Shown one piece after another: positions 1 to 42,149 of a DNA stretch of 42,149 nt. The notes beneath the pieces were generated by a model. The model did not search any database. It was not told where the DNA came from and saw only the letters and a list, made by a program, of their open reading frames with translations. Numbering within the stretch: position 1 is the first letter of the stretch; each line of letters opens with the position of its first letter. The stretch comes from a bacterium (GTDB lineage Bacteria > Bacillota_I > Bacilli_A > RF39 > UBA660), in NCBI GenBank assembly GCA_030525085.1, contig JAUNFK010000009.1, positions 1 through 42,149 on the forward strand. The letters run 5' to 3'. The position numbers and the translations under genes are program-made.

Positions 1-1
1 T

Positions 2-547
2 AAAAATTTAAGAAGCCTTAAAAAAGTATTTGAAGAGAAAAGCCCATATGTTGTAATGATAAGTGATGATGCTGGGGAAATGTCTATAGATGATATTATT
101 GAGAGTTTCTTTGATGTTTCGTTTAAATTAAGAATAGGTGGTGCTTTAGGGTCTTCAGTTGATATAAGAAATACACTTATTCATTTAGCTTTAGATGGAA
201 GAGAACTGTATCAGATTCTTAATGGTAATAATGTATTTATGATTGAAGATGGTGTGTATGATAGACTTGTATGGTTTAAATTGCTGGTTAATAATGAAGA
301 ATTACTTTTAAGAGATATTAACAAGTATGTGAAAAATACTTTGAGGACTATGAACGACTCTGTAATTATTAGTGGAGTTTCACTTTTTAGCGATGGTGCC
401 GATTATTTTGAAGAAGTTCCAGATAGTTTAAAGGATATGTTAATTGATGGTAAACCTGAAGAAATGACTATGAGTGTTGTTAATACATTTTTGCCAATTA
501 TGAGTAAACAATATTTATTAAATCTTAAAAATAAAATTTCTAGATAA
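2..547 (+). CDS. Unknown protein, 3' end (5' truncated by window edge)
   Basis: The reading frame is open from base 2 to the stop at 545-547, so the start lies upstream of the window. An internal ATG at 56 exists but has no good ribosome binding site just upstream. At least 181 residues are visible: soluble, mixed alpha/beta in appearance, acidic, with no membrane segment and no motif I recognise. It is followed at once by a strong hairpin terminator, so it is the last gene of its unit. Function unknown. Confidence 0.7.
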   Translation, partial: KNLRSLKKVFEEKSPYVVMISDDAGEMSIDDIIESFFDVSFKLRIGGALGSSVDIRNTLIHLALDGRELYQILNGNNVFMIEDGVYDRLVWFKLLVNNEELLLRDINKYVKNTLRTMNDSVIISGVSLFSDGADYFEEVPDSLKDMLIDGKPEEMTMSVVNTFLPIMSKQYLLNLKNKISR

Positions 548-574
548 AAAGGTCACTTTTGTAAGTGACCTTTT
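547..574. terminator. Bidirectional rho-independent terminator
   Basis: Perfect stem GGTCACTT (551-558) / AAGTGACC (563-570) with loop TTGT, flanked by AAAA and TTTT so it works on both strands. It ends the plus-strand gene to its left and the minus-strand pair to its right, whose stop codon sits at 573-575. Confidence 0.9.
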
Positions 575-839
575 ATTTATTTGTATTTTCGTAATAATTT
601 CTTTCTTGAAGTTCACTAAGGATAATATCTAGTTCTTCATCTTCTGTGTCTTCATAGGCTATTTCGGCATCATAGATAATACTGCTTAAGTTTGAATAAT
701 TTTCTGGTATGATGTCAAATCTTTTTAAAACTTCTATTTGATAGTTTGTAAGCATTAATTTGTCATTAACCTTTACAAGTTTATTTTCATTAAAGTCAAT
801 GGAGTTTAGTAATTCATTTATATCGTATTCTTTATGCAT
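573..839 (-). CDS. Small acidic protein of unknown function (88 aa)
   Basis: Eighty-eight residues, strongly acidic, predicted helical, with no signal peptide and no membrane segment. The middle carries a short helix-turn-like stretch (residues 30-50) followed by a Glu/Asp-rich segment (residues 62-76). The start ATG (837-839) lies inside the last codons of the upstream minus-strand gene (8-base overlap), so the two are probably translationally coupled. No family recognised. Confidence 0.7.
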   Translation of the reverse strand: MHKEYDINELLNSIDFNENKLVKVNDKLMLTNYQIEVLKRFDIIPENYSNLSSIIYDAEIAYEDTEDEELDIILSELQERNYYENTNK

Positions 840-1368
840 TCATATCTTCCATTTCATAGATAACACCATTTATATTTAATACGAAGGTTCTATTATTAAA
901 TTTACCAGTTAGGATGTTTCCATCTTCAGTAGTTAATTTATATGAGTTTGCACCAATATCATATTCTGATGAGCCAGAATATTCTGTTTTATCGCATGCA
1001 CCATTATAAGTTACGAAATTAAATGTGTTGTCTTTTAAATTAATAGTTATTCTAGTTTTACCTAATGAGCAGCTTGTTGTTGCACTTTCATAAACTTTAA
1101 GATTTGGGTCGGTATTTAATTCTTTTTCTTTTGATGTTGTTGTTATTTGATCCATAGGGATTATTGGATTTTCGTTTTTGATTTCAAATGGGTTTGGAAG
1201 AACACCTTTATCCATTAAAAAGTAAAGTCCAAAAATTATAATAATTAAAATTAATAGAGATGATAAGAAATTGATTATTTTATCAGTCTTTTTTTCGGGA
1301 TTTGGATCTGGTAATTTAACCTCATCTTCTTTAACAATTCTTTTTTTAAATTTTTCTTCTTCGTTCAT
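832..1368 (-). CDS. Single-pass membrane protein of unknown function (178 aa)
   Basis: An N-terminal charged cytosolic tail (about residues 1-30) is followed by one strong transmembrane segment (about 33-53, rich in Leu/Ile), then an outside domain of about 120 residues with two cysteines (in TTSCSLG and NGACDK) that could form a disulfide. The outside domain is beta-rich and lipocalin-like in feel, but I do not recognise a family. The GGAGGT ribosome binding site (complement of 1372-1379) and a good promoter lie upstream. First gene of a two-gene minus-strand operon. Confidence 0.75.
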   Translation of the reverse strand: MNEEEKFKKRIVKEDEVKLPDPNPEKKTDKIINFLSSLLILIIIIFGLYFLMDKGVLPNPFEIKNENPIIPMDQITTTSKEKELNTDPNLKVYESATTSCSLGKTRITINLKDNTFNFVTYNGACDKTEYSGSSEYDIGANSYKLTTEDGNILTGKFNNRTFVLNINGVIYEMEDMNA

Positions 1369-1394
1369 TATGAACCTCCATTTATTATGTATAT

Positions 1395-1424
1395 ATTATA
1401 TCATGTTTTTTGTGCTGTCTTCAA
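1395..1424 (-). promoter_or_regulatory. Sigma-A-type promoter for the minus-strand pair
   Basis: On the minus strand: -35 TTGAAG (complement of 1419-1424), an 18-base spacer and -10 TATAAT (complement of 1395-1400), about 30 bases before the start at 1368. Confidence 0.7.
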
Positions 1425-1430
1425 TGATTC

Positions 1431-1459
1431 TTGTTAAAAATGCCATAATATGCTAAAAT
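1431..1459 (+). promoter_or_regulatory. Extended -10 promoter for the three-gene helical-protein operon
   Basis: -35 TTGTTA (1431-1436), 17-base spacer, -10 TAAAAT (1454-1459) preceded by an extended TGC. It overlaps the region just behind the divergent minus-strand promoter. The AGAGGG ribosome binding site at 1471-1476 precedes the ATG at 1484. Confidence 0.75.
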
Positions 1460-1483
1460 GTTTATTGTAAAGAGGGTGATTTC

Positions 1484-3100
1484 ATGAAGGCTGTTTCAGT
1501 TTTTTTGGAAGAGTTACAAAAGAGAATAGATAGTACTGCTTTACAAACACTTGATTTTGAAAATAAGAAAAATATGCTTTTAGAAATTGATAATATAATT
1601 CTGAAGTATAATTTGAATAAAAGAAATATTACCGGAGAGGATTTAATAAGGATAGCTAATGACTCTTTGGATGATTTATATACAATGATAGATTTTATTT
1701 ATGGAGAAGAAACAAAAGAGGTTAAGGAAGCAACTTTAAAAAATATAAATACAATTAAATTATTTAATGAAGAATCTGATATTGCTGCTAGTAATTCTGT
1801 TTTATATATGTCTCAGATAGCATTAAGAATAACACAAGATTTAGCTAGCTGTTTAAAAAGAGATAGAGAATATATTGATAGTCAAAAAGAGATGATTGAG
1901 TTACCTAAAAGAGTTCTTGCGATGTTTGATGGTGATACTCTTAAAACGCCAATTTTTGATTATAGTGATATTGATAAATTATCATTAGGTTTATCTAGTG
2001 GTGAAAGAGGAAAATTAAAGGAAGAACTTTATATTCAAAGTTTTAATTTAGTTGCTCATCAAATGAGTAAAGAGGATAAACAATTTTTAGATAAATATGG
2101 TTCAATTATTAAAAATAAAAAAGCTAAATATAAAGATATGTATGATAAAGTTACGATAGAAATAACTAGTTTAGACGACTTAGATAAGCTAACTAGTGAA
2201 ATTTCTGGAAGTTTGAATTTAGATGTTTTAGATGTAAGACAGATTTTATTAATTAAGTTACTTGAGTATAAGTTTAATAAATATCAGGAAACGCTTACGA
2301 AACTTGGTGTTCAAAATGGTGTTTATGATAATTTACTTAATTTAAAAAGTGAGATGGATGATATTCTTGCTGCGTCAAGGAAAAAATTGACTGTTACTGA
2401 AAAGACTATTGTTTCATCAGAAAGCGATAAAAGAAAAGAATTTGATGAGCTAGTAGAAAGTGCAAAAGAAATTATTACAAAAGAAAAAACTCTTATTGAT
2501 AGTGTAAAGCCAGAAGATTTACAAAGGTATTTAATAGATAGTGTTACTGGTGATAATCAAGATAATACATATAAAATTATTTCTATTTTGATTGAACTTT
2601 CAAGAGAGGTAAATGCTGCTACAGATAAAGATAAACTCTTTGACGGAAATATCAGTGATTTAGAGCTTAATAAAAGTATTAATAATTTAAAGAAGTATAT
2701 TGAAACTTATGATGTTTTAAGAAAAGATAAACCAAAGAATAGTGATAATATTATTTTCTTAGATAGTATTGTTAATGAGGTTTCTTCACTAGATAAGAAA
2801 GCGCTTCATAGTTTTAAAAAAGTGTATGATAAGCTTTGCTTGGGTGATTTTAGTGATGTAAGCAAGATAGAAGGCGTGGATTATAATATTTACGCTTCCA
2901 AAAATGGAAGTTTGTCTGTTGCTTTTATGAGACTTGCTGGAGGACATACATTTATTTTACATATTTTTACGGATAGTTTCTTATTAAGTGATAATGATAA
3001 AGTGTTTATTAAAGATGTTATTTCAAATGAAGATGATATATATCAAAAGCAAATGGATTTGAGAAGTAAGTTTAATTCTGCTTTAAATAGGAGTGCATAA
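1484..3100 (+). CDS. Large helical cytosolic protein of unknown function (538 aa)
   Basis: The protein is 538 residues, almost entirely predicted alpha-helical and Lys/Asp/Glu-rich, with coiled-coil-like stretches around 280-345. There is no signal peptide or membrane segment. The last 100 residues look different: a compact alpha/beta piece containing AGGHTFILHIF, which faintly recalls the RelE/ParE fold; this is only an impression. The start is supported by AGAGGG seven bases upstream. The stop overlaps the next ATG (TAATG at 3098-3102), so the gene is translationally coupled to the mTERF-like gene that follows. Function unknown. Confidence 0.8.
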   Translation: MKAVSVFLEELQKRIDSTALQTLDFENKKNMLLEIDNIILKYNLNKRNITGEDLIRIANDSLDDLYTMIDFIYGEETKEVKEATLKNINTIKLFNEESDIAASNSVLYMSQIALRITQDLASCLKRDREYIDSQKEMIELPKRVLAMFDGDTLKTPIFDYSDIDKLSLGLSSGERGKLKEELYIQSFNLVAHQMSKEDKQFLDKYGSIIKNKKAKYKDMYDKVTIEITSLDDLDKLTSEISGSLNLDVLDVRQILLIKLLEYKFNKYQETLTKLGVQNGVYDNLLNLKSEMDDILAASRKKLTVTEKTIVSSESDKRKEFDELVESAKEIITKEKTLIDSVKPEDLQRYLIDSVTGDNQDNTYKIISILIELSREVNAATDKDKLFDGNISDLELNKSINNLKKYIETYDVLRKDKPKNSDNIIFLDSIVNEVSSLDKKALHSFKKVYDKLCLGDFSDVSKIEGVDYNIYASKNGSLSVAFMRLAGGHTFILHIFTDSFLLSDNDKVFIKDVISNEDDIYQKQMDLRSKFNSALNRSA

Positions 3101-4881
3101 TGGAAGGGAAAGAATTATTATTACAAATTTTAAATGGTAGTGCTGTTACTTCTTCTTTGGCTTTAGTTCAAAGTTTAAATGATGAAATAACTAGTGCAGA
3201 AGAACTTCTTGAGTTATATCAAAAGGGGGAATATCTTTTATTTGTTAATAGGTTATGTTTAAATGAGCATTTATTTGAACAGGTACTTAATTATGTCAGT
3301 GATGATAATGCAAGTGTTTTACTTAAGAGAAAAGTACTAGCAATTAAAGGAGCTTCAGCAATTGAAAAAAATTATAGTTTGTCTAGTGCTGAAGTTAATG
3401 AGCTTGCAAAAATAAGTGTCTTATTAAAAAAAGTTGTTAGTGATACTAGTGATAAGGCTAAGTTAATTGAAAGCTCAAGTATAACAAGTTCAGATATTGA
3501 AAGAATTAAAGAAAAGTTAAATAGAGATGAAATTTTTACACCTGCTGATGTTATATTGACTGAGAAGATAGTTAGGTGTGCTAATCCAAGTAATGGTGAT
3601 GTTAACTGGGATAAAGTAATTACGTATTTAAATGCTTATAATGGAGCAAAACTGAAGAAACTTGCCGAGGATAAAATTAAAGGCAGACTTTTAGAACGAG
3701 CTAATTTTAAAAATCCTGAAGTAGATATATTTAAGCATCATGATATGACTAAGAGCACGTTTAAACCAACGTGTAAGATAGAAGAACATGAAGTTAGACA
3801 AAGTTTAAAGGAAATAATAGCTTCAATTGGTTTTGATTTAGATAAATTTGATCAGATGACTGTTCAAAAATTATTAAAGTGTGATTTAAAAGTACTTGCT
3901 GATAATGCTAAATATCTATTTGATAATGGTTATATAAAATTAATAGGTAGCAATAATTATCTTGGTGTTACTGAAGTTTTATGTGGCACTAGTAAGGATG
4001 AATTTGTTAATATTATTAAGCTATTAACAGATGATTATAAGTTTACTAGTGAAGAGATTGCTTCATTATTAAAAAGAGCTACTGTGATATTTACAAAAGA
4101 TGGTTTTGAAAATTTCAAACGTAATATGGCTATGTTAAAAGAAAATGATATACCTAATTCAATTATTGTGTCTAGAGGAATCTTATTTTTAATTTGTGAC
4201 TCTAAAAAGAATAAAGCTGTAATAGATAAACTTCAAAAGGAAGGCGTTAATATTTCTGATTTTCTTAATGAGAATTTAGGAATGGTATATGATGCTGATA
4301 GAATACTAAAAAATTTGAGAAATTTGAAGTTATATGGATTTAATTTGGGCGATGATAAAGGAGCATTAAGTGTTCTTACAACATTTGATATTGCTGGTGT
4401 TATTGATCAGTTCATTGAGCTTGGTATCAACGAACATGTACATAGTGGTGAAAATGAACTAAAAAACATAAAAGATTTGATGGTAAGACGAATATTTTAT
4501 GCATTTAAAAATGATTTGCCTGTTTGGGAGAGTAAAGATTCTTACGGTTCGGTAGAAAAGACGCCTTGCTTGAGTGAAGAAGAAATTATTCCTTTGATTA
4601 ATGATTATCCTATTTTACTTTATTTAGAGGAAGGACATCGCTTAGCTATTTATTCTGATACTAGATATGCACAGATAAAGAGAAGAACGGAGTTTGTATT
4701 TGATAGACAAGTGATTTCAAGACTTAAAACATATAGAGTGTTTGATAGTTTGGTTAGAGCTGGAATTAAACCAGAAGATGCGATTATTAAAGCGTTAACT
4801 TTTAATACACCACTTGAACCAAATGAGATTGAAACTATTAAAGGCATGCTACATATAACTAGTGGGGTGAAAACCATATGA
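3100..4881 (+). CDS. mTERF-like helical-repeat protein (593 aa)
   Basis: All-helical protein of 593 residues. From about residue 245 to 480 it carries irregular units of roughly 35-45 residues, each with a pair or triplet of helices and the rhythm 'LLKR...(F/L)...N...L...G(I/F)'. Examples are IASLLKRATVIF...NMAMLKENDI and FLNENLGMVYDADRIL...LRNLKLYGFNL. This spacing resembles mitochondrial transcription termination factor (mTERF) repeats, a superhelix that binds nucleic acid in eukaryotes. Assignment is by pattern only; a different helical solenoid is possible. No signal peptide. It overlaps both neighbours (TAATG upstream, ATGA downstream), so all three genes are probably made together. Confidence 0.7.
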   Translation: MEGKELLLQILNGSAVTSSLALVQSLNDEITSAEELLELYQKGEYLLFVNRLCLNEHLFEQVLNYVSDDNASVLLKRKVLAIKGASAIEKNYSLSSAEVNELAKISVLLKKVVSDTSDKAKLIESSSITSSDIERIKEKLNRDEIFTPADVILTEKIVRCANPSNGDVNWDKVITYLNAYNGAKLKKLAEDKIKGRLLERANFKNPEVDIFKHHDMTKSTFKPTCKIEEHEVRQSLKEIIASIGFDLDKFDQMTVQKLLKCDLKVLADNAKYLFDNGYIKLIGSNNYLGVTEVLCGTSKDEFVNIIKLLTDDYKFTSEEIASLLKRATVIFTKDGFENFKRNMAMLKENDIPNSIIVSRGILFLICDSKKNKAVIDKLQKEGVNISDFLNENLGMVYDADRILKNLRNLKLYGFNLGDDKGALSVLTTFDIAGVIDQFIELGINEHVHSGENELKNIKDLMVRRIFYAFKNDLPVWESKDSYGSVEKTPCLSEEEIIPLINDYPILLYLEEGHRLAIYSDTRYAQIKRRTEFVFDRQVISRLKTYRVFDSLVRAGIKPEDAIIKALTFNTPLEPNEIETIKGMLHITSGVKTI

Positions 4882-5174
4882 TAGACTATTTGAAAGAATA
4901 TGGAATAAGTAATGAAGATATTGCAGAAATAAAAGGTCGTTTTGATGAAAAAAACATTTATAATTTGAGTATAATGAAAGAAAATGTTTGTGATGTTCTT
5001 AATTATCTAAAAGAAATAGGCGTTACCAATTTTAAAAATGTTATTTTATATAGATTAGATTTGTGCTTTATGGATTTAACTTATTTAAAAAAACAAATAA
5101 GCAAATATGATATTAAATTAATTGTTTATATAATGAATAATGATATTTGCGATTTACTAGATTTTGATATCTAG
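4878..5174 (+). CDS. Short mTERF-like helical-repeat protein (98 aa)
   Basis: Ninety-eight residues. The sequence begins LKEYGISNEDIAEIKGRF and continues with VLNYLKEIGVTNFKNVILYR: two repeat units of the same kind as in the preceding 593-residue protein, with conserved 'YLKE.G(I/V)' helix ends. It could be a detached repeat module or a partner of the larger protein. The start ATG overlaps the previous stop as ATGA. The terminator stem begins inside its last codons. Function unknown. Confidence 0.7.
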   Translation: MIDYLKEYGISNEDIAEIKGRFDEKNIYNLSIMKENVCDVLNYLKEIGVTNFKNVILYRLDLCFMDLTYLKKQISKYDIKLIVYIMNNDICDLLDFDI

Positions 5175-5184
5175 TATTTTTTTT
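5156..5184 (+). terminator. Rho-independent terminator overlapping the stop codon
   Basis: Stem ACTAGAT (5156-5162) / ATCTAGT (5169-5175), six-base loop, then A and eight T (5177-5184). The 5' arm lies in the last codons of the 98-residue gene. Confidence 0.8.
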
Positions 5185-5225
5185 ATTATTTGAAACATAA
5201 TAATTTTATGGGAAAATAAAAATAA

Positions 5226-5252
5226 TTAGCACTTACTATTGACAAGTGCTAA
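5226..5252 (+). promoter_or_regulatory. CIRCE operator (HrcA binding site)
   Basis: Inverted repeat TTAGCACTT - 9 bases - AAGTGCTAA. The family consensus is TTAGCACTC-N9-GAGTGCTAA; here the last base of each arm is changed symmetrically, so the dyad is perfect. It covers the -35 box of the hsp20 promoter, where bound HrcA repressor would block polymerase. Confidence 0.9.
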
Positions 5253-5266
5253 AATAGTAGTATAAT
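5239..5266 (+). promoter_or_regulatory. hsp20 promoter
   Basis: -35 TTGACA (5239-5244, inside the CIRCE element), 16-base spacer, -10 TATAAT (5261-5266), about 27 bases before the preferred start codon. Confidence 0.85.
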
Positions 5267-5293
5267 TATAATTGTGAAAGGAAGATGAGATTT

Positions 5294-5689
5294 ATGAATT
5301 TAATCCCAAGAAATTTTTTATTTGATGATGATTTGGAGGATTTCTTTGTAACCAAACCTAGTAAAAGAGGTGAAATGAAATGTGATATTTATGAAAAAGA
5401 TAATAAATATTATATTGAATTAGATGCTCCAGGTTTTGATAAGAAAGATATCAATATTGAAGTAAAAGATGGATACCTTACAGTAAAAGCTCATAAAAAA
5501 GAAGAGAGCAAAGATGAAAAGAAAAATTATATTAGAAAAGAAAGATATTATGGGGAATATTCAAGATCATTTGCTTTAGGTGATGTTGATATCGAAAATA
5601 TAGATGCTAAGTTTGAAAATGGTATTTTAAATATTACCGTTCCAAAGAAAGAAATCCAAGAAAATAAAAAATATATTGAAATTAAATAG
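5294..5689 (+). CDS. hsp20: Small heat shock protein, Hsp20/alpha-crystallin family
   Basis: An ATP-independent holdase chaperone of the cytosol that binds unfolding proteins under heat stress. The protein is 131 residues, normal for the family. A short N-terminal arm (MNLIPRNFLFDD) precedes the alpha-crystallin domain (about residues 30-120), with the typical 'ELDAPGFDKKDINIEVKDGYLTV' region and the 'FENGILNITVPKKE' ending. A second ATG at 5285 is in frame, but the AGGAAG binding site (5279-5284) abuts it, whereas it sits nine bases before 5294; I prefer 5294. Its promoter overlaps a CIRCE operator, so HrcA regulation is very likely. Confidence 0.95.
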   Translation: MNLIPRNFLFDDDLEDFFVTKPSKRGEMKCDIYEKDNKYYIELDAPGFDKKDINIEVKDGYLTVKAHKKEESKDEKKNYIRKERYYGEYSRSFALGDVDIENIDAKFENGILNITVPKKEIQENKKYIEIK

Positions 5690-5712
5690 ACTAGCTAAAT
5701 GCTAGTTTTTTT
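5690..5712 (+). terminator. Rho-independent terminator after hsp20
   Basis: Stem ACTAGC (5690-5695) / GCTAGT (5701-5706), loop TAAAT, followed by T residues to 5712. Confidence 0.85.
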
Positions 5713-5739
5713 GTAGAACAAAAAAGTATAAATATTAAC

Positions 5740-5767
5740 TGGACACGGGGGGGGGTTGTTATATAAT
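5740..5767 (+). promoter_or_regulatory. Poly-G tract in a promoter spacer: probable phase-variable promoter
   Basis: -35-like TGGACA (5740-5745), then a 16-base spacer made of C, nine G (5747-5755), TTGTTA, then -10 TATAAT (5762-5767). A run of nine G is highly unexpected in such AT-rich DNA, and I saw no other G or C run of this length in the window. Slipped-strand gain or loss of a G would change the -35/-10 distance through the 16-18 base optimum and so switch transcription of the downstream surface-protein gene. The mechanism is known from other bacteria; its use here is inferred. Confidence 0.75.
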
Positions 5768-5792
5768 AACTATAGAATGGTAGGAAGTATAT

Positions 5793-7670
5793 ATGAACCT
5801 GGAAGTTAATATAGATAAAAGAAAGAAAAGCCTTAAAATATATTATGGATTATTGATAACTGTTGTATGTATAATTGGAGTCTCTTTTGCTTGGTTTAGA
5901 TTATATTTAAGTCAAAGTGATAATAATAGTATAGTAACTAGAAACTGTTTTAGCACAACACTTACTGAGAGTACATCAAAAATTGAGTTGGCTGACGCTT
6001 TCCCAATAAATGATGAAGAGGGATTAAAACAAGAACCGTTTTCTTTTACTTTGACAAATAATTGTGAGGGCTATGTTAATGCAACAATTACGTTACTAAG
6101 TGAGTATAGGACAATTACTGATAATTCCTACTTAAAAGATAATTATATAAAAGTAAATTTTTTTGAAAAGGAGATAATAAGTAAAGAATCGTTGATTCTT
6201 AGTGAGTTACCTTTAGAAAAAATTGAAAAAGAAGAGGAGGGCTATGTACTTAAAACAATTGGATTGAAGAGTAACGAGACAAAATCATTTGATTTAAGAT
6301 TGTGGTTAGACTCAAAAACAACAATTGAACAAGGGTTAAATAAAGTTTGGAAAGGGAAAATAGTTGTCAGCGTTGTGGCGTCATTTCCTACATTAAGTGA
6401 TGCAATATTAATGAATAATGAAGTTGTTAATCCTCTTACAGTTCCAGGAAGTGAAGTGAGTGCCCATACTTTAGACGATGTTGCCACTCAAAAAATGAGT
6501 GTTTCTTCAGAATATCAAAATTATTATGTGACGTATGCTACCGGATGGGAAGCGAATGGGACAAAATTTAATTTGAATGGAGCAACTGTTACAAGTGAAA
6601 CATATGCTAATTCGTATTCTGAGTTGGTAGGCAAATATTTGCCATATAGTTCTTTGTCAAGTGCTGGTTCGAGTACTGCAGGAACTATGAAATCTACGGA
6701 GGGGTTGAACAATGTATATTATGTTGTTAGTGCTAATCCTGATAGTTTTATTTATAAAACTTTAGGTTCTACTAAAAATACAACAGAAGCACTTTTGGCA
6801 AGTACGGAAGATGATTATGGTACATCATATTATTTTAGAGGTGCAGTAAAAAATAATTATGTGGAGTTTGCAAATAAGTGCTGGCGAATTGTAAGAATTA
6901 CAGGAAAAGGAGATGTTAAACTTGTACTTCATAATAATAATTTGAATAACTCCGTAAAACCTTGTTCCTCTATATATAATGGTGAAACTGTATCATTTGG
7001 CACGAGTTCGATTTTTAATAACGGTAATAACGATAATACGTATATGGGATTTATGTATGGAGAAATGAGAGCTAGTAATTATGCTGATACGCACGCTAAT
7101 GTAAATAAAAGTGCTGTACTTGCTACTTTGGAAACTTGGTATAAAAATAATTTAATTTCATACGAAAGTAAACTTGCTGACACTGTATGGTGCAATGATA
7201 AACAAACAGTTGATAGTAGTAAAGATTTGGGGTATGGGGCAAATGGATCAGCTTATGGTGTATTTAATAGAATTCATACTAGACGAACCTCTAGCTTAGT
7301 GTGCTCGGTGGATAATATGGGTGGAAAACTATCTAAGTTTACGGTAAATGATACTATAAATGGAAATGGCAATTTAACGTATAAAATTGGATTATTAACA
7401 GCGGACGAAATTGTATTTGCAGGATATGTTGATGGTTTTTTCAATACTTCAACATATTTATTAGAAAATGCAAGTGGAAGTCTTTGGTGGACTATGTCAC
7501 CATATGTTGTTTATAATGGTACGGCTTATATTATGTATGTAATTGATGGTTATTTAGGAAATATTTATACAACTTATAGTAGCGGTGTGCGTCCATCGAT
7601 TGCTTTAAATTCTGATGTTGTTATATCTGGTGGAACAGGTACATCAGAAGACCCGTATATTGTGCAATAA
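5793..7670 (+). CDS. Large exported surface protein with DUF6273-like C-terminus, phase-variable promoter
   Basis: The protein is 625 residues. A short basic tail is followed by one hydrophobic segment (about 16-36) ending in SFAWFR, which resembles the SipW-type signal of TasA/CalY-like exported proteins. A beta-rich region follows (about 40-200), then a Ser/Thr/Asn-rich central part and a C-terminal domain (about 350-620) with CWRIVRI, LLTADEI, LWWTMSP and GVRPSIALNSDVV. These are the hallmarks of DUF6273/FGE-like surface domains in gut Firmicutes, and the end GTGTSEDPYIV is also typical of them. No LPxTG motif is present. TAGGAAG (5781-5787) supports the ATG. Probable function is surface display or adhesion, inferred. 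A poly-G promoter and a terminator isolate it as a single-gene unit. Confidence 0.8.
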   Translation: MNLEVNIDKRKKSLKIYYGLLITVVCIIGVSFAWFRLYLSQSDNNSIVTRNCFSTTLTESTSKIELADAFPINDEEGLKQEPFSFTLTNNCEGYVNATITLLSEYRTITDNSYLKDNYIKVNFFEKEIISKESLILSELPLEKIEKEEEGYVLKTIGLKSNETKSFDLRLWLDSKTTIEQGLNKVWKGKIVVSVVASFPTLSDAILMNNEVVNPLTVPGSEVSAHTLDDVATQKMSVSSEYQNYYVTYATGWEANGTKFNLNGATVTSETYANSYSELVGKYLPYSSLSSAGSSTAGTMKSTEGLNNVYYVVSANPDSFIYKTLGSTKNTTEALLASTEDDYGTSYYFRGAVKNNYVEFANKCWRIVRITGKGDVKLVLHNNNLNNSVKPCSSIYNGETVSFGTSSIFNNGNNDNTYMGFMYGEMRASNYADTHANVNKSAVLATLETWYKNNLISYESKLADTVWCNDKQTVDSSKDLGYGANGSAYGVFNRIHTRRTSSLVCSVDNMGGKLSKFTVNDTINGNGNLTYKIGLLTADEIVFAGYVDGFFNTSTYLLENASGSLWWTMSPYVVYNGTAYIMYVIDGYLGNIYTTYSSGVRPSIALNSDVVISGGTGTSEDPYIVQ

Positions 7671-7671
7671 T

Positions 7672-7694
7672 TAAGCCTCTTTGTGGCTTTTTTT
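7672..7694 (+). terminator. Rho-independent terminator after the surface-protein gene
   Basis: Stem AAGCC (7673-7677) / GGCTT (7685-7689) with a seven-base loop, followed by T residues to 7694. Confidence 0.75.
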
Positions 7695-7695
7695 G

Positions 7696-7724
7696 TTGAC
7701 TAATCGCTATTCAGTTTATATACT
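7696..7724 (+). promoter_or_regulatory. Promoter of the ABC exporter operon
   Basis: -35 TTGACT (7696-7701), 17-base spacer, -10 TATACT (7719-7724); GGAG at 7733-7736 precedes the ATG at 7746. Confidence 0.75.
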
Positions 7725-7745
7725 TTTGGTGTAGGAGATGATAAG

Positions 7746-8633
7746 ATGGGTTTAGTAGTAAAAGATGTTAACAAATCTTTTGGAAATAAGCATGTTGTTG
7801 ATAATATTTCTTTTGAATTGAAAAAGCCAGGAGTATTTGGTTTGCTTGGTACTAATGGTGCAGGTAAGACTACTACGATAAGAATGATTTTAGGTATTAT
7901 AAAAAAAGATAGCGGAGATATCACCTGGGATGGTAAATCTGTTACTAGAGGTAATGTTAATTTTGGGTATTTGCCTGAAGAAAGAGGGTTATATCCTAAA
8001 AGTACTGTTTATGATCAGTTAGTTTATTTTGCTAATTTAAAAGGTTTAGATAAAAAGGAGGCAGATGACACTGTTCGTTACTGGCTTGAAAAACTTAACT
8101 TAATGGAGTATATAAATAGTCCGGCTGAGAAGTTGTCTAAGGGTAATCAACAAAAAGTACAGTTTGTGACAGCTATGCTTCATAATCCTGATTTGATTGT
8201 ATTAGATGAACCATTTAGTGGACTCGATCCAGTTAATACTGAAGTTTTAAGTGGAATTATGAAAGAACTTGTTAGTAAAGGAAAATATATTATTATGTCA
8301 TCTCATCAGATGGGTGTTATTGAAGAGTTTTGCTCTGACTTAGTTATTTTAAATAGAGGGAAAACTGTTTTAAAGGGTAATCTAAAGAAGATTAAGGATA
8401 GTTATGAAACTAATAAGGTTATGATAGAAACTGATGATGATATTAAAGAAGTATTAAGTAAGCTTGATTTAGAGATTATTAATGAATCAGATGGTGTTTA
8501 TACAATAGGTGCTGAGGCATCTGATAGGGATAAACTTTTAAAGGAACTGGTTAAAAATAAAATAAGTATTAAGACGTTTAGTGTTGTTAAGCCTAGCTTA
8601 CATGAAATTTTTATTGAGAAGGCTGGTGAGTAG
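7746..8633 (+). CDS. ABC transporter ATP-binding protein (NatA-like)
   Basis: The ATPase subunit of an ABC-2 type exporter, which hydrolyses ATP on the inner face of the membrane to power the permease encoded next. The protein is 295 residues: Walker A GTNGAGKTT (35-43), signature LSKGNQQ (about 130-136), Walker B LIVLDEP (about 150-156), and a C-terminal extension (about 215-295) of the DUF4162 kind found in NatA-type subunits. The SLHEIFIEKAG ending is also typical. The stop is one base before the permease start. NatAB exports sodium in Bacillus, but the substrate here cannot be told from sequence; drug, peptide or lipid export is equally possible. Confidence 0.9.
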   Translation: MGLVVKDVNKSFGNKHVVDNISFELKKPGVFGLLGTNGAGKTTTIRMILGIIKKDSGDITWDGKSVTRGNVNFGYLPEERGLYPKSTVYDQLVYFANLKGLDKKEADDTVRYWLEKLNLMEYINSPAEKLSKGNQQKVQFVTAMLHNPDLIVLDEPFSGLDPVNTEVLSGIMKELVSKGKYIIMSSHQMGVIEEFCSDLVILNRGKTVLKGNLKKIKDSYETNKVMIETDDDIKEVLSKLDLEIINESDGVYTIGAEASDRDKLLKELVKNKISIKTFSVVKPSLHEIFIEKAGE

Positions 8634-8634
8634 A

Positions 8635-9864
8635 ATGAAGGATTTATTAATTGTTTCTAAGTTTACAATTAAAGATATGGTTAAAAGAAAGAGCTTTATT
8701 GTTTCAAATATTATTTTTCTTTTAGTTATATTAATTGGAACTAATATACCTAGAATTATGGAAAGTTTTAATGCAGATGATGAATTATCTAGATTGCTTT
8801 TGGTTGATGAAGATGGTCTTTTAGGAGATGATTTATTGTATTTAGAAGATAATAAAGATTTGGGGTATGAAATAAAAATAATTGATGGAAAGTATGATAG
8901 AAGTGATGCTCAAAAGGCAATAGATAATGATGAATATGATGAGATTATAAGTTTTTATTTAGATAAAAATACTATTATGTTTGATGATTATCAAGCCGAT
9001 ATGAGTTTAGTTGGTTCTAATGCTGAGGTTATTGTTAATCAGGTTACTAGTGCTTATTATAATGTGAAATTAATGTCTTTAGGCTTATCTCAGGATGAGT
9101 TGGATGCGCTTAATGTTAATTTTGAACTTAATACTAATTATTTATCTAATTCAGATAGTGGAAATAGTACATTTGCAATGATGATGTTTTCAATAGTGTT
9201 ATTTTATGCGGTTTTCTTCTGTGCTAGTCAAGTTTCTGCGTCTGTTACTACCGAAAAGACTTCTAAAATTATTGAGAGTTTAACTACTTCTACTAGTCCT
9301 AAAAATATTGTTTTAGGAAAGACTTTAGGAGTTGGCGTTACTGGATTGTGCCAGCTTGCTGTTTTGCTTATTTTTGGCGTAATTTGTGCTAAGTCATTTT
9401 TGCCTAGTGATGTTTTAAAGGGGGTAATAAATTTAGATTCAATTACTTTTGGAGTTTGGGTTATTATTTTACTATATTTTGTTTTAGGTTATGCTTTATA
9501 TGCACTTATATTTGCTCTTACTGGTTCACTTGTTCAAAAGCCAGAAGATATACAAAGTGCAAATAGTCCAGTATCTATGCTTTCAGTGTTTGCATTTTAT
9601 CTGGCATATTTTTCAATGATAAATTCGAAGAGTGCTGTTAGTGTGTTTGCTTCATTATTCCCTTTTTCTTCACCGTTTAGTATGCCATCAAGATATATGC
9701 TTGGACTTGCTAGTGTGAGTGATGTAATTATTTCACTTGTTATATTAGTTTTAACTGCTGCACTTATTGGTTATATTTCAGTTAAAGTGTATTCAAATGC
9801 AATTTTAAATTATGGTAATAAGTTTAGTTTGAAAGATATTGTTAAGTATTTGAAACAAAGATAA
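8635..9864 (+). CDS. ABC-2 type transporter permease (NatB-like)
   Basis: Membrane partner of the ATPase just upstream. The frame is open from 8581, but the ATG at 8635 is preferred: it lies just after the ATPase stop (8631-8633) with GGTGAG ahead, and gives an N-terminus (MKDLLIVSKFTIKDMVKR) typical of the family. It has 409 residues: a first membrane helix (about 20-38), a large extracellular domain (about 40-175), then five or six further helices containing TTEKTSKIIESLTTS, the conserved cytosolic turn of NatB/ABC-2 permeases. Substrate unknown. Confidence 0.88.
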   Translation: MKDLLIVSKFTIKDMVKRKSFIVSNIIFLLVILIGTNIPRIMESFNADDELSRLLLVDEDGLLGDDLLYLEDNKDLGYEIKIIDGKYDRSDAQKAIDNDEYDEIISFYLDKNTIMFDDYQADMSLVGSNAEVIVNQVTSAYYNVKLMSLGLSQDELDALNVNFELNTNYLSNSDSGNSTFAMMMFSIVLFYAVFFCASQVSASVTTEKTSKIIESLTTSTSPKNIVLGKTLGVGVTGLCQLAVLLIFGVICAKSFLPSDVLKGVINLDSITFGVWVIILLYFVLGYALYALIFALTGSLVQKPEDIQSANSPVSMLSVFAFYLAYFSMINSKSAVSVFASLFPFSSPFSMPSRYMLGLASVSDVIISLVILVLTAALIGYISVKVYSNAILNYGNKFSLKDIVKYLKQR

Positions 9865-9869
9865 AATTA

Positions 9870-9898
9870 TTGCATAAACATTATTTTTTGTGTATAAT
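9870..9898 (+). promoter_or_regulatory. tRNA-Glu promoter
   Basis: -35 TTGCAT (9870-9875), 17-base spacer, -10 TATAAT (9893-9898), 11 bases before the mature tRNA 5' end. Confidence 0.85.
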
Positions 9899-9909
9899 GT
9901 TTGTTGCAA

Positions 9910-9985
9910 GGCCTATTGGTGAAATGGTTAACACATTGCCCTCTCAAGGCAACATTCATGGGTTCGAATCCCATATAGGTCACCA
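9910..9985 (+). tRNA. tRNA-Glu (anticodon CTC), CCA encoded
   Basis: Full cloverleaf of 76 bases. Acceptor stem GGCCTAT/ATAGGTC (one G-T pair), D stem GTG/CAC, anticodon stem TTGCC/GGCAA with loop CTCTCAA (anticodon CTC at 9943-9945), T arm ATGGG-TTCGAAT-CCCAT, discriminator A and encoded CCA (9983-9985). CTC reads GAG; most bacteria manage with a TTC isoacceptor alone, so this should be a second glutamate tRNA. Confidence 0.95.
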
Positions 9986-9995
9986 GTTGATAATT

Positions 9996-10019
9996 AAACG
10001 AGTTTAATCTCGTTTTTTT
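9996..10019 (+). terminator. Terminator after tRNA-Glu
   Basis: Stem AAACGAG (9996-10002) / CTCGTTT (10009-10015), loop TTTAAT, T run to 10019. Confidence 0.9.
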
Positions 10020-10055
10020 AATGTTTAAATGATAAGATATATGTTGGTGATTTGT

Positions 10056-10262
10056 ATGAGTAAGTATTGTAAATTATGGGATTACATTGTAGAACTTAAT
10101 AAAGATAATTGTAGATTAAGTTTTGAAGAAATAAAAAATATTTTGGGATTTGAAATTGATCATTCTTTTTTGAGGTATAAAAAAGAATTAGAGATGAATG
10201 GTTATAAAGTTGATAAAATTTCGACGAAAGAAAAATATGTTGATTTTTGTAAAATGAGGTGA
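10056..10262 (+). CDS. DUF7662-like small protein (68 aa)
   Basis: Sixty-eight residues with the layout of DUF7662: MSKYCKLWDYI at the start, the LSFEEIKNILGFEI motif in the middle and a GYKVDKIS strand near the end. In that family a 'SARKYRAWW' stretch usually follows the motif; here SFLRYKKELEMNGY takes its place. The ATG at 10056 is chosen over 10029 because GGTGA sits just ahead and the family start MSKY matches. Function of the family is unknown; some members occur in defence or mobile contexts. The next gene begins four bases after the stop. Confidence 0.75.
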   Translation: MSKYCKLWDYIVELNKDNCRLSFEEIKNILGFEIDHSFLRYKKELEMNGYKVDKISTKEKYVDFCKMR

Positions 10263-10266
10263 TTAA

Positions 10267-10668
10267 ATGCTTTTAATTGATGGAAAAGAATTTGAAGTAA
10301 CCGAGGAGACTACATTTTTGGGTAATTTTAATAATAATGGAGTCTCTGGTTATAATATAAATTTTAAACTTCTTTTTAAAGATGGAAATAAGAATGGTTA
10401 CATTAATTTAAATACTGGCTTTGAAAAAGAGAAGGATATTAATTTGTTTCTTAATAGGGAGTACTCTGGACTTAATTTTGATACATGTCCTTTTATGTTT
10501 TTTGAGGTGTTTGATACGGTGAAGTTTTTAGACTCCGAGATTGAATGTGAGATCAAAATAAGAATAAATAATATAATTGGTGATAAAGTTAATGTTACTT
10601 TTGATATAGATGATGATTTAATTAAAATTAAATATGCTGGAAATTTAACACTTATTAAAAATATTTAA
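10267..10668 (+). CDS. Unknown soluble protein (133 aa)
   Basis: One hundred and thirty-three residues, acidic, predicted beta-rich, with no signal peptide. The GAGGTGATTAA binding site just ahead supports the ATG. It probably shares a transcript with the DUF7662-like gene. No family recognised. Its stop lies about ten bases before the -35 box of the metal operon. Confidence 0.7.
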   Translation: MLLIDGKEFEVTEETTFLGNFNNNGVSGYNINFKLLFKDGNKNGYINLNTGFEKEKDINLFLNREYSGLNFDTCPFMFFEVFDTVKFLDSEIECEIKIRINNIIGDKVNVTFDIDDDLIKIKYAGNLTLIKNI

Positions 10669-10677
10669 TTTTTTCAC

Positions 10678-10707
10678 TTGACAGTTGAATGAACATTCAA
10701 CTATAAT
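10678..10707 (+). promoter_or_regulatory. Promoter of the metal-efflux operon
   Basis: -35 TTGACA (10678-10683), 18-base spacer, -10 TATAAT (10702-10707). The spacer is almost entirely filled by the ArsR-type operator. Confidence 0.9.
10683..10702 (+). promoter_or_regulatory. ArsR/CadC-type operator
   Basis: Perfect dyad AGTTGAATG-AA-CATTCAACT between the -35 and -10 boxes. It matches the TGAA...TTCA pattern of ArsR/SmtB repressor sites, so the repressor encoded just downstream should bind here and release on metal binding. Confidence 0.88.
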
Positions 10708-10722
10708 GATGATGGAGGCAAT

Positions 10723-11097
10723 ATGGATTGTAAATGTTTAGAATGTGATTGTAATATTATTCATGATGCAGCAGTTAAGAAAACTTTAAAGGATATGCCT
10801 AATAATGTTGTAATAAATAAAATAGCTAATTTTTTTAAGGTTATTGGGAATAATACTAGAGCAAAGATATTGTTTGCTTTAGATTCTAATGAAATGTGTG
10901 TCTGTGATATTGCAAATGTATTAAATATGACGAAGTCAGCAGTTTCTCATCAGCTTTCGGTTTTGAGGGAAGAGAGAATTGTAAAGTTTAAGAGAGTTGG
11001 TAAAGAAGTTTATTATTCTTTAGATGATGAACATGTTAAAGAGGTTTATGAGGTAGCGTTATCTCATGTAAAGGAGATTTTAGATGAAAAAGTATAA
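10723..11097 (+). CDS. cadC: CadC-like ArsR-family metal-sensing repressor
   Basis: A winged-helix repressor that leaves DNA on binding metal ions. The protein is 124 residues. Cys3, Cys5, Cys8 and Cys10 at the N-terminus together with Cys59 and Cys61 in EMCVCDIA can form the alpha3N Cd/Pb site of CadC. Asp102, His104, His115 and Glu118 fit the alpha5 zinc site pattern DxHx10HxxE. The recognition helix is SAVSHQLSVL. GGAGG (10714-10718) supports the start. The gene overlaps the ATPase by 14 bases. Its own operator lies in the promoter. Both metal sites appear intact, so Cd, Pb or Zn sensing is likely. Confidence 0.93.
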   Translation: MDCKCLECDCNIIHDAAVKKTLKDMPNNVVINKIANFFKVIGNNTRAKILFALDSNEMCVCDIANVLNMTKSAVSHQLSVLREERIVKFKRVGKEVYYSLDDEHVKEVYEVALSHVKEILDEKV

Positions 11098-13117
11098 ATA
11101 TAATATAAATAATTTAGATTGTGCTGGATGTGCTAAAGAGGTTGAGATTGCTTTAAATAAGAATAAGGATTTTAAGAATGCAGTAGTTAATTTTAGTACT
11201 GGTAAGATAAGTTATGAATCTGATAAAGATTTTAGTTTAAGTGAGCTTAATAAACTTGTTAAGGCGGTTGAACCTGATGCGAGTGTTAGTACTGATGAAG
11301 AAGTTAAAAAAGAAACAAATATCTATTTTTTAATTATTGGTTTAGTTATTCTTTTTATTGGAATGTATTTGCCAGTTGGTGATACTGTAAGAATAATTTT
11401 GTATATTATTAGTTATTGTTTTCTTTTATATAAGACTTTTGTTAAGGCGATGAAGCTTTTATTTAAGAGTCATGTTATTAATGAAAATATGCTTTTAACT
11501 ATATCTTGTGTTGGCGCTTTATGTATTGATAAAGTTATGGAAGGAGCTATGGTTATAGGTTTATATACTATTGGTAAGGTTTTAGAGGAGAAAGCTTTAA
11601 ATAATAGCAGGAAGTCTATTAAGGGGATTTTGGAGATTAAGCAAGGCTATGCCAATGTGGTTAGTGGTGAAAAAATTGTTAAGACAAGTGTTGAAGATGT
11701 TAAGGCTGGAGATGAGCTTGTTATCAAGAAGGGGGAACGTATTCCAGTTGATGGTATTGTAATAAATGGAGAGACTAATTTAGATGAGTCTGCTCTTACT
11801 GGAGAGTCAGCTTTACGTTTTGTTAAAGATGGTGATGAGGTATTATCTGGCTCTATAAATAAAGGTGATGTTATTAGAGTTAAAGCTAGTGCAGAGTATG
11901 CTGATTCAACTGTTGCGAAGATATTAGAGTTACTTGATAATGCGACTGATAAGAAAACTAAATTAGAAACCACTGTTAGTAAATTAAGTAGATATTATAC
12001 ACCAATAATTTTGGGATTAGCAATTTTAGTAATTTTGATTCTTCCACTTTTTGGAGTATCTATTAAAGAAAGTTTTTATAGGGGACTTACATTTTTAGTT
12101 ATTTCTTGTCCTTGTGCAATTGCGATTTCAGTTCCTTTATCTTATTTTACAGGAATAGGTGCAGCAAGTAAGAATGGTATTTTGATTAAGGGTAGTAATT
12201 ATTTAGATGGTTTATCTGATATAAAAAATATTGTTTTTGATAAGACAGGAACGCTTACTAGTGGAGAATTTAAGGTTAATAATATAGAAATTAGTAAGGG
12301 TAGTAAGTATAGTAAAGATGAGATTATTGATATTGTTGTTAGTGGAGAAGAGATGAGTAATCATCCACTTGCTAGCTCACTTAAGGTACTAGGTGAAAGT
12401 AGTGGTAAAAAAATTACTAAGTTTAAAGAGATTGATGGTAAGGGTATTAGTTTTGTTTATGATGGATTAGAAGTACTTATTGGTAATAAGAAGATATGTG
12501 GATGTAAGAAGAACGCTGATGTTCATGTAGTTATTGATGGTAAGCATGAAGCTTCTATTATGTTAAATGATGGTATTAAAGATAATGCTAATGATGTTAT
12601 AGGTGAACTTAAAGCTCTTGGGGTTAAGACTTATATGTTTACTGGTGATAAAAAAGATATAGCAATGCTTACTGGAGAAAAACTAGGCATTGATGAGATT
12701 AGATATGAGATGCTTCCAACAGATAAGTTTAATGAGTTTGATAGTGTTAATAAGAGTGGTATAACAGCTTTTGTAGGTGATGGAATAAATGATGCACCTG
12801 TGTTAAAGAGAGCAGATATTGGAGTATCTATGGGTGGTATTGGTTCTGAGTCTGCAATAGAAGCTAGTGATATTGTTCTTATGAATGATGATTTAGATAA
12901 GATACCTTTAGGAATTAGAATTTCTCAATATACGAAAAAGATAATTAAGGAAGATTTGATATTTGCAATATCTGTAAAAGTTATTATTTTACTTCTTTCT
13001 GTCTTTGGACTTGCTAATATGTGGTTTGCAGTCTTTGCTGATACGGGAGTAACACTTCTTGCAATATTAAATACTTTAAGAATTACAAATAAATTTAGAA
13101 TAGAAAAGGATAGTTAG
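11084..13117 (+). CDS. cadA: P-type ATPase exporting Cd/Zn/Pb (CadA/ZntA family)
   Basis: A membrane pump that exports divalent soft metals using ATP. The protein is 677 residues: an N-terminal heavy-metal domain with LDCAGC (Cys13 and Cys16), membrane helices, the actuator motif TGES, the ion-site motif CPC (Cys342, Cys344), phosphorylation motif DKTGTLT (Asp386), the NHPLA nucleotide-site motif and the GDGINDAP hinge. The CPC motif with a single metal domain and a CadC-like repressor ahead favours Cd/Zn/Pb over copper. The start overlaps cadC by 14 bases. Two membrane-protein genes follow in the same operon. Confidence 0.93.
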   Translation: MKKYKYNINNLDCAGCAKEVEIALNKNKDFKNAVVNFSTGKISYESDKDFSLSELNKLVKAVEPDASVSTDEEVKKETNIYFLIIGLVILFIGMYLPVGDTVRIILYIISYCFLLYKTFVKAMKLLFKSHVINENMLLTISCVGALCIDKVMEGAMVIGLYTIGKVLEEKALNNSRKSIKGILEIKQGYANVVSGEKIVKTSVEDVKAGDELVIKKGERIPVDGIVINGETNLDESALTGESALRFVKDGDEVLSGSINKGDVIRVKASAEYADSTVAKILELLDNATDKKTKLETTVSKLSRYYTPIILGLAILVILILPLFGVSIKESFYRGLTFLVISCPCAIAISVPLSYFTGIGAASKNGILIKGSNYLDGLSDIKNIVFDKTGTLTSGEFKVNNIEISKGSKYSKDEIIDIVVSGEEMSNHPLASSLKVLGESSGKKITKFKEIDGKGISFVYDGLEVLIGNKKICGCKKNADVHVVIDGKHEASIMLNDGIKDNANDVIGELKALGVKTYMFTGDKKDIAMLTGEKLGIDEIRYEMLPTDKFNEFDSVNKSGITAFVGDGINDAPVLKRADIGVSMGGIGSESAIEASDIVLMNDDLDKIPLGIRISQYTKKIIKEDLIFAISVKVIILLLSVFGLANMWFAVFADTGVTLLAILNTLRITNKFRIEKDS

Positions 13118-13119
13118 TT

Positions 13120-13638
13120 ATGTGGATAGGTTTTATTGTTATTTCAATTGTTGGAACACTTTTACATTTTTTATATGAGATGAGTGGTCATAATAAGGTG
13201 GTTGCTATATTTGCAGCTGTTAATGAAAGTACTTGGGAACACATTAAAATTGCTTTAACGCCAACTTTTTTGTGGAGTTTGTTAGATGGTTTTAAGTATG
13301 GAGCAAACCCTAATTATTTTATAGCAAAGAGTGCTAGTTTGCTTGTTATTGTGTTTTTAATACCAATTATATTTTATACTTACACAGCAATTACGAAGAA
13401 GGCAGTCCTTTGGTTTGATATTATTTATTTTTATATTACTATTTTCTGCTCACAGTATGTTTTTAATTATATTGTAAATATGGAGGCATTTAGTTTTGTT
13501 TATCAATATGTTTCTGTTATAATATTGTTTATAGTATTTGGAACTTATATGGTTGGAACTTTAGAACCTGTTCATAACTTTTTGTTTAAAGATCCAATAT
13601 CTAATAAATATGGAAAAGAAGGACATACTGAAGAATAA
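13120..13638 (+). CDS. DUF6512-like membrane protein (172 aa)
   Basis: About five membrane helices. The conserved stretch near the N-terminus, with LHFLYEMSGHN and AVNESTWEHIKI, matches DUF6512 membrane proteins of Firmicutes. The gene starts two bases after the cadA stop, so it belongs to the metal operon. Conserved His, Glu and Asn residues near the membrane face could bind metal, but nothing is established. Function unknown. Confidence 0.8.
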   Translation: MWIGFIVISIVGTLLHFLYEMSGHNKVVAIFAAVNESTWEHIKIALTPTFLWSLLDGFKYGANPNYFIAKSASLLVIVFLIPIIFYTYTAITKKAVLWFDIIYFYITIFCSQYVFNYIVNMEAFSFVYQYVSVIILFIVFGTYMVGTLEPVHNFLFKDPISNKYGKEGHTEE

Positions 13639-13650
13639 TAGGTGGTAGTA

Positions 13651-14184
13651 GTGAATAATTTAAAAAAATATATTTTGGCATTTATCGTTTTTGCGATTTG
13701 TGGATGGTTATATGAAGAGTTTCTTTTTATAGTAGAAGATCATGTGTTAGTTAATAGGGGTTCTTTATGGGGACCTTGGCTTCCAATATATGGGTTTGGT
13801 GGTCTTGCTGTAATTTTCCTTTTTTATAAGTTTAAAGATGAAAAGATAATGGTTGGTAATGTTAATATTAGACCACTTGTGTTATTTGTAGAGACAACAA
13901 TTATTTGCGTGCTTGTGGAACTTGTTGCAACTTATATTATTGATTTTAGAAGTTTATGGGATTATAGTGATAAGTTTATGAATTTTGAAGGAAGAATTGC
14001 TCTTATTCCGGGACTTAGGTTTGGAATTTTGGCACTACTTGGTATTTATTATGTTTATCCTTTATGTGTGAAATTAGCAAATGTTAAAAATAAGAAAGTT
14101 AATTTTTTGTATTATGTTATTTTTGCATTATTTATAATAGATGCAGTTGCGAGAATTTGGCTTGGTAATAATTATCATGTGTAG
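13651..14184 (+). CDS. Putative CmpB-type membrane protein (PF06541-like)
   Basis: About five membrane helices over 177 residues. The motifs CGWLYEEFLF and GSLWGPWLPIYGFGG are those of the family often labelled 'putative ABC transporter permease' (PF06541); the label does not establish a transport role, and no ATPase partner is adjacent. The frame opens at a GTG at 13642, but GTG 13651 is preferred because AGGTGG (13640-13645) then has a normal five-base spacing. Last gene of the cadC-cadA operon. Confidence 0.75.
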   Translation: MNNLKKYILAFIVFAICGWLYEEFLFIVEDHVLVNRGSLWGPWLPIYGFGGLAVIFLFYKFKDEKIMVGNVNIRPLVLFVETTIICVLVELVATYIIDFRSLWDYSDKFMNFEGRIALIPGLRFGILALLGIYYVYPLCVKLANVKNKKVNFLYYVIFALFIIDAVARIWLGNNYHV

Positions 14185-14213
14185 TTGATTTTAAATGATT
14201 ATTTTGTTAGAAT
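14185..14213 (+). promoter_or_regulatory. gltX promoter
   Basis: -35 TTGATT (14185-14190), 17-base spacer ending in TGT (extended -10), -10 TAGAAT (14208-14213). It starts one base after the previous stop codon. Confidence 0.75.
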
Positions 14214-14231
14214 TGTAGGGAAGAAAGACGA

Positions 14232-15896
14232 GTGAATTTTATGGATGATTATAAAAAACTTGCGGATTTAATATTTCCAGATATAAAGAAAAGTGTAGCT
14301 GATTATGAGAAAGAGTATCCAGAGAGAAATTTAAAGGAAGGAGCTAAGGTTACAAGATATGCGCCTAGTCCAACAGGATTTATGCATATTGGTAATTTTT
14401 ATTCTTCTGTTATTAATTATGTTCTTGCTAAGCAAAGCGGCGGTGTGTTCTTTTTGAGAAATGAAGATACTGATTCATCAAGAGAGCTTAGTGGGGCAGT
14501 TGAGTATATTCGCCACGTGTTAGAGCATTATCATATTACTCCAGATGAGTATGAGTATCGTGACATTCATGAGACTGCCGGTAATTATGGACCATATATT
14601 CAATCAGAAAGAAAAGAAATTTATCATGCTTTTATAAAAGAGTTAGTTAGTCAAGGTAAGGCTTATCCATGTTTTTTAACTCAAGAAGAGATGGATGAGA
14701 TTAGAGCAACTCAGACTGCCGGTAAGAAGAGAATTGGTATTTATGGTAAGTATGCTAAGTATCGTGATTTAAGTCCGGTAGAAGCTATGGAAAGAATTAA
14801 GAATGGCGAGAAGTATACTGTTAGATTGAAGAGTTCTGGTAATTTCTTTAATAAGTTCAAGTTTAACGATTTAGTATTTGGTGAGATGGAATTTCCAGAA
14901 AATGATATAGATATTCCAATTATGAAGTCTAGTAATTTACTTCCAACATATCATTTTGCTCATTTGGTTGATGATCATTTAATGAGAACAACACATGTTG
15001 TGCGTGGTCAAGAGTGGATGAGTAGTGTGCCAGTTCATTATGAGTTATTTAAAACATTTGGATTTAAGATGCCTAAATATATTCATACTCCTTTAATATT
15101 AAAAAAAGATGGAGATAAGATTAGAAAGATATCTAAGAGATTAGATCCAGAAGCTAGAATGACTTATTATGAAGAGAGGGGTTATCCAGTTTATTCATTG
15201 ATTGAAGCAATTATGACAATCGCAAACTCTAACTACGAACAGTGGAGAGAGGGTCATCCTGATGCTGATTTTACTGAGTTTGAATTTTCTCCTAAGAAGA
15301 TGAGCTCTGCTGGAGCATTGTTTGATTTAGATAAGCTTGATAATATTTCTAAGAATTATTTAAGTAAGTTAAAAGCTAGTGAAGTATTTGATGGATTAGA
15401 TGAGTGGTCTAAGATTTATGATACTGATTTTAATGCTTTAATTAATAAACATAAGGATTATACAATTAGCGTATTAAATATTGAAAGAGAGCAGAAGAAA
15501 CCTAGAAAAGATTTTGCTTGCTTTAGTGAAGTTAAAGATAATATTTGGTATATGTATAATGAATTATTTGATAGTGCATTTGATTTTAGTTTCTTAAAGC
15601 ATGAAGAGGATGCGAAGAAAATTATTTCAACTTATTTAAATGAGTATTTTGATATTAATGATGATAAGGATACTTGGTTTAATAAGATTAAAGAGCTAAC
15701 TGATAAAATGGGTTATTGCTCTAATATGAAAGAGTATAAGGAAAACCCTGATAATTATAGAGGTAGCACTGCTGATATAAGTAATGTTATTAGAGTAGCA
15801 CTTACTACGAAACTTACAACTCCTGATTTGTATGAGATTATTAATATATTAGGGGATGCTGAAGTTAGAGCTAGATTTAGTAAAATATGTGGATAA
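14232..15896 (+). CDS. gltX: Glutamate--tRNA ligase
   Basis: Class I aminoacyl-tRNA synthetase charging tRNA-Glu in the cytosol. The protein is 554 residues. The catalytic Rossmann fold starts late, with APSPTGFMHIG around 44-54 (HIG signature) after a 40-residue N-terminal extension, and the KMSKS-equivalent loop is KISKR (299-303). The rest is the anticodon-binding region. The length and the extension fit the divergent GltX type seen in some Clostridia and gut Bacilli. Start GTG 14232 has AGGGAAG eight bases ahead; the in-frame ATG at 14241 is a close alternative. It has its own promoter and is monocistronic. Confidence 0.93.
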   Translation: MNFMDDYKKLADLIFPDIKKSVADYEKEYPERNLKEGAKVTRYAPSPTGFMHIGNFYSSVINYVLAKQSGGVFFLRNEDTDSSRELSGAVEYIRHVLEHYHITPDEYEYRDIHETAGNYGPYIQSERKEIYHAFIKELVSQGKAYPCFLTQEEMDEIRATQTAGKKRIGIYGKYAKYRDLSPVEAMERIKNGEKYTVRLKSSGNFFNKFKFNDLVFGEMEFPENDIDIPIMKSSNLLPTYHFAHLVDDHLMRTTHVVRGQEWMSSVPVHYELFKTFGFKMPKYIHTPLILKKDGDKIRKISKRLDPEARMTYYEERGYPVYSLIEAIMTIANSNYEQWREGHPDADFTEFEFSPKKMSSAGALFDLDKLDNISKNYLSKLKASEVFDGLDEWSKIYDTDFNALINKHKDYTISVLNIEREQKKPRKDFACFSEVKDNIWYMYNELFDSAFDFSFLKHEEDAKKIISTYLNEYFDINDDKDTWFNKIKELTDKMGYCSNMKEYKENPDNYRGSTADISNVIRVALTTKLTTPDLYEIINILGDAEVRARFSKICG

Positions 15897-15941
15897 TTTA
15901 ATAGTTATTCACATTTTTTCTTGTTTTTGAGTAAGTTTTTA

Positions 15942-15970
15942 TTGACTTTAGGGGCAAGGTTTCATATAAT
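15942..15970 (+). promoter_or_regulatory. rplM-rpsI promoter
   Basis: -35 TTGACT (15942-15947), 17-base spacer, -10 TATAAT (15965-15970), leaving a 5' leader of about 75 bases before rplM. Confidence 0.85.
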
Positions 15971-15976
15971 TCATAT

Positions 15977-16053
15977 TGGTACATTTTGATTTGCTTAATT
16001 ATTTGCTGATTTGGGACGTCAAATGATAATTGGGTGATGAAAGGAATTATTTT
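15977..16053 (+). ncRNA. Candidate L13 ribosomal-protein leader
   Basis: The untranslated leader of the rplM-rpsI transcript. It can fold: ATTTTGAT near 15993 pairs with GTCAAAT near 16019 around an A/T-rich interior, just ahead of the AAGGA ribosome binding site (16041-16045). L13-S9 operons of Firmicutes are known to carry an autoregulatory leader (L13_leader). I see position and fold only; no alignment to the family could be run. Confidence 0.45.
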
Positions 16054-16485
16054 ATGAAAACATTTATGCAAACAAAAGAAACTGTAGATCGTAAGTGGTA
16101 TGTAATTGATGCTGCAGACAAACCTCTAGGACGTGTAGCTACTAAGGCTGCTACTATTTTAAGAGGAAAACATAAAGCAACTTTTACACCTCATATTGAT
16201 TGTGGAGATTATGTAATTATTATTAATGCTGATAAGGTTAAATTAACTGGTAATAAGATTAATGATAAGATGTACTATAATCATTCTGGATTCCCAGGTG
16301 GACTAAGAACTCGTAATGCTAAAACTATGTTAGAAAGTTATCCTGTAGAAATGGTTGAAAGAGCTGTTAATGGTATGCTTCCAAATGGACCTTTAGGAAG
16401 ACAAATGTATCGTAAGCTATTCGTTTATGCTGGTAGTGAACATAAACAACAAGCTCAAAAACCAACTACAATAACAATTGATTAG
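16054..16485 (+). CDS. rplM: 50S ribosomal protein L13
   Basis: Large-subunit ribosomal protein that binds 23S rRNA early in assembly. The protein is 143 residues, normal length. The start [19 protein letters not shown] and the motifs [23 protein letters not shown] and [15 protein letters not shown] are characteristic. ATG 16054 is chosen over an upstream start at 16030 because AAGGA lies eight bases ahead and the family start matches. Paired with rpsI as in most bacteria. Confidence 0.98.
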
Positions 16486-16495
16486 GAGAGAGATT

Positions 16496-16912
16496 ATGAA
16501 GAAAAGTGAAGTTACTGCTACTGGAAGAAGAAAACGTTCAGTTGCTCAAGTTAAACTAGTTACTGGTAAGGGAAAGATTACTGTTAATGGTAGAGATGTA
16601 AATGAATACATGCCTTTTCCTACATTAGTAATGGATTTAAAACAACCACTTGTATTAACTAATAACGAAAATACTTTTGATATTGATGTTAAGGTTAATG
16701 GTGGTGGATTCTCTGGACAAGCTGGAGCTATTAGACTTGCTATTACTAAAGCATTAGTTGAGTTTGATGCTGAAGCTGACCAAACTAGAGAAGACGCTTA
16801 TAAGAAAGTTCTTAGAGAAGCTGGTTTCTTAACTCGTGATCCTAGAGTTAAAGAACGTAAGAAATATGGTCTTAAGAAGGCTCGTAGAGCACCACAATTT
16901 AGTAAACGTTAA
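16496..16912 (+). CDS. rpsI: 30S ribosomal protein S9
   Basis: Small-subunit protein whose C-terminal tail reaches the decoding centre. The protein is 138 residues, with [18 protein letters not shown] near the start and the basic tail [19 protein letters not shown] 16496 is preceded by AGGAGAG (16484-16490), which overlaps the rplM stop; the upstream in-frame start at 16478 would place the start inside rplM. Cotranscribed with rplM. Confidence 0.98.
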
Positions 16913-16924
16913 TTTGTTTCTTAT

Positions 16925-16951
16925 ACCTTGGGAGTTTATCTCAAGGTTTTT
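16925..16951 (+). terminator. Terminator after rpsI
   Basis: Nine-base stem ACCTTGGGA (16925-16933) / TCTCAAGGT (16939-16947) with one G-T pair, loop GTTTA, T run to 16951. Confidence 0.85.
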
Positions 16952-16987
16952 GCATTTTTTAAGAGGCTTGCAAATTTTGAAAATTGG

Positions 16988-17016
16988 TTGATTATTCGTT
17001 AATTGTAGGGTAAACT
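16988..17016 (+). promoter_or_regulatory. tilS-ftsH promoter
   Basis: -35 TTGATT (16988-16993), 17-base spacer, -10 TAAACT (17011-17016); GGAGGG at 17027-17032 then precedes ATG 17036, so the leader is very short. Confidence 0.65.
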
Positions 17017-17035
17017 ATTTGTGATTGGAGGGTTT

Positions 17036-18349
17036 ATGAGAGAGGTTATTAGTTTTATAAATAATTTAAATATTTCTAAAGATGAATATGTTGTTCTTGC
17101 TTGTTCTTATGGCCCTGATTCAATGTGTTTACTTGAACTTTTACGTAAGTGTGAGCTAAAAGTAGTTGTAGCTCATGTTAATCATAAGGTTAGAAGCGAA
17201 AGTGATGAAGAGTATAGATTATTAGAAGAGTACTCTAAGAAGAATAATATTCCTTTTGAGGGAATGAGTATTTTAGAAGAAATTGATGGTAATTTTGAGT
17301 CTAAGGCTAGGGAAATAAGATATAATTTTTTTGATAAAATATTAACTAAGTATAAGGCAAACTATTTGTTTACGGCACATCATGGTGATGATTTAGTAGA
17401 AACTGTTTTGATGAGGCTTGCTAGAGGAGCATCATTTGGTGGGTATGCTGGTTTTAGTGAAGAGTCTGAATTTAGAGGCAAAAAAATAGTTAGACCGCTT
17501 ATTTTTGTTACTAAGAAAGATATCTTAGAATATAATGAAAAATATGAAATAAAGTATGCGAATGATTATACTAATTTTGAAAGAGTACATACTAGAAATA
17601 AGATAAGATTAGATGTTTTGCCTGTTTTAAAGGAAATTAATCCGAAAATTCACGAAAAATTCATAAAGTTCAGTCATACTATAGGTGAATATAATGATTA
17701 TGTTGAGAAAGAAGTTATTTCTTTACTTGATAGATTGTATTCAAATAATAGATTAGATTTAGATGGGTTTAATTCTCTACCCCTTCTACTTAAAAAGCAT
17801 ACTTTGTGCACAATTCTTTCTGAGATGTATCGTGATGATATTACCTATATTAACGATAAACATTTAAATCTAATCTTTAATTTAATTGATGGAAAACCTA
17901 ATGGGTATGTTTGTTTACCTAATGGGATTAAAGTTTATAAATATTATAATAGTCTTATTTTTAATGAAGATGAGTTAGTTTTTACTTATGATTATATATT
18001 TGATAAGAGGATAGAACTTCCTTTAGGAGTAATTGAAGAGGTACCATCTTATGATGGAAAGAGTAATTACTATATCAGATTATGTAGTGATGAGATTAAG
18101 CTTCCACTTCATGTAAGAACTAGAAAACCAGGGGATTTTATGTGTGTTAAAAATATGAACGGGACTAAAAAGCTTAAGAGTATTTTTATTGATGAAAAGG
18201 TTCCATTAAATGTGCGCGATAGTTATCCTTTGCTTTGCGATGATGATGGGAATATTTTGTGGATTCCTGGCGTAAAAAAAAGTAAATTTGATAAACAAAG
18301 TGATGAAAGTTATGATATAATACTTAAGTATATGAAGAAGGAGAAATAG
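17036..18349 (+). CDS. tilS: tRNA(Ile)-lysidine synthase
   Basis: Converts C34 of the CAT-anticodon tRNA-Ile to lysidine so that it reads AUA; this AT-rich genome should use AUA heavily. The protein is 437 residues. The N-type ATP pyrophosphatase fold has AHVNHKVR and HHGDDLVETVLMRLARG, and the C-terminal TilS domain has RTRKPGDFM and the IPG ending. The P-loop reads SYGPDS (24-29) where the family normally has SGGxDS. ATG 17036 is preferred over GTG 17021 because of GGAGGG at 17027-17032. It is followed after one base by ftsH, a classic Firmicutes neighbour. Confidence 0.92.
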   Translation: MREVISFINNLNISKDEYVVLACSYGPDSMCLLELLRKCELKVVVAHVNHKVRSESDEEYRLLEEYSKKNNIPFEGMSILEEIDGNFESKAREIRYNFFDKILTKYKANYLFTAHHGDDLVETVLMRLARGASFGGYAGFSEESEFRGKKIVRPLIFVTKKDILEYNEKYEIKYANDYTNFERVHTRNKIRLDVLPVLKEINPKIHEKFIKFSHTIGEYNDYVEKEVISLLDRLYSNNRLDLDGFNSLPLLLKKHTLCTILSEMYRDDITYINDKHLNLIFNLIDGKPNGYVCLPNGIKVYKYYNSLIFNEDELVFTYDYIFDKRIELPLGVIEEVPSYDGKSNYYIRLCSDEIKLPLHVRTRKPGDFMCVKNMNGTKKLKSIFIDEKVPLNVRDSYPLLCDDDGNILWIPGVKKSKFDKQSDESYDIILKYMKKEK

Positions 18350-18350
18350 T

Positions 18351-20321
18351 ATGAAGAAGAAAAAGAGTTATACAAAGCAAACTGTTCCTTATGCAATTTT
18401 ATTAATTGTTATTATTGGAGTGTTAGTTTTCTTTAATTTATCACAATATAAAGTTTATGATTATTCTTATGATGAGTTTATTAAGAAACTATCTGAAGGT
18501 GATGTATCTAAGTTAGAGATAACACCAAAGAATGCATCTGGAGTTTATGTTATAAATGGACAATTAAAGGATTATAAGAGTACTGAAAGTTTTAGAGTTA
18601 ATGTTCCTCTTGCTGAGACTGTACTTGATAAGGTAATGAAGTATGTTGATGAAGATGAGATTGAAGTAATTACTAATCCTAATCCAGAGAATAGTGGTTT
18701 TGTTACTGTATTAATAAATGTAGTACCAACTGTTGTGTTAATTGGTGCGACGATTTGGTTATTTTCTAAGATAAGTGGAAGTAATAAAAATAGTATGGAT
18801 TTTGGAAGAAGCCGTGCTAAATTAAATGAAGAATCTAAGGCTAAGTTTAGTGATGTTGCTGGACTTGTTGAAGAAAAAGAAGAAGTTGCTGAGTTAATTG
18901 ATTTCTTAAAGAATCCTAAGAAGTTTCAAAAGCTTGGCGCAAGAATACCTAAAGGTGTATTACTTGTAGGGCCTCCAGGAACTGGTAAGACTTTACTTGC
19001 TAAAGCTGTTGCTGGTGAAGCAAATGTGCCATTTTATTATATAAGTGGTTCTGATTTTGTTGAGTTATTTGTTGGTGTTGGTGCATCACGTGTTCGTGAT
19101 ATGTTTAAACAAGCTAAACAATCTGCACCATGCTTAATCTTTATTGATGAGATTGATGCAGTTGGTCGTCAAAGAGGTACTGGTTTAGGCGGTGGACATG
19201 ATGAGAGAGAGCAAACATTAAATCAGTTATTAACTGAAATGGATGGTTTTGGAGCTAATGAAGGAATTATCATTATTGCTGCAACAAATAGACCAGATGT
19301 ACTTGACCCAGCATTACTTAGACCTGGAAGATTTGATAGACAAGTTACAGTTAGTTTACCAGATCAAAAGGAAAGAAAAGCTATTTTAGAAGTACATGCA
19401 CGTAATAAAGTATTTGATAAGAGTGTTAATTTAGAGAATATTTCTAAACGTACTCCAGGATTTAGTGGAGCTGATTTAGAGAATTTACTTAATGAAGCAG
19501 CACTTCTTGCTGTTAGAAGAAATTTACCAGCTATTACAATGGCTGAAATTGATGAAGCTACTGATAGAGTATTGATGGGGCCTGCTAAGGTAAGTCATAC
19601 AATTACTCCTAAGGAAAAAGAGTTAATTGCTCTTCATGAAAGTGGACATGCTGTAATAGGTATGAAAGTTCCTGATGCTGAAGTAGTACATAAGATTACA
19701 ATTATTCCTAGAGGTGTTGCTGGTGGTTATACTATGATGCTTCCTAAGGAAGAGAAGATTGCAATTATGACTAAAAGTGAACTTCTTTCAACTATTACTG
19801 GTTTACTTGGTGGTAGAGTTAGTGAAGAGTTATTCTTTGGGGAGATTACTACTGGTGCTAGTGATGACTTTAGTAAAGCTACTAAGATTGCTAGATCAAT
19901 GGTTACTGAATATGGTATGAGTGATTTAGGACCAGTTCAGTTAGAACAAAAGAGTGAAGGTGTATTCTTAGGTAGAGATTACAATAAGAGTAAGAACTTT
20001 AGTGATGCTGTAGCACTTGAGATAGATCAAGAAGTTAGAAAGATTATGAATCAGTGTTATAGTGAAGCAACTAGAATTTTAAAAGAAAATGAGAAACTAG
20101 TTAGATTACTTGCTGATACCCTTATTGAAAGAGAAACTATTACTAAAGAGGAAATTGAAGAACTTGTTGAAACAGGACATATTAGTGATAACTTTACACC
20201 TAGCGAAGATACTGTTAGTTTAAAAGAAAGAGCTAAGGTTCTTGGTGTTAAAGGCTATACTAAGATGACTGATGAAGAGTTAAAAGAAGCTATAGAAAAG
20301 GCAGAAGATTCTAGTAAATAG
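18351..20321 (+). CDS. ftsH: ATP-dependent zinc metalloprotease FtsH
   Basis: Membrane-bound AAA+ protease that pulls out and degrades damaged membrane proteins and some regulators. The protein is 656 residues, with two membrane helices (about 14-30 and 122-142) around an extracytosolic domain. Then come Walker A GPPGTGKT (207-214), Walker B LIFIDEID, the arginine-finger region RPGRFDR, and the zinc site HESGH (429-433). AAGGAG in the end of tilS serves as ribosome binding site. The gene starts one base after tilS. The terminator hairpin begins within its last five codons. Confidence 0.98.
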
Positions 20322-20332
20322 AATCTTTTTTT
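20306..20332 (+). terminator. Terminator starting inside the ftsH reading frame
   Basis: Stem AGATTCT (20306-20312) / AGAATCT (20320-20326), seven-base loop, T run to about 20332. The stop codon (20319-20321) lies at the loop/3' arm junction. Confidence 0.85.
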
Positions 20333-20426
20333 AGTTAATTTTTTGTAATTATTTGGTGATTTTATTAACATGATTTTTTTGTTTAAAGGAAAAGGCCTTC
20401 CATTATTAAAAATAGTATTTTTTATT

Positions 20427-20455
20427 TAGACAAATATTGTTATATATGATAAAAT
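20427..20455 (+). promoter_or_regulatory. Promoter of the parAB operon
   Basis: -35 TAGACA (20427-20432), 17-base spacer ending in an extended TGA, -10 TAAAAT (20450-20455). The rest of the 167-base gap (20322-20488) holds the ftsH terminator tail and no other clear element. Confidence 0.7.
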
Positions 20456-20488
20456 ATTTTATAGAAGTAAAGAAGGCAGTGATATTAT

Positions 20489-21274
20489 ATGACAAAGATT
20501 ATATCTTTAGTAAATCAAAAAGGTGGTGTTGGTAAGACAACAACTAGTATAAATCTAGCTGCGTCTTTAGGTAAATTAGGAAAAAAAACGCTTATTATTG
20601 ACCTTGATCCACAGGGTAATGCGACAACTGGACTAGGCGTTAATAAGGGTAATATAAATTATAGTGTTTATGATGTGTTAAATGGGTCTTGTGAGGCTAA
20701 GAAAGCAGTTAGAAAGACTGGTTTTACTAATCTTTCTATTATTCCAGCTACTATTAATTTAGCAGGTATTGATATTGAACTTATGGAAAAGGGATATCAA
20801 AATGTTGAGTTTAAGAAGAATGAGCAGCTAAGAAATGCACTCGCAACGATTATGGATAATTATGATTATATGATTATTGATTGTCCACCATCACTTGGAT
20901 TACTTACTACAAATGCATTGGTAGCAAGTGATTCAGTTATTATTCCAGTTCAGTGTGAGTTCTTTGCACTTGAGGGAATTACCCAACTACTTAACACAAT
21001 TATTATGACACAAACTAGATTAAATCCTAATTTAAAAATTGAAGGCGTATTATTAACATTATTAGATTCTAGAACTAATTTAGGATTAGAAGTAGTTGAA
21101 GAAGTTAGAAAGTTTTTTAAAGATAAAGTGTTTAATACAATTATTCCACGTTTAATAAGATTAGTTGAAGCTCCAAGTCATGGTGAACCAATTAATGAAT
21201 ATGATCCAACTAGTAGAGCGGCTGAGGCTTATACTAATTTAGCCAAGGAGGTTATAGAGAGAGATGGAAACTAA
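20489..21274 (+). CDS. parA: Chromosome partitioning ATPase ParA/Soj
   Basis: Deviant Walker ATPase that dimerises on ATP, binds DNA and moves the ParB-parS complex; in Firmicutes it also tunes DnaA. The protein is 261 residues: KGGVGKTT (11-18) with the signature lysine, DLDPQGNATTG, and the IDCPPSLGLLT Walker B region. Followed by parB with an 11-base overlap. No plasmid genes are nearby and the surroundings are housekeeping, so this is the chromosomal copy. Confidence 0.96.
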   Translation: MTKIISLVNQKGGVGKTTTSINLAASLGKLGKKTLIIDLDPQGNATTGLGVNKGNINYSVYDVLNGSCEAKKAVRKTGFTNLSIIPATINLAGIDIELMEKGYQNVEFKKNEQLRNALATIMDNYDYMIIDCPPSLGLLTTNALVASDSVIIPVQCEFFALEGITQLLNTIIMTQTRLNPNLKIEGVLLTLLDSRTNLGLEVVEEVRKFFKDKVFNTIIPRLIRLVEAPSHGEPINEYDPTSRAAEAYTNLAKEVIERDGN

Positions 21275-22151
21275 GAGAAAAGCGTTAGGAAAGGGGTTAG
21301 AACAATTATTTAATAGTGAGCAAATTAATTTTGACACTATAGAACAAAATATTGTTGAGAACTCTAGTGAAAGTGATATTCAGCAAATACCAGTTGCTGA
21401 GATTCGTAGTAATCCATATCAACCTAGAGAGCATTTTGATCAAGATGCTTTATTAGAGCTTGCTGAATCAATTAAAGAGCATGGTGTTATTGAGCCAATT
21501 ATAGTTAAGAAGAGTTTACATGGATATGAGCTTGTTGCAGGTGAACGTAGAACTAAAGCTTCAGCACTTGCAGGAATGAAGACGATACCTGCTATTGTAA
21601 GAGATTTTACTGATGAGCAGATGATGGATATTGCTATTTTAGAGAATATTCAGAGAGAGGATCTTTCACCAATTGAGCTTGCTGAAGGTTTTCAAAATTA
21701 CATCAATCATACAGGTTTAACTCAAGATGAAATTGCGAAGAAGTTTGGTAAGAGTAGAAGTTATATTACTAATTTACTTGGACTTCTTAGTTTACCTAAA
21801 AGTGTACGTGAACAAATTAATTTAGGTAAGATTTCAATGAGTCATGCACGTACTTTATCAAAGTTAGATGATGATGATTTAATTATTACTTTAGCTGAAA
21901 GAATTGTTAGTGATGGAATCTCAGTAAGAGAACTTGAAAAGTTATGTTCAATGAAGTCAGTTGGTAAGAAACAACCTGTAACTAGAGTTAATATTAAACC
22001 TCTTAAATTTTCAATTTATGAAAGTGTAATGCGTGATAAAATTGGAACTAGGGTTCAAATTAATAAGAATAAGATTTTAATTCCTTTTGATAGTGAAGGA
22101 GATTTAGCACGTATTTTAGAAATTTTAGATATTGATGTGAGTGAGGAATAA
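21264..22151 (+). CDS. parB: Chromosome partitioning protein ParB/Spo0J
   Basis: CTP-dependent DNA clamp that loads at parS and spreads along DNA. The protein is 295 residues: IRSNPYQPREHFD (start of the ParB/Srx domain), the GERRTKAS nucleotide-binding motif, the central helix-turn-helix with TQDEIAKKFGKSRSYI, and a C-terminal dimerisation domain. AAGGAGG (21244-21250) lies 13 bases ahead within parA. No parS-like palindrome close to consensus was seen in the window. Confidence 0.96.
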   Translation: METKRKALGKGLEQLFNSEQINFDTIEQNIVENSSESDIQQIPVAEIRSNPYQPREHFDQDALLELAESIKEHGVIEPIIVKKSLHGYELVAGERRTKASALAGMKTIPAIVRDFTDEQMMDIAILENIQREDLSPIELAEGFQNYINHTGLTQDEIAKKFGKSRSYITNLLGLLSLPKSVREQINLGKISMSHARTLSKLDDDDLIITLAERIVSDGISVRELEKLCSMKSVGKKQPVTRVNIKPLKFSIYESVMRDKIGTRVQINKNKILIPFDSEGDLARILEILDIDVSEE

Positions 22152-22969
22152 TGGAATTTTGGGTAAAGATTGCTGATATAGTATCATCTAAAAAGTTTTA
22201 TGGACCTATTGTAGTTATTATTGGAGTAATGTTTATATATAAGATAATTATTTCAGTGCTTAATAAAACTACTATTAGGGGAACGACTGAGTTTGAGAAG
22301 AAAAAGAGAGTTACAGTTTTAGTATTATTTAAAAATATTACTAAGTATGTATGTTTGATTATTGCGGCTCTTATGATTTTAGATATTTTTGGAGTTGATA
22401 CTAGCTCTTTAATAGCTGGATTAGGAGTTGCAAGTGTTGTTATTGGTCTTGCTCTTCAGGATGCTTTAAAGGATATTATTGGTGGTATTAATATAATCAT
22501 GGATAATTATTATGTTGTAGGTGATTATGTTAAATATGGTGATTTTACTGGTCAGGTTATTTCATTTGGATTAAAGACTACAAAAGTTAAAGATTTTAAT
22601 GGTAATGTGCTTGTAGTATCTAATAGAAATATTGATAAAATAGTAAATTTAAGTCAAGAGAAACATGTTATATGGCTTAATATTCCAACTTGTTATGAAG
22701 TTACTGAAGAAAAGGTTAAAAGTGTTTTACTTGATGTTTTAGAGGACGTTAAAAAAATAAAAGATGTTGATGATAAGGAATGCAAATATCTTGGAGTTAA
22801 TGAACTTGGAGATAGTGCAGTAAATTATTTAATCAGTGTTAAGTGTAAGCAAGGAAGTGAATATGCCGTTAGAAGAGCAATTCTTACTCTTGTTAAGGAT
22901 GCTTATGATAAGAATAATATAAAGATTCCTTATAATCAGATTGAGGTGCATAATGGAAGCAAAATATAA
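22151..22969 (+). CDS. mscS: Small-conductance mechanosensitive channel, MscS family
   Basis: Opens under membrane tension to release solutes after osmotic down-shock. The protein is 272 residues, with three N-terminal membrane helices. The pore-lining third helix has the Gly/Ala-rich pattern GLGVASVVIGLALQDALKD, then IGGINIIMDNYYVVGDYV at the start of the beta domain and an alpha/beta cytosolic cage domain. The start overlaps the parB stop by one base (TAATG). A member of the long parA operon; this arrangement after parB is common in Firmicutes. Confidence 0.93.
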   Translation: MEFWVKIADIVSSKKFYGPIVVIIGVMFIYKIIISVLNKTTIRGTTEFEKKKRVTVLVLFKNITKYVCLIIAALMILDIFGVDTSSLIAGLGVASVVIGLALQDALKDIIGGINIIMDNYYVVGDYVKYGDFTGQVISFGLKTTKVKDFNGNVLVVSNRNIDKIVNLSQEKHVIWLNIPTCYEVTEEKVKSVLLDVLEDVKKIKDVDDKECKYLGVNELGDSAVNYLISVKCKQGSEYAVRRAILTLVKDAYDKNNIKIPYNQIEVHNGSKI

Positions 22970-23141
22970 TTTAGGGGATAAAGTTGTAATGAAGAAAGAT
23001 CATGCTTGTGGTACTAATCTTTGGGTTATTACACGAGTAGGGGTTGATATAAAGCTTAAATGTGTAAATTGTGGACATGAAATTATGATGGACAGATTAC
23101 AGTTTGAGAAGAAACTAAGGAGAGTTTTACATGAGGATTAA
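22953..23141 (+). CDS. DUF951 small protein (62 aa)
   Basis: Sixty-two residues. The pattern LGDKVVMKKDHACGTNLW, then IKLKCVNCGHEIMM and an ending with FEKK, matches DUF951, a small protein found widely in Firmicutes next to parB/mscS genes. Three conserved cysteines (one in HACG, two in CVNCG) suggest a zinc site. GAGGTG (22943-22948) supports the start, which overlaps mscS by 17 bases. Its role is unknown; family members resemble small nucleic-acid-binding beta barrels. Confidence 0.9.
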   Translation: MEAKYNLGDKVVMKKDHACGTNLWVITRVGVDIKLKCVNCGHEIMMDRLQFEKKLRRVLHED

Positions 23142-24663
23142 GAGAAAATATGAGAAGGTAATGCTCCACCCAATAATGACATTTTGTTTACTTATTTTTG
23201 GAACAATTATTTTGAGTGGAATACTTACTCTTTTCAATGCTAGTGCTACTTATAATAGGGTTTCTAATATTGGATCATATGTTAGTGATTCAGTGTATGT
23301 AGAGAATTTATTTAGTTTAAGTGGGCTTAAATTTATATTTAGTAATGCGGTATCAAGCTTTGCATCATTTACACCTTTATCAATGTTAATTATTACGCTT
23401 ATTGGTTTTGGTGTAATGGATAAGAGTGGCTTTTTAGATAGTTTCTTTTATGTACTTACTAAAAGAGTTAGTAAGAGAGTAGTAACATTTAGTTTATCTC
23501 TTGTGTGCATTCTTGCATCTATTGGTGGAGATTTAAGTTATATAGTGCTTATTCCACTTGCTGCAGTATTATTTAAATATGGTAAGAGACATCCTAAGGC
23601 GGGTATTATATGTGCTTTTGCTAGTTTGAGTTGTGGTATTGGTATAAATATTTTTATGAGTTCAATTGATAGTGCATTGATGAGTTATACATTATCTAGT
23701 GCTAATTTATTGTCTCCTGATTATCAGATGAGTACATTTAGTTATGTCTTTATTATGATAGTATGTGCTTTAGTTTTAGCTGGTATTGTTACAAGTATTA
23801 CTGAAAGAATTATTGTACCTAAGCTTGGTAAATATGCTTTACTTGATGATGAGGAAGATTATTTTACTAAGACAGAAAGAAGAGCGTTAGTAGTTTCTCT
23901 TTTTGCAGGAGTTATTTATTTGCTCATATTTGTTTATAATATTATTCCAAATGCGCCTTTAGGTGGAGCACTACTAGATTATTCACAAACTTTATATATA
24001 GATAAATTATTCGGTTATAATTCATTCTTTAATCAAGGGTTTGTATTTGTTGTAACAATATTATTTATTATATTAGGTTTAGTATATGGTATTGTTAATA
24101 AGTCAATTAAGAATGTTAAAGATTTATGTAATGGATTAAGTTATTCATTAGATTATATTGGTAAAGTATTAGTTCTTATATTCTTTGCCTCTGCGTTTAT
24201 ATTTATATTTAAGAAAACTAATATAGGTAGTGTATTTACAGCTTATCTTGCTGGTATTATTAGTAAGACTAATTTTACAGGTATTCCACTTGTAATGCTT
24301 ACACTTGGATTTAGTGCACTTGCTACGTTGTTACTTCCTAGTAGTGTTAGTAAATGGGCTATAATGAGTGGTAGTGTTGTTCCTGTATTTATGAATGCGG
24401 GATTAAGCCCAGAGCTTGCTCAGTTAGTGTTTAGAGCTGGTGAATGTGTGACTTATGCATTAACACCGGTAATGGCTTACTTTGTTGTTTATTTAGCGTT
24501 TATGGAACTTTATAGTACTAATACAGATAAAGATGGACTTTGGGGTAATATTAAGTATTTAGTTCCATATAGTTTTTATACATTAGTAATGTGGGTTGTA
24601 GTATTAATATTGTTCTATTTGATAGGATTACCACTTGGTATAGGAACTAGCGTTGCTTTATGA
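23131..24663 (+). CDS. AbgT-family transporter
   Basis: About eleven or twelve membrane helices over 510 residues. The start (HPIMTFCLLIFGTIILS), the GFGVMDKSGFLD segment and the LLPSSVSKWAIMSGSVVPVFMNAG region are typical of AbgT. AbgT takes up p-aminobenzoyl-glutamate in E. coli, and relatives act as sulfonamide exporters, so the substrate may be a folate breakdown product or an antimetabolite. AAGGAG (23117-23122) precedes the start, which overlaps the DUF951 gene by 11 bases. The stop overlaps the next start (ATGA). Confidence 0.88.
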   Translation: MRIKRKYEKVMLHPIMTFCLLIFGTIILSGILTLFNASATYNRVSNIGSYVSDSVYVENLFSLSGLKFIFSNAVSSFASFTPLSMLIITLIGFGVMDKSGFLDSFFYVLTKRVSKRVVTFSLSLVCILASIGGDLSYIVLIPLAAVLFKYGKRHPKAGIICAFASLSCGIGINIFMSSIDSALMSYTLSSANLLSPDYQMSTFSYVFIMIVCALVLAGIVTSITERIIVPKLGKYALLDDEEDYFTKTERRALVVSLFAGVIYLLIFVYNIIPNAPLGGALLDYSQTLYIDKLFGYNSFFNQGFVFVVTILFIILGLVYGIVNKSIKNVKDLCNGLSYSLDYIGKVLVLIFFASAFIFIFKKTNIGSVFTAYLAGIISKTNFTGIPLVMLTLGFSALATLLLPSSVSKWAIMSGSVVPVFMNAGLSPELAQLVFRAGECVTYALTPVMAYFVVYLAFMELYSTNTDKDGLWGNIKYLVPYSFYTLVMWVVVLILFYLIGLPLGIGTSVAL

Positions 24664-25304
24664 TTTTAAAGGGGTATTTGTTTACTTATGGATATTTAAT
24701 AGTTATTTTGCTTCTTGCTTTTGGTCTTAGAAAAATATTTAATTTAAGAACTTTGTTTACAAAGAAGTTTATACATATTATGATCTCTTTTTGCTATTTG
24801 ATATTGTATAAATATTTTGGAACTAGCATTCATATTATTATTCCACCACTTTCGTTCATTGTGATAAATATACTTTCTTATAAATTTAAATTATTTAAAG
24901 CGATGGAAGATGGTAGTGGTAATTTAGGAACTATTTATTATCCAATAAGTGTGTTTATTATGGCACTTGTAACTTATTTTGTTCCGGAGTTTTATGGAGC
25001 ATTTGGAGTTGGTTTGTTTTGTATGGCATTTGGAGATGGTTTTGCTCCTTTAGTAGCAGGATATTTGAAGTCAAGACAAATATATAATCATAAGACAATA
25101 AGTGGAACAGCGACTGTGTTTGCTTTTAGTTTAGTAATTATTATTATATTTAATTATTATTTTAAATTTGGTTTTAATGTTGTTGATATGATTTTAGTGA
25201 GTGTAGTTGCAGCTGCATTAGAGTTATTTGATAGAAAAGGCTTAGATAATTTATTTTTGCCTTTGGGAGTTTCATTGGTTGTATATTTAATGGAAGTGAT
25301 TTAA
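24660..25304 (+). CDS. VTE5/dolichol-kinase-like polyprenol kinase
   Basis: Integral membrane protein of 214 residues with about seven helices. The segments MEDGSGNLGTIYYP, FGDGFAPLVAGY, KTISGT and KGLDNLFLPLG are the conserved pieces of the SEC59/DGK1/VTE5 family, which phosphorylates lipid alcohols such as phytol or dolichol with CTP. The start overlaps the AbgT stop by four bases, and its binding site is weak, so translation is probably coupled. Paired directly with a VTE6-like gene; together they could turn a prenol into its diphosphate. Substrate here unknown. Confidence 0.82.
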   Translation: MILKGYLFTYGYLIVILLLAFGLRKIFNLRTLFTKKFIHIMISFCYLILYKYFGTSIHIIIPPLSFIVINILSYKFKLFKAMEDGSGNLGTIYYPISVFIMALVTYFVPEFYGAFGVGLFCMAFGDGFAPLVAGYLKSRQIYNHKTISGTATVFAFSLVIIIIFNYYFKFGFNVVDMILVSVVAAALELFDRKGLDNLFLPLGVSLVVYLMEVI

Positions 25305-26045
25305 ATGTATTTATCTATTTTGTTACCTAGTGTGTTTGCACTTTTTGCACTTTTGAAGAAAAAGGTTACAAAGCCTGGAATTGTTGCTGCTTGGTTAATG
25401 GGAGTAATAATTACTTACTTTGGTGGGCTTTATGCTTTTGGAGCTCTTGCTCTTACGTTTGTGCTAACGATATTAAGTGATAAATTAAAGAAGAAGACTA
25501 ATGATGAATGCAGAACTATATATCAGATGTTTAGCAACGTGTTGTTACCAACAATTTGTATAGTGTTATATCACTTTACTTTAAATGATAAGTTTTATGT
25601 AATGTATTATGCTGTTCTTTCTTCTAGTTTGGCGGATACTTTAGCTAGTAGTATTGGAACACTTTCTAAAAATAGGCCAGTTAGTATTTTTACTTTGAAG
25701 AGAGTACCAGCAGGTACGAGTGGGGCAGTTTCTTTTTTGGGACTTAATGCGTCTTTAGCTGGTGGTATTATTTTAGGACTTATTTATTATGCTGAGAAGT
25801 TAAACTCAATGAATTATTTGTTAATTATTCTTATGGGCTTGTTTGGTTCTATTGCGGATAGTTTATTAGGTGATTCATTGCAAGGGAAGTTTGTTTGTTC
25901 TAAGTGTAAAAAAGAAGTTGAAGAATATGAGCATTGTGGTGAACCAACTAAATTAGTTAAAGGGTTATATTGGATGAATAATGATGCGGTAAACCTTCTT
26001 AATAATGTATTTGTGTTTATCTTATGTTATATATTCTTATTATAA
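25305..26045 (+). CDS. DUF92/VTE6-like membrane protein (prenyl-phosphate kinase type)
   Basis: Membrane protein of 246 residues with about six or seven helices. VTKPGIVAAWLMG, then SSLADTLASSIGTLSK, TLKRVPAGTSGAVSFLG and GSIADSLLGDSLQ are the conserved blocks of DUF92. The plant and cyanobacterial member VTE6 phosphorylates phytyl phosphate to the diphosphate. Two CxxC-like cysteine pairs (CSKCKKEVEEYEHCG) form a late cytosolic loop, also seen in other members. It starts on the base after the previous stop and ends the seven-gene parA operon. Confidence 0.83.
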   Translation: MYLSILLPSVFALFALLKKKVTKPGIVAAWLMGVIITYFGGLYAFGALALTFVLTILSDKLKKKTNDECRTIYQMFSNVLLPTICIVLYHFTLNDKFYVMYYAVLSSSLADTLASSIGTLSKNRPVSIFTLKRVPAGTSGAVSFLGLNASLAGGIILGLIYYAEKLNSMNYLLIILMGLFGSIADSLLGDSLQGKFVCSKCKKEVEEYEHCGEPTKLVKGLYWMNNDAVNLLNNVFVFILCYIFLL

Positions 26046-26067
26046 AAAACGCTTGTTAGGCGTTTTT
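26045..26067. terminator. Bidirectional terminator between convergent genes
   Basis: Stem AAAAACGC (26045-26052) / GCGTTTTT (26060-26067) with a seven-base loop; it serves the parA operon and overlaps the sortase stop codon (26056-26058) on the other strand. Confidence 0.9.
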
Positions 26068-26895
26068 ATTTTGTATTTTAATTAGTCTTGCATGCATGAC
26101 AACTTTTTCATCATCATTGTAACATGTAGATAATGTGATTATTTTATCTGTTTTAAAGATGTTTGTATTAAATTTGTGATAACTTCTATCTTTTAATTTA
26201 TTTGCAAAATCTAGAAATTCATCGTTTGAATTAAATGATATTTGTAAGTAGTCAGATGTTGTTGGTATATGATAGACACTGAAGACTTCCCATAATGTGT
26301 TTGATTTTTCGGTTGCTATTTTTATAACGTAATTGTTAGTGTTATCAAACCATGAAGATTTAGTGATGCTTTTAAGTGAGCCAAACATAGCTGAGTTTGA
26401 TCTGCCGTGGCCATATATGATGGTATTTTTATCTTCAAAGTTGGTGTTATTTCGGTAGTCTAGGAAAATCCATCCAGCTCCATTTGATGTTTTATCAAAA
26501 GTATGATTTAAGTAGAAGTCATTATTATTTGTTTGGACGTAAGGATAGTTTATTGTTGTACCATTTACTTCAATCCATCCCTTGACGTCTTTATTAATTT
26601 TTTTAAGTTCATTAAAATCGGCGTCAATCATATTCATTTTTATAAAGTTCCAGTATGGAGCATTTTTGTCGATGGTAATTTCATTATTTACAATTTTGGT
26701 GTTTTCGTTATCTTCAATTTCTTTAATTTTCGTTATTTCAGTTATTTTACTTGTTTGAGAATCTGTATTTTTATTGTCGATGGCCCATTTTATTAGTTGT
26801 ATGGATGATGAGATAAATTTAATGATACATATGACAATTGTTATTAAAAGAAATAGATTAATCCATTTTACTCTTATTTTTTTTCTCTTTTTCAT
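26056..26895 (-). CDS. srtB: Class B sortase
   Basis: Membrane-anchored cysteine transpeptidase that cuts surface proteins at a sorting motif and joins them to the cell wall or to each other. The protein is 279 residues from the ATG at 26895; a GTG at 26904 is the alternative, and neither has a strong binding site. There is one N-terminal membrane helix (about 12-32) and a linker, then the sortase barrel with catalytic His163 in YGHGR, Cys258 in TLSTC and Arg270 in HARL. The WNFIKMN and GWIEVNG segments are typical of class B. No sorting-signal substrate is obvious in the window. Confidence 0.92.
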   Translation of the reverse strand: MKKRKKIRVKWINLFLLITIVICIIKFISSSIQLIKWAIDNKNTDSQTSKITEITKIKEIEDNENTKIVNNEITIDKNAPYWNFIKMNMIDADFNELKKINKDVKGWIEVNGTTINYPYVQTNNNDFYLNHTFDKTSNGAGWIFLDYRNNTNFEDKNTIIYGHGRSNSAMFGSLKSITKSSWFDNTNNYVIKIATEKSNTLWEVFSVYHIPTTSDYLQISFNSNDEFLDFANKLKDRSYHKFNTNIFKTDKIITLSTCYNDDEKVVMHARLIKIQNKNA

Positions 26896-26958
26896 ACTAT
26901 TCACTATTTAATTATAACATTTTTGTGATTGTTTGCATATCTATATTTAGGGGGTATT

Positions 26959-27351
26959 ATGGAAACTAAATTAAACAATACTGTAAGCGTGTTAGGAGAG
27001 TATGATGGTGTGCCAACATCAATTAATTCAAATGTTTTAGTTGTTAATTTGATAGATGGATTAACAGTAACTAAAAGTGCTGATAAAATGGTATGGGCTG
27101 ATGGAGTGTTAACTTTTACAATTGAGGTTGATAATCAAACTGAGGTTACTTATACTGCACCTACTATTACGGATGTTTTAGATATTACTTTGGTTGATTT
27201 TGTTGCTGAAAGTGTTATGATTGATGGTGTTAAAGCAGAAACTTCTGCATATACTTATGATGCTGTCACTGGAACTCTAAAAGTAACTTTAAGTGATATT
27301 GCTGCAAAGGGGAAAAGTACTATTACGTTTCAAGTTACGAAAAAAGCGTAA
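26959..27351 (+). CDS. DUF11-like beta-sandwich protein, probably frameshifted (130 aa)
   Basis: The protein is 130 residues. It begins with the final strands of one DUF11-type repeat (LNNTVSV...SINSNVLVVNL) and continues with one full repeat (LTVTKSADK...STITFQVTKKA). Such domains normally occur in long secreted, wall-anchored proteins, but here there is no signal peptide, no anchor and one domain only. TAGGGGG (26948-26954) gives a fair ribosome binding site for ATG 26959. The final strand pair of the domain seems to continue in the next reading frame beyond the stop, so the gene may be an inactivated or slippage-prone fragment. Confidence 0.65.
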   Translation: METKLNNTVSVLGEYDGVPTSINSNVLVVNLIDGLTVTKSADKMVWADGVLTFTIEVDNQTEVTYTAPTITDVLDITLVDFVAESVMIDGVKAETSAYTYDAVTGTLKVTLSDIAAKGKSTITFQVTKKA

Positions 27352-27493
27352 CGATTATTTTAGATTAAAAAATGTTTGTTCGTTAAGTAGTGATGGTAAT
27401 GTGTTTTATAGTAATGTAGTTTATGTTCATAGCAAATATAGAAGAAGTAGTTATAGATTCGGAGATTGTGCATCTGCATTTTGGAGATATTAA
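27352..27493 (+). pseudogene. Out-of-frame continuation of the DUF11-like gene
   Basis: After the stop at 27349-27351 the +1 frame stays open to 27493 and reads KNVCSLSSDGNVFYSNVVYVHS. This resembles the closing strands of a DUF11 repeat, compare LNNTVSVLGEYDG...INSNVLVV at the start of the same gene. The run of six A at 27339-27344 is a natural slippage point: with five A the frame would run through to about 177 residues. This could be true decay, a sequencing or assembly error, or switching. The tail beyond 'VYVHS' looks unnatural. Confidence 0.4.
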
Positions 27494-27516
27494 AAAAGCG
27501 CCTTTGTGGGCGTTTT
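27494..27516. terminator. Bidirectional terminator between convergent genes
   Basis: A-rich arm, CGCC (27499-27502) / GGCG (27509-27512) with a bulged G and loop TTTGTG, then TTTT. It lies just before the stop of the minus-strand gene at 27519. Confidence 0.7.
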
Positions 27517-27518
27517 AA

Positions 27519-29390
27519 TTATGAATTTTCTTCAATAGTCCAAGTGATTGCAGCTTTATAGTTTGTGTTTGCTTCAATGTATGACAAAATTTGTAAGAGA
27601 ATGCCTTCTTCCTTAGCAAAAGTGATTGTTGTGATTTCTGGTGATGTTGTTTTTGCTTTGCCTTCATAGACTAGGACTTTATTTTCTGATAGTGGAGTGA
27701 TAACTGAATCTTTTTTATATATGATTGCTTGTTCTAAACTGTTATTATTATCATCTGTGGGATCCTGATTTATGGTAGCATATAAATTCCAATCCGTACT
27801 TATAGCACGTGTATCACTTACTTTTATTATTAAATCTTCAGTTTTAGGACATATTAGAGGATTTTTGCTTATTGGTGACATTTTAAATTCGATTAATGTT
27901 GGAGCACTAATGATGGTTATTTCACCGACGTAAACTATTGTTATAATTTTTGTCTGGTAGATAGGTTCATTTTGTTCTTTAACTGTTATTTCAATATTTG
28001 TTCCTTCTGGCTGAAGCGTTTCTAGATTTAGTGTATATGCTCCAGTTGAATCTGAAACGACGATGTGTGATTCATTATTATATTTAATTAGTAAACTTGA
28101 ATTTGGGGCAGCAATACCTGTAATGGTGGTTGATTCATCAGTTACCGGATTTATTAATAGTGGAGTGAGACCAATGCTGATTATTTTTTTATTATGAATG
28201 TTAAAGTTGGTTAGTGCTGGTAAGGTTGTTAGATCTTCTTCGGTAAAGCTTGACGATTCAATAGTAGTTTTAGCATTGGTAAAGGTTCCTTTAATTTCAG
28301 ATATATCGGATGATTTATACCACGAAAATGTTGGTAGGGTTGTTTCACTTATATTTTGCGTTATATCTATAGCAGTGGTAAATAAGTTGATTCTTGAAAA
28401 TTTGAAGTCAAACTTTGTTGTGGTGTTTGTATAAATTGTGTTTGCAGTGCTGTTATAAAGAATTACTTTTTTAGGGTTGTTTAAGATAAATGCTGAACTT
28501 GATGTGGAAAAGTAAATATTGTAGTTGGAAGTGTTGATACTTGGGTAGTTGTTAACAATTATAAGTGTCGAGTTTTCATTTGCAGTTATTGGGCCATAAC
28601 TGTACCATGCTGGGTAGGAACCTCTATAGGCAGTTTGCTTTAAAGTGAATGATGCGTTTTCAGCAATTGTAGTTGTTCCTGTACCGAATGTGTCGTATGC
28701 AAGTCCGTTATATGTGGTAACTTCGAATTCTGCATTTTTTAATATTTGAAATGTTAAAGCAGTTGTTCCATAGAATAGTTCTCTGTTTGGACTAGTAAAT
28801 TTAACTTTAGCATTTTCTAGAATTGTGAGTGATGGAAGTGAATTTCTAAACCAAAAAGCTGAGTTTCCTTTTGAGTTATGAGTAATTGTTGTTGTTCCGC
28901 CTAATTCAATTTGATTACATTCAGCAACTTCACCACCAGCAGTTAGTGATGTGTCTTTTATGGTGATTGTGCTGTTAATAAATCTTGTAAGACCTGTCGG
29001 ATGGAAGCATATTTGAGGGCCTTCATATGTGATGTTATTATATTCGACTATTATGTTTTTATATGCAGAACTTTCTGGTACGTAGATTATTCCGTAGTAG
29101 TTATTACCGATGATGTTCGTGTTTTGAACTGTAACTTTGTTTATGGCAGCATTTGCAGCGGATATAGTGTCACTTACATTAAGGGTGTTTCTGTCTGTGA
29201 AGGTGTAGGTTATGTTTTCGTATGTTCCATCAATTGTAAGGTTTGTTTTTGATGCTGGTATCGTTATTCCGCCAGTGAGTGTTATATCAGCGCCAAGATA
29301 TATATAATTATATTCGTTTGCACTTTCAATTGCTGATTTAAGTTCAGCATATGTGGTTACAACAACAGTGTTTTTATCTATTATAGTCAT
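27519..29390 (-). CDS. Beta-helix surface-type protein with WxL-like C-terminus, no signal peptide (623 aa)
   Basis: The N-terminal 370 or so residues are a Thr/Asn/Ile-rich repeat region that looks like a right-handed parallel beta-helix (opening YAELKSAIESANE, then ITIPASKTNLTIDGTY), as in pectate-lyase-like adhesins. A Big/Ig-like domain follows (about 405-480, GIAAPNSSLLIKYN...TGAYTLNL). The last 130 residues have DWNLYAT (near 535) and AAITWTIEEN at the end, the two W-centred motifs of WxL wall-binding domains. WxL proteins are normally secreted, yet this start (AGAGGT seven bases ahead) has no signal peptide, and the frame upstream adds none. Role in binding the wall or host is inferred. 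Confidence 0.75.
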   Translation of the reverse strand: MTIIDKNTVVVTTYAELKSAIESANEYNYIYLGADITLTGGITIPASKTNLTIDGTYENITYTFTDRNTLNVSDTISAANAAINKVTVQNTNIIGNNYYGIIYVPESSAYKNIIVEYNNITYEGPQICFHPTGLTRFINSTITIKDTSLTAGGEVAECNQIELGGTTTITHNSKGNSAFWFRNSLPSLTILENAKVKFTSPNRELFYGTTALTFQILKNAEFEVTTYNGLAYDTFGTGTTTIAENASFTLKQTAYRGSYPAWYSYGPITANENSTLIIVNNYPSINTSNYNIYFSTSSSAFILNNPKKVILYNSTANTIYTNTTTKFDFKFSRINLFTTAIDITQNISETTLPTFSWYKSSDISEIKGTFTNAKTTIESSSFTEEDLTTLPALTNFNIHNKKIISIGLTPLLINPVTDESTTITGIAAPNSSLLIKYNNESHIVVSDSTGAYTLNLETLQPEGTNIEITVKEQNEPIYQTKIITIVYVGEITIISAPTLIEFKMSPISKNPLICPKTEDLIIKVSDTRAISTDWNLYATINQDPTDDNNNSLEQAIIYKKDSVITPLSENKVLVYEGKAKTTSPEITTITFAKEEGILLQILSYIEANTNYKAAITWTIEENS

Positions 29391-29434
29391 ATTAATACCT
29401 CTATATAATGTTATGTAATTAGTGTGATAGAAGA

Positions 29435-29469
29435 ACCTAATTGTTTTATATGAATAAAATAGATTAGGT
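29435..29469 (+). promoter_or_regulatory. Hairpin that could hide the amidase ribosome binding site
   Basis: Inverted repeat ACCTAAT (29435-29441) / ATTAGGT (29463-29469), with an inner stem TTTTAT (29444-29449) / ATAAAA (29454-29459) and loop ATGA. The 3' arm contains the AGG of AGGTGA (29466-29471), the binding site of the amidase ATG at 29478. It could be a translational switch or a protein-binding dyad. It lies between two divergent genes. Confidence 0.45.
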
Positions 29470-29477
29470 GATTTAAT

Positions 29478-30677
29478 ATGGCTTTAAAAGGGGTAGTTTT
29501 AGATAGTGGACATGGTGGAAATGATCAAGGTTCTTCTGGCAATGGAATAATTGAGAAGGAATTTACTTTAAAGATAAGTCAGTATATGTATGATAGGTTT
29601 AAAGCACTTGGGGTTCCGGTTAAGATGACTAGAACTAGTGATGTTGATCTAGAACCTAATGATAGACCAGGAGTAGTCTTAGACAAGTTTGGTAATGGTA
29701 AAGATGTTGTGGTAATATCTAATCACATAAATGCAGGTGGTGGCGAAGGCGCAGAGGTAATATATGCCCTTCGTAATAGTGATAAACTTGCTTCAAGTAT
29801 TTTAAATGAACTAGAAAAGAGTGGACAGGTAGTTAGAAAGTATTATCAAAGAAGGCTTCCTAGTGATTCTTCTAAGGATTATTATTATATAATTCGTAAT
29901 ACACCTAATAATGAGACTTTGATAGTAGAGTATGGTTTTCTAGATAATGCAGCTGATGCTGAGAGGCTTAAGAATAATTATAAGAAGTATGCTGAGGCGG
30001 TAGTAAGAGCAGTTACATTATATGGTGGCTACAAGTATGTTCCAGTAAGTGGTTCTAATTATTATGTTGTAAAAAAAGGTGATTCATTGTGGAGTATTGC
30101 TAGAGCTAATGGTCTTACTGTTGATGAGTTGAAATCATTAAATAATTTAAGTAGTAATGTGTTACATGTTGGTGATACTTTATTGATAAGTGGTGCTGAT
30201 AGCACGGGTGATGATGGTAATGATACTTATTATGTTGTAAAGGGTGGTGATACTTTATGGAGTATTGCTAGAAAGTATAATTTGTCTGTTAATGAATTAA
30301 AATCGTTAAATAATTTAAGTGGTAATGTTCTTAGTATTGGACAGAGACTTATTGTTGGTAAAGAGTCTTCTAATGATTATATAGTTAGTGCTGGAGACAC
30401 GTTATGGGCTATTGCAAGAAAGTTTAATGTTAGTGTAGATGAGATTAAGTCTTTGAACAATCTTAGTTCAAATAATTTAAGTATTGGGATGACTTTAAAG
30501 ATACCACCTTATAGTAATAAGAAGAATGAAGAAACTAATGTATATGTTGTTAAGAGTGGTGATTCTCTTTGGAGTATAGCTAGAATGTTTAATAGTACAG
30601 TTGATGAGATTAAGAGTTTAAATGGATTAAAATCGAATGTTTTAAGTATTGGACAAAGATTAGTAGTTCCAAGTTAA
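29478..30677 (+). CDS. N-acetylmuramoyl-L-alanine amidase with four LysM repeats, no signal peptide
   Basis: Zinc amidase cutting the bond between the glycan and the stem peptide of peptidoglycan. The protein is 399 residues. The Amidase_3 domain spans about 1-185 with LDSGHGG (His12), Glu26, SNHINAG and VEYGFLDN as zinc and catalytic positions. Four LysM repeats follow at about 195-240, 250-293, 298-341 and 352-397, each with GD(S/T)LW(S/A)IAR and SLNNLS-type motifs that bind glycan strands. There is no signal peptide at all: the catalytic domain begins at residue 4. That layout is typical of phage endolysins, though non-classical export is possible. Confidence 0.92.
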   Translation: MALKGVVLDSGHGGNDQGSSGNGIIEKEFTLKISQYMYDRFKALGVPVKMTRTSDVDLEPNDRPGVVLDKFGNGKDVVVISNHINAGGGEGAEVIYALRNSDKLASSILNELEKSGQVVRKYYQRRLPSDSSKDYYYIIRNTPNNETLIVEYGFLDNAADAERLKNNYKKYAEAVVRAVTLYGGYKYVPVSGSNYYVVKKGDSLWSIARANGLTVDELKSLNNLSSNVLHVGDTLLISGADSTGDDGNDTYYVVKGGDTLWSIARKYNLSVNELKSLNNLSGNVLSIGQRLIVGKESSNDYIVSAGDTLWAIARKFNVSVDEIKSLNNLSSNNLSIGMTLKIPPYSNKKNEETNVYVVKSGDSLWSIARMFNSTVDEIKSLNGLKSNVLSIGQRLVVPS

Positions 30678-30707
30678 TCCGTGCTTATAGTACTAGCTAT
30701 TTATTTA

Positions 30708-30737
30708 AAAAAAGTCGCTTTTATTTAAGCGACTTTT
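30708..30737. terminator. Bidirectional terminator between amidase and LCP genes
   Basis: Stem AAAAGTCGCTT (30710-30720) / AAGCGACTTTT (30727-30737), loop TTATTT. It overlaps the LCP stop codon (30736-30738). Confidence 0.9.
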
Positions 30738-32652
30738 AGTTTAGCATATCTTCAATTGGATCATCTATTTGACCATTATTTGCTGGTTCTTCAGGAGTTG
30801 TTGGTTCGTTAATATGTACGTTTTTACATACATTAACTGATAGACTAGATATACTTGAGACAATTACTCCAGAGTGAACGTTTTGTTCTAGGATATTTCC
30901 TTCGATGCAAGAATTACTTTCGGTGTAGTTTTTATTTAGTGTTATGTTTCTTGTACTTATCCATGATTCTAGATAATTAATATTTTGACCTACAAAGTTA
31001 GGTAGTGTTTCATTTTTTCTTACTCCTGTATACATACGTCCTATTGTTGGTACTTCGTATGGTTCATTAACTGAGAAGCTAAATGTTTTTATAATTTCTG
31101 GTTTTTCTAATTCTAGATTTACTTTCATGGCTTTAACTATTTCAGCTAAGCTTTCTTCGTAGTACTGATAAGTATACATGTCGTATCCTTGGTATACTGT
31201 TTGATCATAACCTGATAGGAATGTTTTTTGGATGTTGATGAATTCTCCTTCACCAAAGTTGCTTTTTAGTAGGATATTTTTACCAACGTTGTAGAAGTTT
31301 AACATTTGATTGGTTTCCATATTTGTATCCATGTTGTTTGATACAGCGTTAAGCACTTTATAGAATGTATTAATGTTTCTAATTGTTTTTGCTTTATTTG
31401 CGATAGCTGTTACGATTGCTTGTTGATGTTCAACTCTTTTGAAGTCTGATAGGGCCCATTGATGTCTGTTTCTTGCGTATGCTAGAGCTTGCTCACCATC
31501 TAGATGCTGCATTCCTGGTTTGATATAAACAATGTGTTCGCCAAACTCACGATTAGAGTTTTGTTCACAGACCATTCCTTTGCAATCTACTGAACCGTTC
31601 TTTTTGAAGTCTGGTTCGTCTATATTAACATCAATTCCACCTAATGCATCTACTAAGTTAACAACACCTTTAAAGTTAATTTTTACAAAATAATCGATTG
31701 TGATATCTGTTAAATTTTCAATTGTGTTAATCATGCACTTTGTTCCGTATGCCGCAGCTGAATTTATTTTATTTTGTTTATTGTTGTTGCAAGCAATTGG
31801 TACATATGTATCTCTTGGAATGCTAAATACTGTTGCAGATAATGTTTTAGGATTAAATGTTATTAACATGATTGAGTCACCATTAAATGCGGCATTGTTT
31901 GCTAGGCCATCGTATTCTGAGTCTACACCTAGAAGAAGCATTGTAAATGGTTCAGTTATGTCTTTGTTTGTTGAAGCAACGGTATCATTATTATCTAATT
32001 TTTTACTGTAGGTATCAATGATTACAGCACTATCTAATTCTGGATAATTTGCTGAGTATAGAAGTTTAAAGTTTGCAGTGATAAAGATTGCATCTACTTC
32101 TTTATTGATTAGAGCTTTTATTAGTTCTTCATTTGACTCATAATTTTCAATTTTCCATTTTTTATTATTTTTTACTAGATATTCTTGAGGTAGGATATAA
32201 CCTTCTGGACTATTTTCGTTTTTTAGCATACCAACTGTTTTTATTGTTTCATCTTTATTTAAAGTTATTAAGTTTGTTGTGTATATAACTTCTTCTTTAC
32301 TGATGTTATCTACTACTGTGTATGTTTTTTGAATGTAGTAGTAACCGAAGCCATTAACGATTGTAAAGATTGTTGTAATTATACTTGTTATAACTAGTAT
32401 TGTATGTTTTTTAGTTATTAGTAGAGCACTCCCGATAAAGAAGAATAGTAGTGCGTATGTTGTCATAGCAATTATGAATAATACTCTGATAAGGGTTTCA
32501 ATACCACTTAATAGGGTAAGAGAGTATGTTAGTAAGATTACACTCATTATAAAAAGAACAAGTACAACGATGTACATGAAGTGAAATCCCGGTGTTGTTT
32601 TTTTGAGTTTTTTAAATAAATTTCCAAATTTTCTCTTTTTATTCTTCTTCAT
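30736..32652 (-). CDS. LytR-CpsA-Psr (LCP) family protein with PASTA-like tail
   Basis: Membrane enzyme that transfers undecaprenyl-linked polymers (teichoic acid, capsule) to peptidoglycan. The protein is 638 residues: about three or four membrane helices (20-110), a 100-residue domain (about 130-235) recalling a solute-binding fold, and the LCP catalytic domain (about 245-435). Conserved stretches are LLLGVDSE, IPRDTYV, DALGGIDV and HLDGEQALAYARNRH, whose arginines and aspartates hold the lipid pyrophosphate. The C-terminal part has LPNFVGQN...ILEQNVHSG, the pattern of a PASTA domain. A TATAAT box sits on the minus strand (complement of 32673-32678), and an AGGTGC-like binding site precedes the ATG. 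Confidence 0.92.
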   Translation of the reverse strand: MKKNKKRKFGNLFKKLKKTTPGFHFMYIVVLVLFIMSVILLTYSLTLLSGIETLIRVLFIIAMTTYALLFFFIGSALLITKKHTILVITSIITTIFTIVNGFGYYYIQKTYTVVDNISKEEVIYTTNLITLNKDETIKTVGMLKNENSPEGYILPQEYLVKNNKKWKIENYESNEELIKALINKEVDAIFITANFKLLYSANYPELDSAVIIDTYSKKLDNNDTVASTNKDITEPFTMLLLGVDSEYDGLANNAAFNGDSIMLITFNPKTLSATVFSIPRDTYVPIACNNNKQNKINSAAAYGTKCMINTIENLTDITIDYFVKINFKGVVNLVDALGGIDVNIDEPDFKKNGSVDCKGMVCEQNSNREFGEHIVYIKPGMQHLDGEQALAYARNRHQWALSDFKRVEHQQAIVTAIANKAKTIRNINTFYKVLNAVSNNMDTNMETNQMLNFYNVGKNILLKSNFGEGEFINIQKTFLSGYDQTVYQGYDMYTYQYYEESLAEIVKAMKVNLELEKPEIIKTFSFSVNEPYEVPTIGRMYTGVRKNETLPNFVGQNINYLESWISTRNITLNKNYTESNSCIEGNILEQNVHSGVIVSSISSLSVNVCKNVHINEPTTPEEPANNGQIDDPIEDMLN

Positions 32653-32710
32653 TTTTATGCACCTATATTTTGATTATACACTATTTTATTTTAATTATAA
32701 ATATTTAAAT

Positions 32711-32740
32711 AAAAAAATAAGCCGGTTTTACGACTTATTT
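32711..32740 (-). terminator. Terminator of the YfhO-LtaS fusion gene
   Basis: On the minus strand, AAATAAGTCG pairs with CGGCTTATTT (one G-T pair) around a six-base loop, then seven T (complement of 32711-32717). The stop codon lies in the first arm. Confidence 0.85.
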
Positions 32741-35700
32741 ATTGGCAAAGTAGTTAGATTTTAAGACTGCATCATTTAGATTCATTTTGTCTTTTACTAA
32801 CTTGTTGTAGTATTCTATTTTTTCAGAATTCATTTTTTTGCCTTTTAGGTATTCTCCATTTGCAACATATGTGCTTCCGTTATACCAACTTCCGTCTGGG
32901 AAGAATACTAAAGGATCATAGTCTTTAGAGAAGATGTCTCTACCAATGTAGTTTGCTTCATTGTATTTTATTCCGAATAGATTTAGCAGTGTTGGAAGCA
33001 CGTCTAATTGAGAGTTAACATCTTTTACTGTTTTCTTAATTTGACCGTTACTCCAGATAATAAATGGCGTATGGTTTATTAGGTTTGTGTTTGTTTCTTT
33101 GTATTTATCTAGAAGCGTTTTATCTTCAAGTGTATATAGGTAGTGGTCACTTATTAGAACTACAATTGTGTTATCAAGTTCACCATTTTGTTCTAGGTTT
33201 TCCATTAGTAATTTAATCATGTCATCAGTTTCTTTTGCTTGAATTTTTAGACATTCAAATTCGGTTAATCCTGTTTCATTTGTTAGTTTAGAACAAGTGC
33301 CTTTACTTGAACTAAATGGCATATGTGCTGAGTAGGTAATTATGTATGATAGGTTTAGACCAGTGTGTTTAAATATTTCTTTGTTGAATGTTTCGTTTTT
33401 CATTAGTTCGGTGTCTAGCCAGAATTCATTGTCTTTATAGATACCTAAATCTTTTAATCCGTAATACTCGTTGTAACCAAATGATTTATAGTTAGCACAT
33501 CTTGAGTAGTATTCTGCTGAGTTCATGTGAAATACATTTGATGTGTATCCTTCCTCTTTTAGTAGGTTTGGCAAGCTGTAAGGATAAGCATTTTTACTAA
33601 ATGAGTAAGCATTCATGTTGTAGTTGTAAGCTGTAGAGTAGCCTGTGTTAATCATAAATTCTGAGTTGAATGTTGAGCCACCGCCAGATGTAAATGAATA
33701 GTGGTTAATAAAGTTGATTGAGTTTTGACTTAGTTTGTAGAATGTTGGCATGATGTCTTTATCTAGTAGGAAGTTATCTACACTTTCTAACTGAACGATT
33801 ATTAAGTTTTTCCCTTTGAATGCACCTGTATATTCGTTTTCTTTGGCTTCAGTGCTGTTTGCAAAGTTTTTATCAAGAACTTTTTGTTCATTATCAGTTA
33901 GTGAATTACTATCTTTAAAGTATGTGAATATGAAGTTTCTGATGTTGTATTCGTACATACCACTAACCATTAAACTTTTGTTGTTGTCATTAAATGAACG
34001 ATAAATACTTCTTGGATTACGCCATTCATCCCAGTTTAGTTCGGTGCTTGATTTTCCAAGGAATACTGGAAGAATACTATGAATGATTACAAAAATTATT
34101 AAAGCAATTATTATTTTTAGATAGTTATTTTTTGTTTGTTTTTTAGTTTTTTTAAGGCCAATTATTGTTAGGCTTAAACTTACTAATGTTGTTACTACTA
34201 CCCATAGTTTTATATTATTAAATACTGAACTAAAGTAGGCAGCACCTTCACCAGCAACACTTAATACACTAAAGTCAAAGAATATTTTGAAGTAGGAGAA
34301 GTATATTGCGTGTGTTAGGAATAAAGCAATGCTTATGATGTAGCATATTATATAGAATATTTTGTTGTATGGATTTTTAAGATTTTTAGTTATGTATAGA
34401 ATTATAATAATCCATAAGATTGTGAATAAGTTTGGTACTGGCATGAACCAGTGGTAGAAACTTATTTGATTTGATAAGAATATTCTTAATGCTAAATCGA
34501 GTATTAGTAGTGATATAAATAAGTAGATGTAATTCCGATTTGTTTTACAGAAATCTTTAATTAAAGCTTTTGCTTTTTTACAAAGATTTAAAATAAAGTT
34601 TTTGATTTTTTGTAATTTATTTTTTGTTTTAGGATATATGATGATGTTGATAAGTAGAAAAATACCAACAAGAGAAGTTATTGCTCCAGCTTTTAGTAGT
34701 GGTGGAGTATATTTAATATCTATTTTATGAGTTCCTTTAGTAATTTCTAATCCTAAGAAAGTTTTGTCTGTTAATACTTTACCAACTCTTTTGCCATCAA
34801 CATATAATTTAAAGCCATCATCATATGGGATAGTTATTTTTAGGTAACCATCTTCTTTAACGGTTATTTCACCAGAGATGTGATTATCTTCAATTTTAGC
34901 TTTGTTTATTATCATTTCATCAACATTATTTTTTATTGAACTTACTTTGTTGTAGTCCATTGTATAAATTTTGATATCGTCTATATCAAATGTTCCTTTT
35001 GTTAGTTCGATGTTTAATGTGTCGATTGCATTATTTGATGAAAGTACATATTCAAATGTGTTGTTATTATTATTGTATTTCCAGTTTGAACATGATAGAG
35101 CGTTCTTTACATTATTTATAGTGATGTCACTGCTACAAGCAAAGCCTTCTTTAGCCTTATTCATGTTAAAGCTTATTATTAATATTTTATTTTGAATTTT
35201 TGAGTTTAGTTTAATTTTTAGATTTGCATTTTTATTAGCATCAATGATGTAGTGTCCGTTTTCTTCATTGTATGTTAGATTGTTAATCTCTTTAATTTTG
35301 TAACCATTTTTATATTCATTTATATTGCTTTTGTAAACGTTATCTAGTGATTTATCCACAATTATGTAATTTAGTAGTGCATCTATTGTGTAAGGATATT
35401 CTAGAGTGTCGAATTCACGCTGACTCATTATTTTATTAGATGCGTATGCGATTGGTAGAACGTTTTCATTTACATATAGTTTTGTTCCATCGATGTTTTC
35501 AATTTCTGTATAACCGATTTCAGCATTACCACTTGAAATTAAATATTTTGTACCACTATAGATGTTAAATAAAACGTTAGATGTTTGTGTTACTGTAGTG
35601 TTATCACGGTTAATAACTTCATTTTGAAAAATGTTTCTAATAAATGACATATAATATTTATTTGATAGAGAAGAGTAATTTGATGTTATGTTTTCACTTA

Positions 35701-37120
35701 TGTCATAGATCTTGTTTGGATTATATAGTATGTAATCTTCATTACTTGTACGATAAATACTTTTATCATTTATTTTATTTATAAGTTCTTTGTAAGATGT
35801 GCTATTTATATTTTTAATATCAGATATTTTCATGTACTTTTCGCTTGTTGAGCTTGCGATGAATGATGCAAGAGATACACCTATTATTGTAATGCAAAGC
35901 AGGATATTATTTTGTTTTTTTGTGCATAAGTATAAGCTTATTAACATTAAGACTATATCAGCAAGTAAAAGGTAAATGTTATTTTCACCAAGAGCAAAGT
36001 AGATAAGAATAGCTCCGCTTAGAAGTATATATGGTAACATTTTTTTAAGTTTTAGTTTGTTATCAAATATATTTTTTAGAAGCTCACTAATTTGTAAGAT
36101 TGCTAGAGGCAAGAATGGTATAAAGCATTTGCCATCAATATACATAAACCCATTTAAGATATAACTACTTAGTGGGAATATGATAAATAGGGCAGTTATT
36201 ATGCTTAAGAATATTTGCTCTTTTTTCTTAGATAAAATACCATTTATGATTGCGATAATGTAAATAAATGTTACTCCCCAAGAATAGTATGAGTTATAAA
36301 ATGTGTATGCGTAGTTTTTCATTGGGTTTATTAAATCGAAGAATGTTAGTTGTGAGCTAGTTAATGTTTCTATTCTTCCATTGATTAAAGCATATGCTGT
36401 TGGCAGTAGTAATACTCCAGTAGTTAAAATTGCTGTTGTTACAAAGAATATAACATTTTTAAGTTTTGTAAAATCTATTTTGTTGTTTTTTAAGATTTTG
36501 TAAATAGTATAAATACCAATTGTGATAATTCCGGGTACACTAAAGTAGTAACTTGTTAGAATTAATAATATTGTGTATATAATAAGTGGTATTTTTTTAC
36601 CTTTTTCAAAGTATAGGTCAACACTTTTAAGAGCGCCAATCATAAATGGCATATATATGACAAACATTAAATGTCTATGAAAATGGTATGTAAATGGTGC
36701 ATTTAAAGCAAATATTAGAGATGAAATATAAGCTATTTTAGTGTTGTATTTACCTTTAATCCATATATAGAACATTATTATACTTGTAAAATACATGATA
36801 ATAGAAATTGCTGGCATGTAAATATACATTGGTATAAATGGTAGTAAGTATGATAGTAAAATAATAGGACTTAACAATCCGTAATATGAATAGTTAAAGA
36901 TGTTTTGGCCCATTCCTAGATTAAACGCAAATGATGGAATTATTTTACCACTACTATAAAATAGGTTTCTAAAGTATTCTGGTAGTACAATGTGCTGATT
37001 AGCCCAGTCAACATTTGAACCAAATATGTATCCTTTACAAAGTAAGTATATTATTAATGCTAACATTGGAATAAATAATGTTCCAATTAATAAGTAATCT
37101 TTTTTTTCTAATTTTTTCAT
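32735..37120 (-). CDS. YfhO - LTA synthase fusion membrane protein (1461 aa)
   Basis: One continuous frame of 1461 residues made of two complete proteins. Residues 1 to about 830 match the YfhO family: a GT-C type membrane protein with many helices and an extracellular beta domain, with FNLGMGQNIFNY and FRNLFYSSG near the start. Residues about 860-1461 are an LtaS-type protein: about five helices (865-1020) followed by an alkaline-phosphatase-fold domain outside the membrane. This has QLES (Glu1112), catalytic Thr1150 in GGGSTFNSEF, His1266 in SAHMPF, and SDH (Asp1325, His1326). YfhO adds sugars to LTA in Bacillus and LtaS polymerises it, so the fusion probably couples the two steps. The link is inferred; each half is clear. 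Confidence 0.9.
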   Translation of the reverse strand: MKKLEKKDYLLIGTLFIPMLALIIYLLCKGYIFGSNVDWANQHIVLPEYFRNLFYSSGKIIPSFAFNLGMGQNIFNYSYYGLLSPIILLSYLLPFIPMYIYMPAISIIMYFTSIIMFYIWIKGKYNTKIAYISSLIFALNAPFTYHFHRHLMFVIYMPFMIGALKSVDLYFEKGKKIPLIIYTILLILTSYYFSVPGIITIGIYTIYKILKNNKIDFTKLKNVIFFVTTAILTTGVLLLPTAYALINGRIETLTSSQLTFFDLINPMKNYAYTFYNSYYSWGVTFIYIIAIINGILSKKKEQIFLSIITALFIIFPLSSYILNGFMYIDGKCFIPFLPLAILQISELLKNIFDNKLKLKKMLPYILLSGAILIYFALGENNIYLLLADIVLMLISLYLCTKKQNNILLCITIIGVSLASFIASSTSEKYMKISDIKNINSTSYKELINKINDKSIYRTSNEDYILYNPNKIYDISENITSNYSSLSNKYYMSFIRNIFQNEVINRDNTTVTQTSNVLFNIYSGTKYLISSGNAEIGYTEIENIDGTKLYVNENVLPIAYASNKIMSQREFDTLEYPYTIDALLNYIIVDKSLDNVYKSNINEYKNGYKIKEINNLTYNEENGHYIIDANKNANLKIKLNSKIQNKILIISFNMNKAKEGFACSSDITINNVKNALSCSNWKYNNNNNTFEYVLSSNNAIDTLNIELTKGTFDIDDIKIYTMDYNKVSSIKNNVDEMIINKAKIEDNHISGEITVKEDGYLKITIPYDDGFKLYVDGKRVGKVLTDKTFLGLEITKGTHKIDIKYTPPLLKAGAITSLVGIFLLINIIIYPKTKNKLQKIKNFILNLCKKAKALIKDFCKTNRNYIYLFISLLILDLALRIFLSNQISFYHWFMPVPNLFTILWIIIILYITKNLKNPYNKIFYIICYIISIALFLTHAIYFSYFKIFFDFSVLSVAGEGAAYFSSVFNNIKLWVVVTTLVSLSLTIIGLKKTKKQTKNNYLKIIIALIIFVIIHSILPVFLGKSSTELNWDEWRNPRSIYRSFNDNNKSLMVSGMYEYNIRNFIFTYFKDSNSLTDNEQKVLDKNFANSTEAKENEYTGAFKGKNLIIVQLESVDNFLLDKDIMPTFYKLSQNSINFINHYSFTSGGGSTFNSEFMINTGYSTAYNYNMNAYSFSKNAYPYSLPNLLKEEGYTSNVFHMNSAEYYSRCANYKSFGYNEYYGLKDLGIYKDNEFWLDTELMKNETFNKEIFKHTGLNLSYIITYSAHMPFSSSKGTCSKLTNETGLTEFECLKIQAKETDDMIKLLMENLEQNGELDNTIVVLISDHYLYTLEDKTLLDKYKETNTNLINHTPFIIWSNGQIKKTVKDVNSQLDVLPTLLNLFGIKYNEANYIGRDIFSKDYDPLVFFPDGSWYNGSTYVANGEYLKGKKMNSEKIEYYNKLVKDKMNLNDAVLKSNYFANK

Positions 37121-37215
37121 TTAAATTACCTCTTTTTGTCAATGAAGATTATAGCAAAAAAGTGCACATTTATCAATGTTTGTGGTATTATGGAGTCAAG
37201 GAGACTGTGAAGAAA

Positions 37216-37878
37216 ATGTTAAAAAAGTACGAAAATTTATTAAATTTGGATGCCACTATAGCAAAAGAGCTATTTGATGGGGTTAATTATCCTTGGGAAG
37301 TGTTACCTCTTATTAAAGATTTTATTTTGAAAATGGGGCCAACTTTATCTGATGAATATATATTATATAAGGAAAGTGTATGGGTTCATAAAAGTGTAAA
37401 GATTAGTGAGAAAGCTGATATAAATGGACCAGCAATTATTGGTGAAGGGACTGAAGTAAGACCTGGAGCTTTTATTAGAGGTAGTGCAATTATTGGGAAG
37501 AACTGTGTAATTGGTAATAGCACTGAGGTGAAAAACGCAATTATTTTTGATAATTGTCAGTGTCCTCATTATAATTATGTTGGAGATGCAATCTTAGGTG
37601 ATCATGCTCATACTGGAGCTGGAGTTATTTTATCGAATGTCAAGAGTGATAAGAACAATGTTGTTGTTAAAGAAGATGGTGGAATAGCAACTGGGCTTAG
37701 AAAAATGAGTGCAATACTTGGAGATTATAGTGATATTGGCTGTAATTGTGTATTATGCCCAGGAACGATAATTGGTACTCATACTAATGTGTATCCACTT
37801 ACGATGGTAAGAGGTGTGATTGGTGACTGGAAGATAGTTAAATCAATGGATAATATTGTAGATAAGGAGCAAAGATAA
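37216..37878 (+). CDS. Left-handed beta-helix nucleotide-sugar protein (GlmU C-terminal-like)
   Basis: The protein is 220 residues. A short helical start (MLKKYENLLNLD) precedes a left-handed beta-helix with hexapeptide repeats: IISGP-like NGPAIIGEGTEVRPGA, IRGSAIIGKNCVIG, and the DHAHTGAGVILSNVKSD loop with its His and lysines. These resemble the acetyltransferase half of GlmU and short LbH proteins near glmM; no pyrophosphorylase half is present. AAGGAG (37198-37203) lies 12 bases before ATG 37216; GTG 37207 is an alternative. The stop overlaps glmM (TAATG), so a role in UDP-GlcNAc supply is likely. Confidence 0.83.
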   Translation: MLKKYENLLNLDATIAKELFDGVNYPWEVLPLIKDFILKMGPTLSDEYILYKESVWVHKSVKISEKADINGPAIIGEGTEVRPGAFIRGSAIIGKNCVIGNSTEVKNAIIFDNCQCPHYNYVGDAILGDHAHTGAGVILSNVKSDKNNVVVKEDGGIATGLRKMSAILGDYSDIGCNCVLCPGTIIGTHTNVYPLTMVRGVIGDWKIVKSMDNIVDKEQR

Positions 37879-39209
37879 TGGGTAGATTATTTGGCACTGA
37901 TGGTGCTAGAGGAATTGCTGGGAATGAGCTTACTGCGAATTTAGCAATGAAGATAGGGGCTAGTGCAGCTTATGTATTAGGTGAGAATAAAAAGATTAAA
38001 GTTATTGTTGGGATGGATACAAGATATTCTGGTGATATGCTTGCATGTGCTGTTAATTCTGGACTTCTTAGTATGGGAGCTGATGTTGTTTTTGTTGGTG
38101 TTGTGCCAACTCCTGCGGTTTCTTTTTTAGTAACACATTTAAATGCAGATATGGGAGTAATGATTTCTGCTAGTCATAATCCTGCTAAGTATAATGGAAT
38201 TAAGTTATTTAATAATAATGGATATAAACTTGCTGATGAGATTGAGGAAAAGATAGAGCATTATATTTTAGATGAAGAGTTACCAGAGTGCATGAATATT
38301 GGTAGTTACGAAAGAAATGATGATTTAAAGAATAAGTATATAGATTTTTTATATTCTTTAGCAAATGATTATAATGGGCTTAAAGTAGTAGTTGATTGTG
38401 CGAATGGGTCAGCTTCTGCGACAGCACCAACTTTATTTGAAAAGTTAAATGTTAATGCAGAAATTATTTTTAATAATCCAGATGGAGTAAACATTAATGA
38501 TAATTGTGGTTCAACTCATTTAGAATCTTTAATTAGTAAAGTTAAGGAAACAGGTGCTGATTTAGGAATTGCTTATGATGGTGATGCTGATAGATGTCTA
38601 CTTGTTACTGATGCGGGAGAAGTAATTGATGGTGACTTTATACTAGCAATTTGTGGTAAGGCTTTAAAAGAGCAAGGAAAACTTAATAATAATTCAATTG
38701 TTGGAACTGTAATGTCAAATTTAGGATTAAGGAAATTTTGTGAAAGTGAGAATATTGATTTTGTAGCTACTAAAGTTGGAGATAGATATGTTTTAGAAGA
38801 GATGCTTGATAAAGATTATGTTATTGGTGGAGAGCAGTCAGGACATGTAATTTTTAAAGAGTATGCAAATACAGGCGATGGAGAACTTACTTCTCTTATG
38901 GTTTTAAATATATTAAGTGAAAAGAAGTGTAAGTTAAGTGAACTTGCAAGTATTATGAATAAATATCCTCAAGTACTAGTAAACGTTAATGTTACTAAAG
39001 AAGGAAAAGAAACTTTTAATGATGATTCTGAGATAAAAGAATTGGTTAGTAAATATGAAGAAGAGCTTAATGGAGATGGGCGTATTTTAATAAGAGCTAG
39101 TGGAACAGAAAATTTGATTAGAGTTATGATTGAAGGTAAAAATACTGAAGAAATTAGTAAAATGGCAAATGGTATTGCTGATTTAATTAATAAAAAGTTT
39201 GGTATATAG
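37878..39209 (+). CDS. glmM: Phosphoglucosamine mutase
   Basis: Interconverts glucosamine-6-phosphate and glucosamine-1-phosphate for UDP-GlcNAc synthesis. The protein is 443 residues, normal length. The start has GRLFGTDGARG, the phosphoserine loop is ISASHNP (Ser99), the magnesium loop is DGDADR and the sugar-binding GGEQSGH and RASGTENLIRVM motifs are present. The start overlaps the previous stop, so the LbH protein and GlmM are made together. It lies beside genes for wall polymer synthesis. Confidence 0.97.
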   Translation: MGRLFGTDGARGIAGNELTANLAMKIGASAAYVLGENKKIKVIVGMDTRYSGDMLACAVNSGLLSMGADVVFVGVVPTPAVSFLVTHLNADMGVMISASHNPAKYNGIKLFNNNGYKLADEIEEKIEHYILDEELPECMNIGSYERNDDLKNKYIDFLYSLANDYNGLKVVVDCANGSASATAPTLFEKLNVNAEIIFNNPDGVNINDNCGSTHLESLISKVKETGADLGIAYDGDADRCLLVTDAGEVIDGDFILAICGKALKEQGKLNNNSIVGTVMSNLGLRKFCESENIDFVATKVGDRYVLEEMLDKDYVIGGEQSGHVIFKEYANTGDGELTSLMVLNILSEKKCKLSELASIMNKYPQVLVNVNVTKEGKETFNDDSEIKELVSKYEEELNGDGRILIRASGTENLIRVMIEGKNTEEISKMANGIADLINKKFGI

Positions 39210-39217
39210 GTTAAAGG

Positions 39218-39242
39218 AACACTCGTTATGAGTGCTTTTTTT
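39218..39242 (+). terminator. Terminator after glmM
   Basis: Stem CACTC (39220-39224) / GAGTG (39230-39234), loop GTTAT, C then a T run of seven. Confidence 0.85.
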
Positions 39243-39264
39243 ATATAATAAAATAGGTGAGGTT

Positions 39265-39480
39265 ATGGATAGTCAAATTATTAAAATTGCTGGCTTAGTT
39301 GTATCACTTATAGCAATAGTTACACCTTTACTGAAGCTTAATACATCAATTACTAAGCTTAATATGAATACTAAGTTACTTACAGATAAAGTCGATGAAC
39401 TTACGAAAATGTCATCTAGTCTTGATAAGAGAGTTAGCGTGTTAGAAGGGAGAAAGAAAGATGGAACTAACTGCGTTTAG
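39265..39480 (+). CDS. Small holin-like or holin-accessory membrane protein (71 aa)
   Basis: Seventy-one residues: one N-terminal membrane helix (about 6-23), then a coiled-coil-like helix (about 28-60, LNMNTKLLTDKVDELTKM), the plan of several phage haemolysin/holin-accessory proteins. The frame opens at 39232, but ATG 39265 with TAGGTGAGG (39255-39263) ahead is preferred. It overlaps the next holin-like gene by 20 bases. Exact role unproven. Confidence 0.7.
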   Translation: MDSQIIKIAGLVVSLIAIVTPLLKLNTSITKLNMNTKLLTDKVDELTKMSSSLDKRVSVLEGRKKDGTNCV

Positions 39481-39721
39481 TGTTATTTCTTTGGTAACGC
39501 TTGTAATAGGTTTCATTAGTAAGAAGTTAAAAATTGTTGATAAGAAGTATATTCCTTTACAAAATGTAGTTATTGGGATTATTTCTGGAGTAATTGTATA
39601 TTTTGCAGAGATTGAGACTAACATTTTTCGTTCGATAGTTCTTTGTTTGATTGGTTCTTTATCTGCAGGTGGTGCTTACGATGCTTTGAAGGTAGGGGGT
39701 GATAAGAATAAAAACGAATAA
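39461..39721 (+). CDS. Phage-type holin (86 aa)
   Basis: Eighty-six residues, with two or three membrane helices (about 5-20, 33-48 and 55-75). The order LVIGFISKKLKIVDKKYIP, LQNVVIGIISGV and GSLSAGGAYDALK follows a holin family common in clostridial phages (an amphipathic first helix, then 'IPLQN..IG..' and a final 'L.AGG.YD'). Such proteins form lesions in the membrane that let an endolysin reach the wall. AGGGAGAAAG precedes the ATG. Its gene overlaps both neighbours, by 20 and 23 bases. Confidence 0.82.
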   Translation: MELTAFSVISLVTLVIGFISKKLKIVDKKYIPLQNVVIGIISGVIVYFAEIETNIFRSIVLCLIGSLSAGGAYDALKVGGDKNKNE

Positions 39722-40451
39722 AGAGTTTGTGAGTTATTTAAAAACTTTACTTGATAGAAATACTGTATATATGTGGGGTGAGTTTGGCAGACTTGTTACA
39801 AATAATACGATTGATGGTAAGAAAAAACAGTATCCTAGTCATTATGATGATACAAAAGTTAAGTATTTGAAAAGTTTAGTAGGTAAAAATTATTATGCTT
39901 ATGATTGTGCGGGATTAATAAAATCTTATTTTATGAGTGATTATGGAAATAAAAAGGTGAATTATATTGTTAGTTATGATAAAGATGCTTATGGTATAAC
40001 AGTTGGTACAGCAAGTGAGAAAGGAGATATTTCTACGCTTCCTGAGATGGAAGGAGTGCTCTTATATATGAAGGGGCATTGTGGGGTGTATATTGGTAAT
40101 GGAAAAGTTATCGAGTGTACATCTAATCAAAAGATTTCCGGAATAAAATATGGAAAAGTGTGTGTTTCTAATCTAAGTGCTAGACCTTGGAAGACTTGGA
40201 CAAAGAGTAAATGGTTATCTTATATAACAGATGAACCAATAACTGATAAGAAAGAGGAAGAAGTTAAAGAAGAACCAAAAATCGAAGAGCCGAAAATTGA
40301 AGAACCTGTTAATACTGATGCTGTTGATGGTAAAACTGATATTCCTTCTGAAGATAAAACAGATGCTGAAAAAAATGGTGCAAAAAATTTATTTGAAAAA
40401 GTATGGCAATTTATTTTAAAAATTATCAATTTGTTAAAAAACAGAAAATAA
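39699..40451 (+). CDS. NlpC/P60-type endolysin-like peptidoglycan hydrolase
   Basis: The protein is 250 residues, with no signal peptide. The first 170 residues are an NlpC/P60 papain-like domain with catalytic Cys70 in YDCAGLI and His127 in KGHCGVYIG, and the TVYMWGEFG substrate-groove start. A Glu/Pro/Lys-rich linker follows (about 185-225, two copies of KIEEP), then a hydrophobic amphipathic helix at the end (about 230-250). It starts with GTG at 39699, 23 bases inside the holin gene. Architecture and context are those of a phage endolysin cutting stem peptides. It ends the cassette; no clear hairpin terminator follows. Confidence 0.85.
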   Translation: MIRIKTNKEFVSYLKTLLDRNTVYMWGEFGRLVTNNTIDGKKKQYPSHYDDTKVKYLKSLVGKNYYAYDCAGLIKSYFMSDYGNKKVNYIVSYDKDAYGITVGTASEKGDISTLPEMEGVLLYMKGHCGVYIGNGKVIECTSNQKISGIKYGKVCVSNLSARPWKTWTKSKWLSYITDEPITDKKEEEVKEEPKIEEPKIEEPVNTDAVDGKTDIPSEDKTDAEKNGAKNLFEKVWQFILKIINLLKNRK

Positions 40452-40506
40452 AAAATACACTATTAAAAAAATATTATTTATGTTATATTTATGATGAGGT
40501 AATCGT

Positions 40507-40884
40507 ATGAAAAAGATTTTAAAGGTAGTATTAATTTGTTTGTTAGTTGTATTGTCTGGAGTATTTATTTGGTATAAAATCAAACCTAGTAATGATACAA
40601 AAAAACTTTATGTTTCATGTGGAAATAAGAGTGATAGTTATAACGTTCTTACAGGGTATGAACTATCTTTTGATAAAAACGATACTTGCAAGACTGATTT
40701 TGAAGTAATGAATGTTGATAATACATATTTAAAGCTTAGAGCAAATAAATATTTTTACTCTTTAGATGGTAATGGAGAGATAAACGAAGCTAAAGTTTCA
40801 CAGGATGTATTTGTATTAGCTGATGAAGAACTAGTTTTATACGGAATTGATAAAAAAACTAAATATATTTTTGAATATAAATAA
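40507..40884 (+). CDS. Membrane-anchored protein of unknown function (125 aa)
   Basis: One N-terminal membrane helix (about 5-25), then a soluble outside domain of 100 residues with two cysteines (in VSCGNK and TCKTDF) able to form a disulfide. The visible arrangement is similar to the outside domain of the minus-strand membrane protein at 832-1368, though no real homology is claimed. GAGGT (40495-40499) supports the start. No family recognised. Confidence 0.75.
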   Translation: MKKILKVVLICLLVVLSGVFIWYKIKPSNDTKKLYVSCGNKSDSYNVLTGYELSFDKNDTCKTDFEVMNVDNTYLKLRANKYFYSLDGNGEINEAKVSQDVFVLADEELVLYGIDKKTKYIFEYK

Positions 40885-40891
40885 GAATTTT

Positions 40892-40901
40892 ATGATATAA
40901 T
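40892..40901 (+). promoter_or_regulatory. Extended -10 promoter element
   Basis: TGA-TATAAT with the -10 at 40896-40901. A TTGAAT is found 19 bases upstream at 40871-40876, so the -35 contact may be weak. It serves the last gene of the window. Confidence 0.5.
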
Positions 40902-40917
40902 TTTCTTAGGTGAGATT

Positions 40918-42149
40918 ATGTCAAAGAAATTCTTTTTTTTACTAACATTTTTAATGTTTCCAATTATGGTTTTTGCAAAAGATGAATTTGTTTTAGAATG
41001 CGATAAGGGAAATTATTATATTCAAGATCAGTTTATTTGCCGTGTTTCAATTAATCAAGAATCTTCTTATGATGAAATATCATTTAACTATGAGTTTGAT
41101 GATGGTATAGAACTCGTAGATGTAAGAAGTAATTATGAAAAAGTTTGGCAAATAGCAAATAATAATAAAATGATAACTGCTAAAACAAAAAGTGATACTG
41201 CAGAAAATGGATTACAGGAATATGGAATTTTATTATTTAAAGCAAAAAAAGATGGAATTCATTCTATAAAATTAACTAATATAAAATCAAATAATTCTGC
41301 TGAAAACAGTGAAAAAAATTATGATGAAGTTATTTCAGATGTAAAGATTATTTCTATGAACAATAATATTAAAGAAATTAAAATAAATGGTAAAGTTCTA
41401 GAAGGATTTTCAAATACTGAAAAACTATATAATATAGAGATGACTGAAGATAAAATTACTGTTGATGTTGAATTAGAAAATGAGTTTGCAACGTTAACTG
41501 GTAATGGAAATTATACTTTTTCAAAAGATAGTAATGAATTAGTAGTCCCAATAAAAGTGCTTTCTGAAAATGGAAATCAAAAAATTGTATTATTACGTTT
41601 TTATAAAAATGCAAATGTTAACAATGCTAGTTTAAAAAGTATTTTAGTTAAAGATAATAAAAATAATAATTTGATAATAGATTTTAAATCAGATGTTTAT
41701 GAATATTACTTGAATGTTAATTCTAGTGTTACTAGTTTAGATATTAATCCTGAAATAGATAAGGGAGAGTTTGTTAAAAATTATGGAAAGCAAACAATAA
41801 AATTGATTAATGGAGATAATGTTGTAGAAATCAAAGTTAAGGGTGATGATGGACTAGTAAGAACTTATTTTATATTTATTACTAAAACTATTAATAATGC
41901 TTCTTCTAATAATTATATTTCTAATTTAAAGATTGAAGGATATAATTTAGAATTTAGTAAAAGAGTAAAGAATTATATTTTAGAAATAAAAAAAGGAACT
42001 AATAAGTTAAATATTACTCCTCAGCTTGAAGATAGTAATGCTAGCTATATTATTAAAGGTAATGATAATTTAGTTGAAGGCAGTGTAATTAAAATTATTG
42101 TTACAGCTGAAAATGGTGCTAGAGCTACATATCAAATAACAATTAAATA
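40918..42149 (+). CDS. Secreted protein with cadherin-like repeats (3' truncated by window edge)
   Basis: Open from ATG 40918 (AGGTGAG at 40908-40914) to the end of the window, at least 410 residues. A signal peptide is clear (KKFFFLLTFLMFPIMVFAK). The first domain (about 25-135) is beta-rich and cohesin-like. Cadherin-like beta-sandwich domains (PF12733 type) follow, each starting with 'NxSLKSILV' or 'NYISNLKIEGY', with 'Y...V...V..L.I.P' and ending '(A)TYQITIK'. These usually form a stalk for a surface protein. Whatever lies at the C-terminus, such as an anchor or membrane helix, is outside the window. Confidence 0.8.
   Translation, partial: MSKKFFFLLTFLMFPIMVFAKDEFVLECDKGNYYIQDQFICRVSINQESSYDEISFNYEFDDGIELVDVRSNYEKVWQIANNNKMITAKTKSDTAENGLQEYGILLFKAKKDGIHSIKLTNIKSNNSAENSEKNYDEVISDVKIISMNNNIKEIKINGKVLEGFSNTEKLYNIEMTEDKITVDVELENEFATLTGNGNYTFSKDSNELVVPIKVLSENGNQKIVLLRFYKNANVNNASLKSILVKDNKNNNLIIDFKSDVYEYYLNVNSSVTSLDINPEIDKGEFVKNYGKQTIKLINGDNVVEIKVKGDDGLVRTYFIFITKTINNASSNNYISNLKIEGYNLEFSKRVKNYILEIKKGTNKLNITPQLEDSNASYIIKGNDNLVEGSVIKIIVTAENGARATYQITIK

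Follow-up and report, generated by a model that had tools for sequence, protein, structure and literature searches.

Promoters of near-identical sequence with a run of G in the spacer were found in related uncultured, mostly gut bacteria, in up to about 43 copies per genome, and they are probably random on/off switches for the genes that follow them. One such promoter lies in the window, the stretch of 42,149 nucleotides that was analysed, and it was here that the initial annotation had proposed an individual switch. The genome-wide family of such promoters is a larger finding than one switch. The best explanation, considered a likely one, is a slippage promoter of the porA type that is present at many loci, which together form a repertoire for lectin-like surface proteins.

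The sequence at 5740-5767 was as claimed in the initial annotation, namely TGGACA, a 16-base spacer with nine G and TATAAT (Table 1), and TATAAT was found 25 bases before the ATG at 5793. The G9 tract at 5747-5755 was also confirmed as the only such run of G or C in the window, where no other run exceeds five; a first-order Markov model predicted 0.004 runs of nine or more G for a stretch of this size. The number of promoter-like sites in the window was not above chance (25 against 23.5 in shuffles). Among these sites the poly-G promoter scored 11/12, and a higher score was obtained only for the hsp20 promoter. The gene for the surface protein stands single, flanked by the Hsp20 gene and an ABC transporter gene. 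As hsp20 ends in a terminator-like stem-loop, the poly-G promoter drives a single-gene unit of its own. A CIRCE-like perfect inverted repeat, TTAGCACTT-N9-AAGTGCTAA, was observed at 5226-5252, where it overlaps the hsp20 promoter (TTGACA-16-TATAAT), and is a probable HrcA operator.

Table 1. Coordinates of the poly-G promoter, its gene and the neighbouring terminator-like structures in the window
Feature	Position	Strand	Remark
Intrinsic-terminator-like stem-loop ending hsp20, upstream of the poly-G promoter	5688..5713	+	
-35 hexamer TGGACA	5740..5745	+	TTGACA in most paralogous modules
G9 homopolymer in the promoter spacer, preceded by C at 5746	5747..5755	+	
TTGTTA between G9 and the -10 hexamer	5756..5761	+	
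-10 hexamer TATAAT, spacer 16	5762..5767	+	TATAAT or TATACT kept across paralogous modules
Leader with Shine-Dalgarno-like GGTAGGAAG (aactatagaatggtaggaagtatat)	5768..5792	+	Block recurs before paralogous genes
625-aa N-terminally anchored protein with C-terminal DUF6273-like domain, ATG at 5793	5793..7670	+	One of about 24 paralogs
Intrinsic-terminator-like stem-loop 3' of the surface-protein gene	7673..7693	+	

The genome to which the window belongs as contig 14 (G000) is an assembly of 942 kb in 32 contigs, about 85% complete. Four runs of eight or more G were observed on both strands of this genome against 0.57 expected from a first-order Markov model, and all four were part of the same promoter module, each in front of a paralogous protein. 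The module consists of tattaacTTGACAc-Gn-ttgttaTATAAT, a leader with tagaa.ggtagg, and ATGAA. A chance homopolymer was ruled out by this excess and by the shared position of the runs in a promoter, and an accidental promoter match was ruled out by the conservation of the whole block across the paralogs. A looser pattern search revealed a module on contig 8 whose tract is interrupted (G7-A-G2, spacer 17) and a copy on contig 13 with a degenerate tract position; a copy on contig 11 has G4 and only a gene remnant downstream. The spacers were 16 or 17 in the five modules retaining a tract, and 16 in the window module. A tract is present at five of the approximately 24 paralogs, and the remaining paralogs have ordinary or unrecognised promoters.

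A membrane helix at the N-terminus and a conserved domain of about 300 residues at the C-terminus are common to these paralogs. For the window protein a helix was predicted at residues 3-42 by a low-confidence model (two-sequence prediction, mean pLDDT 35), and the claim that the tract precedes an exported surface protein agrees with this hydrophobic N-terminal helix, which would anchor the product. In the module-rich genomes 45 of 46 ORFs downstream of modules had a hydrophobic N-terminus, compared to 211 of 728 background ORFs (29%); in a mixed set of matches from genome contigs the number was 62 of 93. Judged from their sequences, the products would be anchored or exported, with a predicted topology that exposes them at the surface. 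The DUF6273 label of the initial annotation was right, but marginal: the window protein scored 19.3 bits against DUF6273 (PF19789), below the cut-off of 23.5, and only five of 22 paralogs matched at E<=0.01, the best of them at C31:86381 with 25.1 bits. A resemblance of DUF6273 to the C-type lectin fold has been reported, as has its use as a hypervariable binding target in phages (PMC10743442). The role of the proteins is presumably lectin-like ligand binding, possibly with variation under host or phage pressure. The C-terminal domains vary by genus, being DUF6273-like in the genus of the window and weakly FGE-sulfatase-like in genome G116, and the modules of G118, G124 and G125 are followed by short signal-peptide proteins. 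A SipW-dependent signal peptide was seen in one paralog only, below the cut-off. No relatives were found on the viral contigs searched, and no match was found among the solved structures searched. The sole reverse transcriptase match in G000 is retron-St85-like (C32:7895-8467, L374) and has no template or variable repeats nearby; a diversity-generating retroelement was rejected on these grounds.

The module was found to recur not only before paralogs but also in sister genomes, where the initial annotation had suggested looking. Genome G003 (JAUNFS01), of the same genus, carries the module five times with identical core flanks, the tracts being G9, G7, G9, G7 and G9, in addition to an interrupted tract, GAG6; its spacers were 16 and 14 despite the identical flanks. 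Tracts of G8 and G6 were found in the modules of G002, also of this genus. In a sample of the family the strict module was present in 13 of 290 genomes and 9 of 150 genera, whereas a reversed-pattern control gave no match in the 290 genomes. The distribution is patchy, yet dense in the genomes that have the module. Examples are Lapin-030 bin56 (G117; G145 of the family), Lapin-032 bin119 (G116) and Lapin-026 bin106 (G118; G234 of the family). In G117, 84 eight-base and 41 nine-base G windows correspond to 43 runs of eight or more G, and all 22 distinct contexts of nine or more G that were read were the promoter module. G116 has 23 modules and G118 about 17, among them those at C20:1137-5112, where five consecutive short signal-peptide genes each have their own G7-G8 promoter. 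Tracts of G5-G11 and spacers of 15-21 were seen in other genomes. Modules within about 120 bases of contig ends were observed in G116 on contigs C13, C17, C19, C30, C41 and C48, as well as on C55, C73, C74, C78, C117 and C127, indicating that the assembly breaks at modules.

The length of the tract differs between otherwise near-identical promoters, G7 and G9 in G003 and G8, G9 and G10 in G116 and G117. Taken together, G116 and G117 have 47 modules with near-identical flanks, of which 37 have G9, six G8 and four G10. Their spacers were 16 in 38 modules, 15 in five, 17 in three and 14 in one. The segment 5' of the tract differs in length only once among the 47, and the segment 3' of it is one base shorter in four, in some cases by a substitution into the tract. 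Five orthologous sites could be compared between the two genomes, where the DNA upstream is 82-94% identical over some 0.9-1.4 kb. The tract was identical at three of them, another had a T-to-G substitution that left the spacing unchanged, and one had G9 with spacer 16 in G117 and G8 with spacer 14 in G116. Both comparisons show that the change in length is real but not wild, and that the modal spacing of 16 is strongly kept. This mode lies one base off the usual optimum and one to two bases off poor spacing; a switch would fit this position, but so would plain conservation. At the orthologous sites compared, G117 was observed to have TTGACG or TTGACC where G116 has TTGACA; on these sequences, the difference is concerted evolution of promoters within a genome.

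A DnaA-box-like element was found upstream of a part of the promoters. With at most one mismatch and on either strand, TTATCCACA occurred within 45 bases upstream of the -35 hexamer in 24 of 164 distinct modules, compared to 1.7 in shuffles (maximum 6) and 2 of 131 in a control stretch further upstream. Exact boxes numbered six against 0.14 expected; these counts are inflated by paralogs, but the exact boxes fall in four independent groups (G038/G118, L110, L112 and L158). The form TTWTCCACA, on either strand, lies mostly 10-16 bases upstream of the -35 hexamer in G003, G038, G118, L110, L112, L158, L095 and L168. Sites with TCCACA followed by TTGACA were poly-G promoters in 11 of 12 cases in G118 and in six of seven in G003. 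The element is absent from the window module.

A wider scan of 84,980 species genomes with the pattern TTGACA-N-G7-N4-12-TATAAT gave at least 116 stretches. Among the matches listed were many Bacilli and Clostridia from the rabbit gut, in which the promoters are followed by lipoproteins or signal-peptide proteins, one Nomurabacteria genome with two copies, and Phascolarctobacterium RGIG3958 (L120, L121) with two copies, G8 and G9. An inverted repeat was observed upstream of the L120 and L121 promoters, with stems that differ between the copies. The high-GC matches of the scan may be due to chance.

An explanation for these observations would be that G9 makes up the part of a sigma-70/A-type promoter that varies in length. 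Replication slippage would add or remove G and thereby shift the spacing of the -35 and -10 hexamers around 16 bp, to 17 bp with ten G, 15 with eight and 14 with seven, and transcription of the surface protein would go up, down or off at random. With the module reused before many paralogous anchored proteins, cells would come to display differing combinations of them. We infer slippage as the cause of the length differences, as well as their reversibility within a population and their effect on transcription. From the general optimum of 17 bp, ten G would give a stronger promoter, as had been suggested for the window. What stands of the proposed ON/OFF promoter is a real poly-G in the spacer, its recurrence and the length differences among near-identical modules. 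MutS1 is intact in G000, so slippage should be lower, and loss of mismatch repair was rejected as its cause. The predominance of G9 and the small share of paralogs in G000 with a tract, five of about 24, also speak against the switch.

The strongest rival holds that the poly-G spacer is a fixed regulon element, a structural feature or binding site common to co-regulated promoters of surface proteins, in which the spacing of 16 bp is selected and there is no functional switching. It would fit the predominance of G9 in the 47 modules of G116 and G117 with their near-identical flanks, the three unchanged orthologous tracts of five, the intact mutS, and the fixed place of TTWTCCACA upstream of the -35 hexamer at nearly only poly-G promoters in G003 and G118. 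However, no part of the module varies in length as much as the tract, ten of the 47 being off the mode where the 5' segment varies once, and neither the two spacer lengths of G003 nor the range of tracts and spacers in other genomes would be expected of a fixed element. Furthermore, mutational instability is to be expected of G9 in AT-rich DNA, and the spacing could be kept by other sequence. This rival was judged unlikely.

The shared promoters could also be a by-product of gene duplication or of promoter gene conversion, with the G run hitch-hiking and having no role. The concerted evolution seen in the -35 hexamers of G116 and G117 would agree with it, but other low-GC Bacilli and Clostridia also have poly-G spacers in front of surface proteins, with flanks that are unrelated and a spacing kept at 14-21 bp, and decay would be expected of a neutral G9, as is seen in the degenerate and G4 copies; such an origin was considered very improbable. 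Even smaller is the chance that the module is a recombination site at which silent and expressed cassettes exchange their promoters, with the crossover marked by the G run. Several modules of G116 are indeed found no more than about 120 bp from the end of a contig, and promoters are homogenised within genomes, but each gene inspected has a complete promoter of its own, and assemblies also break at short repeats that are shared.

The switch explanation is of interest because phase variation at many loci seems to be mostly a feature of pathogens. Here, 5 to about 43 poly-G promoters were found per genome of about 1 Mb in uncultured bacteria, many of them from rabbit-gut metagenomes. Such repertoires would extend to lineages without a known link to disease, a question that is testable with existing metagenomic reads. 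They would also provide a route of diversification at the level of expression for DUF6273 and similar lectin-like domains, which phages diversify by retroelements. A more far-reaching proposal, put forward tentatively, is a transcription-only phasome, in which one poly-G cassette, homogenised in each genome, would independently switch tens of lectin-like surface proteins in genome-reduced bacteria not known as pathogens, with as many as about 43 G-tract promoters in one genome of 1.2 Mb. No report of phase variation in bacteria of the RF39 type was found in the literature searched, though this does not prove its absence.

In Neisseria meningitidis porA, a poly-G between the -10 and -35 hexamers sets the spacing by its length, with an optimum of 17 nt (PMC7864442). 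The window promoter is very similar, with a G homopolymer in a sigma-70 spacer, a predicted surface protein downstream and a spacing near the 17-bp optimum. However, porA is described as a single locus, whereas the module of these uncultured Bacilli is multiplied over paralog families, with up to about 43 runs of eight or more G per genome; and porA switches, whereas here we infer switching from assembled sequence with one assembly per species. Several paralogous promoter poly-Gs, differing in length between and within isolates, are known from the tpr genes of Treponema pallidum, and tprL gave more signal with eight G than with ten (PMC7864442). As here, several paralogous surface proteins each have a promoter poly-G, but organism and proteins are unrelated and the position of the poly-G relative to the -35 and -10 hexamers differs. 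The vlp genes of Mycoplasma hyorhinis, clustered lipoprotein genes in a reduced low-GC genome, form a multigene surface family in which each gene has a poly-A in its promoter spacer. They share with the present case the multigene surface family, the homopolymer in each promoter spacer and the reduced low-GC genome, and differ from the poly-G, the dispersed genes and the other protein families found here. The C-type-lectin-like variable proteins of phages have a DUF6273 ectodomain, to which the window protein has a marginal match, but are diversified by retroelements (PMC10743442), whereas in the bacteria studied here the variation would be in expression.
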